This document shows, piece after piece, positions 1-53,740 of a DNA stretch of 53,740 bases. This stretch comes from Actinomycetota bacterium. Lineage in GTDB: Bacteria; Actinomycetota; Actinomycetes; Nanopelagicales; Nanopelagicaceae. The DNA lies in assembly GCA_016870455.1 (NCBI GenBank), contig VGBN01000004.1, positions 1-53,740 of the forward strand, in the 5' to 3' direction. The translations under genes were made by a program, and so were the position numbers. Position 1 is the stretch's first letter, and each line of letters opens with the position of its first letter. The notes under the pieces were generated by a model that worked only from the letters and a program-made list of their open reading frames with translations, made no database searches and had not been told where the DNA came from.

Positions 1-619
1 TGTCAGCAACCGCTCTAACCTCTCTAAGCTTATGAGTTATGAAGATAATAGAAGTTCCTCTTGATTTTAAAATTTTCATCACATTTAGCAACTCATCGGT
101 TTCCTGAGGTGTTAGTACTGCAGTCGGCTCATCCAAAATCAAAACTTTAGCGTCATACATAAGTGCTTTTACAATCTCTACTCTTTGCTGAACTCCTACC
201 GGCAAATCTTCAACTATGGCATCTGGATCAATATCAAATTTAAATTCATCTGAAAGCTTCTTAATTTTTTCTTTAATCTCAGCCAAGCTCATGATGCCAA
301 ACTTAGATTTCTCTCGTCCGAGCGCTATATTTTCGGCAACTGTAAATACTGGAATAAGCATGAAGTGCTGATGAACCATTCCAATTCCAAATTTGATCGC
401 ATCTGCTGGTTCAAGAATTTTTACTAATTTATCATCAATTAAAATTTCGCCGCTGTCTGGTTGCAACAGGCCATAGACAATATTCATTAAGGTGGATTTA
501 CCTGCGCCATTTTCACCAAGAATTGCGTGAATTTCGCCTTTACCAACCTTTAAATCAATTTGATTATTTGCTTGCAAACTTCCAAAACTTTTAGATATTC
601 CCTTTAACTCTAAGGGCAT
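1..619 (-). CDS. BMP-family (nucleoside/simple-sugar type) ABC transporter ATP-binding protein, partial
   Basis: This is the first 206 codons of an ATPase that runs off the left edge of the window. The ATG at 619-617 follows a good Shine-Dalgarno sequence (AAGGAG). Visible motifs are Walker A GENGAGKST (residues 35-43), the Q-loop MVHQHF (81-86), an atypical signature LPVGVQQRVEI (139-149), Walker B VLILDEP (159-165) and the switch His196 in FITHKL. The signature with VGVQQ is typical of the long two-cassette ATPases of BMP-type importers (YufO/NupO, RbsA-like), so a second nucleotide-binding half probably lies outside. It would energise uptake with the BMP binding protein encoded just upstream. 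The permeases are not in the window. Nucleoside is the likely substrate class, by inference only. Confidence 0.88.
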   Translation of the reverse strand, partial: MPLELKGISKSFGSLQANNQIDLKVGKGEIHAILGENGAGKSTLMNIVYGLLQPDSGEILIDDKLVKILEPADAIKFGIGMVHQHFMLIPVFTVAENIALGREKSKFGIMSLAEIKEKIKKLSDEFKFDIDPDAIVEDLPVGVQQRVEIVKALMYDAKVLILDEPTAVLTPQETDELLNVMKILKSRGTSIIFITHKLREVRAVAD

Positions 620-638
620 TACCTACTCCTTAATGTAA

Positions 639-668
639 CTGGGTGAGTTAGAAATCTAACTCACCCAG
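639..668 (-). other. Intercistronic hairpin between BMP protein and ATPase genes
   Basis: A perfect inverted repeat has arms CTGGGTGAGTTA and TAACTCACCCAG around the six bases GAAATC, giving a 12-bp stem that could extend to 13-14 bp. It lies 30 bases past the BMP stop codon and before the ATPase Shine-Dalgarno sequence. On the transcribed strand no U-run follows, so it is more likely a partial attenuator or an mRNA-stabilising 3' end for the abundant binding protein than a full terminator. Confidence 0.7.
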
Positions 669-697
669 CAATACTTCTCGACTAACTTTATAGTCGA

Positions 698-1732
698 TTA
701 TGCATTATTTACATCAATAGCTCCGGCAGCGATAGCCGCAGCTAGATCTCTTACCTCAGCTTGTAGTGATGCAGGAATCTTCTTTGACCAAGCTGGGGTA
801 ATTGCGTAAGCAACCCCCTTGTTGGCAAGTGTTCCTACATACTCTTTGCTGGTGAACTTACCTTCGTAAGCCTCTTTAGTTACAGCCAATACACCTTCTG
901 CTAAGCCCTTCAGAGCAGAAACAGGAGTAACACTTGCATACTGTTTGCCAGTATCCATTACCTTTGCATCCACCCAAATCACATTAGATTTCTGTGACTT
1001 TAGGCTGTTTGCAGCGGTTGTGGCTTGCATTCCACCGGCAACTGGGAAAATTACATCTGCACCCTGTTGCTCAAATGAGATTGAAGTTTGTAGAGCTTTA
1101 GTGGTGTCATCAAAGCTTCCAAGGAATGTTCCTGTTTTTGTCTTTGTGTTCCAACCAAGAACTTCTACCTTTGCGTTCTTAACATCGTTGTAGTACTGAA
1201 CTCCCTTTGCGTAACCTTCCATGAAGATAGTTACAGTTGGAATAGCGATACCACCATAGGTTGCAACCTTGCCAGTCTTTGACATACCTGCAGCTAGGTA
1301 GCCGACTAAGAATGAGTTTTCATCAGTCTTGTAGGTAATTCCCTTTTGATTTTTTCCTACAGTCCAGCCGTCAACCAAAGCAAAGTTAACTGATGGATTA
1401 GCGATTGCTGCTGCGGTGATTGCATCTCCTAGTAAAAAGCCAACACCAATGATCAGTGTGCACTTCTTATCTAAAAACTTCTTGATATTTGGCGCATAGT
1501 CAGCATTTGACTTTGCTGGTAAGTACTCAATTGATGATGCGTAGCCAGCCTTTAGAGCACGCTTTGCACCCTCGTATGAGGTTTGGTTAAAAGATTTGTC
1601 ATTAATTCCAGCAGTATCAAGCGCTACGCAAACTTTTTGCTTAGTTTTAGCATTTGCAGCTGGTGAAATTGCTACAGATGAAATCAGTGACGCAGCTGCA
1701 ATAGCTACGACTACCTTATTTACTCTTTTCAA
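698..1732 (-). CDS. BMP-family ABC transporter substrate-binding protein
   Basis: The product is a 344-residue secreted solute-binding protein of the BMP (PnrA/Med) family. Residues 1-28 form a signal peptide with a basic start, a hydrophobic core and an AxA cleavage site (Ala-Asn-Ala before Lys29). There is no lipobox cysteine, so it is not an evident lipoprotein. The family motif reads DTAGINDKSFNQ. The start codon is TTG at 1732, chosen because a strong Shine-Dalgarno sequence (GGGAGG) sits directly upstream. Relatives bind purine or other nucleosides and deliver them to an ABC importer. The ATPase gene follows downstream after a stem-loop, consistent with one operon. A structured leader candidate lies upstream at 1776-1826. 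The exact ligand cannot be told from sequence. Confidence 0.88.
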   Translation of the reverse strand: MKRVNKVVVAIAAASLISSVAISPAANAKTKQKVCVALDTAGINDKSFNQTSYEGAKRALKAGYASSIEYLPAKSNADYAPNIKKFLDKKCTLIIGVGFLLGDAITAAAIANPSVNFALVDGWTVGKNQKGITYKTDENSFLVGYLAAGMSKTGKVATYGGIAIPTVTIFMEGYAKGVQYYNDVKNAKVEVLGWNTKTKTGTFLGSFDDTTKALQTSISFEQQGADVIFPVAGGMQATTAANSLKSQKSNVIWVDAKVMDTGKQYASVTPVSALKGLAEGVLAVTKEAYEGKFTSKEYVGTLANKGVAYAITPAWSKKIPASLQAEVRDLAAAIAAGAIDVNNA

Positions 1733-1775
1733 AATCCCTCCCTAGGACTAAGGACCCAAAAAATGATGGGCTTGG

Positions 1776-1826
1776 TTGTGTGCTGACCCTATCGGTGCTG
1801 GCTGAGGCCGCTACACAGGCACACAA
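1776..1826 (-). promoter_or_regulatory. Candidate structured leader of the BMP transporter gene
   Basis: Arms TTGTGTGC and GCACACAA (8 bp, perfect) enclose 35 bases that contain a smaller stem on the transcribed strand, GGC-CTCA-GCC, flanked by GC/GC with one bulged A. The element lies between the preceding BMP gene and the Shine-Dalgarno sequence at about 1737-1745. It matches no riboswitch that I recognise. The long spacer makes a simple protein operator less likely than an RNA fold. This rests on base pairing alone. Confidence 0.35.
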
Positions 1827-1856
1827 GTTACCTTGATTACGATTTCTTTAGATTAC

Positions 1857-1882
1857 TTTAAACTCTAACTAGAGAGTTTAAA
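1857..1882. repeat. AT-rich inverted repeat between the two BMP genes
   Basis: Arms TTTAAACTCT and AGAGTTTAAA (10 bp, perfect) flank a six-base loop, 13 bases past the stop codon of the second BMP-domain gene. No U-run follows on the minus strand. It could be a weak 3'-end hairpin or an operator for the downstream transporter gene. Confidence 0.45.
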
Positions 1883-1895
1883 CTTTTACCTCAGT

Positions 1896-2906
1896 TTAAG
1901 AGCCTAGAATATTTTTAATCCGCCCTGCCTTTAGGTTGGTTGAAATACTTTGGACCCGTGCAGGCAATGGCTGTCCGCTGACTACTTTTACAGTCACCCC
2001 ACCATTCTTGAGATTGTATCTGTGCCCATAGATCCCTTTTTTCCCATCCAATATCTCCAAAATATTTTTATCAGCTACTTCAGCTGCAATTATCTGCTCA
2101 ACCGCCAAATCAAACCTTTTTTGCACAACTAGATACTGATTTTTCTTACCTGCTGAAAAATTTAAAAAATACTGCTCTGGCAGAAGCCCTGAGATTAGAA
2201 TCGGGGTAGCTGGCCTGTTCAAAGTAGCAATATTTGAGATTACCTCATCAGATTTAGACCAGATTGAATAGATTTGGTCGACCCCAGAGTTAACCTGGGC
2301 CTTGATCTCACCTTCTACATCAGTATCTAGCAACTTACTACTTACTTTCACCTTTGAATTTCCCGCCATAGCACCTTTAGCAAAAACTGAGAGATATTTT
2401 GCAGCAGTTGGGTCTGTCTTTTCGCCAATAAATCCGATCTTGCCACTCTTGCTCCTTGCCGCCAATGCCGCACCGGCTAGATAAATTCCCTCATGGGTGG
2501 CAAATGAAAGATTAGAAACATTAGTCATTGCGACAGACTCATCATCGATGATTGCAAATTGGGTATTTGGAAACTCATTAGAGATACGACGAACTGTGTC
2601 AGCATAAGCTGCGCCAACACAAATAATCAGTTGGTACTTATTTCGAGCTAAGAACCTAACTCTCGTTATTCGATCACCAAGGGTGCCATCTGTAATCTGC
2701 TCACGTACATCAAGTCTAGAAATATTGTGCTTTTTGATTGCCCGCTCTAACCCTTTTGCAGCTAGATCATTTATACCGTTATCACCACGGCCACCCACCT
2801 CATATGCGATAGCTATCCGCTTAGGCTCAACAGCGTTAGCGCTTTGAATTGCTGTGATTGGAAGTAGAGAAAGAAGAATTAAAAATAAAACTAAACGCTT
2901 AGCCAT
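1896..2906 (-). CDS. Second BMP-domain secreted binding protein
   Basis: This is a 336-residue protein of the BMP family. The start is placed at ATG 2906 rather than the upstream in-frame ATG 2936. The shorter form begins directly with a clean signal peptide (Met-Ala-Lys-Arg, then a Leu-rich core, then an AxA-type site at Ala-Asn-Ala). Its ATG overlaps the trpS stop by 8 bases (ATGGCTAA), suggesting coupled translation. The diagnostic motif is [13 protein letters not shown], matching the VGGRGD variant seen in actinobacterial BMP proteins. No lipobox is present. It sits upstream of the first BMP protein and its ATPase, so it may be an alternative ligand-binding component of the same importer or a sensor-like BMP protein. 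The ligand is unknown. Confidence 0.8.
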
Positions 2907-3903
2907 TTGCAATGAGACCCAAGGCAGAGTACACATCAGCTAAAGTCTTATCGGCAACTTGATTGGCTTTTTCTGATCCAACTTTAAGCATTCTAAGTAA
3001 CTCAGCTCGATCATCCACTAGTGCCAGGGTTCGAGTGCGAATTGGATTTAATACTTCAACTACAACCTCAGCCACCTGTAACTTAAAATCACCATAACCT
3101 TTGCCAGCAAACTCATTTTCTAGATCTTTAATTGATTTCCCAGAAAGAGCTGAGTTAATAGTTAGCAGGTTAGAGATACCAGGTTTTTCTTTCTCATCAA
3201 ATTTAATTTCCTTACCTGCATCTGTAACACTAGATTTAAACTTTTTTATTGTGGCATCAGGTGTATCCATCAGCTCTACTACCCCCGCCATGGAGGTAGC
3301 TGATTTACTCATCTTAGAGTTTGGATCTTGCAGATCATTGATCTTTGCTAAGGACTTAATAATTTTAGCGGCAGGAATATTAAATACTTCCTTATACTTA
3401 CTATTAAATCTTTGACCTAAGTCTCTTGTTAACTCAATATGTTGGCGTTGATCTTCTCCAACTGGGACAAAATCTGCCTGATAAAGCAGGATATCTGCTG
3501 CTTGCAATATTGGATATGTAAAAAGTCCAACATTGGTTCGATCAGCACCTTTCTTATGAGACTTATCTTTAAATTGAGTCATTCGACCAGCCTCACCAAA
3601 GCCAGTTATGCACTCAAGCACCCACGCTAATTGATTGTGAGCCGGGACCTGAGATTGGATAAACAATGTGCAAAGTTTTGGATCCACGCCTAGAGCAATC
3701 AATTGAGCAGCTGAGAGGAGGGTTCGTTGCTCCAATAGTTTTGGATCAGTTTCAACTGTTAAAGCATGTAGATCAACAACGCAGTAAAAAGCATCATGTT
3801 CTTTCTGTAACTCAACCCATTGCTTTATTGCGCCAAGGTAGTTACCCAGATGAAATGAATCATGAGTTGGTTGAATTCCAGATAAAACTCGTTTTTTACT
3901 CAC
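2899..3903 (-). CDS. trpS: Tryptophanyl-tRNA synthetase
   Basis: This class I aminoacyl-tRNA synthetase charges tRNA-Trp with tryptophan in the cytoplasm. Its 334 residues match the usual bacterial length. The HIGH-type motif is HLGN (residues 18-21) after the typical [14 protein letters not shown] segment, and the second signature KMSKS is intact at 197-201. The start is GTG at 3903, which overlaps the stop of the upstream membrane-protein gene as GTGA. The 3' end overlaps the BMP-domain gene by 8 bases. The three genes are therefore probably co-translated. No sign of a regulatory Trp leader is visible because the start lies inside the upstream gene. Confidence 0.97.
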
Positions 3904-5192
3904 TTCTTCACATCATTTCGGGCAAGTAACAATTGACCTACGCGCTTGCCATTCATGCTGATAATTGTAAAACGCCCCCCATCAACTTTAACCACATCAT
4001 TAATCTGTGCAATTCTGCCTAGTTTATGCATCACAAAACCACTCACCGTTTCATACGGCCCCTCTGGTAGTTCAATACCTGTTTGATCTTGTAAATCCTC
4101 AAGTGAGATTAAGCCATCAATCTCTATTTCCCCTGAGCGTTGTTGCAAATTTGTCTGAGTTTCATGACTATCATACTCATCTTGAATTTCACCAATTAGA
4201 CACTCAACTAAATTCTCTAATGTCACAATGCCATCTGTGCCACCATACTCATCTAGCACAATCGCAATATGTTGACGCTTTCCACGCATCTCAGTCAAAG
4301 CTGGTAACACACCTTTTGTGCCAGGTAAAAAGATTACATTTCGAACAATTTCCATAATGGTTAGTTGTGCATCATCTAACTTAGGATTTAGTAAATCCCT
4401 TACATGCAAAAAGCCAATGACCTCATCACTGCTTCCTCTTACAACTGGGTAACGAGAATGGCCATGCTCTACTGCAAGTTTGCGTGCCGCTGAGATACTC
4501 AGTGAGGCATCTAAGAAATCTACCTCGGTTCTTGGCACCATCACCTCATGAATTAAGCGATCGCTGGTATTAAAAACCTCTTCAACGATCTCACGCTCTT
4601 CTTTGGTTAAATCAGCATGCCCACTTACTAACTCCATTAACTCTACATCTGAGATCTGATTTCTCTCACTTTTTGAAGTGATACCAAAAAGCTTAACTAT
4701 TAGGTCAGTAGATTGAGACAGCAACCAGATAATTGGCCGAAAAACTATTGCAACTCGATCCACAACTGATGCAGTAGCCAGTGCAATGCTCTCGGTCTTA
4801 TATAAAGCCAGCCGTTTAGGAACTAACTCACCAAAGACCAATGAGATATAGACAATTACTAAGGTAATCGCAATTATTGAAATAATCTCACTACTTGCGG
4901 CAGAAAGTCCCAGTGACTCCAATCTTGGAATCACATAGACACCTAGTTGCTCAGCCCCTAGGGCGGCAGATAAAAATCCACATAAGGTGATGCCAACCTG
5001 AACAGCGGCTAAGAATCGATTTGGATTGCCAGTTAACTTTGCAACCCGATTGCCGCGTTTACCCTTACCCGCAATCTGCTTAACCTGTGACTCCCGTAGG
5101 GAGATTAAGGCGATCTCAGCTGCAACGAAGATTCCGCCCAGCGCTATTAGCCCCAAAACGATTGCAATGCTGATCAACGCACCTTCGGCCAT
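3900..5192 (-). CDS. CNNM/CorC-type membrane protein (hemolysin family, DUF21 + CBS + CorC_HlyC)
   Basis: This is a 430-residue integral membrane protein. The first ~190 residues carry hydrophobic helices of the DUF21/CNNM type. A CBS-pair region follows (about 200-330, including [11 protein letters not shown] and the GFLHVRDLL segment), and the C-terminal CorC_HlyC domain has the typical [17 protein letters not shown] motif. Members are linked to Mg2+/Co2+ efflux or ion homeostasis; the name hemolysin is historical. ATG 5192 has a GGAG sequence close upstream. It overlaps trpS by four bases and diverges from the ATPase gene on plus. Functional assignment beyond family is uncertain. Confidence 0.88.
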
Positions 5193-5252
5193 ATCTCCAA
5201 TGGTATCTAACCGCCCACTTCACCCGCCCCGTGAGCGCAAAAAGAGCGCCCC

Positions 5253-5282
5253 TTCCCATTTTTTGCCAATCTGTCGTAATCT
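5253..5282 (+). promoter_or_regulatory. Predicted promoter of the UgpC/MsiK-type ATPase gene
   Basis: A -35-like TTCCCA (5253-5258) and a -10-like TAATCT (5277-5282) are 18 bases apart. The expected start of transcription, near 5289, lies right beside the inverted repeat at 5291-5306. This is pattern matching only. Confidence 0.4.
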
Positions 5283-5290
5283 TTGCCAAC

Positions 5291-5343
5291 TCTCACAACC
5301 GTGAGACCTTCATCCAACGGATCGTCGGGCACGTACCTGCCCG
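5291..5343 (+). promoter_or_regulatory. Two inverted repeats in the leader of the ATPase gene
   Basis: TCTCAC-AACC-GTGAGA (5291-5306) lies at the predicted transcription start and could be an operator. CGGGCA-CGTACC-TGCCCG (5326-5343) ends at the first base of the Shine-Dalgarno region GGAGAAGGAG, so its folding could limit ribosome access. Both arms are perfect but only 6 bp long. Confidence 0.4.
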
Positions 5344-5360
5344 GAGAAGGAGTAAAGAAA

Positions 5361-6443
5361 ATGGCATCAGTTGTATTCTCACAAGCATCTCGAATCTATC
5401 CAGGAACTACCAAACCTGCGGTAGATAAATTAGATCTAACTGTTAATGATGGTGAGTTTCTAGTTTTAGTTGGACCATCTGGTTGCGGTAAATCAACCTC
5501 GCTTCGAATGTTAGCTGGATTAGAGGAGATCGATACTGGATCAATCCGCATTGGCGATAAAGATGTCACAAATGTGGCACCAAAGGATCGTGATATCGCA
5601 ATGGTTTTTCAGTCTTACGCCTTATACCCACATATGTCAGTGGCTGAAAATATGGGATTTGCATTAAAAATTGCTGGCGTTGCTAAAGAGGAGCGCGAGC
5701 GCAGAGTATTAGATGCAGCAAGATTATTAGATCTTGAAGATTACTTAGATCGTAAGCCTAAGGCGCTCTCTGGTGGTCAACGTCAACGTGTTGCAATGGG
5801 TCGAGCAATTGTCCGTGAGCCACAGGTCTTCTTAATGGATGAGCCATTATCAAACTTGGATGCAAAGCTTCGTGTTGCCACCCGTACTCAAATAGCAGCT
5901 CTGCAACGCAGACTTGGAATTACAACTGTTTATGTAACCCATGATCAAGTTGAAGCTATGACAATGGGTGATCGTGTTGCGGTGCTCAAAGATGGGCTGC
6001 TACAACAGGTTGATACCCCACGTAATCTTTATGAAAAACCACAAAATGTTTTTGTGGCTGGCTTTATTGGCTCACCTGCCATGAATCTGTTGACTGCACC
6101 AGTTGTTGGCGGAAGGGCAAAACTTAGCAACCTAGTAGTTGATGTACCAGCCTCTGGTGGTTCATCTGTCACAGTGGGAATTAGACCGGAAGGTTTTGTC
6201 CCTGCTACAACTGGTTTTGAAGTGGCAGTTGAGGTAGTTGAAGAGCTTGGTGCTGATGCATTTGTTTACGGCAAGCCAGTTGATAAGTCACTTAAGTTTG
6301 CTAACACCTCTGAAGAGTTAGGCCAGGTAATTATTAGATGGGATCCAAAGAATCCGCCTAAGGCTGGTCAAACAATTACCGTAGGTGTTAAGCCTGAGGT
6401 GGTACATCTATTTGATGCAACATCTGGTAGACGATTAAATTAA
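5361..6443 (+). CDS. UgpC/MsiK-type sugar ABC transporter ATP-binding protein
   Basis: The 360-residue product is a cytoplasmic ATPase of the MalK/UgpC/MsiK family. Walker A is GPSGCGKST (38-46), the signature is LSGGQ (136-140), Walker B is FLMDEP (157-162), and a switch His occurs in YVTHDQ. A TOBE/OB-like C-terminal part with GIRPEGF and GVKPEVVHLF follows. ATG 5361 is chosen over in-frame ATG 5283 because GGAGAAGGAG lies just before it and family homology begins there. No permease or binding protein is nearby. It therefore resembles Streptomyces MsiK, a shared ATPase serving several carbohydrate importers; that role is inferred. It has its own promoter and terminator. Confidence 0.92.
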   Translation: MASVVFSQASRIYPGTTKPAVDKLDLTVNDGEFLVLVGPSGCGKSTSLRMLAGLEEIDTGSIRIGDKDVTNVAPKDRDIAMVFQSYALYPHMSVAENMGFALKIAGVAKEERERRVLDAARLLDLEDYLDRKPKALSGGQRQRVAMGRAIVREPQVFLMDEPLSNLDAKLRVATRTQIAALQRRLGITTVYVTHDQVEAMTMGDRVAVLKDGLLQQVDTPRNLYEKPQNVFVAGFIGSPAMNLLTAPVVGGRAKLSNLVVDVPASGGSSVTVGIRPEGFVPATTGFEVAVEVVEELGADAFVYGKPVDKSLKFANTSEELGQVIIRWDPKNPPKAGQTITVGVKPEVVHLFDATSGRRLN

Positions 6444-6453
6444 ATCTAAAGTC

Positions 6454-6487
6454 AAAAGCCCCGTTCGCTATGAACGGGGCTTTTTTT
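6454..6487. terminator. Rho-independent terminator between convergent genes
   Basis: A GC-rich stem (arms AAAGCCCCGTTC and GAACGGGGCTTT, 12 bp, loop GCTAT) is followed by a run of seven T on plus. It ends the ATPase gene. On minus the stem is followed by a shorter T-run, so it may also serve icd. Confidence 0.92.
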
Positions 6488-6496
6488 ATGAGTTTG

Positions 6497-7711
6497 TTAT
6501 GCCATAGCTTTCTTTAAATTTTCATCAATTGCAGATAAAAACTCTTGGGTGTTTAACCATGGTGCATCACTGCTAATTAGTAAGGCAAGATCTTTGGTCA
6601 TTTTTCCACTTTCAACAGTTTCAATACATACTCGCTCCAGAGTTGCTGAAAACTGAGCCACCTTTGGTGTGTTATCAAGTTTTGCACGGTGTGCTAAGCC
6701 TTGAGTCCAAGCAAAGATTGATGCGATTGGATTTGTTGAGGTGGCTTTACCTGCTTGATGATCTCGGTAATGACGAGTTACTGTGCCGTGAGCAGCTTCG
6801 GCTTCAACGGTTTTGCCATCTGGGGTCATTAATACAGATGTCATTAAACCAAGGGATCCATAACCTTGTGCAACGGTGTCAGATTGAACATCACCATCAT
6901 AATTCTTACAAGCCCAGATATAGCCACCCTCCCAGCGAAGTGAGGTTGCCACCATGTCATCAATTAATCTGTGGTCATACCCAAGGTTGTTTTTAGCAAA
7001 CTCAGCTTTGAACTCTTTCTCAAAAACCTCAGCAAAGATATCTTTAAATCGACCATCATAAGCTTTCAAAATTGTATTTTTGGTTGATAAAAAGACTGGA
7101 TACTTACGAATCAAACCATAGTTAAATGAGGCTCTAGCGAAATCTCGAATTGAATCATCAAGGTTATACATCGCCATGGCAACTCCTGATGATGGAAAAT
7201 CAAAGACGTCAAACTCCATTGGCTTTGATCCATCCGCAGGTGTGAAGGCGACCGTTAACTTTCCTGCCCCTGGGACTTTGAAATCAGTTGCTCGGTACTG
7301 GTCACCAAATGCATGACGGCCAATCACAATTGGCTTAGTCCAATGTGGGATTAATCGCGGAACATTTTTGATGATGATTGGTTCACGAAAAATTACGCCC
7401 CCTAGGATGTTACGAATGCTGCCATTAGGCGACTTCCACATCTTTTTTAACTTAAACTCTTCAACCCTGGCTTCATCTGGTGTGATAGTTGCGCATTTAA
7501 CCCCAACACCATGCTTTTGAATCGCATGGGCAGAGTCAATTGTGACCTGATCATCTGTTTTATCTCGATACTCTATTCCTAGGTCGTAGTACTCAAGATT
7601 TATATCAAGATATGGCAAGATCAAAGAATCCTTGATGAACTGCCAGATGATCCGTGTCATCTCATCGCCATCTAATTCAACTACGGTACCTTCAACTTTG
7701 ATCTTATTCAT
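6497..7711 (-). CDS. icd: NADP-dependent isocitrate dehydrogenase (type II, homodimeric)
   Basis: The enzyme oxidatively decarboxylates isocitrate to 2-oxoglutarate with NADP+ in the TCA cycle. The 404-residue length and the N-terminal segment with [12 protein letters not shown] identify the eukaryote-like homodimeric subfamily, also found in mycobacteria (Icd1). The isocitrate-binding segment [12 protein letters not shown] and the later TAHGTV-like stretch ([12 protein letters not shown]) are intact. ATG 7711 has AAGGAG eight bases upstream. It is the last gene of the sucC-to-icd run, 15 bases after mdh, and is closed by the shared terminator. Confidence 0.96.
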
Positions 7712-7726
7712 AACCGCACTCCTTAC

Positions 7727-8683
7727 TTATAAGTCTTTGACATCAGCTTGTTTTGTTCGGACAGCTTCTGCTGCAGCCTTTAACGAGCTCAGTTCATCAG
7801 AAGATAATTTAGTTTCAACTACCTTGTTAACACCATTTTTCCCAATCTGTGCCTCAACGCCTAGATAGACGCCGGTAATTCCATACTCGCCATTTACCCA
7901 GGCACACACCGGCATAACCTCATTTGAATCGGTAATAACCGCCTTTGCCATTCGTGCCGCTGCTGCTGATGGTGCGTAATATGCAGATCCAGTTTTTATT
8001 AATGCCACAATCTCAGCCCCACCATTTCTGGTCCGATCTACTAGATCTTTAATCTCAACCTCGGATAAAACATCAGAAAGTGGTTTACCGTTGACAGTAC
8101 AGCGGCTTGGAACTGGCACCATAGTTTCACCATGTGAACCAAGGGTTAAAGTCTTTACCGCCGCAGTTGCAACTCCACATTTTTCAGCTACAAAATTGGT
8201 AAATCTAGCGGTGTCCAACATTCCAGCTTGTCCCATTACTTTGTTGTATGAAAACTTGGTTGCAATCTGAGCAAGTGCAGTCATCTCATCTAACGGATTT
8301 GAAACGACAATGATCACCGCATTTGGTGAGTGTTTAGCAATGTTCTCAGCCACGCCACGAACGATCCCAGCATTTACACCAATCAGATCCATTCGACTCA
8401 TACCTGGCTTACGTGGTAAACCAGCAGTAATTACCACCACATCAGAGTTTGCTGTCTTCTCATAACCACCGCCATCTGCTGTGGTGGTTGCGCCAATAAC
8501 CTTTGTTTCAAATTTTTCTATAGATCTTGATTGATTTATATCTAATGCCAAGCCCTCAGGCTTGCCCTCTAAAATGTCAGTTAAAACTACGCTTTCAAAA
8601 ACATCATACTCAGCCAGTCGTAACGCAGTTGTTGATCCATAAAATCCAGCGCCTACAACTGTAACCTTCCCAGATCTGCTCAT
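7727..8683 (-). CDS. mdh: Malate dehydrogenase (LDH-like class)
   Basis: This cytoplasmic enzyme interconverts malate and oxaloacetate with NAD+. The 318-residue chain has the Rossmann motif VGAGFYG (10-16), the substrate-arginine loop AGLPRKPGMSR and the catalytic histidine in TLGSHGETMVP. These place it in the LDH-like type 3 malate dehydrogenases rather than the E. coli type. The Arg-rich active loop (PRKPGMSR) favours malate over lactate. GAGAGG precedes ATG 8683. Its neighbour icd follows after 15 bases, and the two TCA genes are probably co-transcribed. A TAATAT hexamer in the 64-base upstream gap could be a -10, but no convincing -35 was seen. Confidence 0.95.
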   Translation of the reverse strand: MSRSGKVTVVGAGFYGSTTALRLAEYDVFESVVLTDILEGKPEGLALDINQSRSIEKFETKVIGATTTADGGGYEKTANSDVVVITAGLPRKPGMSRMDLIGVNAGIVRGVAENIAKHSPNAVIIVVSNPLDEMTALAQIATKFSYNKVMGQAGMLDTARFTNFVAEKCGVATAAVKTLTLGSHGETMVPVPSRCTVNGKPLSDVLSEVEIKDLVDRTRNGGAEIVALIKTGSAYYAPSAAAARMAKAVITDSNEVMPVCAWVNGEYGITGVYLGVEAQIGKNGVNKVVETKLSSDELSSLKAAAEAVRTKQADVKDL

Positions 8684-8747
8684 TAAATCCTCTCAAGGGT
8701 GATGACCAATATTACTGATCTTGTGCCAATCAACTAAATCCGCAACC

Positions 8748-8993
8748 TCACCTAGCGTTAGGCAGGGACAGGGCTAATCCAAACAACATGATGCAGATCA
8801 TAATTGGCAAAATTAATTCAATATTTCGCTTCACTTTTTGCTGTGAGTATCTAGCCAAGGAGAATGCGCTTGCTCCTAAGGATAAAATAATTGATCCAGT
8901 TCTAACTGCTCCGCTAATTCCGATAATTAATCCAACAGCTACAACTAAAAGTGAGATTCTTCGAATTTGATCTAGCGTAAAACTATCTCTCAT
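8748..8993 (-). CDS. Small membrane protein, DUF3017-like
   Basis: This is an 81-residue protein with two or three hydrophobic helices: roughly residues 13-30 (SLLVVAVGLIIGISGAV), a short one near 33-46, and a C-terminal one near 60-76 (LILPIMICIMLFGLAL), separated by a basic patch (QQKVKR). ATG 8993 overlaps the folD stop as ATGA. The position between folD and mdh and the size match DUF3017 proteins of actinobacteria, as I recall that gene order. The sequence is too short to confirm this by motif. Function is unknown. Confidence 0.7.
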   Translation of the reverse strand: MRDSFTLDQIRRISLLVVAVGLIIGISGAVRTGSIILSLGASAFSLARYSQQKVKRNIELILPIMICIMLFGLALSLPNAR

Positions 8994-9823
8994 TTGTTAG
9001 CCATCTCAAACAGGTTTTTAAGCAACATCACCCTAGTAACCGGACCAACCCCACCAGGCATCGGTGCAAACAAGGATGCAACCTCGGTAACCCTTGGATC
9101 GATATCTCCTAACAATTGATCTCCAACTCGAGTAATTCCAACATCTACTACCACCGCACCTTTTTTGACCATTTCAGCTTTAAAAAAATGAGTAGATCCG
9201 ACGGCAGAGATAATTAGATCGGCAGACTGCGCTAACTTAGAAAGATCTTTGGTGGCAGAGTGAGCAACTGTCACAGTGGCATTGTGAGGTTTTTGAGAGA
9301 GCAAGATTGAAAGTGGTCTGCCAACAGTTGCTCCCCTACCAATTATTAATACCTCTTGACCAGATAATCTGACTTTATACTCCTCTAATAAGGCAATGAT
9401 CGCTAATGGAGTGCAAGGAATTATCTTGGCTGAACCTAAAACTAGTTTTCCTAAATTACTTGGCGTTAAGGCATCGGCATCTTTTGCTGGATTAATTGCT
9501 GATAATACTTTTTGCAAATCAACTGTCTTGGGTAATGGCAGCTGCACGATAAACCCGGTGCAAAGTGGGTCATTATTAAGTTGAGTTACAGCTGATATGA
9601 CCTGATCAGTTGAGGCATCTGCTGCAAGATTGATCCTGATGGAGTCAATCCCTACTTCAGCACAATCTCGGTGTTTACCCTCAACATAGGCAACAGATCC
9701 TGGGTCATTGCCAACCAAAATTGTTCCTAACCCAATTGAATTAGAAAGTGCTGCTACTTGTCTCTTTAAATCAGCTCGCAACTGCTTGGCAAAACTCTTG
9801 CCATCCATAATCTTTGCACTCAT
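8990..9823 (-). CDS. folD: Bifunctional methylenetetrahydrofolate dehydrogenase/cyclohydrolase
   Basis: FolD converts 5,10-methylene-THF to 10-formyl-THF in two steps using NADP+, feeding purine and formyl-Met synthesis. The 277-residue length is typical. Visible signatures are YVEGKHRDCAEVGI with the catalytic Lys, GFIVQLPLPK, IIPCTPLAI, the Rossmann loop IIGRGATVGRPLS, and PMPGGVGPVTRVMLLKN near the end. It starts with ATG overlapping the stop of the PerM-like gene (ATGA) and ends overlapping the DUF3017-like gene in the same way, so all three are tightly coupled. Confidence 0.96.
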   Translation of the reverse strand: MSAKIMDGKSFAKQLRADLKRQVAALSNSIGLGTILVGNDPGSVAYVEGKHRDCAEVGIDSIRINLAADASTDQVISAVTQLNNDPLCTGFIVQLPLPKTVDLQKVLSAINPAKDADALTPSNLGKLVLGSAKIIPCTPLAIIALLEEYKVRLSGQEVLIIGRGATVGRPLSILLSQKPHNATVTVAHSATKDLSKLAQSADLIISAVGSTHFFKAEMVKKGAVVVDVGITRVGDQLLGDIDPRVTEVASLFAPMPGGVGPVTRVMLLKNLFEMANK

Positions 9824-10911
9824 GAGTTAAGCCTACTCTTTTTATCTTTTTTCTTGAACAGTTTAGGAGCCAATAAAATCAATAAATAAGTAACACTGAC
9901 ATGGGCAAAAACAATTACACCTAATCGCAATGGATTTACACCAACTGGATTCATATTTGCTGAGATGAGTGATCCAGATGAAATAAATGCAATTAATGCA
10001 GATCCGCCTGTTGATAAAAGTATAAATCTAAGTAGTAATTGTCTCTTACTCTTTTTATCAACCTGTAATTTATTTATCTTACTCAAATTAATAAATGAGT
10101 AGATGAGCAGAATGCTAGATAAGGTAATTATCCAGGGGTGCTCACCTGCAGGTAGAGCTGCAAGTGCTGGGATTGCTGGGATCTCTCTTAGATTGAAGAT
10201 AAAGGGTGTGACATCGGTAGCGTTACCCAATGAAAAACCAGCACCGGATATATAACCAAAAGTTGCGATAAATAGATTTGGTAAATAAAGAATTTGTAAA
10301 ACTAATAAAAGTAACCCACCAATAATGCCTGGGTGCAGCACAATTGTTAAGTTTTTTGCAATGGAATAATTCATTATCAGCGAAATAGAAAATAGCAAAC
10401 CTGATAAACCAAGAATTATCAAAAACATATAACCTGGTAGTTTTACCAAAGTTTCAAAATTTGCAGAGGTTGTTGCTGTTGTAAGTAAAAAGATTAGAAT
10501 CAGCAGCCCTCTTAGCCAATCGATAGCAACTTGATCATTTGAACCAATTAAGCCAAGAAGTGAGTAAACAATTATGTAAGTTAAAGTAAAATAAGCCCTG
10601 CTAATTTTTTTATTTTGTAACTCCGCAACAACTCTTTTATAACCAACTCTCATACTTAACCAGGGCAAAATTGCTGCACCCAGTGGTAAAAAAGAAAGGT
10701 AACCAGTTACCTCATTGCTGGTGATATTAAAAGGTGTTAGGTGGGAACCAAGCCATAACCAAAGAGCTGCCCGCATTGGATCTGCTGTGCTGCCATAGGT
10801 ACTTCCAGCAGTTGCCCAGGCGAACAAGGTGATAAAAGCTAATGGAAATAAAATTATTAAAACTGATCTGATCACCTGTTGCAGCGAGACCAAAAATCTA
10901 CGCGCAACCAT
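9820..10911 (-). CDS. Polytopic membrane protein, PerM/DUF6350-like
   Basis: This is a 363-residue, very hydrophobic protein with about nine to ten predicted helices and a basic tail (KLFKKKDKKSRLNS). No catalytic motif is visible. Its place directly after sucCD is that of Rv0955 (PerM, DUF6350) in mycobacteria, a protein linked there to cell division. The conserved-looking FNLREIPAIPALAALPAGEHPW segment fits that family as I recall it. In mycobacteria and streptomycetes purN and purH usually follow. Here folD follows directly with a four-base overlap. Assignment relies on context and topology. Confidence 0.72.
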   Translation of the reverse strand: MVARRFLVSLQQVIRSVLIILFPLAFITLFAWATAGSTYGSTADPMRAALWLWLGSHLTPFNITSNEVTGYLSFLPLGAAILPWLSMRVGYKRVVAELQNKKISRAYFTLTYIIVYSLLGLIGSNDQVAIDWLRGLLILIFLLTTATTSANFETLVKLPGYMFLIILGLSGLLFSISLIMNYSIAKNLTIVLHPGIIGGLLLLVLQILYLPNLFIATFGYISGAGFSLGNATDVTPFIFNLREIPAIPALAALPAGEHPWIITLSSILLIYSFINLSKINKLQVDKKSKRQLLLRFILLSTGGSALIAFISSGSLISANMNPVGVNPLRLGVIVFAHVSVTYLLILLAPKLFKKKDKKSRLNS

Positions 10912-10929
10912 TATTTTCCTATCTGCGAT

Positions 10930-11811
10930 TTATCCATTCAATATCTTGCGCATCAAGTTAGCGGTTTCACTTGGTGTTTTACCAACCGCAACACCGACAG
11001 CTTCTAAGGCTTCTTTCTTAGCCGCTGCAGTTCCAGATGAGCCAGAGACAATTGCACCTGCATGGCCCATAGTTTTACCCTCTGGCGCGGTAAAGCCGGC
11101 AACATAACCAACAACAGGTTTAGTTACATACTCTTTTATAAATTGTGCTGCTCTCTCCTCAGCGTCGCCGCCAATTTCACCAATCATAACTATGGCTTTT
11201 GTATCAGGATCATCCTGGAATGCTCTTAAACAATCTATATGAGTTGTGCCAATGATTGGATCTCCCCCAATTCCAACCGCTGTTGTAAAACCAAAATCTC
11301 TTAACTCAAATATCATTTGATAGGTAAGGGTTCCTGATTTTGAAACCAGGCCAATTTTTCCAGGTCCAGTAATATCTGCTGGAATAATTCCCAGATTTGC
11401 TTTTCCAGGGCTAATAATTCCTGGGCAGTTGGGACCAAGAATTTGAGTCTTGCCCTTACCTACCGCATAAGAATAAAAAGCAGCAACATCATGAACTGGG
11501 ATTCCTTCGGTAATAACCACTACCAGTGGCATTGCGGCATCAATTGCATCAATCACAGCAGCTTTTGCAAACTTTGGTGGCACAAAGACCACCGAAGCAT
11601 TTGCACCAGTTGCAGCCATTGCCTCTGAAACTGAATTAAATACTGGAATAAGTGTTCCATCCATATCAACACTCTGACCACCCTTACCAGGTGTTACACC
11701 ACCAACAATTTTGGTGCCAGCTTTAAGCATTCGCTTTGTGTGCTTAGTGCCCTCAGAGCCAGTCATACCCTGAACAATTACCTTGGTACTCTCATTTACA
11801 AATATTGCCAT
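10930..11811 (-). CDS. sucD: Succinyl-CoA synthetase alpha subunit
   Basis: With SucC this enzyme makes succinate from succinyl-CoA while forming ATP or GTP in the TCA cycle. The 293-residue protein carries the N-terminal CoA-binding Rossmann part ([20 protein letters not shown]), the LGPNCPG loop, and the phosphohistidine segment [14 protein letters not shown] near the C-terminus. ATG 11811 shares one base with the sucC stop (TAATG), so the subunits are translated together. The membrane-protein gene follows after 18 bases. Confidence 0.97.
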
Positions 11812-12971
11812 TATTTGCCCGCCAACTCAGCTGCTTTGGCTGCTGCTCCATCCATAGTTTCAAGTTGTGAAATTAGAGGATGATTTGCTTGACTTAATAT
11901 TTTGCGGCCTAATCCAACATTGTTTCCATCAAGTCTTACCACAATTGGCTTAGTTGCTTTACTTCCCAATATATCCAATGCTTGCACTATTCCATTAGCT
12001 ACGGCATCACAAGCTGTAATACCGCCGAATACATTTACAAATACGCTTTTAACGTCGGGATCACTTAAAATTATCGATAAACCATTTGCCATTACCTCAG
12101 CAGATGCTCCTCCGCCAATATCTAAGAAATTAGCTGGTTTGACCCCATACTTTTCACCTGCATAAGCCACCACATCAAGGGTGCTCATAACCAAACCAGC
12201 ACCATTTCCAATGATTCCAACTTGGCCATCTAACTTTACGTAATTAAGATCCTTTTCTTTGGCTAACTTTTCTAGTGGATTTGTTGAGGCCTGATCAACT
12301 AGTTGTTCATGCTCAGGGTGTCTAAAAAAGGAGTTATCATCCAACGTTACTTTGCCATCAAGTGCAATTACCTTGCCATCTAAACTCTTAACTAATGGGT
12401 TAATCTCCATTAATGTAGCATCCTCTTTAATGAATGCTTGCCATAATTTCACTAACACATCTGCAACTTGGTCAATTACATCTGCCGAAAATTGTCCACC
12501 TTTTGCAATTTCAATTGCCTTAGCTTTATCTATTCCAATATTTGGATTTATGCCAACTTTTGCTAATTTCTCAGGAGTTCTATGAGCAACCTCTTCAATC
12601 TCCATTCCGCCAGCCACAGAGGCCATCACTAAGAAATTTCGATTTGCCCGATCTAATAAAATTGCTAGGTAATACTCAGAATCTATAGGAGCTGCTTGGG
12701 CGATCATTACTTTATGGACGGTATGACCTTTTATATCCATCCCTAAAATTGCACCTGCTTTTGCCTTAGCATCATCAGCGTTTTCGGCCAGCTTGACACC
12801 GCCGGCCTTTCCTCGGCCACCAACTTTCACCTGAGCTTTAACTACAACTTTGCCACCGATTTTTGTGGCGGCTGCAAAAGCTTGTTCAGGCGTAGTTGCC
12901 ACCGCACCAGCTAATACCGGAATTTGATGTGCTTCAAAAAGATCGCGCGCTTGATACTCAAACAGATCCAA
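11811..12971 (-). CDS. sucC: Succinyl-CoA synthetase beta subunit
   Basis: This is the 386-residue ATP-grasp subunit of succinyl-CoA synthetase. It starts with [19 protein letters not shown], contains the nucleotide-binding stretch [19 protein letters not shown], the metal/nucleotide segment LMEINPL, and the succinate-side motif [21 protein letters not shown] precedes ATG 12971. It is the first gene of the run sucC-sucD-PerM-like-folD-DUF3017-like-mdh-icd. No clear promoter was found in the 65-base gap after pcrA, and no terminator either. Confidence 0.97.
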
Positions 12972-13036
12972 TTAATTATCCCCGATCGGTGTTCGACTTC
13001 AGTAAGGTGGCCATAGTAATCAAGTCGGCAATAAAT

Positions 13037-15250
13037 TTATAATTTCTCAACAGGGGCGTATCGAAGTAGAAGTCGCTTCTCACCAAATGAGCCAAAATCA
13101 ATGGTGGCCTCAGCTCTATCACCTTCACCTGAAACTGAAACCACTGTCCCCAGACCAAAGGTGTCATGGGAGACTCGTTCACCAATTTCTAGTGTCATCG
13201 TGTTGCTGACTTTTCCAGTTGCTCTAGGTGGTGCAAATGAACGTTTAATAGATGATCTGATTGGTGAAATCTTTTCTTGGGCTTGATTCCATTCAATAAC
13301 ATTATCTGGAATCTCACTTAAAAATCTTGAAGGTGGATTGTAATTAGGTGCACCCCAAGATGATCGATACTCCGCCCTGGTAATAAACAGATTCTCGCGC
13401 GCTCTTGTTAACCCAACATATGCAAGTCTTCGCTCCTCTTGTAACTCATCTGGATCACCCAAAGTTCTTGAGTGGGGAAAAATTCCCTCCTCCATGCCTG
13501 TTAAAAATACTGTTGGAAACTCCAAACCTTTGGCAGTGTGTAATGTCATCATGGTTACCAAACCGCCATGATCTTCACCATCTGGAATCTGATCTGCATC
13601 TGCAACTAGCGAGACCTCCTCTAAAAATCCGATTAGTGATATCTCTTCACCTTCATCAACCTCACCCTCTTCATACTCAGTTGCAACCGCTACTAACTCC
13701 TCTAAATTCTCAACCCTCACCTCATCCTGTGGATCTTTACTCTCCGATAACTCTGCCAATAATCCTGATTGTTCAAGTACCGCCTGAGCAATTATTGATG
13801 GTCTTGTTTTAGCCTCTACTAAGGTTTGTAAGGATTGAATCATCTTAACAAAATCAATTAGCGCAGCAGAGGAACGTTGTGCTACCTCTTGATTTTTTTC
13901 AACCTGGCATAACGACTGCCAAAAAGTAAGCTCATTTGCTTTTGCATATAAATCAATTAAATCTAGCGCTCGATCACCGATACCTCGCTTTGGTGTATTG
14001 ATAATTCTGCGAAGTGAAATTTCATCCTCTGGATTTGCAACAACCCTCAAATAAGCCAAGAAATCTTTAATCTCTTTTCGCTCATAAAATCTAACGCCAC
14101 CAACAACCTTGTATGGAATCCCAATTCGCATAAAAACCTCTTCAAAGACGCGGGACTGTGCATTTGTGCGATAAAAAATTGCGGTGTCACCAGGATTAGA
14201 TTTACCAAGATCTCTTAATCTGCCAATCTCTCGGACAACAAAATCTGCCTCATCATGTTCGCTTTCGGCCACATACCCAGTAATCATGGCCCCAGCACCC
14301 GCCTCAGACCAGAGATTTTTTTCCTTTCTTCCCTCATTGTTTGCAATTACCGAGTTAGCTGCGCTTAATATATTTTGCGTTGAACGGTAATTTTGTTCTA
14401 GTAAAATTGTTTTCGCATTTGGATAATCTGCTTCAAACTGCAAAATATTCCTGATATTTGCACCACGGAATGCATAAATTGATTGATCGGCATCACCAAC
14501 CACACAAAGCTCAGCTGGAGGAAAACCATCACGATCGCTACCTACCAACTCTTTAATTAATACGTATTGAGCATGGTTAGTATCCTGATACTCATCCACC
14601 AAAATGTGTTTGAATCTTGAGCGATACTTGGCTCTAACCTCTGGGTGACGTTGTAAAACTTCCACGGTTTTAGCAATTAGATCATCAAAATCCATAGAGT
14701 TTGCGCCAACCAGACGGCGTTGGTAGATTTCAAAAACTTGGGCAACAATCTCTTGAAACTTATCTTTACTTTGATTTAAATAATCAGCTGGTCCAAGTAA
14801 CTCATTTTTTGCTTGCGAAATAAGTGATGCCACCGCTCTTGGTGCATAGCGTTTTGCATCTAGATTTAAATCCCGCATCACGATTGTGACTAGACGTAGT
14901 GAATCGCTCTGATCATAAATAGTAAATGAGTTTGTATAACCAAGTAAGGCAGCCTCCTTGCGAAGTATTCGAACACAGGCAGAGTGGAAAGTAGATACCC
15001 ACATCACTTTTGCTCGATCACCTACTAACTGTGCAACCCTTTCCTTCATTTCACCAGCTGCTTTATTTGTAAAGGTAATTGCAAGCACCTCATAAGGTGC
15101 AACATTTTGCTCAGCAAGTAGATAGGCAACACGTCTTGTTAAAACCCGCGTTTTCCCAGAGCCTGCACCTGCCACAACAAGAAGTGGTGCACCTTCATGT
15201 TTTACCGCTGCCAATTGTTGAGGATTTAATCCTTCGATTAGTGCGGACAT
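13037..15250 (-). CDS. pcrA: ATP-dependent DNA helicase PcrA/UvrD
   Basis: This superfamily 1A 3'-5' DNA helicase acts in repair and in removing recombination or transcription blocks. The 737 residues carry the Q-motif GLNPQQLAAV, Walker A AGAGSGKT (27-34), motif II LVDEYQDTN, the QNYRST motif, and motif VI YVGLTRAREN. The C-terminal tail with GERVSHDTFGLGTVV is the PcrA-type Tudor-like domain that contacts RNA polymerase in relatives. No Shine-Dalgarno sequence precedes ATG 15250. A -10-like TAGACT lies seven bases upstream, suggesting a leaderless mRNA. Confidence 0.96.
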   Translation of the reverse strand: MSALIEGLNPQQLAAVKHEGAPLLVVAGAGSGKTRVLTRRVAYLLAEQNVAPYEVLAITFTNKAAGEMKERVAQLVGDRAKVMWVSTFHSACVRILRKEAALLGYTNSFTIYDQSDSLRLVTIVMRDLNLDAKRYAPRAVASLISQAKNELLGPADYLNQSKDKFQEIVAQVFEIYQRRLVGANSMDFDDLIAKTVEVLQRHPEVRAKYRSRFKHILVDEYQDTNHAQYVLIKELVGSDRDGFPPAELCVVGDADQSIYAFRGANIRNILQFEADYPNAKTILLEQNYRSTQNILSAANSVIANNEGRKEKNLWSEAGAGAMITGYVAESEHDEADFVVREIGRLRDLGKSNPGDTAIFYRTNAQSRVFEEVFMRIGIPYKVVGGVRFYERKEIKDFLAYLRVVANPEDEISLRRIINTPKRGIGDRALDLIDLYAKANELTFWQSLCQVEKNQEVAQRSSAALIDFVKMIQSLQTLVEAKTRPSIIAQAVLEQSGLLAELSESKDPQDEVRVENLEELVAVATEYEEGEVDEGEEISLIGFLEEVSLVADADQIPDGEDHGGLVTMMTLHTAKGLEFPTVFLTGMEEGIFPHSRTLGDPDELQEERRLAYVGLTRARENLFITRAEYRSSWGAPNYNPPSRFLSEIPDNVIEWNQAQEKISPIRSSIKRSFAPPRATGKVSNTMTLEIGERVSHDTFGLGTVVSVSGEGDRAEATIDFGSFGEKRLLLRYAPVEKL

Positions 15251-15257
15251 ATTGCTT

Positions 15258-15300
15258 AGTCTATCGGTGGGTAAGTGAAGGGTATTAGCTGCGGTAATCT
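15258..15300. promoter_or_regulatory. Divergent leaderless-type -10 elements of pcrA and the PIG-L gene
   Basis: On minus, TAGACT (15263-15258) is followed by seven bases and then the pcrA ATG. On plus, TAATCT (15295-15300) is followed by five bases and then two ATG codons in a row (15306 and 15309). Neither gene has a Shine-Dalgarno sequence, and neither promoter has an obvious -35. Both transcripts would begin at or next to the start codon. Confidence 0.4.
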
Positions 15301-15305
15301 AGCCA

Positions 15306-16034
15306 ATGATGCCACCGATAGATGACAGTGAAATAGAGCGAGTACTTGTAGTTACCGCCCATCCTGATGATTGCGATTTTGGCGTAGCTGGGACGATTGC
15401 GCTGTGGAGTGAAAAAGGAATAAAAGTTTCATACTGTATTTGCACAAATGGTGATCAAGGTGGAGAAGATCCAACAGTTCCAAGAGAGGAAATGCCAAAG
15501 ATTCGCCAACGTGAACAACGCGAGGCTGGGCTGGCAGTTGGCGTAACTGATATTACTTTTTTAAATTATCGCGATGGTTGGTTAGTGCCAACTATTGAAT
15601 TGAGAAAAGATATTGTCCGTCAGATAAGAATTTCAAGACCTGATCGCATGGTAATTCAATCACCAGATCGAAACTGGGATCGATTATTTGCCTCCCACCC
15701 AGATCACATGGCAGCAGGTGAGGCGGCTATTCAAGCGGTGTATCCAGATTCTAGAAATGCTTTTGCATTTGAAGATCTGTTACAGGATGAGGGTTTGCAA
15801 CCTTGGCGGGTAAAGGAGGTTTGGGTCATGTCTACCCAAAACCCAGATCACTTTGTAGACATAACCTCAACATTTGATAAAAAAATGAAGGCACTACATG
15901 CTCATGTTAGCCAGACAGCCCACAATGAAAATCTTGAAAAGATGGTGCGCGAATGGGGTGAGCGCAATGCGCTGGCAAACAACCTACCTGCTGGCAGTGT
16001 CGCTGAAGTTTTTAAAATTGTAAGTACAAATTAA
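15306..16034 (+). CDS. PIG-L/LmbE-family deacetylase
   Basis: This is a 242-residue zinc-dependent N-deacetylase-like protein. The family metal motif AHPDD is at 18-22 and the downstream histidine cluster HPDH at 131-134. A likely catalytic or metal-site segment is CTNGDQGG (46-53). Relatives remove acetyl groups from N-acetylglucosamine-type sugars, including MshB and Mca of mycothiol metabolism, but this one is shorter than those and I cannot assign the substrate. Two adjacent ATG codons (15306, 15309) are possible starts, and the transcript may be leaderless. Its stop overlaps the convergent cyclophilin stop in the four bases TTAA. Confidence 0.88.
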   Translation: MMPPIDDSEIERVLVVTAHPDDCDFGVAGTIALWSEKGIKVSYCICTNGDQGGEDPTVPREEMPKIRQREQREAGLAVGVTDITFLNYRDGWLVPTIELRKDIVRQIRISRPDRMVIQSPDRNWDRLFASHPDHMAAGEAAIQAVYPDSRNAFAFEDLLQDEGLQPWRVKEVWVMSTQNPDHFVDITSTFDKKMKALHAHVSQTAHNENLEKMVREWGERNALANNLPAGSVAEVFKIVSTN

Positions 16035-16690
16035 CGAACTCTAACTCGCTCTATTGCAATCATTTGCTTTGGCATTCCATCCCAGGTGCCATCGATTACA
16101 CCCTCTTTTGCAATCGCTTTAACAATATCTAAACCTTTGGTGACCCTTCCCCAAATTGTGTAATTTGGATCCATTGAGGTGTCCTCATAAACAATAAAAA
16201 ATTGGCTGCCATTGGTATTTGCTCCTCGATTAGCCATAGCCACTGTGCCGGCTGGGTAATTTATTTCAATATCTTGTGGAAGATTTTCATCTTGATAAGT
16301 GAAGTTTGGACCACCCCGACCAGTACCGGTTGGGTCGCCACATTGCAGTACATAAATTTTCTCAGTAGTTAATCTGTGGCAGTAGGAATTATTATAAAAG
16401 CCACCCTTTGCCAAAGCTGACAGCGCGGTCACGGTAATCGGAGCACTTTTGCCATTTGCCTGGATAACGATCTCCCCGCAATTAGTTGTTAATGTAAAAG
16501 TTCTGTTCTTAAATGGTGGTTTTACCTCTGGTGGAGTTATGTTTTTTGCCGTGTGTGCCTTAGCGGTAGTTGGTTTACAAATTACTGGTAATGGTTTTTT
16601 TGTTGGTGCAGCTGTTGCCGTAGTTGGAAAATATATAGTACAAAAAGTAAACAGTGATGAAGTTAAAATTATTTTTGCTACTTTCTGCAT
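16031..16690 (-). CDS. Secreted cyclophilin-type peptidyl-prolyl cis-trans isomerase
   Basis: The 219-residue protein probably helps fold exported proteins. Residues 1 to about 28 form a signal peptide (basic MQKVAK, hydrophobic core, then TATAAP). A Lys/Pro/Thr-rich linker follows, then the cyclophilin fold from about residue 64. Family landmarks are CHRL (the Arg being catalytic), QCGDPTGTGRGGPNF, ANRGANTNGSQFFI and the IWGRVTKGLDIV segment. Several cysteines are present, so a disulfide is possible. It has a plausible leaderless promoter upstream and converges with the PIG-L gene. Confidence 0.9.
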   Translation of the reverse strand: MQKVAKIILTSSLFTFCTIYFPTTATAAPTKKPLPVICKPTTAKAHTAKNITPPEVKPPFKNRTFTLTTNCGEIVIQANGKSAPITVTALSALAKGGFYNNSYCHRLTTEKIYVLQCGDPTGTGRGGPNFTYQDENLPQDIEINYPAGTVAMANRGANTNGSQFFIVYEDTSMDPNYTIWGRVTKGLDIVKAIAKEGVIDGTWDGMPKQMIAIERVRVR

Positions 16691-16696
16691 ACGTAA

Positions 16697-16725
16697 AGTT
16701 TAATCAACAAATTAGGGATGACCAA
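16697..16725 (-). promoter_or_regulatory. Predicted promoter of the cyclophilin gene
   Basis: On the minus strand TTGGTC and TAAACT are 17 bases apart, and the -10 lies six bases before the ATG at 16690. No Shine-Dalgarno sequence exists, so a leaderless transcript is likely. Confidence 0.5.
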
Positions 16726-16784
16726 CCAAATACTGAAATTAAGGCGACTTACAATCGAATTTTAAGAACTTTCACAGCCTAAAA

Positions 16785-17894
16785 CTATGGCTGGATGACA
16801 AGTTCAACCTTTTGAAACTCTTTTAGATCTGAGTAGCCACAAGTGGCCATCGATCTCTTAAGAGCGCCAAAGAGATTCATTGAGCCATCGGAGGTATGTG
16901 ATGGTCCAGATAAAACCTCAGTGAGTGTTCCAACAGTTCCAACTTGAACTCGATTGCCTCTTGGAAGTTGCACATGATGTGCCTCAAGTCCCCAATGCCA
17001 ACCTTTACCCGGTGCCTCTAATGCCTTAGCCAGTGGTGATCCCATCATTACCGCATCAGCGCCACAGGCCACTGCTTTGGCAATCTCACCACTATTACCA
17101 ACTGAACCATCTGCAATTACATGTACATATCGACCACCAGACTCCTCTAAGTATTCACGTCTGGCAGATGCCACCTCAGCGATTGCGGAGGCCATTGGAA
17201 CTGATATTCCTAATACAGTTTTGGTGGTGTGGGTCGAGCCTCCACCAAAGCCAACTAATACTCCAGCTGCACCTGATCGCATTAAATGCAACGCACCTTG
17301 CGCAGTTGCACAACCGCCAACAATTACTGGCACATCTAACTCATAAATAAACTTCTTTAAATTAAGTGGCGCAGTCTGCTCTGATACATGCTCAGCTGAG
17401 ACAGTTGTTCCTCTAATTACAAATATATCTACACCGGCATCAAGCACCGCTTTATGAAACTCTGCTGTGCGTTGTGGTGAAAGCGCTCCCGCCACTGTTA
17501 CACCTGCTGCTCTGATTTGAGCAATTCGCTCTTTAATCAAAGTTGGTTGAATTGGAGATGCATATATCTGCTGCATCTTCTTTATCGCATCATCACCACT
17601 TAATTTAGCCATCTGTGCTAATTGTTTTTCAGCATCTTCATATCTAGTCCAGATGCCCTCTAAATTTAAAACACCTAAGCCGCCAGCTTTTCCAATTGCG
17701 ATTGCAGTTTCAGGTGAGACTACTGAGTCCATTGGTGCTGCCATAAAAGGTAACTCAAATTTGTAAGCATCAATCTGCCAGGTAATTGAAACCTCTTCAG
17801 GATCTCTAGTTCTTCGAGATGGCACGATTGCAATTTCATCAAATGAGTATGCTGCCCGTGCTCGCTTACCAGGACCTAATTCAATATCGGACAT
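16785..17894 (-). CDS. guaB3: GuaB3-family IMP dehydrogenase-related protein
   Basis: The 369-residue protein is a TIM-barrel of the IMPDH/GMPR superfamily without CBS domains. It has the N-terminal FDEIAIVPS and PFMAAPMDSVVS segments, and the flap-side ADGSVGNSGEIAKA. It ends with the GuaB3-like SMATCGYSDLKEFQKVE. The loop that carries the catalytic Cys in classical IMPDH (GxGSxCxTR) reads GGGSTHTTK (217-225), with His222 in place of Cys. Whether it has IMPDH activity is therefore open; this may be normal for the actinobacterial group. A -10-like TACGAT lies seven bases before ATG 17894, so the transcript may be leaderless. The neighbouring ppgK ends 39 bases upstream. Confidence 0.85.
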   Translation of the reverse strand: MSDIELGPGKRARAAYSFDEIAIVPSRRTRDPEEVSITWQIDAYKFELPFMAAPMDSVVSPETAIAIGKAGGLGVLNLEGIWTRYEDAEKQLAQMAKLSGDDAIKKMQQIYASPIQPTLIKERIAQIRAAGVTVAGALSPQRTAEFHKAVLDAGVDIFVIRGTTVSAEHVSEQTAPLNLKKFIYELDVPVIVGGCATAQGALHLMRSGAAGVLVGFGGGSTHTTKTVLGISVPMASAIAEVASARREYLEESGGRYVHVIADGSVGNSGEIAKAVACGADAVMMGSPLAKALEAPGKGWHWGLEAHHVQLPRGNRVQVGTVGTLTEVLSGPSHTSDGSMNLFGALKRSMATCGYSDLKEFQKVELVIQP

Positions 17895-17933
17895 ATCTCT
17901 AATCGTATCTGCTTAATACTTATCTGCTGAAAT

Positions 17934-18686
17934 CTAGCCTTGTAAATCCCAGGCTTTAACCCCGCCTGTCACACCAGCTGAGTTAGAAATTATCTTGACT
18001 TTATAATCAAAACTTTTCAGCGCTGATTTGCTAATCCGCTGTGCATTTCCACCGCCGATATACAACCTATCCCAGACAATCATGGGATATAACTCTTGAA
18101 TCAAACTCTTAACACGCCTTGACCATAATTTGTTGCCTAGTCTTCTTCTTGATTGCTCACCAATCCAGGCATCAATTGATTTGCCATATCTGATAGTGGC
18201 GTGTGAGATCTCAAGATGAGGGGCTAATTTGCCATCACTAAAAATCGCACTACCTAAACCTGTGCCAAAAGTTAATACCGCCTCTAATCCCTTTCCGGTA
18301 ATCACGGCAGCGGCATGGACCTCAGCATCATTTAGCACCAAGGTTTTTAGCTTAACTCGTTTTTGCAATTCAGATTGCATATCAAAGCCATACCAGGCTC
18401 TTACCAACTTTGGATCAAGTGAGCTTCTTGGGCCATTGGTATTTATGTAATGTGGAATCACTACCACCTTGCCATTTCTAATCATGCCTGGCAACCCAAC
18501 TGTTAATCGTTTTATTCTCGGATCTGCTTTTACAAAATCTTGAATGATTCCAATTAATTTACTTGGCGAAAGCGGGTAGGGTGTTTTCAAATATGGAAAA
18601 TCAACTAAAACTTTCCCGGTTTTATCAAGCACAGAGGCCTTGATCCCAGTGCCACCGCAATCTACGGTTAGCGTCGTAACTTTCAC
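17934..18686 (-). CDS. ppgK: Polyphosphate-glucokinase-like ROK kinase
   Basis: This is a 250-residue sugar kinase of the ROK superfamily. The phosphate-1 motif is VDCGGTGIKASV (9-20) and the phosphate-2-like motif is LTFGTGLGSAIF, followed by DGKLAPHLE, which is typical of actinobacterial polyphosphate glucokinases. The zinc-binding cysteine cluster of other ROK kinases is absent, as expected for PpgK. It would phosphorylate glucose using polyphosphate or ATP. The start is GTG at 18686 because homology begins there. No Shine-Dalgarno sequence is present and a TAACAT hexamer lies six bases upstream. Phosphoryl donor choice cannot be read from sequence. Confidence 0.78.
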   Translation of the reverse strand: MKVTTLTVDCGGTGIKASVLDKTGKVLVDFPYLKTPYPLSPSKLIGIIQDFVKADPRIKRLTVGLPGMIRNGKVVVIPHYINTNGPRSSLDPKLVRAWYGFDMQSELQKRVKLKTLVLNDAEVHAAAVITGKGLEAVLTFGTGLGSAIFSDGKLAPHLEISHATIRYGKSIDAWIGEQSRRRLGNKLWSRRVKSLIQELYPMIVWDRLYIGGGNAQRISKSALKSFDYKVKIISNSAGVTGGVKAWDLQG

Positions 18687-18692
18687 CGATTG

Positions 18693-18721
18693 ATGTTAAT
18701 CGATTGTCGCTACTTTGAGAA
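18693..18721 (-). promoter_or_regulatory. Predicted leaderless promoter of ppgK
   Basis: TTCTCA and TAACAT are 17 bases apart on minus, with the -10 six bases before the GTG start. Each hexamer matches the consensus at four of six positions. Confidence 0.35.
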
Positions 18722-18743
18722 CAAGGCCTCGTTATGAACTTAC

Positions 18744-20677
<1,934 letters not shown>

Positions 20678-20733
20678 CCTGATATCTCCTTCTTAGATTT
20701 GGTATTACCCTCTTAAGGTGCCTCAGGTATTAA

Positions 20734-20760
20734 TTAGCACACGAGGCCCTAGAGTGCTAA
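20734..20760. promoter_or_regulatory. CIRCE operator (HrcA binding site)
   Basis: TTAGCACAC, nine bases, GAGTGCTAA. This matches the CIRCE consensus TTAGCACTC-N9-GAGTGCTAA at 17 of 18 arm positions, the exception being A for T in the left arm. It overlaps the predicted groES transcription start. Confidence 0.92.
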
Positions 20761-20765
20761 AGCCA

Positions 20766-20795
20766 ACTTTAAAGGGGGATGCCAGCCAGTTGCAA
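20766..20795 (-). promoter_or_regulatory. Predicted groESL promoter
   Basis: On minus, TTGCAA (20795-20790) and TAAAGT (20771-20766) are 18 bases apart. The expected transcription start falls at the upstream edge of CIRCE, which is the arrangement needed for HrcA to block initiation. Confidence 0.5.
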
Positions 20796-20808
20796 ATTAG
20801 GCGCTGAG

Positions 20809-21834
20809 CTACCAGATCACTCGGCTCATTGAGGCTGCTGAGTCAGCCCCCAGACCTATCTGGGAGGGTCTAATCCCCTGCGCTATCGCCATACTTCCCA
20901 AAGCAGCAACCATCGCCCCATTATCGGTACACAGGTTGCCAGGTGGGATTGAGAGGTTTATCTTCAATTTCTCACATCGTTGGCTAGCTAAGGAGCGCAG
21001 CCTACTATTTGCTGCCACTCCACCTGCGATTACCAAATTATCAATTCCACTTTCTTGGCAGGCAGCTAAGGATTTACTAAGCAAAACATCCACCACAGCC
21101 TCCTGAAACGATGCTGCTACATCAGCTTTTTTATGGTCTGGGGTTTGTGCAATATATCTAGCAACTGCTGTCTTTAAACCAGAGAAGGAAAAATTGTATT
21201 GATGAATAGATTGATCTGCTGGTGAGGTTAGCCCACGGGGAAACTCCACAAAGTTTGGATCTCCCAGTTGTGCTTGTTTATCAATAACTGGGCCACCTGG
21301 AAAACCAAGTCCCATTACTCTGGCAATCTTGTCAAAGGCCTCACCTGCTGCATCATCAATGGTAGATCCCATAACCTCAACATCTGTGGCTAAGTTGTTT
21401 ACCTTCAAAATTGATGAATGGCCACCACTTACTAATAATGAAATTGTCGGGACAGATTTTTTATCACTATCTAATTGATCAACTGCAATGTGAGCAGATA
21501 GATGATTTACCCCATATAACGGTTTATCCAAAGCTAAGGCAAGAGCAGATGCACTACTTACTCCGATTAATAATGCTCCGATCAAACCAGGACCAGCAGT
21601 TACCGCAACTGCATCAATATCCTTTAGGTTAACACCGGCGTCATTTAATGCTTGTTTGATTACCTGCGGCATCGCCTCTAAATGGGCTCTGCTTGCCACC
21701 TCAGGCACCACACCACCAAAACGGGCATGTTGATCAACACTTGAAGAGATCACATTTGCAAGTAGTTTTCTGCCATCTACGATTCCAACTGCTGTCTCAT
21801 CACAAGAGGTTTCTATTCCTAATACCAGCGCCAT
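20809..21834 (-). CDS. tsaD: tRNA N6-threonylcarbamoyladenosine transferase TsaD
   Basis: TsaD transfers the threonylcarbamoyl group to A37 of ANN-decoding tRNAs, with TsaB and TsaE. The 341-residue length is typical. It starts [17 protein letters not shown], carries the metal motif HLSAH (form HxxxH) after VNHL, and has LVSGGHSSI and the late [10 protein letters not shown] motif. ATG 21834 shares a base with the stop of the tsaB-rimI fusion (TAATG). groES lies downstream, with its own promoter in between. Confidence 0.97.
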
Positions 21835-22832
21835 TATTTAAGCTCCTTGCGCATTACAACTGCAGTTAATCCCGGACCGTAGTAATTCTCTCGTTTTGAA
21901 ATCTCAGTAAAGCCAAAGGATTTATATAGTGGTTGGGCAGCATCATTTCCCAATCTCATTTCAAGCATTACCGCTTGCGCCTTTTTTACTCTGGCCCAAT
22001 CAATCAACCGTTTTAATAACTCTCGACCAACACCTTTTCTTCTATGGTTTGCTACCACAGTTAGAGTGTGAATATCTGCCACCTCTGCCACACAAAAAAT
22101 ACCGCCATAGGCAATTACCTCTTGCTCAAACTCTGCAACTAAGTACTGGGCACTCTTTGGAGATTTAGCAAACTCCTCTTTAAATTGATCTACACTCCAT
22201 GCAGTTTGGCCATAAACCTCTTTTTCAATTGAAATCGCCACTGCTAAATCCATGCTGCTCATTGGCCTAAATTTCACTCCCGCAGGTAGTGGATAGGCAT
22301 CTGGCTTTCTAACATATATAGGTTGTGTAACTGCAGTAGAGGTTAATGCAAGCTTGGCTAATTGCACTGGATCAGGAAAGTGATCCTCTTCTTTATAAAT
22401 TGGAATCTTAAATATCTCTAACTCCTCTGCTTTACCAACTGCAGGCTGAGTAACTCGAACTCCATCTTTGTATCTTGCCCAAAACCTTTCTTTCCGTTTG
22501 GCATCTGTTGAAACAATAAACTCATCTTGGTTTATTGCAGCTGCCATCACATCTAATGAGCAAACCCCTACCCAATTGATTTGCCTAGCCAAGGCAAAAC
22601 TTTGTGCAAAGGCAATTCCCACCCGAAGTCCGGTAAATGGGCCTGGCCCCATCCCTACTGCAACTAAATCCACTTTGTTGTTAAGTGCCAGGGCTTGTGA
22701 AACTAGTTTTGGAAGTACCTCAGCATGAGAGAGTGAATCATTATGAGATTTGGTAAACAGAACCTTCCCATCTTGAACTAGTGCCACACTGCTTTGAGAT
22801 GTTGAGGTGTCAAGTGCTAAAACCGTACTCAT
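21834..22832 (-). CDS. tsaB-rimI: Fused TsaB (t6A complex subunit) - RimI (protein N-terminal acetyltransferase)
   Basis: One 332-residue frame joins two proteins that are usually separate. Residues 1 to about 180 are Tsa[14 protein letters not shown] at the N-terminus, [13 protein letters not shown] (60-72), and a terminal PIYVRKPDA (171-179). Residues from about 187 are a GNAT acetyltransferase of the RimI type with the acetyl-CoA loop RRKGVGR (264-270) and the RENYYGPG tail (314-321). RimI acetylates the N-terminal Ala of ribosomal protein S18 in E. coli. The join is short (LPAGV) and no stop or frameshift is visible. Its ATG overlaps the tsaE stop as ATGA. Confidence 0.93.
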
Positions 22833-23272
22833 AATTTAAATCCACTCCAACGCTCACCAGTAGGCAAGAATTCAATCTCTCGATCAGACTCTTTTTCTCC
22901 GGTGGTTATAACTAGCTCTAAATATTGATCAGTTAAGGTATCTACAAAATCCTTGCCCCATTCGATCACAAAAATACTGCTGGCAAGATAACTTTCAAAA
23001 TCTAAGTCAGCAAAATTACTAGCGTCTGAGCCCAATAATCGATATGCATCGATGTGAATAAAGTTTGGGTCACCTTTATGAATTCGACTAATCACAAAGG
23101 TTGGTGAGGTAACTCCCAAGATTTTAAAGTTTGCGGCAATTCCTTGGGTTAAAACTGTTTTACCAGTGCCTAATTCGCCTGTTAACACCACTACATCTGA
23201 GGGCTTTAATTGCTGGCCTAGCCTTTGCCCTACTTCAAACATAGCCTGTGGTGAATTAACTTTAACTTTCAT
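22829..23272 (-). CDS. tsaE: t6A biosynthesis ATPase TsaE
   Basis: This 147-residue P-loop protein supports the TsaB-TsaD complex in t6A modification of tRNA. Walker A is GELGTGKT (32-39), followed by the family stretch GVTSPTFVIS and an HIDAYRL segment. It begins at ATG 23272, just past the terminator of the hydrolase gene. No Shine-Dalgarno sequence is seen. A TATAAA hexamer at 23289-23284 (minus) could be the -10 of a very short-leader promoter for tsaE-tsaB-rimI-tsaD. Confidence 0.95.
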   Translation of the reverse strand: MKVKVNSPQAMFEVGQRLGQQLKPSDVVVLTGELGTGKTVLTQGIAANFKILGVTSPTFVISRIHKGDPNFIHIDAYRLLGSDASNFADLDFESYLASSIFVIEWGKDFVDTLTDQYLELVITTGEKESDREIEFLPTGERWSGFKL

Positions 23273-23292
23273 CAGGGGATTAGTTTATAGAG

Positions 23293-23329
23293 AATAAAAA
23301 CAGGCCCCCAGTTTCCTAGGGGCCTGTTT
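23293..23329 (-). terminator. Rho-independent terminator of the liv-hydrolase operon
   Basis: Arms AAACAGGCCCC and GGGGCCTGTTT (11 bp) around a 10-base loop are followed on minus by TTATTCT, giving a T-rich tail after the stem. It lies 14 bases past the hydrolase stop and separates that operon from tsaE. Confidence 0.88.
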
Positions 23330-23343
23330 AATCTATTGCTTAT

Positions 23344-24948
23344 TTATTGACGGAACTTCAACAATGGTGGTGCGAAGTTTGGATCAACAAACAAGTTTGG
23401 TTCATTCTTAATTGCAGCTTGAACTGCCCTATTTGAAGGCAGCTTGCCTGTCTTAGCAGCGGATGCAATCAGCTTGGCAACAGCCAAGATTTGGCTAGTT
23501 GTGTAATTGCAGTGTCCAGTACCGTTAGTTTTCACAACCTGCGGTACAGGTGCGCCAGCCGATGAAAACTCTGTATAAGCATCATCTGGTTTATTCCAAA
23601 TATTAAGCAATTTGCCTGACTTAGCAACGCCATTGGCTACAGCTGCATCATATTGGTTCTTCAAGTACTGCGCAGCACCAGCTGGAGTAATGTGATCAGC
23701 GGTTGCAGCAAGAGCGATGGTTGGAACCTCGATCTTTCCTTGCAACTGATAAGCACTATTCATCTTAGCCACTGCAGCAGGATCAGCCTTGACCTTAGGA
23801 AGTAATCCAAGGTAACCAAGAACTGCTAAAGCACTGTTGCGACCAGTTAATGCCGCAGCGTATTGATCCAACTCTTCACTAACCCGAGCTACATAGTTAG
23901 TGGTTGAGTTATCAAATACGACTCCGCCATAACGGACCTCCATGTCGTAATTAGCAATTACTGCCAAAACAGCAGCCTCTGCTCCGTTTTGTAGAACAGC
24001 AAGTGCTGGGCTAATTACCAAACCAAATGAGGTCTCAGATGCTCCGGCTGGGCCAGATGAGGCATCGTAATCTGGAGATTGAGTTGGAACTCCTGCCATT
24101 AAACCAAGCAGCAAGATTGCACTTCGTACTGGAAGAGCTTTTAATGCCGCTGGTGCAGTGGAGGTTGCTGGCCATGCTGGCGCAGTGATATTTGCTGCCA
24201 GAGCTGCCTGCAAAGCTTGGAATGTAGTTAACACTGTTCCAAGATCAGTCAGCATTTCAACATACCCTGCTTGACCTGCTGAATACCCAGATCCCTTAAT
24301 CGCTGGATTAAAGAGTGACTTCATTCCCCAAAGGAAATCTCCTGCCATAGTGATCTCAGCTTGAGCTGAATCGGCAATACACATTGGAAGGGCAGCATCA
24401 ACAGCGCCTGAATACTGTTCAGCAAGTGCTTGTGAGGTTAATCCACCAAGTGAATTACCCCAGGTCACAACCTTGTTGATCTTTGAATACTTATCACGGG
24501 CAATAGTTAGTACCTGAAGGGCAGCTTCTACACCCTCTTCTAAGTTCCAACCTTGAGTTTGTACACCAGCACCGGCTAGCGCAAAACCCTGCGCCAACAA
24601 TGCAGATGTAACTTCATCAGAAGGTGAAACCGCTGGTGAGTAATCAATTAATGATCCATTTGGCGCCACAACTGGAATCTTTGGAAGATTAACGTTATAG
24701 CGAATTCCATGTGAGTAGACCATCAAGGTGCCATTAAATTTTGCTGGCATCATGATTTCATACTTGGACTTGTTGTCATCTGTGCCAGTGCACTTCTCAA
24801 CGTCAACAACTTGAATTCCAAAGAACACAATCGTCTCTTCACATTTATCAGCAGCACGAGCAACTGTTGGTACAGCCACGGTAAATGCTGCAATTAAAGC
24901 AGCTGAAGACAGGGCGATTAACCCCTTAGTTAGTTTGAGATTTTTCAT
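23344..24948 (-). CDS. Secreted alpha/beta hydrolase of unknown substrate
   Basis: This is a 534-residue exported protein. A signal peptide spans about 1-32 (basic MKNLKLTK, Ala-rich core, cleavage after Ala-Arg-Ala). The fold signatures are VYSHGIR (oxyanion-side His-Gly), the nucleophile elbow GNSLGG with Ser166, a likely acid Asp418 in ATADHITP, and His479 in GTGHCNY. A long Ala-rich section between about 200 and 390 probably forms a lid. Cys36 and Cys53 could form a disulfide. Its ATG overlaps the stop of the binding-protein gene as ATGA, so it is translated with the Liv-type importer. It may release that importer's substrate from an ester, amide or peptide. This role is inferred; I do not recognise the exact family. 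Confidence 0.82.
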   Translation of the reverse strand: MKNLKLTKGLIALSSAALIAAFTVAVPTVARAADKCEETIVFFGIQVVDVEKCTGTDDNKSKYEIMMPAKFNGTLMVYSHGIRYNVNLPKIPVVAPNGSLIDYSPAVSPSDEVTSALLAQGFALAGAGVQTQGWNLEEGVEAALQVLTIARDKYSKINKVVTWGNSLGGLTSQALAEQYSGAVDAALPMCIADSAQAEITMAGDFLWGMKSLFNPAIKGSGYSAGQAGYVEMLTDLGTVLTTFQALQAALAANITAPAWPATSTAPAALKALPVRSAILLLGLMAGVPTQSPDYDASSGPAGASETSFGLVISPALAVLQNGAEAAVLAVIANYDMEVRYGGVVFDNSTTNYVARVSEELDQYAAALTGRNSALAVLGYLGLLPKVKADPAAVAKMNSAYQLQGKIEVPTIALAATADHITPAGAAQYLKNQYDAAVANGVAKSGKLLNIWNKPDDAYTEFSSAGAPVPQVVKTNGTGHCNYTTSQILAVAKLIASAAKTGKLPSNRAVQAAIKNEPNLFVDPNFAPPLLKFRQ

Positions 24949-26255
24949 GAGTTTGTTGGTATCCCATTCTTAGGCATTGTTGGACGAACGAAGGTTGATA
25001 TTTCAACTGCTCCAGCACCTGAATCAGTTGTGTAGATAACTAGTTTGCCGCCATAAGGCTTTCCTTCGCCTTGAGCGTTTAACTGGCTTACCCAGTATCC
25101 GTTGTAGCCAACGCGACTAGTAGCTGAATAACCCAGTGGTACTAATCCTGCGCTAGCAAATGTTGATCCCTTTGCTTCGATCGCAGACATAAGTCCGGCA
25201 CGAGTTAGATTCTTACCTGCAGCACGAAGAGCCTGTACGGTCAGCATCGCTGAGTTCATTCCAGCAAGTACATAGTTATCAAAGGTAATACCCTTGTTGT
25301 AACGGGTGTTGATATCAATGAACTGTTTAACATAAGGATCAGTTAGATCCTTTGCATCTGGTAGGAAGCTAGCTGAGATGACGCCATCAATTGTTGTTGG
25401 CTTAACACCAAGTGCTAACAATGTATTTGCATCTGCACCAACTGATCCGGCAAGGAACGTGAACTTCTTAGTCAGTTCCAACTTCTCTGCTGCCTTCAAA
25501 AGTGTGGCAGTCACATCAGTGGTTCCAAACAAAACTAAAACTGGCTTGCCTGGGACAGCGCCAAGAGCGGTGAGTGCACCCTCTGCTCTTGCTGCAGTCA
25601 TGGTGCCCTGTGGGTAGAGTGTTGGAGTTGCAGTGAACTTATGTCCTGCAGTGGTAAATCCTGCAACACCATCTGCACCAAACTCATCATCTTGTGCAAG
25701 CATAAATGTGGCTTGGCCTGGGAAATTATCCTTAATTACCTTTGCCATCACCTTTGCTTCCATGTTGTAAGTTGGAAGCACCATAAATGTGGTTGGGTAC
25801 TTAGTTTTATTGGCAAAGCCACTAAATCCAGTATTAATAAATAGATCAGGAACATTGTTCTTGGCAAGAGCTGCTGCGGTGTAAGCCTTAGAGTGAGTAG
25901 CAGTTCCAAGTGCGCCAACTAGTGCGAAAACTTTGTCCTTTAAAATTAGGTTTGTGGTTTGAGTAGCTGCAAGTGTTGGCAGGTACTTGTCATCACGAAT
26001 TACTAGTGAGATCTTGCGACCATTTACTCCACCATTTGCATTGATGTAGTCGAAGTAAGCTCGCATAGCTCCTGGCACCTTGCCGTAGACAAGACCAGCT
26101 GATCCAGTAAGTGGGGTTGAAACACCCAACTTAATAGATGTCGCTGTTACGCCGGTCGAGTTGGCTTGAGCGGGCACGATGCTAAGCACCATGGCGCTGG
26201 TCGCCACAATCGCTGAAGCAAGGGTTGCTCGCTTCATACTTTTGTTTCTGATCAT
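24945..26255 (-). CDS. livK: Branched-chain-amino-acid-type ABC transporter substrate-binding protein
   Basis: This is a 436-residue secreted binding protein of the Peripla_BP_6 (LivJ/LivK) type. A signal peptide ends near residue 31 (VPAQA before Asn-Ser). There is no lipobox. The mature start SIKLGVSTPLTGSAG and INANGGVNGRKISLVIRDD are family hallmarks. ATG 26255 is preceded by AAGGA; a later in-frame ATG (26237) is possible. It is the fifth gene of livG-F-H-M-K and overlaps the hydrolase by four bases. Family members bind leucine/isoleucine/valine but also urea, amides or aromatic acids, so the ligand is open. Confidence 0.92.
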   Translation of the reverse strand: MIRNKSMKRATLASAIVATSAMVLSIVPAQANSTGVTATSIKLGVSTPLTGSAGLVYGKVPGAMRAYFDYINANGGVNGRKISLVIRDDKYLPTLAATQTTNLILKDKVFALVGALGTATHSKAYTAAALAKNNVPDLFINTGFSGFANKTKYPTTFMVLPTYNMEAKVMAKVIKDNFPGQATFMLAQDDEFGADGVAGFTTAGHKFTATPTLYPQGTMTAARAEGALTALGAVPGKPVLVLFGTTDVTATLLKAAEKLELTKKFTFLAGSVGADANTLLALGVKPTTIDGVISASFLPDAKDLTDPYVKQFIDINTRYNKGITFDNYVLAGMNSAMLTVQALRAAGKNLTRAGLMSAIEAKGSTFASAGLVPLGYSATSRVGYNGYWVSQLNAQGEGKPYGGKLVIYTTDSGAGAVEISTFVRPTMPKNGIPTNS

Positions 26256-26301
26256 TTATTTCCTTCCCTAGGGTTTACTTAATTGGTAAAACTCTTTTTG
26301 C

Positions 26302-27291
26302 TCAGTGGTGCTTCTTAAGCAGGTGACCTGGACCATTTGGGGTAAATACCACTGCCAATATCAGCAGAGCACTTACTAAAAATCCCGGTAGCACCGTGGT
26401 TAAGTTGTCTGAACCTCCAATACGAGATACTAACGAATCGGCGATTTCTGGTATAGCCACCAGCACCAACCCGCCAAGAATGACCCCTTTTAGGTTGTAC
26501 AGGCCAGTAACAACGGCCGCTCCCAGCAGTGAAAAGGAGAGGCTGAGCGGAAATGCGCTGGGTGAGACCCCACTTATCAGCATTACCAGCAAACCCCCAG
26601 ATAGGCCCGCCACCCCTGAGCTAATTGCAAATGCACTCACCTTTAATTGCTCAACATTAATTCCAGAAAGTTGGGCAGCAACTGGGTTATCTCTTACCGC
26701 TTTAAAGGTTCTGCCGTAACGTGAAGAAAGTAAGTTAACAATAAAAAATACCATTATTAATGAGGCAAGTGCGGAAATCCAAAAGAACCATTTGTACTGT
26801 GAGAAATCTTCGCCAAATCTGGCTGGTGCTGGCCCAACATCAAATGCAATTCCTTCCTCTGCACCAAGAATTGGAAATTGATTTGCCAAGGTAGGAAGTG
26901 AGATAGCTAATGCAAGCGTGGTACCTGCCAAATAAGGACCGCTCAACCTAGCTGCAACCAAGCCAAGAATTAGCCCAAATACACCAGCAATTAATGCCGA
27001 CATAATCAAACCGATAACTGGATGCCAACCGGCATTAAATATTGAGAGCGCACCAGCGTAAGCACCAACTGCCATTAAAGCACTTTGTCCAAGTGAAAGC
27101 TGTCCACTGTATCCAGTTAGTAATACAACCGATGTAATTGCTAATGCATAGGTTGCTACAAATGAGCCTTGATACAACTCAAGCTCACCAACTCGATCAC
27201 CTAAAATCAACAACAACCAGCCAAATAAAACGAACAAAAGTAATCTTTTTCTAGTTGTAGTTGGTTTATGCACTTTGCCAGCTTTTTTCAT
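26302..27291 (-). CDS. livM: Branched-chain-type ABC transporter permease LivM
   Basis: This is a 329-residue inner-membrane permease with about nine to ten helices. The motif GYSGQLSLGQSALMAVGAYAGA is the LivM signature. The C-terminal region contains the EAA-like loop VRDNPVAAQLSGINVEQLKVSAF that contacts the ATPases. A basic N-terminus (KKAGKVHKPTTTRKR) precedes the first helix. It begins directly after the livH stop with no spacer. The binding-protein gene starts 46 bases further on. Confidence 0.95.
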   Translation of the reverse strand: MKKAGKVHKPTTTRKRLLLFVLFGWLLLILGDRVGELELYQGSFVATYALAITSVVLLTGYSGQLSLGQSALMAVGAYAGALSIFNAGWHPVIGLIMSALIAGVFGLILGLVAARLSGPYLAGTTLALAISLPTLANQFPILGAEEGIAFDVGPAPARFGEDFSQYKWFFWISALASLIMVFFIVNLLSSRYGRTFKAVRDNPVAAQLSGINVEQLKVSAFAISSGVAGLSGGLLVMLISGVSPSAFPLSLSFSLLGAAVVTGLYNLKGVILGGLVLVAIPEIADSLVSRIGGSDNLTTVLPGFLVSALLILAVVFTPNGPGHLLKKHH

Positions 27292-28188
27292 TTAAGCACC
27301 CCGACTCTTCTTAGGTGCAAATAATCCTGCCGGCTTAACCAGTAAAACTATTATCAAAACTATAAAGGCGGTTGGGAAAAACAATTTTGGGCTGATATAG
27401 GTTGTTGAGAAAATGATTGCAAAACCTAGAACCATTCCACCTGCAAATGCACCAAACAAACTTTCTAAGCCGCCAATCACTGCTGCGATAAAACCTAAGA
27501 CCAGTAACAAATCCATGGCATTTGGATACAAAAAGTAACCCGGTATGTAAAGCATGCCGGCTAAACCACCAAATGCACCGGCAAGTGCCCAACCTAGGGT
27601 TCGAACTGAATCTACTTTTATGCCAGAAAGCTTTGCAATCTCTGGTGAATAAGCAGATGCTCTTAGGGCAAGTCCAACATTTGTCCGCTGAAACAACAAA
27701 GTTAAAAGAAGCATGGCAACTGCCACAAAGACAAGTACCAATAGGTTATAACTACTAAAAGCAATTACTGTTCCCATTATTTTGTAACCACCAGTTGAAA
27801 CAGGAGCCTCAATTGATTGATTTGTAATTCCCCAAACAAATCCAATTATTGCTTGAATAATTCCTAATAAACCTAAAGTGGCAACTACTGGTGCGATCAT
27901 CACAATTGGTCCTGATTTAACCCGCTTAAATATTGGACGCATAAAGAATCTATCAATTACTGCGCCAATCACCGCTCCACTAATTACCGCTACCACTAGC
28001 GCAAGCCAGAAGGATCCAGTTCGTTGAATAACGGTGTAACCAATATAAGTAGTCAAAACTGCCTGTCCAGCTTGAGCAAAATTAATTACACGAGTAGATC
28101 GCCAGACTAAAACAATTGCAATCGCCATCAGGGCATAAATAGCACCTGAGGATAGAGAGGTTAAAACTGCAGTAATAAATTGAGTCAT
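27292..28188 (-). CDS. livH: Branched-chain-type ABC transporter permease LivH
   Basis: This is a 298-residue permease with about eight hydrophobic helices. It pairs with LivM. The early segment SSGAIYALMAIAIVLVWRSTRVINFAQAG is diagnostic for LivH, and the cytoplasmic coupling loop reads LRASAYSPEIAKLSGIKVDSV. The gene starts two bases after the livF stop (ATG 28188), and its own stop abuts the livM start. This tight spacing indicates one polycistronic mRNA. Confidence 0.95.
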   Translation of the reverse strand: MTQFITAVLTSLSSGAIYALMAIAIVLVWRSTRVINFAQAGQAVLTTYIGYTVIQRTGSFWLALVVAVISGAVIGAVIDRFFMRPIFKRVKSGPIVMIAPVVATLGLLGIIQAIIGFVWGITNQSIEAPVSTGGYKIMGTVIAFSSYNLLVLVFVAVAMLLLTLLFQRTNVGLALRASAYSPEIAKLSGIKVDSVRTLGWALAGAFGGLAGMLYIPGYFLYPNAMDLLLVLGFIAAVIGGLESLFGAFAGGMVLGFAIIFSTTYISPKLFFPTAFIVLIIVLLVKPAGLFAPKKSRGA

Positions 28189-28190
28189 TG

Positions 28191-28901
28191 TTAGAACCCC
28201 AAATAGGCAGAGCGAACTGCCGGATCGTTGAGTAAATTTTCAGCTGAATCAGTCAAAACAACTGATCCAAGATTTAAAACAATTCCTTGATCAGCAATCT
28301 TTAACGCACCCATAGCATTTTGTTCAACCAAGACCACAGTCAGATCCATGCTTTTAACAAATGATTTAATAGTTTGAAAGATCTGTTCCACGATCAAGGG
28401 CGCTAAACCAAGAGAGGGCTCATCTAGCAACAAAAGTCTAGGTCTTGCAATTAATGCTCGACCAATAGCTAACATTTGTCGCTCACCACCAGAGAGTGAT
28501 CCCGCTGATTGATTCATTCGCTGACCTAAAATAGGAAAGAGCTCAACAACCTCTTTAGTTGCTGCTGCTACATCTTTTTTATCTTTGCGCCACAATCCAG
28601 TTAATGCCAAGTTATCTTTCACACTCAACTCGGCAATCACAGATTTTCCATCAGATACATGCATGATTCCAGAGCGAGCTAAATCCTCAGCCCGCACCCC
28701 AAGAATTGAGCTGCCATTCCATGTGGCACTGCCAGAGGCGGCCTCTTTTAAGCCAGATAAAGTTCTAAGTAATGTAGTTTTGCCTGCTCCATTTGCCCCG
28801 ATAATTGCAGTTAGTTGACCTTGTCCAACCTTAAAAGAGACATTATTTATGGCACGGATGGCACCGTGATCAATAGTTAAACCTTCAACGGTCAGGCTCA
28901 A
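28191..28901 (-). CDS. livF: Branched-chain-type ABC transporter ATPase LivF
   Basis: This is one of two ATPases of the Liv importer, 236 residues. Walker A is GANGAGKTT, the signature LSGGERQ, Walker B LLLLDEP, and the D-loop region SLGLAPLIVEQIF is LivF-specific. The start is TTG at 28901, which overlaps the livG stop as TTGA and is preceded by GGGGG seven bases upstream. It ends with the LivF-like AYLGF tail. Confidence 0.95.
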   Translation of the reverse strand: MSLTVEGLTIDHGAIRAINNVSFKVGQGQLTAIIGANGAGKTTLLRTLSGLKEAASGSATWNGSSILGVRAEDLARSGIMHVSDGKSVIAELSVKDNLALTGLWRKDKKDVAAATKEVVELFPILGQRMNQSAGSLSGGERQMLAIGRALIARPRLLLLDEPSLGLAPLIVEQIFQTIKSFVKSMDLTVVLVEQNAMGALKIADQGIVLNLGSVVLTDSAENLLNDPAVRSAYLGF

Positions 28902-29659
28902 TTATTTACCCCCAAATATGCCTCTACCACTGCTGGATCTTGCCTTACCGTTTCAACATCTCCTGATGAAATAACCTCGCCAAAATTAAGTACATAAAGT
29001 CGATCACAAACTGACATCACCACATCCATGTGGTGCTCTACTAAAATCACTGAGCATTGAGTAGCTAGATTATGAATAAGTGAGTTCATCCACTCAATAT
29101 CTTGCGCACCAAGTCCACCAGCTGGCTCATCTAGTAACAATATTTTTGGCTCTGAGACCAAAGCTCGTGCAATTGCAACTCGCTTGGTCACCGGGTATGG
29201 CAAGGAATCAGCTCGCTGGTCGGCAATACCTGAGGCATAAACTCGTTCAAGAGCGGTCATTGCTCGTTGCCGAAGTTTTACCTCATCATTTTTACTCAGC
29301 CCTAATGCGCCAGTAATTAAGCCACTCTTAGAACTTTTTGTATCGCCAATCATTACATTTTCTAGCACGCTTAACTCTGGGAATAGACCAACCCCTTGCA
29401 AAGTTCGGGAAATTCCTAAATTTATCAATTGATGAGGCTTTGGCCACTTGCGTGACTTTCCGTTAATTGAAAGTGAGCCAGATTCAACATCTGCCAGACC
29501 AGATAAGGCATTAAAGAAAGTTGTCTTACCCGCACCGTTTGGACCAATTAGTCCCACAACCTCATTTTGATTTAATTCCAAATTTACATTTGATAACGCC
29601 TTAAGCCCGCCAAATGAAACAGATAAAGATTTTATTGAAAGCAAATTAGCGTTACTCAC
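28898..29659 (-). CDS. livG: Branched-chain-type ABC transporter ATPase LivG
   Basis: This is the second ATPase of the Liv importer. The start is placed at GTG 29659, giving 253 residues, the usual LivG length. A longer reading from 29740 would lie inside alr and adds nothing LivG-like. Walker A is GPNGAGKTT, a Q-loop-side segment reads ISRTLQGVGLFPELSV, Walker B is ILLLDEP followed by AGGL, and the H-loop is VEHHMDVVM. The signature region is degenerate (LPYPVTKRVAIARAL). GTG overlaps the alr stop by eight bases (GTGAGTAA), so the transporter is coupled to alr. Confidence 0.92.
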   Translation of the reverse strand: MSNANLLSIKSLSVSFGGLKALSNVNLELNQNEVVGLIGPNGAGKTTFFNALSGLADVESGSLSINGKSRKWPKPHQLINLGISRTLQGVGLFPELSVLENVMIGDTKSSKSGLITGALGLSKNDEVKLRQRAMTALERVYASGIADQRADSLPYPVTKRVAIARALVSEPKILLLDEPAGGLGAQDIEWMNSLIHNLATQCSVILVEHHMDVVMSVCDRLYVLNFGEVISSGDVETVRQDPAVVEAYLGVNN

Positions 29660-30776
29660 GAGAGTAGATTCTAGGCACACGAGTACCGATTCGGGTAACA
29701 ATCTCGTAATTAATGGTGCCACAAGCCTTAGCCCACTCATCTACTGTGTACTCACTATCACTTCCATCACCAAAAACAATCACTTCATCCCCAGTTTTTG
29801 CTAATGATGAAGCGCCAAGATCTACGACAAATTGATCCATTGAGACTCGTCCAATTAGTGGAGCACGTTTTCCTGCGGCAAATACTCCTGCCAAGTTGCT
29901 GGCATTTCTTGGAATTCCATCTGCATATCCCATACTCACAACGCCAAGCTTTGTATCCGCTTTTGTTGTGGCAGTTGAGCCATAACCAACACCTTGTCCT
30001 GCTTTAACCGCTTTTACTAATTGCAACTTTGAAACAACTTTCATGGCAGGTTTAAGTCCTAAGGCAGAAGAGCTACCCATATTGTCAACATCAGGAGATA
30101 AGCCATATAGCCCGATGCCCCATCTAATAATATTTTTATGTGAATTTGGGTTTGCAAGTGATGCCGCAGAGTTTGCAATATGCAAATACTCAGCCACTAT
30201 CCCAGCAGCTTTAAGTTGTTCTACCCGATACTTAAACCTCTCTAGTTGGCTTTCATTAAGTAAGGCATCTGGTTCATCTGCTCTAGCAAAGTGTGACCAA
30301 ATTCCAATGACTTTAACTGCACCTGATTTAACCTGGCTTGCTAACTCAGAAATGATTGTCTCTAACTCATCTCCAAAACCACCTCGGTTCATTCCTGTAT
30401 CCAATTCAATGTGAACCCGTGGAGTTCTACCTACAGCTTTTCCTGCTGCTGCAATCTCATTTAGTAAATCAATTGATGAAATAGAAAGATCTATATCTAG
30501 ATTAATTGCACTCTTAAAATCCTCACCCAATGGAGTTAGCCAAGCAATAATCGGTTTGGTAATCCCACCTTTTCGTAACAAGATGGCCTCTTCCAATAAA
30601 GCAGTGCCTAACCAATCAGCACCAGCTGACTCAGCAGTTTTTCCAACTGATAACAAGCCATGACCATATGCATCTGCTTTCACAACTGCAAGCACCTGGG
30701 AATTGCTCTTAGCTTTAATTAATTTTAAATTATGAGCAATAGCTGCCAAATTAACCTCAGCCCTTGCGCGAGTCAT
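29652..30776 (-). CDS. alr: Alanine racemase
   Basis: This PLP enzyme interconverts L- and D-alanine for peptidoglycan. The start is ATG 30776 (374 residues), because homology begins at TRARAEVNLAAIAHN; the upstream in-frame extension lies in the PAP2 gene. The PLP lysine sits in AVVKADAYGHG, the phosphate-side segments include ELDTGMNRGGFG and GIGLYGLSP, and the C-terminal domain has MGYADGIPRNA, GRVSMDQ and GDEVIVFG. It lies between a PAP2 phosphatase gene (20-base gap) and livG. In many actinobacteria tsaE follows alr; here a 6.3-kb transporter block intervenes. Confidence 0.95.
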   Translation of the reverse strand: MTRARAEVNLAAIAHNLKLIKAKSNSQVLAVVKADAYGHGLLSVGKTAESAGADWLGTALLEEAILLRKGGITKPIIAWLTPLGEDFKSAINLDIDLSISSIDLLNEIAAAGKAVGRTPRVHIELDTGMNRGGFGDELETIISELASQVKSGAVKVIGIWSHFARADEPDALLNESQLERFKYRVEQLKAAGIVAEYLHIANSAASLANPNSHKNIIRWGIGLYGLSPDVDNMGSSSALGLKPAMKVVSKLQLVKAVKAGQGVGYGSTATTKADTKLGVVSMGYADGIPRNASNLAGVFAAGKRAPLIGRVSMDQFVVDLGASSLAKTGDEVIVFGDGSDSEYTVDEWAKACGTINYEIVTRIGTRVPRIYSRE

Positions 30777-30796
30777 ATTCCAAAGCCTACTTTGTA

Positions 30797-31462
30797 TCAG
30801 GAGGGTTGGCGATCTGAGGTAACTGATCGATCTACCGCAATTATCGCCACAAGCAAGGCTGATCCAATAAACAAACCACCTAATAGATCTGAGAACCAAT
30901 GTGTATTCCGATAAAGTGATGCTAAACAAACTCCAGTGGTAATGATTGCTACAAACCAGGTTAAACGCATTCCTTCAAATGGATACTTATGTGAGTATCT
31001 AAAGATCAAGTAAGCAGCAATCCCCCAGGTCAATATTGCATTTGCTGCATGTCCGCTGGGATAGGACAGACCGCTGTCGGTGAAAAACAGATCAAAACCA
31101 GTACTTGGCTTAGTTCGGCCAAATAAAAGTTTTGAAGCTCCCACTGTTAGATTTAATAAAAGTAATGAAAGTATTGAAAGATTTATAGGTCGCCATGATT
31201 TAAACCTACGGCTGATTAAGGCTGTGGTTATTAACAGCGCAATTGCACTTACACTTCTTAAGCCAAGATCATCAACTAAGATCACCAGGGTAGGGGTTTT
31301 ACCAGGAGTGAGTAGTAAAAAATCCCGTTCATAAATCCATTCATCTAATCTTCTAATCCAGGTATTAGCTACTACCTGTTGGGTGATAAAGCCATATAGC
31401 GCCAGGAATAAAACAGTCAGCTTGATTGCAGAGTTCATTTGCTTACGGCGTTGTTCTGGCAT
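30797..31462 (-). CDS. PAP2-family membrane phosphatase
   Basis: This is a 221-residue integral membrane protein with about five or six helices. The three PAP2 motifs are present: KLLFGRTKP (KX6RP), PSGH in LSYPSGHAAN, and RNTHWFSD (R-x3-H-x3-D). The catalytic site faces outward in relatives that dephosphorylate undecaprenyl diphosphate or phosphatidylglycerol phosphate. It lies five bases after glmS and upstream of alr, among peptidoglycan-precursor genes, so a role in recycling the undecaprenyl carrier is plausible but inferred. TAGGG precedes ATG 31462. Confidence 0.88.
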   Translation of the reverse strand: MPEQRRKQMNSAIKLTVLFLALYGFITQQVVANTWIRRLDEWIYERDFLLLTPGKTPTLVILVDDLGLRSVSAIALLITTALISRRFKSWRPINLSILSLLLLNLTVGASKLLFGRTKPSTGFDLFFTDSGLSYPSGHAANAILTWGIAAYLIFRYSHKYPFEGMRLTWFVAIITTGVCLASLYRNTHWFSDLLGGLFIGSALLVAIIAVDRSVTSDRQPS

Positions 31463-31467
31463 TTTCC

Positions 31468-33273
31468 CTACTCAACTGTTACAGATTTGGCCAAGTTTCT
31501 AGGTTGATCAACATCATTACCTCGTGCTACAGCCATCTCATATGCAATTACCTGTAGTGGCACAACTGATAAAACTGGTTGTAGCAGCAGATCAGCTTTA
31601 GGAATTCGGATTAAATGATCTGCGCCAACAAAATCAAACTCACTTATGGCAATTACTACTGCACCCCTGGCCTTAACCTCTTGGATGTTGCTGGCCATTT
31701 TTTCAGCCAGGACCGAGTGCTCGCTAGGCATAATCGCCACCACTGGCGTGCCTTTATCAATCAATGCAATTGGTCCATGCTTTAGTTCACCACCTGCAAA
31801 ACCTTCAGCATGCATATAAGCAAGCTCTTTTAACTTTAATGCACCTTCTAGTGCAGTTGGATATCCAACATGCCTGCCCAAAAATAAGACTGATTGTGAA
31901 TCTTTAAACTTGCGAGTTAACTCCCTTAAAGGCTCCACCGTCTCTAACACCTGCTCGATTTTTGCAGGAAGAGCTGATAATTGTTCGATAATACTCTTAA
32001 CCTCTTTTTTACTTAACAAGTCTAATTGTTTTCCAATTTCTAATCCGATCAAATACATTGCTAGCAATTGAGTTGCAAAAGCTTTAGTTGATGCAACTGC
32101 AATCTCTGGACCGGCATGGGTATAGAAAACTGCATCTGATTCTCGACCAATAGTTGAGCCATTTGTATTACACACTGAAAATACTGTTGCACCCTTAGAT
32201 TTGGCATACCGAAGCGCCATTAAGGTATCCATGGTTTCACCAGATTGAGAGATCGGAATAACTAGTGTCTTCTTATCTAAACTTGGCTCTCGATATCGAT
32301 ACTCAGATGCAAGTTCAACATCAACTGGGATTTGGCCCCATTTTTCAATTGCATACTTTCCAACTAAACCTGCGTTATAAGCGGTGCCGCAAGCGATGAT
32401 TACAATTTTTTCATACTTCTTAAATTTAACTTTTACATTAATTCCATCTAAACGGCCAATTAGTGTGTCTGCAATAGCTTTTGGTTGTTCATAAATTTCC
32501 TTGAGCATAAAATGTGAAAAGCCGCCACGCTCTGCTGCACTTGCATCCCATGAGATTTCATACTGCTTTGATTTAACAATCTGACCTGCCAGATTTGTAA
32601 CCTCAATTGAATTTGGCGTGATATCAACTACCTCATCTTGGCCAAGCTCAAGTGCGATCTTGGTATGGGCAATAAAGGCTGCCACATCTGATGCTAGAAA
32701 ATTCTCACCATTCCCCACTCCCACTACTAAGGGTGAGTTTCGCCGTGCACCAACAATATGGGTTGGATCATCTGAATGAATTGCAAGCAATGTAAAAGAG
32801 CCTTTAAGTTGTTTACAAACTTGCCGCATCGCAGCTGCTAAATCCCCATTGTTCTGGCGGCGAGCATCGCTAAGTAAATGCACCACTGATTCCGTATCTG
32901 TTTCTGACTTAAATTTATGGCCACGTTTTTCAAGATCACTTCTTAGTTGAACATAATTTTCAATAATTCCATTGTGGATTAAAGCTAACTTGCCTTCGTT
33001 ATCAAGATGAGGATGAGCATTTGTGTCGGTGGGACCACCATGAGTTGCCCATCTGGTATGGCCAATACCACTCTTAGCATTTGGAGTTTTTGCTAAAGCA
33101 TCCTCTAAGTTTTTTAGCTTTCCAGCTTTTTTCTCAACAAATAGAGGTTTACCAATTTCAGTTGGTAGAGCTATACCAGCTGAGTCATATCCGCGATATT
33201 CAAGTCTTCTTAAGCCTTCTACCACTGGCGTGAGTGCGGAGTTTTTTCCGGTGTAGCCGACAATGCCGCACAT
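31468..33273 (-). CDS. glmS: Glutamine-fructose-6-phosphate aminotransferase
   Basis: GlmS makes glucosamine-6-phosphate from fructose-6-phosphate and glutamine, the entry step to UDP-GlcNAc. The 601-residue protein begins MCGIVGYTG with the glutaminase nucleophile Cys2, and has GIGHTRWATHG and TDTESVVHL. The isomerase half holds two SIS domains with ACGTAYNAG, ISQSGETMDT and GRHVGYPTALEGALKLKE, ending with AKSVTVE as usual. AAAGGAG precedes ATG 33273. It follows glmM after 17 bases. No glmS ribozyme is visible in that short gap. Confidence 0.97.
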   Translation of the reverse strand: MCGIVGYTGKNSALTPVVEGLRRLEYRGYDSAGIALPTEIGKPLFVEKKAGKLKNLEDALAKTPNAKSGIGHTRWATHGGPTDTNAHPHLDNEGKLALIHNGIIENYVQLRSDLEKRGHKFKSETDTESVVHLLSDARRQNNGDLAAAMRQVCKQLKGSFTLLAIHSDDPTHIVGARRNSPLVVGVGNGENFLASDVAAFIAHTKIALELGQDEVVDITPNSIEVTNLAGQIVKSKQYEISWDASAAERGGFSHFMLKEIYEQPKAIADTLIGRLDGINVKVKFKKYEKIVIIACGTAYNAGLVGKYAIEKWGQIPVDVELASEYRYREPSLDKKTLVIPISQSGETMDTLMALRYAKSKGATVFSVCNTNGSTIGRESDAVFYTHAGPEIAVASTKAFATQLLAMYLIGLEIGKQLDLLSKKEVKSIIEQLSALPAKIEQVLETVEPLRELTRKFKDSQSVLFLGRHVGYPTALEGALKLKELAYMHAEGFAGGELKHGPIALIDKGTPVVAIMPSEHSVLAEKMASNIQEVKARGAVVIAISEFDFVGADHLIRIPKADLLLQPVLSVVPLQVIAYEMAVARGNDVDQPRNLAKSVTVE

Positions 33274-33290
33274 TTATAAAACTCCTTTAG

Positions 33291-34631
33291 CTACTTAAGC
33301 TCTAATCTTACTAGTTGGGCTAAGGAATCAGCGATTTTCTCAGCAATGCCTAATTCATTTGCCTCGACCATTACTCTAACTAGTGATTCTGTTCCAGAGG
33401 CACGTAGTAATACTCTCCCCTTTGAACCAAGTTGCACCTCTGCTGCAGCAATTGCATCCTTAATTTTTGCTGAAGAAGATAATTTATCTTTTTTAACATC
33501 CGCAACGTTGATTAAGACTTGTGGATATTTTTGCATAGCAGATGCAAGTTCTAGCAATGACTTTTTTGATTTAACCATAACCTGCATAACTTGTAAGGCG
33601 GTCAGTAAACCATCACCGGTATTTGAAAACTCTCTCATAATTACATGCCCAGATTGCTCGCCACCTAAACTCAGATCACTTTCTAGCATCTTCTCTAAAA
33701 CATACCGATCTCCCACAGCTGTTTTTTCAAATGTGATCCCCAATGACTGCATTGATTTGATAAAGCCTAAATTGCTCATTACTGTGCCAACAACTGTTTT
33801 TTTGTTTAACTTACCCTCACTCAAATATGAGGTGGCTAAAATATTTAATATGTGATCACCATCGATGACCTCACCACTCTTTGCAATCAACAAGCAACGA
33901 TCAGCATCGCCATCATGGGCTATTCCTAGATCTGCACCTGCTTTTTTGACCTCGATAATTAAATTATCTAAATGAGTAGAGCCACAATTTTCATTTATGT
34001 TCCAGCCGGTCGGGGTAGCAGAAATTGCCTTAACAGTTGCGCCAGCTTTTTCATAGGCGATTGGTGCAGCGGAGGAGGCAGCGCCATTTGCGCAATCAAC
34101 AATCACATTCAATCCAGTAAGTTTTGTGGTGATAGTTGAGAGTAAATGATTCACATATCTTTCTTTAGCCCCCTCATCAGCAATGATTCGACCCACATTT
34201 ACACCAGTTGGTCTATCCCAGGGCTCACCTAATCTTGCCTCAATTTGCGCCTCTAATTGATCGGCTAATTTATCCCCACCTTTTGCAAAAAATTTAATTC
34301 CATTATCTGGCATTGGATTATGGGATGCACTAATCATTACACCAAGATCGGCATTGCTCTCTTTTACTAAGAAAGCCACAGCTGGGGTGGGTAGAACTCC
34401 AACACGGTAAACATCAACACCTGCACTTGTTAATCCAGCAACAATTGCTGCCTCTAAGAAATCACCAGAGGCTCGAGAATCTTGTCCAACAATTGCTTTT
34501 GGCCGATGTCCTGCAAAAACTCCAATTTCACCCAAAACATGTGCAGCGGCAATTGCTAAATCAACAGCTAGTTCAGCGGTGAGATCAACATTTGCAACAC
34601 CTCGCACACCGTCGGTGCCGAAGAGGGCCAT
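33291..34631 (-). CDS. glmM: Phosphoglucosamine mutase
   Basis: GlmM converts glucosamine-6-phosphate to glucosamine-1-phosphate, the step after GlmS. The 446 residues are of standard length. FGTDGVRGVAN opens the protein, the phosphoserine loop is MISASHNPMPDNG, the metal loop is HDGDADRC, the sugar loop is LGGEQSGHV, and the phosphate-binding tail is RASGTESLVRVM. ATG 34631 has no strong Shine-Dalgarno sequence. A TAAAAT hexamer five bases upstream could be the -10 of a leaderless transcript, without a clear -35. rpsI ends 21 bases upstream. Confidence 0.96.
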   Translation of the reverse strand: MALFGTDGVRGVANVDLTAELAVDLAIAAAHVLGEIGVFAGHRPKAIVGQDSRASGDFLEAAIVAGLTSAGVDVYRVGVLPTPAVAFLVKESNADLGVMISASHNPMPDNGIKFFAKGGDKLADQLEAQIEARLGEPWDRPTGVNVGRIIADEGAKERYVNHLLSTITTKLTGLNVIVDCANGAASSAAPIAYEKAGATVKAISATPTGWNINENCGSTHLDNLIIEVKKAGADLGIAHDGDADRCLLIAKSGEVIDGDHILNILATSYLSEGKLNKKTVVGTVMSNLGFIKSMQSLGITFEKTAVGDRYVLEKMLESDLSLGGEQSGHVIMREFSNTGDGLLTALQVMQVMVKSKKSLLELASAMQKYPQVLINVADVKKDKLSSSAKIKDAIAAAEVQLGSKGRVLLRASGTESLVRVMVEANELGIAEKIADSLAQLVRLELK

Positions 34632-34652
34632 ATTAGATTTTAGCGAGTGAGA

Positions 34653-35135
34653 TTAACGCTTGCTGTATTGAGAACGCTTACGGGCTTTCTTAAGGCCATA
34701 CTTCTTACGTTCAATTACACGGGCATCACGAGATAAGAATCCGGCTTTCTTAAGTGTTGGTCTATTTGCATCAACATCAATTGCATTTAGTGCTCGGGCA
34801 ATACCAAGGCGAAGTGCACCTGCTTGACCAGATGTACCACCACCATTGATTCGAGCAAAAACATCATAAGTGGCTTCAGCCCCAACAGTCTTAAATGGTT
34901 CTGCAACTGATTGTTGATGTACTTTGTTTGGGAAGTAAACCTCAAGTGGCTTGCCATTTACTACCCAGCGACCAGTTCCTGGAACTAGGCGAACTCGAGC
35001 AACTGCCTCCTTGCGACGACCAACGCCACCACCTGGAGCTGTAATTGCTTTTCGGTTAGTTGCCGGAGCTGGCGTACTGGAGGTATATGAGGTTGGAAGT
35101 GCCTCATCAGTTGAATCAAAATTCTCGTCTGACAT
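34653..35135 (-). CDS. rpsI: 30S ribosomal protein S9
   Basis: This is a 160-residue protein of the 30S head whose C-terminal tail reaches the P-site tRNA. The S9 core begins near [19 protein letters not shown] and ends with [12 protein letters not shown]. The first ~33 residues (acidic, Ser/Thr/Pro-rich) are an extension before the conserved core, common in actinobacterial S9. It follows rplM after 11 bases, as is usual for the rplM-rpsI pair. Confidence 0.97.
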
Positions 35136-35146
35136 TTTTCTCCTAT

Positions 35147-35608
35147 TTATTTCTTTGCAACCTGGGAAACTTGATTGAACTCAAAAACTTTTGGATTTTG
35201 TGCTGCATGTGGGTGGTCACTGCCAGCATAAACTTTTAATTTAGTTGCTGCTGATCGTCCTACAGAATTTTTTGGCAACATTCCTTTAATCGCCTTTTCA
35301 ACTGCACGAGTTGGAAACTTTTCAAACAAATCTGAATACACAGTGGAGGTCATACCGCCTGGATACCCAGAGTGTTGATGGGCAAACTTTTGGGTGTTCT
35401 TTGATCCAGTTAGAACAACCTTGTCAGCATTAATAACTATTACAAAATCTCCCATATCCATGTGAGGGGCAAAGGTTGGTTTGTGTTTACCACGCAAAAG
35501 ATTTGCAGCATGGGTGGCAAGACGGCCAAGCACAACATCTTGAGCATCAATGAGATACCAACTACGGGTGATCTCACCAGCTTTCGGTGTAAATGTGCGC
35601 ACGAGCAT
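35147..35608 (-). CDS. rplM: 50S ribosomal protein L13
   Basis: L13 is an early-assembly protein of the large subunit. Its 153 residues have [37 protein letters not shown], and GMLPKN late in the chain. ATG 35608 is given as the start, but the GTG at 35602 may be the true one. AAAGG lies nine bases before that GTG and only three before the ATG, and homologues typically begin Met-Arg-Thr. A good promoter lies upstream at 35664-35693. Confidence 0.96.
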
Positions 35609-35663
35609 CTGCCTTTCTTCTTTTTTTAGGATTGTCCCCTAATGGGTCATTTCCAGAGACCAA

Positions 35664-35693
35664 AGATTACCTTTAGGTGCGGGATAAGGTCAA
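35664..35693 (-). promoter_or_regulatory. Predicted rplM-rpsI promoter
   Basis: On minus, TTGACC and TAATCT are 18 bases apart, the best sigma-70-like match in this part of the window. Transcription would start about 50 bases before rplM, leaving a short leader in which L13 might act. Confidence 0.65.
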
Positions 35694-35712
35694 AACTGCA
35701 TTAATATCCCGC
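35679..35712. repeat. Inverted repeat spanning the rplM promoter -35
   Basis: Arms GCGGGATA (35679-35686) and TATCCCGC (35705-35712), 8 bp and perfect, are separated by 18 bases that contain the -35 hexamer. It could be an operator or a weak end-of-truA hairpin. No U-run follows on minus. Confidence 0.5.
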
Positions 35713-35719
35713 TCACAAC

Positions 35720-36562
35720 TCACCCTTCATCCTCTAATTCTGCCGAGGTAGGTTGATAACTGTTGTAATGAGCCAAATATTGTTCAACGGGTGGAAATTC
35801 AACCTTAACCAAACTCAATCCTTTTGCCGGAAAAACATAGCTATCAGAAATTCTCACCTTATCTCGCAAAGTTTTTAGCATCCACTCTGGCTTAAATCTT
35901 CCCTCACCAACACAAACTGCAGCCCCAACTAAATTCCTAACCATGTTATAGCCAAATGAATTTGCAGTTATCTCACCTTTCACTACACCATCATTGCCAC
36001 GTTGCCAGGTGAAATTAAGTAAGTTTTTTACAGTGCTAGTGCCTGGCCGGTGCTTACAAAATGCAAAAAAATCATACTCACCAATGAGAAGGCGACCGGC
36101 TTGGTTCATTAGATCTACATCTAAAGTTCTAAACCACTCGACACTATCGTGACGATCAAGAGGTGCGGTTATCTTTCCGCCGTCAATAATTTTGTACTCA
36201 TAACTTCTACTAATTGGGCCAAATCTGGCATGAAAGTGTGGTGGTGCCCAGCCGGCTGATATAACTCGAACATCTTTTTTAAGCAGTTGGTTTAACCGAA
36301 AAGCTAGGTTTTCAACATCTATATCTGTTGGCAAATCCACATGTAAAACTTGGTGCTTAGCATGCACACCCGCATCGGTTCGGCCGGCAATGATTGTTGA
36401 GGGTTCGCTGCGAGTTAGAGTTGCAAGGGCAGTTTCAAACTCTTCTTGAACAGTTCTTAACCCTGGTTGTTTTGCCCAACCTGAGAAATCACTTCCGTCA
36501 TAGGTTAGATCAACTCTTAAACGAGAAAACCCACTCTTAACTTCAAGAGTGGGTTTGGTCAT
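35720..36562 (-). CDS. truA: tRNA pseudouridine synthase A
   Basis: TruA makes pseudouridine at positions 38-40 of tRNA anticodon arms. The 280-residue protein has the core RLRVDLTYDGSDFSGWAKQPG, the catalytic Asp in AGRTDAGVHAKHQVLH, and FHARFGPISRSYEYKI. ATG 36562 is the only possible start: no ATG, GTG or TTG occurs in frame between it and the conserved core. The extra ~13 residues before the core are encoded by a perfect hairpin (36527-36556). The Shine-Dalgarno sequence is weak. It follows rplQ by 23 bases. Confidence 0.93.
   Translation of the reverse strand: MTKPTLEVKSGFSRLRVDLTYDGSDFSGWAKQPGLRTVQEEFETALATLTRSEPSTIIAGRTDAGVHAKHQVLHVDLPTDIDVENLAFRLNQLLKKDVRVISAGWAPPHFHARFGPISRSYEYKIIDGGKITAPLDRHDSVEWFRTLDVDLMNQAGRLLIGEYDFFAFCKHRPGTSTVKNLLNFTWQRGNDGVVKGEITANSFGYNMVRNLVGAAVCVGEGRFKPEWMLKTLRDKVRISDSYVFPAKGLSLVKVEFPPVEQYLAHYNSYQPTSAELEDEG
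36527..36556 (-). terminator. Terminator-like hairpin inside the truA start region
   Basis: Arms AAACCCACTCTT and AAGAGTGGGTTT (12 bp, perfect) surround a six-base loop and are followed on minus by TCTCGTTT. The stem starts 30 bases past the rplQ stop, a normal place for a terminator of the alpha operon, yet it spans codons 3-12 of truA. It may partially terminate rpoA-rplQ transcripts and damp truA expression. Confidence 0.55.
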
Positions 36563-36585
36563 AATCTTTAAAAAGTTAGCGCTTA

Positions 36586-36990
36586 TTACTCAGCTTTCGC
36601 TGCTGCTTTTTTGGCTACTTTTTTTGCTGGTGCACCCGCTTCAACCATCTCAATCACTGCCATTGGTGCATTATCACCTTTGCGTGGACCAATTTTAGTT
36701 ATGCGTGTGTAACCACCATCTCTGGCTTCAAATCTCTTTGCAATATCTGTGAACAATGTGTGCACTACAGATTTGCTAGAAATTCTTGCCATCACTCGAC
36801 GACGTGCTGCTAAGTCACCTTTCTTAGCATGAGTAATTAATCGCTCAGCTAATGGACGAAGACGTTTTGCTTTTGCCTCTGTGGTAGTCAACTTTCCTTT
36901 TTCAAAAAGTTGCGCAGCCAGTGTGCCTAGCAATAACTTCTCATGTGCTGGACCACTGCCTAGGCGTGGACCCTTACTTGGCTTTGGCAT
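36586..36990 (-). CDS. rplQ: 50S ribosomal protein L17
   Basis: The 134-residue protein sits near the polypeptide exit tunnel of the 50S. Landmarks are the N-terminal [36 protein letters not shown], and [19 protein letters not shown]. The tail is Lys/Ala-rich ([13 protein letters not shown]), as in other actinobacteria. AGGAGAAGCG precedes ATG 36990. It follows rpoA by eight bases, the usual end of the alpha operon. Confidence 0.97.
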
Positions 36991-36998
36991 CGCTTCTC

Positions 36999-38012
36999 CT
37001 AAACCTCTTCTGCGTCGACAAGTTCATCATCAACTGCACTTCCATAATTGGCATGCTTAGTTGGATCAAAACCAACTGGGCTGTCTTTTAACTGCATTCC
37101 CATGGATTGTAACTTTGCTTTAACCTCATCAATTGATTTGGATCCAAAGTTACGTATGTCCATAAGATCTGCCTCAGAGCGAGAAAGTAACTCTCCAACG
37201 GTGTGAATTCCTTCGCGCTTTAAGCAGTTATAAGAACGAACAGTTAAATCAAGATCTTCGATAGGAAGTGCCATATCTGCAGCAAGTGCTGCATCTTGAA
37301 TGGAAGGTCCCATCTCAATACCTTCTGCGTTGGTATTTAACTCACGTGCTAAACCAAACAACTCAACTAAAGTTTTTCCAGCTGATGCCATTGCATCTGC
37401 CGGCTTAATTGATCTCTTTGTTTCAACATCAATTACCAATCGATCAAAGTCGGTACGTTGCTCAACACGAGTTGCCTCTACCTTGTAGGTAACGCGCAAA
37501 ACAGGTGAATAGATAGAGTCAACTGGAATTCGACCAATCTCACCCCCTGCTTGCTTATTTTGCACAGCGGTGATGTAACCACGACCACGCTCAACTGTTA
37601 ACTCAATCTCAAACTTTGCCTTTGAGTTCAAGGTGGCAATATGAAGCTCTGGGTTGTGTACTTGAACCCCAGCTGGTGCTGCTACATCTGCACCAGTAAC
37701 AACTCCCTCACCATTTTTACGTATGTAAAGTAGTGATGGCTCATCGTTATCTGAGGATAAAACTAAATTTTTGATGTTTAAGACGATCTCAGTTAGATCC
37801 TCTTTCACACCTTCTAATGTTGTGAATTCATGCAACGCATTGTTTACTCTAATTCCAGTAACAGCTGCTCCTGGAATTGAAGATAACAAGGTGCGACGAA
37901 TTGAATTACCAAGGGTGTAACCAAAACCTGGCTCAAGCGGCTCAATGATGAACCGTGAACGGTATTCGCTTACTACTTCCTCAGTGAGGATTGGGCGTTG
38001 TGCAATCAGCAC
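36999..38012 (-). CDS. rpoA: RNA polymerase alpha subunit
   Basis: The alpha dimer scaffolds RNA polymerase assembly, and its C-terminal domain contacts upstream promoter DNA and activators. The 337 residues are of standard size. The N-terminal domain has [20 protein letters not shown] and [11 protein letters not shown]. The C-terminal domain (from about residue 250) has [19 protein letters not shown] and [12 protein letters not shown]. The start is GTG 38012 with a strong GGAGG seven bases before. The 103-base gap after rpsD holds a 6-bp hairpin (GGAAGA/TCTTCC, 38033-38056) of unknown role and no clear promoter. Confidence 0.98.
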
Positions 38013-38115
38013 TGTGTTCCTCCGTATGTTCTGGAAGACCCTCTATTTGATCTTCCGGTTGGCTTACATTATTTAGTTTTTACTGCGATAAATCTTTACT
38101 GCTTTAAAAATTTGA

Positions 38116-38742
38116 TTACTTGGAGTAAAGCTCAACAATTAGTTGCTCTTGTACCTGAGTATCAATAATTGGGCGGGTAGGAGTTGAGTGGATAAGGATT
38201 CTCATCTTTGATCCGACTACCTCCATCCATGCTGGAACAGATTTCTCACCAAGTTCAGCGCTGGCAACGATGAATGGTGTGGAGTCCAGCGAGGCAGTGA
38301 CCACATCAATTACATCCATTGGAGTAACTCGAAATGATGGAATATTTACACTCTTTCCATTTACCAAGAAGTGACCGTGGCGAACTAACTGACGTGCCAT
38401 ATCACGGCTCTTTGCAAAGCCAGCTCGGAAAACAACATTGTCCAAACGAGTTTCTAGAAGTACTAGAAGGTTTTCACCAGTCTTACCTTGCAGACGGTTG
38501 GCCTCTTCGTAATAACCACGGAATTGTCTTTCTAGAATTCCATAAATACGAGCGCACTTTTGCTTTTCACGCATCTGTAGTAAGTACTCAGAATCCTTTG
38601 AGCGAGCGCGACCATGTTGTCCTGGTGGATATGGTCGAGATTCAATTGGACACTTTGGTCCATCACATTTTGAGCCCTTAAGGAAGAGCTTTACTTTTTC
38701 GCGACGGCATCTTTTGCAATCTGCACCTGTGTAGCGAGCCAT
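38116..38742 (-). CDS. rpsD: 30S ribosomal protein S4
   Basis: This is a 208-residue primary 16S-binding protein that also controls alpha-operon translation in several bacteria. It has the zinc-type N-terminus with Cys9, Cys12, Cys26 and Cys31. The S4 RNA-binding domain begins near LETRLDNVVFRAGFAKSRD and includes GHFLVNGKSVNIPS. GAGAGG precedes ATG 38742. It is the obvious candidate ligand for the structured leader ahead of rpsM in this same operon, by analogy only. Confidence 0.97.
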   Translation of the reverse strand: MARYTGADCKRCRREKVKLFLKGSKCDGPKCPIESRPYPPGQHGRARSKDSEYLLQMREKQKCARIYGILERQFRGYYEEANRLQGKTGENLLVLLETRLDNVVFRAGFAKSRDMARQLVRHGHFLVNGKSVNIPSFRVTPMDVIDVVTASLDSTPFIVASAELGEKSVPAWMEVVGSKMRILIHSTPTRPIIDTQVQEQLIVELYSK

Positions 38743-38758
38743 AGTTTTCTTCCTCTCC

Positions 38759-39190
38759 TTATACTCGACGTGGTTTACGTGGACGGCAACCGTTATGAGG
38801 AGCTGGTGTTACATCTGCGATGGCACCAACCTCAAGTCCTGCTGCTTGTAATGAACGAATTGCAGTTTCCCGACCAGAGCCAGGTCCCTTAACAAATACA
38901 TCAACCTTCTTTAACCCATGTTCTGCTGCTTTGCGAGCAGCAGCTTCGGCTGCCATTTGTGCAGCAAATGGAGTTGATTTTCGTGATCCCTTAAATCCAA
39001 CCTGACCAGATGATGACCAAGCAATTACACCACCCGCTGGATCGGTAATAGAAACAATGGTGTTGTTAAATGTGCTCTTGATGTAAGCATGTCCGAAGGC
39101 AACATTTTTCTTATCCTTCTTACGTGCTTTGATCTTCTTAGGTGCAGCCTTTGCTGCTTCCTTTGCTGGTTTAGTTTTTTCGGCGGCCAT
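38759..39190 (-). CDS. rpsK: 30S ribosomal protein S11
   Basis: S11 lines the 30S platform near the E-site and the Shine-Dalgarno helix. The 143-residue protein starts with an Ala/Lys-rich extension, then the core [20 protein letters not shown], and the conserved [20 protein letters not shown] and [18 protein letters not shown]. Its start shares one base with the rpsM stop (TAATG), so it is translated with rpsM. rpsD begins 16 bases after its end. Confidence 0.97.
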
Positions 39191-39567
39191 TACTTGGTCT
39201 CCTTCTTCTTACCAGCGATAGCAACACGTGGACCCTTGCGAGTGCGAGCATTGGTGTGAGTACGCTGTCCGCGAACTGGCAATCCCTTACGGTGACGTGA
39301 TCCTTGATAGCTTTGAATATCAACTTTGCGACGGATGTCGCTAGCGATCTCCCGGCGAAGATCACCCTCAATTTTGTAATTTGCTTCAATAAACTCACGA
39401 AGCTTTGCCAAATCTGGCTCTTGTAAATCTTTGACTCGGATATCTGGTGAGATACCAGTGGCAGCAAGTGTTGCCTGCGCACGGGTAAGACCCATTCCGA
39501 AAATATAGGTAAGTGCAACCTCAACACGCTTTTCGCGGGGAAGATCGACACCAACAAGACGTGCCAT
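39190..39567 (-). CDS. rpsM: 30S ribosomal protein S13
   Basis: S13 is in the 30S head and bridges to the large subunit and P-site tRNA. The 125 residues begin [23 protein letters not shown] and end in the basic tail [23 protein letters not shown] 39567 is preceded by CAGG eight bases away. It is the first gene of the rpsM-rpsK-rpsD-rpoA-rplQ set. The 135-base upstream gap contains the pseudoknot-like element and the tandem palindromes listed separately, so it is probably the controlled cistron. Confidence 0.97.
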
Positions 39568-39588
39568 ATCGCTAACCTGTTTCTTCTA

Positions 39589-39654
39589 TCCGAAAGGTCC
39601 TCCGCAATGCCTCCAGATAACTTCTTATCTGGCCCCAGCCTTTCGGACTGAGGG
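39589..39654 (-). promoter_or_regulatory. Candidate pseudoknot leader of the rpsM (alpha) operon
   Basis: Reading 5' to 3' on minus, the segments are contiguous. P1 left is CCCTCAG (39654-39648); P2 left is TCCGAAAGG (39647-39639); P1 right is CTGGGG (39638-39633). Then comes the hairpin CCAGATAA-GAAG-TTATCTGG (39632-39613), a 15-base linker containing GGAGGA, and P2 right CCTTTCGGA (39597-39589). P1 pairs 6 bp with one bulged U, P2 9 bp and P3 8 bp. The loop of P1 is exactly the left strand of P2, the geometry of an H-type pseudoknot. The rpsM ATG is 21 bases further. S4 or another operon protein is the likely ligand, by analogy with E. coli. Confidence 0.6.
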
Positions 39655-39655
39655 T

Positions 39656-39681
39656 CTTAATTAAGTTTTACCTTAATTAAG
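39656..39681. repeat. Two identical 10-bp palindromes upstream of rpsM
   Basis: CTTAATTAAG occurs at 39656-39665 and again at 39672-39681, with a 16-base period and six bases between. Each copy is self-complementary, so they could be tandem protein sites on DNA or pair with each other as one 10-bp RNA stem. Confidence 0.75.
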
Positions 39682-39702
39682 TCACATCACGCGTTTTTTT
39701 AT

Positions 39703-39816
39703 TTAACCCTGACGTTGTTTATGACGTAGGTTGTCGCAGATCACCATAACGCGATTCTTACGACGAATGACTTTGCACTTGTCGCAAATCTTCTTCACGC
39801 TAGGTTTGACCTTCAC
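39703..39816 (-). CDS. rpmJ: 50S ribosomal protein L36
   Basis: This is a small gene of 37 codons. The start is GTG 39816, preceded by GGAAAGG, and the stop is TAA at 39705-39703. The product begins [20 protein letters not shown] and keeps the zinc-ribbon ligands Cys11, Cys14, Cys27 and His32, so it is the zinc-containing form of L36. It lies between infA and the rpsM leader, the standard position. Confidence 0.95.
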
Positions 39817-39853
39817 AACTGCCTTTCCAACAACTATAAGATTAAAAAATTAT

Positions 39854-40075
39854 TTATTTGTAACGATAAATAATTCGACCTCTGGTGAGGTCATACGGAC
39901 TAAGTTCTACAATCACTTTATCTTCAGGCAAAATGCGAATGTAGTTCTGTCGCATCTTTCCGCTGATATGTGCTAAAACTTTGTGTCCGTTTGTTAACTC
40001 AACTCGGAACATTGCATTTGGTAGAGCTTCAGCAACAGTGCCTTCAATTTCAATTGCACCGTCTTTCTTGGCCAA
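39854..40075 (-). CDS. infA: Translation initiation factor IF-1
   Basis: IF-1 is an OB-fold protein that occupies the 30S A-site during initiation. The start is placed at TTG 40075, giving 73 residues that begin (M)[13 protein letters not shown] exactly like other IF-1 proteins. The longer reading from 40180 adds residues with no IF-1 similarity. AGTAGG lies six bases upstream of the TTG. Conserved stretches are [20 protein letters not shown] and [13 protein letters not shown]. The gap before it (40076-40206) holds U-rich sequence (12 bases, one C) but no clear promoter. Confidence 0.95.
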
Positions 40076-40194
40076 GCGATACCTACTTATCTGTTCTAAA
40101 TCAGGTTTACCCCTTGCGAGGCAGGAGGGATAGTTTAGGCGGGGTGGGTAAAAAAGAAAAATCCGCTCAGGCGAAGGCAAATCTATGCGGGAAA

Positions 40195-40217
40195 ATCTGC
40201 TCCCAGTTAGAGCAGAT
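40195..40217 (-). terminator. Weak terminator-like hairpin over the map stop codon
   Basis: Arms ATCTGCTC and GAGCAGAT (8 bp) form a loop of seven bases that contains the map TAA, followed on minus by TTTC. A further U-rich tract lies about 34 bases downstream. It may reduce read-through from map into infA. Confidence 0.4.
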
Positions 40218-41016
40218 CTGAGATCTCAACACCTAATCGGGCTAAATCAGCTTTGCCGCCATCTTCTGCAGTTAATACAAAAACCTTGCCATCAGGTGCG
40301 ATTGTGTAGGTGTGTTCAAAATGTGCACCAGTTGATGAATCTTGTGAGACCACCGTCCAATCATCACCTAATACCTTAGTTCGCTCATTACCCCTGGTAA
40401 TCATTGGCTCAATTGCAAGTGCCATACCAACTACTAACTCTGGGCCATTTCCAGCTGGTCCAAAATTTAAAATATGAGGCTCTTGATGCATCGCACTTCC
40501 GATGCCATGACCACCATACTCACGCAAAATTCCGTACTTACCTTGAGAGTTTATATAAGCTTCAATGGCAGCTGAGATATCAGTTAACTTAGCGCCTTTT
40601 TTACCAGCTGCAATTCCCCGCCACAACGACTCTTTGCAAACATCCATTAACTTTTGATCAGCAGCTTCAATCTCACCTAACCCAAATGAGATTGCTGCAT
40701 CACCATGCCAACCATCAACAATTGCACCAAAATCAATTGACAAAACATCACCAGATGCCAGCTTTCGTTTATTTGGAATGCCGTGCACAACCTCTTCATT
40801 TACAGAAGCACAGAGCACAGCTGGAAAGCCGTGGTAGCCAAGGAATGAGGATTTTGCGCCATGTTTGGCTAAATTTTCAATTGCAATTTCATTTAAATCT
40901 AAAGTACTCATTCCTATCTGAGCAGATTGTTCAATTAGTTTTAGGGTCTTGGCAACTACTAAGCCAGCCTTACGCATTGATTTAAGCGAAGATAGATCCT
41001 TAACTTCAATAGCCAT
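40207..41016 (-). CDS. map: Methionine aminopeptidase type I
   Basis: The enzyme removes the initiator Met from new proteins with small second residues. The 269-residue chain carries all five metal ligands in typical contexts: two Asp in [16 protein letters not shown], His in [14 protein letters not shown], Glu in LAIEPM and Glu in HFEHTYTI. There is no N-terminal zinc finger extension. It starts at ATG 41016, five bases past adk, in the conserved secY-adk-map-infA order. Confidence 0.97.
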
Positions 41017-41021
41017 ATTTA

Positions 41022-41663
41022 TTAACCTAAAGTAGCGATGGCTTTTTTAGTGATCTCAGAGACCTCACCCAAAGCAGATATGTTTTTCACTAATCCAGCT
41101 GATTTATAAAATTCAATTATTGGCGCAGTTTGCTCGGCATAAATCTGTAATCGACGAGTAACTACCTCTTCCTTATCATCCTCTCGTTGATAGAGCTCAC
41201 CTTGGCACTTATCACAAACTCCTGCCACCTTAGGTTTTTCAAACTCAATATGTGAAGATACACCGCATGCTCGACAGGTGCGCCGACCAGATAATCGCTT
41301 AACAATTTCTGCATTATCTATTTTTAACTCGAGAACTGCATCTAGTGGCATGTTTTTCTCAATAAGAATTTGATCTAATACCTGTGCTTGATTGGTATTT
41401 CTAGGAAAACCATCTAGCAAAAATCCATTTGTCAGATCATTATTTCCAAGTCGATCTTTAACCATCTCATTTGTTACCGAATCTGGAACTAATTCGCCAC
41501 GATCCATAAAACTTTGTGCTTGCTTACCTAGATCTGTGCCATTTTTTAAGTTGGCACGAAAAATATCACCAGTTGAAATATGTGGAATTTTATAGTGAGC
41601 TGCCAGATATGTTGCTTGAGTTCCTTTACCAGCACCTGGTGGTCCAACCAGGATTAATCGCAT
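41022..41663 (-). CDS. adk: Adenylate kinase
   Basis: Adk interconverts ATP + AMP and 2 ADP. The 213 residues include the P-loop GPPGAGKGT (7-15), the AMP-site DGFPRN (84-89) and a LID domain with four cysteines (130, 133, 150, 153), so it is the zinc-binding long form of Gram-positive type. ATG 41663 shares one base with the secY stop (TAATG). Confidence 0.97.
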   Translation of the reverse strand: MRLILVGPPGAGKGTQATYLAAHYKIPHISTGDIFRANLKNGTDLGKQAQSFMDRGELVPDSVTNEMVKDRLGNNDLTNGFLLDGFPRNTNQAQVLDQILIEKNMPLDAVLELKIDNAEIVKRLSGRRTCRACGVSSHIEFEKPKVAGVCDKCQGELYQREDDKEEVVTRRLQIYAEQTAPIIEFYKSAGLVKNISALGEVSEITKKAIATLG

Positions 41664-42958
41664 TAGCGCAAGAACCCCTCATAGGAGCGTTGCTGTAATT
41701 GAGATTCAATCTGCTTGGCAGTATCTAAACCAACACCAACCACGATCAAAATCGCAGTTCCACCAAATGGGAAGTTTTGTGATGCTTGGAAGAGAATTAA
41801 TGCAATAAACGGAATGATTGCAACAATTGAAAGATAAAGTGAACCTGGTGCGGTTATTCTTGAAAGCACATATTGCAGGTATTCAGAGGTTGGTCTGCCA
41901 GCTCTAATTCCTGGAATAAAACCACCATACTTCTTCATATTGTCAGATACCTCATCTGGATTGAAGGTAATCGCCACATAGAAGTAGGTAAAGAAGATAA
42001 TCAATAATGCATAAACTGCAATATAGAAGAAGTTATCACCATTAACTAAATTCTTTGAAACCCAGGTTGCCCAACCAGCTTGGCTACCACTGAAGTTAAC
42101 AATCAAGGATGGTATGTAAAGCAGCGAGGATGCGAAGATAACTGGAATTACACCTGATTGGTTAACCTTAATTGGAATATAGGTGCTAGTTCCACCATAT
42201 TGTTGACGTCCTACTTGGCGCTTTGCATACTGCACTGGAATACGTCGTTGCGCCTGCTCCACAAACACCACCGCAGCCACAATCAATATTCCAACCGCCA
42301 TAATAAATAGGAATGCAAACCAGCCCTTTTGTAACCTAATCGACCAAAGTTGTCCTGGGAAGGTGGCGGCGATTGAGGTAAAAATCAAAATCGACATTCC
42401 ATTTCCAACACCACGATCGGTGATTAGCTCGCCCAACCACATGATCACAGATGTACCTGCGGTCATAACCGCAATCATGGTGATGATTCGCTCCCATGAG
42501 GTATCAGGAATAATTGGTAGTGCACAATTTGGGAAAATACGACCATCAATTCGAGCAACTGCAATCAAACCTGTTGATTGCAAAATAGCTAAACCAATTG
42601 TTAGATAACGGGTGTATTGAGTTAACTTAGCTGTTCCAGATTGACCCTCTTTTTTCAGCGCTTCAAATCGAGGAATAACAACTGTTAACAACTGGATAAT
42701 AATTGAGCTGGTGATGTAAGGCATGATGCCAAGTGCAAAAACGCTTAATTGAAGTAATGCACCACCGCTAAATAAGTTAATAAGACCAAACAAGCCACCA
42801 GTGTCTGCGGTATTTAAACACTCCTGCACATTTACATAAGAAACACCAGGGGTAGGAACAACTGAACCTAATCGGAACAGCGCCATGATAGAAAGAGTGA
42901 AGATAATCTTCTTGCGCAAATCAGGAGTCTTAAACGCCTTACCAAATGCTGCTAACAA
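41663..42958 (-). CDS. secY: Protein translocase channel subunit SecY
   Basis: SecY is the pore of the Sec export system, with ten transmembrane helices in its 431 residues. The N-terminal RKKIIFTLSIMALFRLGS, the plug-side LFSGGALLQLSVFALGIMPY and the C5 loop RAGRPTSEYLQYVL are present. The start is TTG 42958, chosen because AAGGAG lies seven bases before it and no ATG fits. It follows rplO by 28 bases at the end of the spc operon. Confidence 0.97.
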   Translation of the reverse strand: MLAAFGKAFKTPDLRKKIIFTLSIMALFRLGSVVPTPGVSYVNVQECLNTADTGGLFGLINLFSGGALLQLSVFALGIMPYITSSIIIQLLTVVIPRFEALKKEGQSGTAKLTQYTRYLTIGLAILQSTGLIAVARIDGRIFPNCALPIIPDTSWERIITMIAVMTAGTSVIMWLGELITDRGVGNGMSILIFTSIAATFPGQLWSIRLQKGWFAFLFIMAVGILIVAAVVFVEQAQRRIPVQYAKRQVGRQQYGGTSTYIPIKVNQSGVIPVIFASSLLYIPSLIVNFSGSQAGWATWVSKNLVNGDNFFYIAVYALLIIFFTYFYVAITFNPDEVSDNMKKYGGFIPGIRAGRPTSEYLQYVLSRITAPGSLYLSIVAIIPFIALILFQASQNFPFGGTAILIVVGVGLDTAKQIESQLQQRSYEGFLR

Positions 42959-42986
42959 GATCTCACTCCTTTCTATCTATAACTTA

Positions 42987-43427
42987 TTAAAGTGTTTTGG
43001 CTGATCCGCCAGCAGCTGAAATCTTTGCAGTTGCTGAAGATGAGAATGCGTGAGCAAGAACGGTAACTTTTACGGAGATATCGCCATTTCCTAGTACCTT
43101 TACTGGATATCCCTTTCGAGCCGCACCTTTTTTAACTAAGTCCTCAACTGTCACATCCCCACCCTTTGGATAAAGTGAGTTAATAGTTGAAATGTTAACT
43201 GCCTGGTACTCAACTCTTTCTGGATTTTTAAAGCCACGCATTTTTGGCAAACGCATAACCAGTGGAAGTTGACCGCCTTCAAATCCAGCACGAACTACGT
43301 TACGAGCACGTGTTCCTTTACCACCACGTCCGGCAGTCTTTCCCTTGGAAGCCTCACCGCGACCCTTACGAGTCTTAGCTTTCTTAGCTCCAGGAGCTGG
43401 GCGCAAATGATGAATCTTTAGCACCAT
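42987..43427 (-). CDS. rplO: 50S ribosomal protein L15
   Basis: The 146-residue protein has the long Gly/Arg/Lys-rich extended N-terminus typical of L15 ([21 protein letters not shown]), which threads into 23S rRNA, and a globular C-terminal part ending around [16 protein letters not shown]. It starts two bases past the rpmD stop and is followed by secY, the usual arrangement. Confidence 0.96.
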
Positions 43428-43429
43428 AT

Positions 43430-43612
43430 TTATTCAACCTCCTCAACTGCAATTAAATGGCGCACGGAGTAAACCATGCCACGAATCTCTGGTCGATCTT
43501 CCTTCACAACCACATCACCAATTCGCTTCAGTCCAAGTGAACGAAGTGTATTTCGTTGATCAGGTGGGTTACCAACCTTAGATTTAACCTGGGTAACTTT
43601 TAATCTTGGCAT
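43430..43612 (-). CDS. rpmD: 50S ribosomal protein L30
   Basis: This is a 60-residue protein beginning [20 protein letters not shown] and containing [20 protein letters not shown], the standard short bacterial L30. Its ATG shares a base with the rpsE stop (TAATG), and rplO begins two bases after it. The protein binds the 5S rRNA side of the large subunit. Confidence 0.97.
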
Positions 43613-44235
43613 TAGGCACCAACCTTTACTTGCTCGGCAACCAAACGAGTAAGTGCTGCAGGTGCAACATCCTCAAGTGGGCGACCACGACGAGCTGCAA
43701 TAGTGGTTGGGTTTTCCAACATCTTAAGTGCAGCAGCAGTTGCATGCACCATGTTGATTGGATTTCCAGATCCTAAAGATTTTGTTAACACATCAGTGAT
43801 GCCAGCACACTCAAGTACTGCACGGACTGGACCACCTGCGATTACACCAGTACCAGGGGAGGCTGGACGAAGCAAAATTACCCCAGCAGCTTTTTCACCC
43901 TGAACTGGATGTGGAATAGTTCCATTTAGTAATGGCACTTTAAAGAAATTCTTTTTGCCATCTTCTACTGCTTTAGCAATAGCTTGTGGAACCTCTTTGG
44001 CTTTGCCATATCCAACGCCAACCATTCCTTTGCCATCGCCAACCACAATTAATGCAGTAAAGGAGAAACGGCGTCCACCTTTTACTACTTTGGCAACACG
44101 ATTAATAAATACCACACGCTCGGTGTATGGAGACTTCTCCTTTTGGAATTCACCTTCACGACGCTCGCGCTTTTCACGACCGCCCTTTGGCTTATCCTCA
44201 CGGCCACCGGTGTTATTAGCTGATGTACCGGCCAT
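43612..44235 (-). CDS. rpsE: 30S ribosomal protein S5
   Basis: S5 affects decoding accuracy and mRNA helicase activity at the 30S entry channel. The 207-residue protein has a basic/Gly-rich N-terminal tail of ~36 residues, then the double-stranded RNA-binding-like domain ([19 protein letters not shown]), [18 protein letters not shown] and [18 protein letters not shown]. It overlaps rplR and rpmD by one base each. Confidence 0.97.
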
Positions 44236-44612
44236 TAGAACTCCAATCCATTTGCACGTGCACTTGTTGCAACAGCTGCAACTCGGCCGTGGAATTTATT
44301 ACCACCTCGGTCAAAGACCACAGTAGAAATACCCTTTTCTTTTGCACGCTTAGCGATCAATTCGCCAACCTGCTTTGCTTTTGCGGTTTTATCACCAGTA
44401 AGTGAGCGCAACTCCTTCTCCATAGTGGAGGCAGAGACCAATGTGGCAGATTTAGAATCATCTACGATCTGCACAAACATATGACGGGCTGATCTTGAAA
44501 CCACTAATCGTGGACGCTCTGGTGTACCAACTACACGTTTGCGCAGGCGGAAGTGACGACGAGCCCGGGCCTTTGTTGCCGAACCCCTAACGACTTTATA
44601 TCCGATAGCCAT
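44235..44612 (-). CDS. rplR: 50S ribosomal protein L18
   Basis: This is a 125-residue 5S rRNA-binding protein. The Arg-rich start ([25 protein letters not shown] is within the first 40 residues) is followed by [12 protein letters not shown] and ends with [16 protein letters not shown]. It overlaps rplF and rpsE by one base each, in standard spc-operon order. Confidence 0.97.
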
Positions 44613-45151
44613 TATTTCTTACCTGTCTTTCCTTGCTTGCGGCGAATACGTGCACCATCTAGATGCAAACCCTTACCCTTATAAGGATCAGATTTACGAA
44701 GTTTTTGAATCTTGGCAGCAGTCTCACCAACCAATTGTTTATTGATACCAACAATTGTGATCTCAGTTGGAGAGTCAATCTTAAATGTAATCCCTTCATC
44801 AGCGATGAAGTTGATTGGATGGCTATAGCCAAGTGCAAACTCTAAGTTCTTACCCTTAGCTGCAACCTTATAACCAACACCAGTAATGTTGATCTTCTTG
44901 CTATAACCCTTAGTTACGCCCTCAATCATGTTAGAGATCATGGTGCGTGACATACCGTGCAGTGAACGTGCTTCGCGTGTCTCATTTGGACGTGAAACTG
45001 TAAGTGTTGAACCCTCTTGCTTTGCGGTAAGTGGTTCGGCAAGTTGATATGTCAAAGTTCCCTTTGGACCTTTGATGGAAACTGCTTGTCCGGCAACACT
45101 TACCTCAACTCCAGATGGAATTGTGATCGGCATTTTTCCAATACGTGACAT
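44612..45151 (-). CDS. rplF: 50S ribosomal protein L6
   Basis: The 179-residue protein sits by the sarcin-ricin loop where elongation factors bind. It has [16 protein letters not shown] at the start, two duplicated L6 folds, and the C-terminal signature [20 protein letters not shown]. It starts four bases after the rpsH stop. Confidence 0.97.
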
Positions 45152-45155
45152 CAGA

Positions 45156-45560
45156 TCACCATACGTAGGCGAGAACTTCTCCGCCTACACCTTGCTTATT
45201 GGCCTGTTTATCAGTTAACAAACCAGAGGAGGTTGAAATGATTGCAACACCTAATCCACCTAAAACTTTAGGCAGCGCGGTTGATTTTGCATAAACTCGA
45301 AGTCCTGGTTTTGAAACGCGGCGAAGACCTGCAATTGATCGCTCACGATTTGAACCAAACTTAAGCTCTAAAACTAGTGTCTTGCCAAACCCAGTTGGAT
45401 TGCTCTCGATATGAAAACCAGAGATAAATCCCTCTTGTTTTAATATTTCAGCAATTCGTGCTTTAACCGATGAGGAGGGCATAGAAACCTTCTCATGGTA
45501 AGCCGAGTTGGCGTTACGCAAACGAGCGAGCATGTCTGCGATCGGATCTGTCATTGTCAT
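45156..45560 (-). CDS. rpsH: 30S ribosomal protein S8
   Basis: S8 is an early 16S-binding protein and the translational repressor of the spc operon in E. coli. The start is ATG 45560 (134 residues), preceded by AGAGG eight bases away; ATG 45554 is an alternative. The longer frame from 45746 only reads through rpsN in another frame. [16 protein letters not shown] opens the core and [20 protein letters not shown] closes it. The 79-base leader holds a small hairpin (TCCGC/GCGGA at 45593-45608) of unknown role. Confidence 0.96.
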
Positions 45561-45639
45561 TACTTTGGCCTCTGGCCTTTCTCGAAATGGTTTCCGCTCC
45601 TTTGCGGACCTGCTTCGTAGTTGATAGTTGGGTTTTGTA

Positions 45640-45825
45640 TTACCAAGATGCCTTGGTAATACCTGGTAACTCTCCGGCATGTGCCATTTCGCGGAAGCAA
45701 ATACGGCAAATTCCAAATTTTTGATACACCGCATGAACGCGGCCACAACGTTGGCATCTTGTATAACCGCGCACCTTAAACTTTGGTTTGCGGCTTGCTC
45801 TTACCTTTAGTGATGTTTTTGCCAT
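45640..45825 (-). CDS. rpsN: 30S ribosomal protein S14, zinc type (S14Z)
   Basis: This is a 61-residue short S14 with the zinc-ribbon cysteines 24, 27, 40 and 43 (YTRCQRCGR and GICRICFRE) and the end [11 protein letters not shown]. It lies between rplE and rpsH as expected. With L36 and S4 it shows that the zinc forms of ribosomal proteins are the ones encoded here. Confidence 0.97.
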
Positions 45826-45840
45826 TTGTTGCTGCCTCTC

Positions 45841-46398
45841 TTAATTTTCCCGGAAAGGGAAACCAAGTGCACGAAGCAACTCTCTTCCCTCTTCGTCAGT
45901 TTTTGCAGTGGTAACTAAAGTGATATCCATTCCACGAGTTCGATCAATCTTGTCTTGCTCGATCTCTGGGAATACCACCTGTTCAGTTAAACCAAATGTG
46001 TAATTGCCATTTCCATCAAATTGTTTTGGTGAAAATCCACGGAAATCGCGGATACGTGGCAGTGCGATAGAGAGCAAGCGATCGGTGAACTCCCACATAC
46101 GATCATTGCGAAGTGTTACGTGAGCACCAATTGGCATATTCTCACGCAATTTAAACTGTGCAATTGATTTACGAGAACGAGTTACCTGTGGTCGCTGTCC
46201 AGTGATTGTTGCCAAATCACGAATTGCACCCTCAATTAACTTTGAATCACGTGCCGCTTCGCCAACACCCATGTTGACAACAACCTTGGTCAAGGTTGGA
46301 ATCTGCATCACATTCTTATAACCAAACTTGGCTTTAAGAGCCGGTGCAATCTCAGCTTTGTACCGCCCTTTAAGGCGAGGTGCTAAGTCAGTTGACAT
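45841..46398 (-). CDS. rplE: 50S ribosomal protein L5
   Basis: L5 is a 185-residue 5S rRNA-binding protein of the central protuberance. It has [34 protein letters not shown], and [19 protein letters not shown]. The C-terminus matches the usual LLRALGFPF ending. Its start shares a base with the rplX stop. Confidence 0.97.
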
Positions 46399-46715
46399 TA
46401 TGCATCCTTTCCAGAGCGACGAGAGATACGAACATTTTTGCCAGCATCATCTTTACGAGCGCCAATTCGAGTTGCCTTGCCATCACCATCAACCAACATC
46501 ACATTGGATAGATGAATTGCAGATTCAACAGTGGTTATTCCGCCAACCTTCACGCCACGATCTGAGGTTGTCTCCTTGGTGTGACGCTTTACTCGGTTAA
46601 CACCCTCAACCAAAACTCGGGCGCGGATGCGATCAACGGCAAGTACGGTGCCAGTTGTGCCCTTATCTTTTCCGGCAATTACCTGCACGGTATCGCCCTT
46701 ACGAATATTTGCCAT
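46398..46715 (-). CDS. rplX: 50S ribosomal protein L24
   Basis: This is a 105-residue assembly-initiator protein with an N-terminal KOW motif ([19 protein letters not shown]) and the stretch [16 protein letters not shown]. It begins two bases after the rplN stop and overlaps rplE by one base. Confidence 0.97.
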
Positions 46716-46717
46716 TT

Positions 46718-47086
46718 TTATAACACCTCCGGAGCAAGTGAAATAATTCGCATAAATCTCTTATCTCGAAGTTCGCGAGCAACTGGTCCAAAGATACGTG
46801 TGCCACGTGGCTCACCATCATCTTTAACAATTACTGCAGCATTCTCATCAAAGCGAATATATGAACCATCTGATCGACGATTCTCTTTTACGGTGCGAAC
46901 AATGACAGCTTTGACAACCTCACCCTTCTTCACCTGGCCACCAGGAATTGCATCCTTAACAGAGCAAACAATGATGTCGCCAATACCTGCATAGCGACGT
47001 GATGAGCCACCGAGCACTCGGATGCAAAGTAATTCCTTTGCGCCAGTGTTATCGGCAACGCGTAAGCGCGACTCTTGTTGAATCAT
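46718..47086 (-). CDS. rplN: 50S ribosomal protein L14
   Basis: The 122-residue protein is at the subunit interface. It begins [20 protein letters not shown], includes [18 protein letters not shown] and the conserved [15 protein letters not shown], and ends SLAPEVL. It follows rpsQ by nine bases. A Shine-Dalgarno-like AAGGGGCAAAG precedes its ATG. Confidence 0.98.
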
Positions 47087-47095
47087 CTTTGCCCC

Positions 47096-47380
47096 TTACT
47101 TGGCCTTCTCAAGAATCTCAACCACACGCCAGCGTTTGGTCGCTGATAGTGGACGAGTCTCCATAATTAAAACGCGATCGCCGATGCCAGCTGAGTTGCT
47201 TTCATCATGCGCTTTTAACTTGCGAGAGCGAGTCAAAACCTTGCTGTACATGCCGTGCTTAATTCGATCTTGAATTGCAACCACAACAGTTTTATCCATC
47301 TTGTCGCTGGTAACAATTCCTTCACGGGTTTTACGGAATGGACGCTCTACCGAGTTAGCTGATGCTTTTTCTTTACTCAT
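47096..47380 (-). CDS. rpsQ: 30S ribosomal protein S17
   Basis: The 94-residue OB-fold protein binds 16S helices early in assembly. Core features are [19 protein letters not shown], then [20 protein letters not shown] and the ending KRWRVVEIL. Its ATG overlaps the rpmC stop as ATGA. Confidence 0.97.
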
Positions 47381-47592
47381 GCGCTCACTCCAATCCCTAG
47401 TTCACGTTCACGTAAAATTGTGTAAATTCGTGCAATCTCTTTACGCACAGCAGTTAATCGACCATGGTTTTCTAATTGGCCAGTAGCTGCTTGGAAGCGA
47501 AGGTTAAATAACTCTTCCTTTGCCTCACGCAACTTCTCATTTAACTCATCAGTTGAACTAGCGCGTAATGTTTCAGCAGTAGTAGATGACAT
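47377..47592 (-). CDS. rpmC: 50S ribosomal protein L29
   Basis: L29 is a two-helix protein near the exit tunnel and part of the SRP/trigger-factor docking site. The start is ATG 47592 (71 residues), which shares a base with the rplP stop (TAATG). The upstream ATG 47622 would run into rplP. The core reads [19 protein letters not shown] and [20 protein letters not shown]. Confidence 0.96.
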
Positions 47593-48005
47593 TAGAACTC
47601 CTCTCGGCGAACAACTCGGCACTTCATCGGCAACTTGTGCATCGCACGAGTCATTGCCTCATTTGCAACCGCCTCAGTTACACCTGAAATTTCAAACATA
47701 ACTCGACCTGGTTTCACATTTGCAATCCACCACTCAGGTGAACCTTTACCAGAACCCATACGAGTTTCAGCAGGCTTCTTAGTTAATGGACGATCTGGAT
47801 AAATATTGATCCAAACCTTTCCACCACGCTTGATGTGACGGGTCATGGCAATACGGGCTGCTTCAATTTGGCGGTTAGTTACATATGCTGGCTCCATCGC
47901 CTGCACACCATAATCACCAAAAGCAACTGCAGTTCCACCCTTTGCTTTTCCAGCACGCTTTGGGTGATGTTGTTTACGATGCTTAACACGACGTGGAATT
48001 AACAT
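47592..48005 (-). CDS. rplP: 50S ribosomal protein L16
   Basis: The 137-residue protein contacts A-site tRNA and organises the peptidyl transferase centre. It starts [19 protein letters not shown], has [10 protein letters not shown]-like helices ([20 protein letters not shown]), and [19 protein letters not shown]. It shares one base with each neighbour's stop or start. Confidence 0.97.
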
Positions 48006-48805
48006 TAGTTAGCCCCGCTCTCATCTGGTGAAACTGAGGTTGAAGATTCAGCAGCAGCAGCTCGCTCGGCAACAGTAGTTGTTGTTACCTCACCACGTGG
48101 GGCACGAGGTGCTCGGTTTGTACGATTTGGTTTAGGTGCTTTTGCTGCAGCTAATGCCGCAGCAGCTCGCTCAGCGCGAGATTCAATAACCTCACCCTTA
48201 TAAATCCAAACCTTAACGCCAAGACGTCCAAAGGTTGTGTGCGCCTCTGCAAAACCATAATCAATATCCGCACGAAGAGTATGGAGTGGAACTCTTCCTT
48301 CGCGATAAAACTCAGAACGGCTCATTTCAGCTCCACCCAAACGACCACCGCACTGCACACGAATTCCTTCAGCTCCTGCCTTTAATGCAGTTTGCATTCC
48401 CTTACGCATCGCACGGCGGAATGAAACACGAGCTGCTAATTGCTCAGCAATACCCTGTGCCACTAATTGCGCATCAGTCTCAGGATTTTTAACCTCAAGA
48501 ATATTTAACTGAACCTGCTTACCGGTTAGATTTTCTAGATCAATTCGAAGCTTGTCCGCCTCTTGACCACGTCGACCAATAACAATTCCAGGACGAGCGG
48601 TAAACAAATCGATTCGAACCTTTTCGCGAGTTCGCTCAATCTCAATTTTAGATACGCCAGCTCTTTCCATCTTCTTAGCCATAAGCTTTCGAATCAGGAT
48701 GTCCTCTTTTACATAGGCACCATAAAGTTTGTCGGCATACCAACGTGACTTGAAATCAGTGGTGATTCCCAAACGGAAGCCGTGTGGATTTATTTTTTGA
48801 CCCAT
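48005..48805 (-). CDS. rpsC: 30S ribosomal protein S3
   Basis: S3 forms part of the mRNA entry channel. The 266-residue protein has [12 protein letters not shown] at the start, a KH domain with [18 protein letters not shown], and the C-terminal [11 protein letters not shown]. The last ~45 residues are an Ala/Arg/Pro-rich tail, longer than the E. coli protein (233 residues) but common in actinobacteria. It starts right after the rplV stop with no spacer. Confidence 0.97.
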
Positions 48806-49384
48806 TTACTCGGCCTTCCCTTTAGTTGCAGCCTTTTTGGCTGGCGCTTTTTTAGCAGTTGCCTTCTTGGCAGCTGCCTTCTTTGCTACTGGCTTATCAG
48901 GTAATGCATCAGCTGCCTTAGTTGGCGCTGGTGTATCTGCAATAACCGCCGGCTTTCGTTGTGCCTTTGGCTTTTGCATCTGAGAAGCTTTCAAATTCTT
49001 ATTAACGCGATAATTCTTGTCATCAGATAAGACCAGAGTTACTTGAGATGAACGTTTGTTAATTGCAAATCCCCTACCTTGCGCACGTGGACGGTATCGC
49101 TTCATGGTAAAGCCCTCATCAACTAAAGCTTCAACAATCCAAAGCTCAGATGCATCACGAAGTGATGGATTCTTTTGCTTGGCATTGGCTACAGCGGATG
49201 CAATTAATGAGTAAATCGCAGCACCCAACTCAGGTTGGTTAGCAAACTTCATCATGTTTAGTGCTTCATCTGCACGCTTGCCGCGAACAAGATTTACAAC
49301 TCGTCGAGCTTTTTGTGGTGTGGCACGTAAATCACGAAGCACAGCTCGTGAAATCAATGCAGCAGAAGTATCGATGTTACTCAC
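48806..49384 (-). CDS. rplV: 50S ribosomal protein L22 with basic C-terminal extension
   Basis: L22 lines the exit tunnel with a long beta-hairpin. The core is within the first ~125 residues ([20 protein letters not shown], then [20 protein letters not shown]). The remaining ~65 residues are low-complexity, rich in Ala, Lys and Pro ([19 protein letters not shown]). The start is GTG 49384, overlapping the rpsS stop by eight bases as GTGAGTAA. Confidence 0.96.
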
Positions 49385-49661
49385 TTACTACCGCCTTTCC
49401 ATCTGCACGAGAGTGACCTTTAAAGGTGCGAGTTGGTGAGAACTCACCAAGTTTGTGACCAATCATCGCTTCGGTAATAAAAACTGGTACATGTTTGCGG
49501 CCATCATGAACTGCAATGGTGTGACCAATCATCTCTGGTGTAATCATTGAGCGACGTGACCAAGTTTTAATAACATTTTTGGTGTTCTTCTCATTTTGCT
49601 CAGCTACCTTTTTAGATAGATGAAGATCAACGAAAGGACCCTTCTTCAAACTGCGTGGCAT
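49377..49661 (-). CDS. rpsS: 30S ribosomal protein S19
   Basis: The 94-residue head protein contacts S13 and tRNA. It opens [18 protein letters not shown] and has [20 protein letters not shown] and [21 protein letters not shown] precedes ATG 49661. It follows rplB by 14 bases. Confidence 0.98.
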
Positions 49662-49675
49662 CTTAAGATCCCCCC

Positions 49676-50509
49676 TTATCTCTTCTTATTGGACTTACGT
49701 CGACGGATAATCAAAGAATCACTTGCCTTCTTTTTGCGAGTGCGCTTTTCAGGCAGACCCCAAGGTGAGACTGGATGACGTCCACCAGATGTCTTACCTT
49801 CACCACCACCATGTGGGTGATCAACTGGGTTCATAACTACACCACGAACAGATGGGCGCTTGCCCTTCCATCGCATCCGGCCAGCTTTTCCATAATTTAT
49901 ATTTGATTGTTCGGCATTTCCAACTGTGCCTACAGTGGCACGGCAACGAACATCAACATTTCTAATTTCACCAGATGGCATACGAAGTTGCGCGTATGGT
50001 CCATCCTTGGCAACTAGTTGAACAGCAGATCCTGCTGAGCGACCAATCTTTGCGCCACCACCTGGACGAAGTTCAATGGCATGAATCATTGTTCCAACTG
50101 GAATATTGCGAAGTGGCAGGTTATTTCCTGGCTTGATATCAGCAGATGCACCATTTTCAATTGCTGCACCTTGAGTTAATCCATCTGGTGCGATGATGTA
50201 ACGCTTCTCGCCATCGGCAAAGTGAATTAATGCAATATTGGCAGTGCGATTTGGATCGTATTCAATTTGAGCAACCTTTGCTGGAATGCCATCTTTATCA
50301 TTACGAACAAAATCAATTAATCTGTAGGCTCGCTTATGTCCGCCACCTTGATGGCGCATAGTTACTCGACCAGATGCATTTCGGCCACCCTTGGAATTAA
50401 TTGGGCGAACTAAAGATTTCTCTGGCTTTTGACGAGTGATCTCCTCAAAATCAGGAACGCTTGCGCCGCGCTGACCAGGTGTGGTCGGCCTTAGATTACG
50501 CAGTGCCAT
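49676..50509 (-). CDS. rplB: 50S ribosomal protein L2
   Basis: The 277-residue protein is needed for subunit association and peptidyl transfer. The conserved C-terminal segment [18 protein letters not shown] with its key histidine is intact, as is [30 protein letters not shown] precedes ATG 50509. It ends in a Lys/Arg-rich tail. A 39-base spacer separates it from rplW. Confidence 0.98.
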
Positions 50510-50548
50510 TTATCTTCTCCCTATTCCTATTCAAGTCCCAATCCCCCG

Positions 50549-50842
50549 TTAGGAGACTGGTCCTCCAAAGATGTCGATCCGTTGTCCAGCTGCCACATGC
50601 ACAATTGCACGCTTTGTATCTTTACGCTTTCCAAAACCAATCGCAGTTCGCTTACGCTTACCTTCACGATTCATGGTGTTAACACTTAATACCTTTACAT
50701 TAAATACCTTCTCAACAGCGATCTTGATCTCTGTCTTGTTGGCATCCGGTGCAACTAAAAATGTGTACTTATTGCCATCTAGCAATGAGTAGGACTTTTC
50801 TGATACCACTGGTGCTAGTAATACATCACGGTAGTTTTTCAT
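50549..50842 (-). CDS. rplW: 50S ribosomal protein L23
   Basis: This is a 97-residue docking protein for trigger factor and SRP at the exit tunnel. It shows [39 protein letters not shown] and the basic loop [19 protein letters not shown]. Its ATG overlaps the rplD stop as ATGA. Confidence 0.97.
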
Positions 50843-51516
50843 GCAGATACTCCTACTTCACTCTCACGGGCAATCGCTGTTGCACCTTTGCCAGTTGCAG
50901 GACCTGCAATAAAGTCACGCAGTGCTCCTTCTGAGAAGATCACATCATCTGCGACCAAAACATCATATGCATTTAATTGATCATTAACGATTAGGTGTAG
51001 ATCATCATGATTTCTAAGAGCAAGCCAAGCTGCATTCTCAGTTCGTGATAAGACAACTAATAAATTTTTACGATCAGAAAATTGGCGCACAGCTGCGATG
51101 GCGGCCTTAGTTGTAGTTGCCTCCACAATTCCACTTACCGCATGGATGCGGGATGCGCGTTGGCGATCAGATAAAACTCCCTTAAGCGCTGCCGCAATCA
51201 TTTTCTTTGGTGTGCGTTGGTCATACTTACGGGGTACTGGTCCATGAGCCACACCACCATGACGTTGGTTTGGTGAACGAGTTGAACCCTGACGAGCACG
51301 ACCTGTTCCCTTTTGCTTAAATGGCTTCTTTCCACCACCAGAGACCTCACCACGGTTTTTAGCCTTGTGAGTTCCAGCTCTAGCTGCTGCTAATTGCGCA
51401 ACTACTACTTGGTGGATCAACGGCACATTTGCCTGCACATCAAATATTGCTGCTGGTAAATCAATTGAGCCAGTTGGTTTGCCTGAAATATCTTTAACCT
51501 CAATCTTTAATGACAT
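50839..51516 (-). CDS. rplD: 50S ribosomal protein L4
   Basis: This is a 225-residue tunnel protein and S10-operon regulator in E. coli. The extended loop region includes [20 protein letters not shown] and [20 protein letters not shown]. Its start shares a base with the rplC stop (TAATG). No S10-type leader recognisable as the E. coli one was seen upstream of rpsJ. Confidence 0.97.
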
Positions 51517-52211
51517 TAGGCACCTGCCTTACTGTTAACTGTTTCAGCTGCAGCTTTCTTTGCTGCTGAACGAATAAATACCGTGCCGCCAATTGCACCT
51601 GGAACTGAACCGCGCACCAATATTTTGTTGGTGGCAGCATCAACTGAGTGCACTAAAAGATTTTGGGTAGTGACGGTGTCAATTCCCATTCGACCCATCA
51701 TGCGCTTGCCCTTAAATACACGTCCTGGTGTGGTTCGGTTACCAATCGATCCAGACATACGATGTTTCTTATCAACACCATGGGCAGCACCAATTCCAGA
51801 AAAACCATGGCGCTTCATAACACCAGCAGTTCCCTTACCTCTGGAGGTGCCAGTAGCATCAACTATCTCACCAGCTGCAAAAACATCTGCCGTTAGCTCT
51901 TGACCAACTGAATAACCTTCAGTTGAAGAGATTCGAAGCTCTGCGACATTTGCCCGAGGTGTAACAGATGCCTTAGCAAATTGCCCAACCTCTGGCTTAG
52001 TAACTTTCTTAGGTTCAATTGCACCAAACGCTAATTGCACAGCGTTGTAACCATCTTTTTCCAGTGTACGAATCTCAGTGACCACACATGGTCCAGCCTC
52101 AATCACAGTAACTGGCACAATTTTATTTTGGGAATCAAAAACTTGAGTCATGCCCAGCTTCGTACCCAAGATGCCTTTAATGGCGGCAGATCTTGATTGC
52201 GTAGTTGTCAT
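51516..52211 (-). CDS. rplC: 50S ribosomal protein L3
   Basis: This is a 231-residue assembly protein that reaches the peptidyl transferase centre. It has [20 protein letters not shown], then the conserved [20 protein letters not shown] and [13 protein letters not shown]. The N-terminal nine residues precede the conserved core. GGGAAGAT precedes ATG 52211, and the C-terminus is Ala-rich. Confidence 0.97.
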
Positions 52212-52225
52212 TTTTTTATCTTCCC

Positions 52226-52534
52226 TTAGAGCTTGATCTCAATATCAACGCCAGCTGGCAAATCAAGACGCATCAAAGAGTCAACTGTTTTAGGTGTTGG
52301 ATCGATGATGTCGATTAGGCGCTTGTGAGTGCGCATCTCAAAGTGCTCGCGGCTATCTTTATATTTGTGTGGAGAGCGAATAACACAGTAAGTGTTTTTC
52401 TCAGTAGGCAGCGGAACTGGACCTGCGACGGTAGCACCAGTGCGCTCAACAGTTTCAACGATTTTCTTCGCTGAAGTGTCAATTACCTCATGGTCATACG
52501 CCTTAAGCCTAATGCGGATCTTTTGTCCGGCCAT
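52226..52534 (-). CDS. rpsJ: 30S ribosomal protein S10
   Basis: This is a 102-residue head protein that also serves transcription antitermination as NusE. It begins [20 protein letters not shown], includes [20 protein letters not shown] and ends [19 protein letters not shown] precedes ATG 52534. It is the first gene of the S10 cluster and follows tuf by 79 bases, in which a stem-loop lies. Confidence 0.98.
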
Positions 52535-52567
52535 TTTGCTTCTCCTTTACTAGTTAAAACTTTTTAG

Positions 52568-52605
52568 TTATCTCTGGGCCACTATTTAAAGCAGCCCAGA
52601 AATAA
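52568..52605 (-). other. Stem-loop between tuf and rpsJ
   Basis: Arms of 12 bases (TTATTTCTGGGC and GCCCAGAGATAA on minus) pair with one U-G wobble around a 14-base loop, eight bases past the tuf stop. No U-run follows on minus, although one does on plus. It may be an attenuator or a processing site separating tuf from the S10 operon. Confidence 0.55.
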
Positions 52606-52613
52606 TTCTTTTT

Positions 52614-53740
52614 TTACTTAACGATCTTTGTTACGCGACCTGCACCAACAGTGCGGCCACCTTCACGGATCGCAAAGCGAAGTCCCTCTTCCATCGCAAC
52701 TGGCTGAATCAGAGTTACAGTCATAGCGGTGTTATCGCCAGGCATAACCATTTCAGTACCAGAAGGAAGTGTTACAACACCAGTTACGTCAGTTGTACGG
52801 AAGTAGAACTGAGGACGGTAGTTGTTAAAGAATGGTGTGTGACGACCACCCTCATCCTTTGACAGGATGTAAGCAGAGGCTTCGAAATCTGTGTGAGGTG
52901 TAATTGAGCCAGGCTTGCAAACAACCTGACCACGCTCAACATCTTCACGCTTAGTTCCACGAAGAAGAAGACCAACGTTTTCGCCAGCCTGACCCTCATC
53001 AAGTAACTTACGGAACATTTCAACGCCAGTAACAATTGTCTTCTGTGCATCAGTGCGGATACCAACGATTTCAACCTCTTCGTTGACCTTAACAATTCCG
53101 CGCTCAATACGACCAGTAACAACAGTTCCGCGACCAGTAATAGTGAATACATCCTCTACTGGCATTAGGAATGGCTTATCAGTCTCACGAGTTGGTTGTG
53201 GAATGAAGTTATCAACTTGATTCATTAGCTCAAGTAGCGCATCAACCCACTTCTGGTCACCTTCTAGTGCCTTAAGAGCTGAGATACGAACGATTGGAGT
53301 CTTATCTCCTGGGAACTCATACTTGTTTAGAAGTTCACGAACTTCCATTTCAACAAGCTCAAGAATTTCAGCATCATCAACCATGTCTGACTTATTTAAT
53401 GCAACAACGATTGAAGGTACGCCTACCTGACGAGCAAGTAGTACGTGCTCCTTAGTTTGTGGCATTGGACCATCAGTTGCAGCAACTACCAAAATTGCGC
53501 CATCCATCTGTGCTGCACCAGTGATCATATTCTTGATGTAGTCAGCGTGACCTGGACAGTCAACGTGTGCGTAGTGACGCTTCTCAGTTTGGTACTCAAT
53601 GTGCGCGATAGAGATAGTAATACCGCGTTGACGCTCTTCTGGCGCCTTATCAATTTGATCAAAATTCATCAGCGGATTTACATCCGGGAACTTGTCATGA
53701 AGCACCTTGGAAATTGCCGCAGTAAGAGTTGTCTTACCGT
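52614..53740 (-). CDS. tuf: Elongation factor Tu, 5' end outside the window
   Basis: This GTPase delivers aminoacyl-tRNA to the ribosome. About 374 of an expected ~397 residues are present; the first ~23 lie beyond the right edge. The frame opens in the P-loop ([12 protein letters not shown]), then switch I RGITIS, G3 [21 protein letters not shown]4 NKSDM and G5 SALKAL, domain 2 with [15 protein letters not shown] and domain 3 ending [10 protein letters not shown]. An internal GTG at 53705 is not the start. Confidence 0.98.

Follow-up and report, generated by a model that had tools for sequence, protein, structure and literature searches.

A conserved pseudoknot leader RNA in front of the rpsM operon of the class Actinomycetes

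The noncoding gap between rpmJ and rpsM in a 53,740 nt stretch of DNA from a member of the Nanopelagicaceae (contig VGBN01000004.1, positions 1 to 53,740; the window, below) carries a pseudoknot leader that is a real RNA structure, kept by matching mutations on both of its strands. The leader is a new RNA family of an already known kind, the ribosomal-protein leader, and sequence comparison makes it highly probable that it acts as an on/off switch, hitherto undescribed, for the synthesis of ribosome parts. The reading we prefer, at a probability of about 0.75, is that it would exert cis-acting translational feedback control on the rpsM operon through one of the operon's own proteins, whose binding and repression we infer. 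How Actinomycetes, Streptomyces and Mycobacterium among them, control the making of their ribosomal proteins has hardly been studied; the leader is as widespread as that class and is absent from Rfam release 15.

The genes around the leader stand in the mRNA order infA-rpmJ-rpsM-rpsK-rpsD-rpoA-rplQ, with the leader between rpmJ and rpsM. On the minus strand of the window, rpmJ (39703-39816) is the 5' neighbour of the gap, which is followed by rpsM (S13; 39190-39567), presumably the first gene controlled and one whose homologues were recovered, rpsK (S11; 38759-39190), rpsD (38116-38742; an S4 of the four-cysteine type, still within the operon in this genome), rpoA (RNA polymerase alpha; 36999-38012) and rplQ (L17; 36586-36990). 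The gap spans 39568-39702, exactly the boundaries given in the original prediction, and its 135 nt encode the whole of the leader RNA. Its fold has an energy of -44.5 kcal/mol against -26.5 +/- 3.35 kcal/mol for dinucleotide shuffles (z = -5.4, with none of 200 shuffles as good), in a calculation that ignores the pseudoknot. There is no poly-U terminator within the gap.

The minus strand has all the segments listed in the original prediction, ordered and spaced as it said: ACCCTCAG-TCCGAAAGG-CTGGGG is followed by CCAGATAA-GAAG-TTATCTGG, a linker of 15 nt and CCTTTCGGA, after which 21 nt remain before the rpsM ATG. It had the pseudoknot core right and overlooked two helices, P1 and P2; the linker has the length claimed but is not a plain linker, as it contains the 3' strand of P1. 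All leader coordinates that follow are on the minus strand, listed from the 5' end of the RNA. The outer stem P1 (CGTGATGT/GCATTGCG as DNA) opens with its 5' strand CGUGAUGU at 39684-39691, recognised from the MFE fold and from the comparison of pairing within and between species. The P2 hairpin, CUUAAUUAAG-GUAAAA-CUUAAUUAAG at 39656-39681 (CTTAATTAAG-GTAAAA-CTTAATTAAG as DNA), comes from the MFE fold and lies in the 5' part of the gap; its sequence and length are highly variable across the class. P3, which is defined by covariation and by the tree, has the 5' strand CCUCAG (39648-39653), preceded by an AC that is invariant in set A6, and the 3' strand CUGGGG (39633-39638). Its loop, UCCGAAAGG at 39639-39647, is the 5' strand of the pseudoknot and is supported by covariation, the tree and a test of loop against strand. 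The P4 hairpin, CCAGAUAA-GAAG-UUAUCUGG at 39613-39632, rests on the fold and on comparison with shuffles, and the P1 3' strand GCAUUGCG at 39603-39610 on the MFE fold and the pairing test. A 5-nt linker, GAGGA (39598-39602), then separates P1 from the pseudoknot 3' strand CCUUUCGGA (39589-39597), which is complementary to the P3 loop and is again supported by covariation and the tree; in most of the class this linker is CAGA-like, and its final A is kept in 97 of 98 sequences. The strand ends 21 nt before the rpsM ATG, and direct reading places a probable Shine-Dalgarno core, CAGG, at 39576-39579, 8 nt 5' of that codon. In the resulting model P1 closes a junction of the hairpins P2, P3 and P4.

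For comparison we drew on rpsM loci of the window's genus and of its class, together with 80 named actinomycete records, which include Nocardia, Rhodococcus, Mycobacterium, Micromonospora, Frankia, Arthrobacter, Curtobacterium, Brevibacterium and Actinomyces. Searched with a descriptor, almost all of the relatives' loci prove to be built alike. They have the AC dinucleotide, a six-pair P3 and a loop, 6-11 nt long, that pairs through its 3' part with a downstream strand; across the class, 17-29 nt lie between the end of the pseudoknot and the rpsM start codon. A covariance model built without the pseudoknot (R1) matches 99 of 100 chosen loci, with one match each, all abutting the rpsM start; the core was aligned to this model, since MAFFT alignments slip by one base where loop length differs. 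Among the 99 aligned copies the share of paired cells is 99.7% for P3 and 97.6% for the pseudoknot, and both-sided changes are seen at five of the six pairs in each. Double-changed cells number 110, where shuffles give 17.1 and none of 500 reaches the observed count; pairing falls to 31-60% in slid control structures. On a tree of 99 genomes made from the RpsM, RpsK, InfA and RpmJ proteins, parsimony counts 32 pair-preserving double replacements in P3 and 16 in the pseudoknot, whereas slid controls show 0-4. The pseudoknot takes forms as different as CGGAGG/CCUCCG, CAGAGG/CCUCUG, CGAAGG/CCUUCG, CACGGGG/CCCCGUG, CUGAAAG/CUUUCAG, CGGGAG/CUCCCG and the window's own UCCGAAAGG/CCUUUCGGA. For the 18 species whose loop lacks GGAGG, loop and strand pair with a score of 17.5 within species and 10.3 between species, and every one of the 18 exceeds the between-species mean.

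P1 pairing scores 20.1 within species and 16.0 between species, a difference that is barely separable when the search region is too wide and that separates when it is restricted, and the P1 helices include dozens unrelated in sequence, for example CACGAAUGUU/AACAUUCGUG. P4 regions fold at -13.2 kcal/mol against -6.9 kcal/mol when shuffled, and 13 of the 88 leaders examined, mainly those of Microbacteriaceae, lack P4 or have one of insufficient length. Both P3 and the pseudoknot contain G-U pairs on the sense strand, which points to selection acting on the RNA of that strand. Gaps rich in GC often contain short stems, and shuffles reach descriptor scores within the lower part of the range of real ones, as might be expected if the complementarity had arisen by chance or reflected a signal at the DNA level; the compensatory changes and the G-U pairs refute this explanation, to which we give next to no weight.

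Genomes were scanned with a second covariance model, R2, which detected the element in 169 of the 197 Actinomycetes genomes and in 72 of 81 genera, nearly always as a single copy. This count is a lower bound, because two genomes scored negative (G005 and G014) do carry the leader (at loci L016 and L005). All 25 of the newly fetched whole-genome matches to R2 end at the rpsM start. The leader is absent at two loci of Jiangellaceae (L027 and L032) and one of Blastococcus (L080), and is thus dispensable in some lineages. In a scan of the whole phylum, none of the fetched matches from outside the class adjoins rpsM; the rpmJ-rpsM gap of the fetched non-class rpsM loci is usually 1-47 nt, and in three larger gaps of 129-197 nt the element was not visible by eye. 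Since no copy was found beside rpsM outside the class and the gaps there are mostly short, the leader looks like an innovation of the class Actinomycetes.

No family of Rfam release 15 matches the leader, either in the window or in 15 relatives. The search with Alpha_RBS, the E. coli element of this operon and more broadly the S4 leader of gammaproteobacteria, was made at the gathering score and also with E-values up to 5 for the window region and up to 0.5 for the 15 relatives; we rejected identity with it on the grounds that the model does not match, the position is another one and the topology is different. The two sites are alike in that both are pseudoknots beside the rpsM initiation site of the same operon with the same first gene, bound in E. 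coli by S4. The E. coli alpha-operon pseudoknot extends into the coding region. It also includes the ribosome-binding site (PMC10931766), whereas the pseudoknot described here ends 17-29 nt upstream of the start and leaves the ribosome-binding and start region outside it. The S4 leaders of Clostridia and Fusobacteriales likewise lie 5' of rpsM-rpsK-rpsD-rpoA-rplQ, but the description of them (PMC7247131) mentions no pseudoknot and gives a conserved GAAA or GUAA, which the Actinomycetes leader does not keep; by eye, the GUAA of the Firmicutes and Fusobacteria leader is present in P2 of the window's genus and is not conserved across the class. None of the 20 ribosomal leaders reported in 2020 belongs to rpsM of Actinobacteria (PMC7247131). 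Autogenous translational repression of rpsO by S15 in M. smegmatis depends on an upstream pseudoknot (PMC8470358), and that leader too is an actinobacterial 5' UTR pseudoknot upstream of a start codon; it belongs to another gene and is another RNA, so that the strategy is in common and not the ancestry. The papers searched, which included few subscription papers, contain no description of the leader that we could find. The original prediction of an independent actinobacterial pseudoknot leader for the rpsM operon, distinct from the E. coli element, is therefore strongly supported, both by the compensatory changes in the two stems and by the lack of an Rfam match, Alpha_RBS included.

The rpsM 5' UTR of M. 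tuberculosis, 216 nt long, is among the most abundant 5' UTRs of that organism, and from an alignment of the rpsM and rpoA 5' UTRs the authors of the study suggested that rpsM is regulated coordinately with rpoA (PMC3207917). The main text of that study describes no structure, pseudoknot or wider conservation (PMC3207917). This 5' UTR is very probably the same element as the leader described here.

The leader has what ribosomal-protein leaders in general have, a conserved, covarying RNA structure 5' of a ribosomal-protein operon, and its pseudoknot abuts the Shine-Dalgarno region and so is positioned to affect ribosome binding. Control of translation initiation is the natural reading, because the pseudoknot strand is the immediate 5' neighbour of the Shine-Dalgarno region and the missing terminator favours translational control. 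By this mechanism an operon protein in excess over rRNA would bind the junction and the pseudoknot and stabilise the fold, 30S subunits would be blocked or trapped at rpsM by the stabilised pseudoknot, and rpsM, along with the downstream genes through coupling, would be translated less. A simple sequester/release switch, in which the anti-Shine-Dalgarno-like CCUCC of the pseudoknot strand pairs with the Shine-Dalgarno sequence, is suggested by the window's fold; it is unsupported, because such pairing is not conserved (9.69 within species, 9.58 between). A role for the P3 loop as a Shine-Dalgarno-like decoy (CGGAGG) was likewise rejected, as that sequence is not conserved and loops such as GCAGCAGG, CACGGGG and CTGAAAG keep the pairing. 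Ungapped similarity to 16S rRNA does not rise above that of shuffles (10.7 and 10.5), so that no mimicry argument can be made for any ligand, and the resemblance of GCGGAGGACCUU to GCGAAGAACCUU of 16S rRNA near position 970 is confined to the window's clade.

The leader might instead be constitutive, a standby or mRNA-stability element and not a protein-controlled switch, as would fit a structure that shows no conserved alternative and whose conserved nucleotides are mostly within helices. We consider this unlikely: a long-kept pseudoknot, a junction and an invariant AC beside a ribosomal-protein start typify regulated leaders, and stability alone needs no conserved single-stranded positions. 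Feedback control by an operon protein remains the reading we favour, and for it the candidate ligands can be ranked. S4 is the leading single candidate, S13 comes after it at the same level as another protein or none, and S11 is the least probable.

S4 is the default candidate, being the regulator of the rpsM operon in E. coli and, presumably, the ligand of the leaders in Clostridia and Fusobacteriales (PMC7247131). Here it would bind through an unrelated pseudoknot, in trans where rpsD has moved, and its gene is in the operon in the window's genome, which is the inferred ancestral state. Among the 99 leader-bearing genomes of the tree, rpsD is in the operon in 62 (a figure that counts L069, where the state is undetermined) and outside it in 37; it left the operon at least twice, in the Micrococcales/Actinomycetales and in the Streptomyces-like clade, and is outside it at two further leader loci, L232 and L235. 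The leader stayed at rpsM after these departures, in which the operon copy was replaced by detached S4 proteins that are 41-47% identical to the window's S4. No leader copy was found at solo rpsD genes, whether at 27 loci from genomes without an operon rpsD (counting Segeticoccus, which has both kinds) or at four Streptomyces-like loci; the sole strong match in that search is the Segeticoccus rpsM leader itself, on the same contig. Conversely, all three loci that lost the leader (L027, L032 and L080) retain rpsD in the operon, and the Firmicutes-type GUAA, an rRNA mimic, is by eye not conserved. Taken together these observations leave S4 a tentative choice, well short of an even chance, and weaken the original prediction in its naming of S4; that prediction had already allowed for S13 or S11.

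The leader tracks rpsM and not rpsD. Because it stays at rpsM while rpsD moves, S13 and S11 are serious candidates, and their genes, rpsM and rpsK, lie directly 3' of the leader in every locus checked, those without rpsD included. With either one the operon would have a regulator so far unseen; a search of the literature turned up no case of S13 autoregulation. Neither protein is known as an autoregulator or as a primary 16S-binding protein. That the ligand is one of these two is a sizeable possibility, approaching an even chance. What regulates the alpha operon once rpsD has gone is the question the leader raises, and the lineages half answer it already; comparing strains that have a linked rpsD with strains that lack one offers a natural experiment for telling S4 from S13 and S11.

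Several features of the S4 genes are recorded here in their own right. Segeticoccus (loci L112 and L138; contig 737 of G064) has two S4 genes about 2.4 kb apart on one contig, the operon S4 being 76% identical to the window's and the second copy 57%. The solo rpsD loci L113-L137 (Micrococcales/Actinomycetales) apparently have a different structured leader of their own, for example CCTGGGGTCTCAGCC...GACCCCGTG or TGTAGCCGA..., with no Rfam match in the nine loci tested; it is possibly a separate S4 leader belonging to the detached rpsD. At L121 (G036), TTAGGTTAGGCTCACCTAAG, which resembles a DtxR/IdeR iron box, lies shortly 5' of the only rpsD found.

A second conserved element, the hairpin GGAAGAUC-AAAUAGAG-GGUCUUCC, stands at 38033-38056 on the minus strand of the window, 20 nt 5' of rpoA. 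In the class, 81 of 85 loci have it at a distance of 13-27 nt upstream of rpoA, with a conserved loop A(A/U)AU(A/G)GCG and a covarying stem that has many compensatory changes, and it has no match in Rfam; the motif also occurs in two members of the phylum outside the class that have no rpsM leader (L170 and L171). We regard it as a candidate second leader, for rpoA-rplQ. The rpsM and rpoA 5' UTRs, whose alignment underlay the idea of coordinate regulation (PMC3207917), hold two different elements, and the hairpin may explain why Arnvig et al. compared them. It is possible, though less likely than not, that the classical S4 control was replaced in Actinomycetes by an S13 or S11 pseudoknot, which would make this and the rpoA hairpin two independent new controls. 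Elsewhere in the window, an msiK RNA (Rfam RF01747) lies at 5300-5358 on the plus strand, with 65.9 bits against a gathering score of 33.
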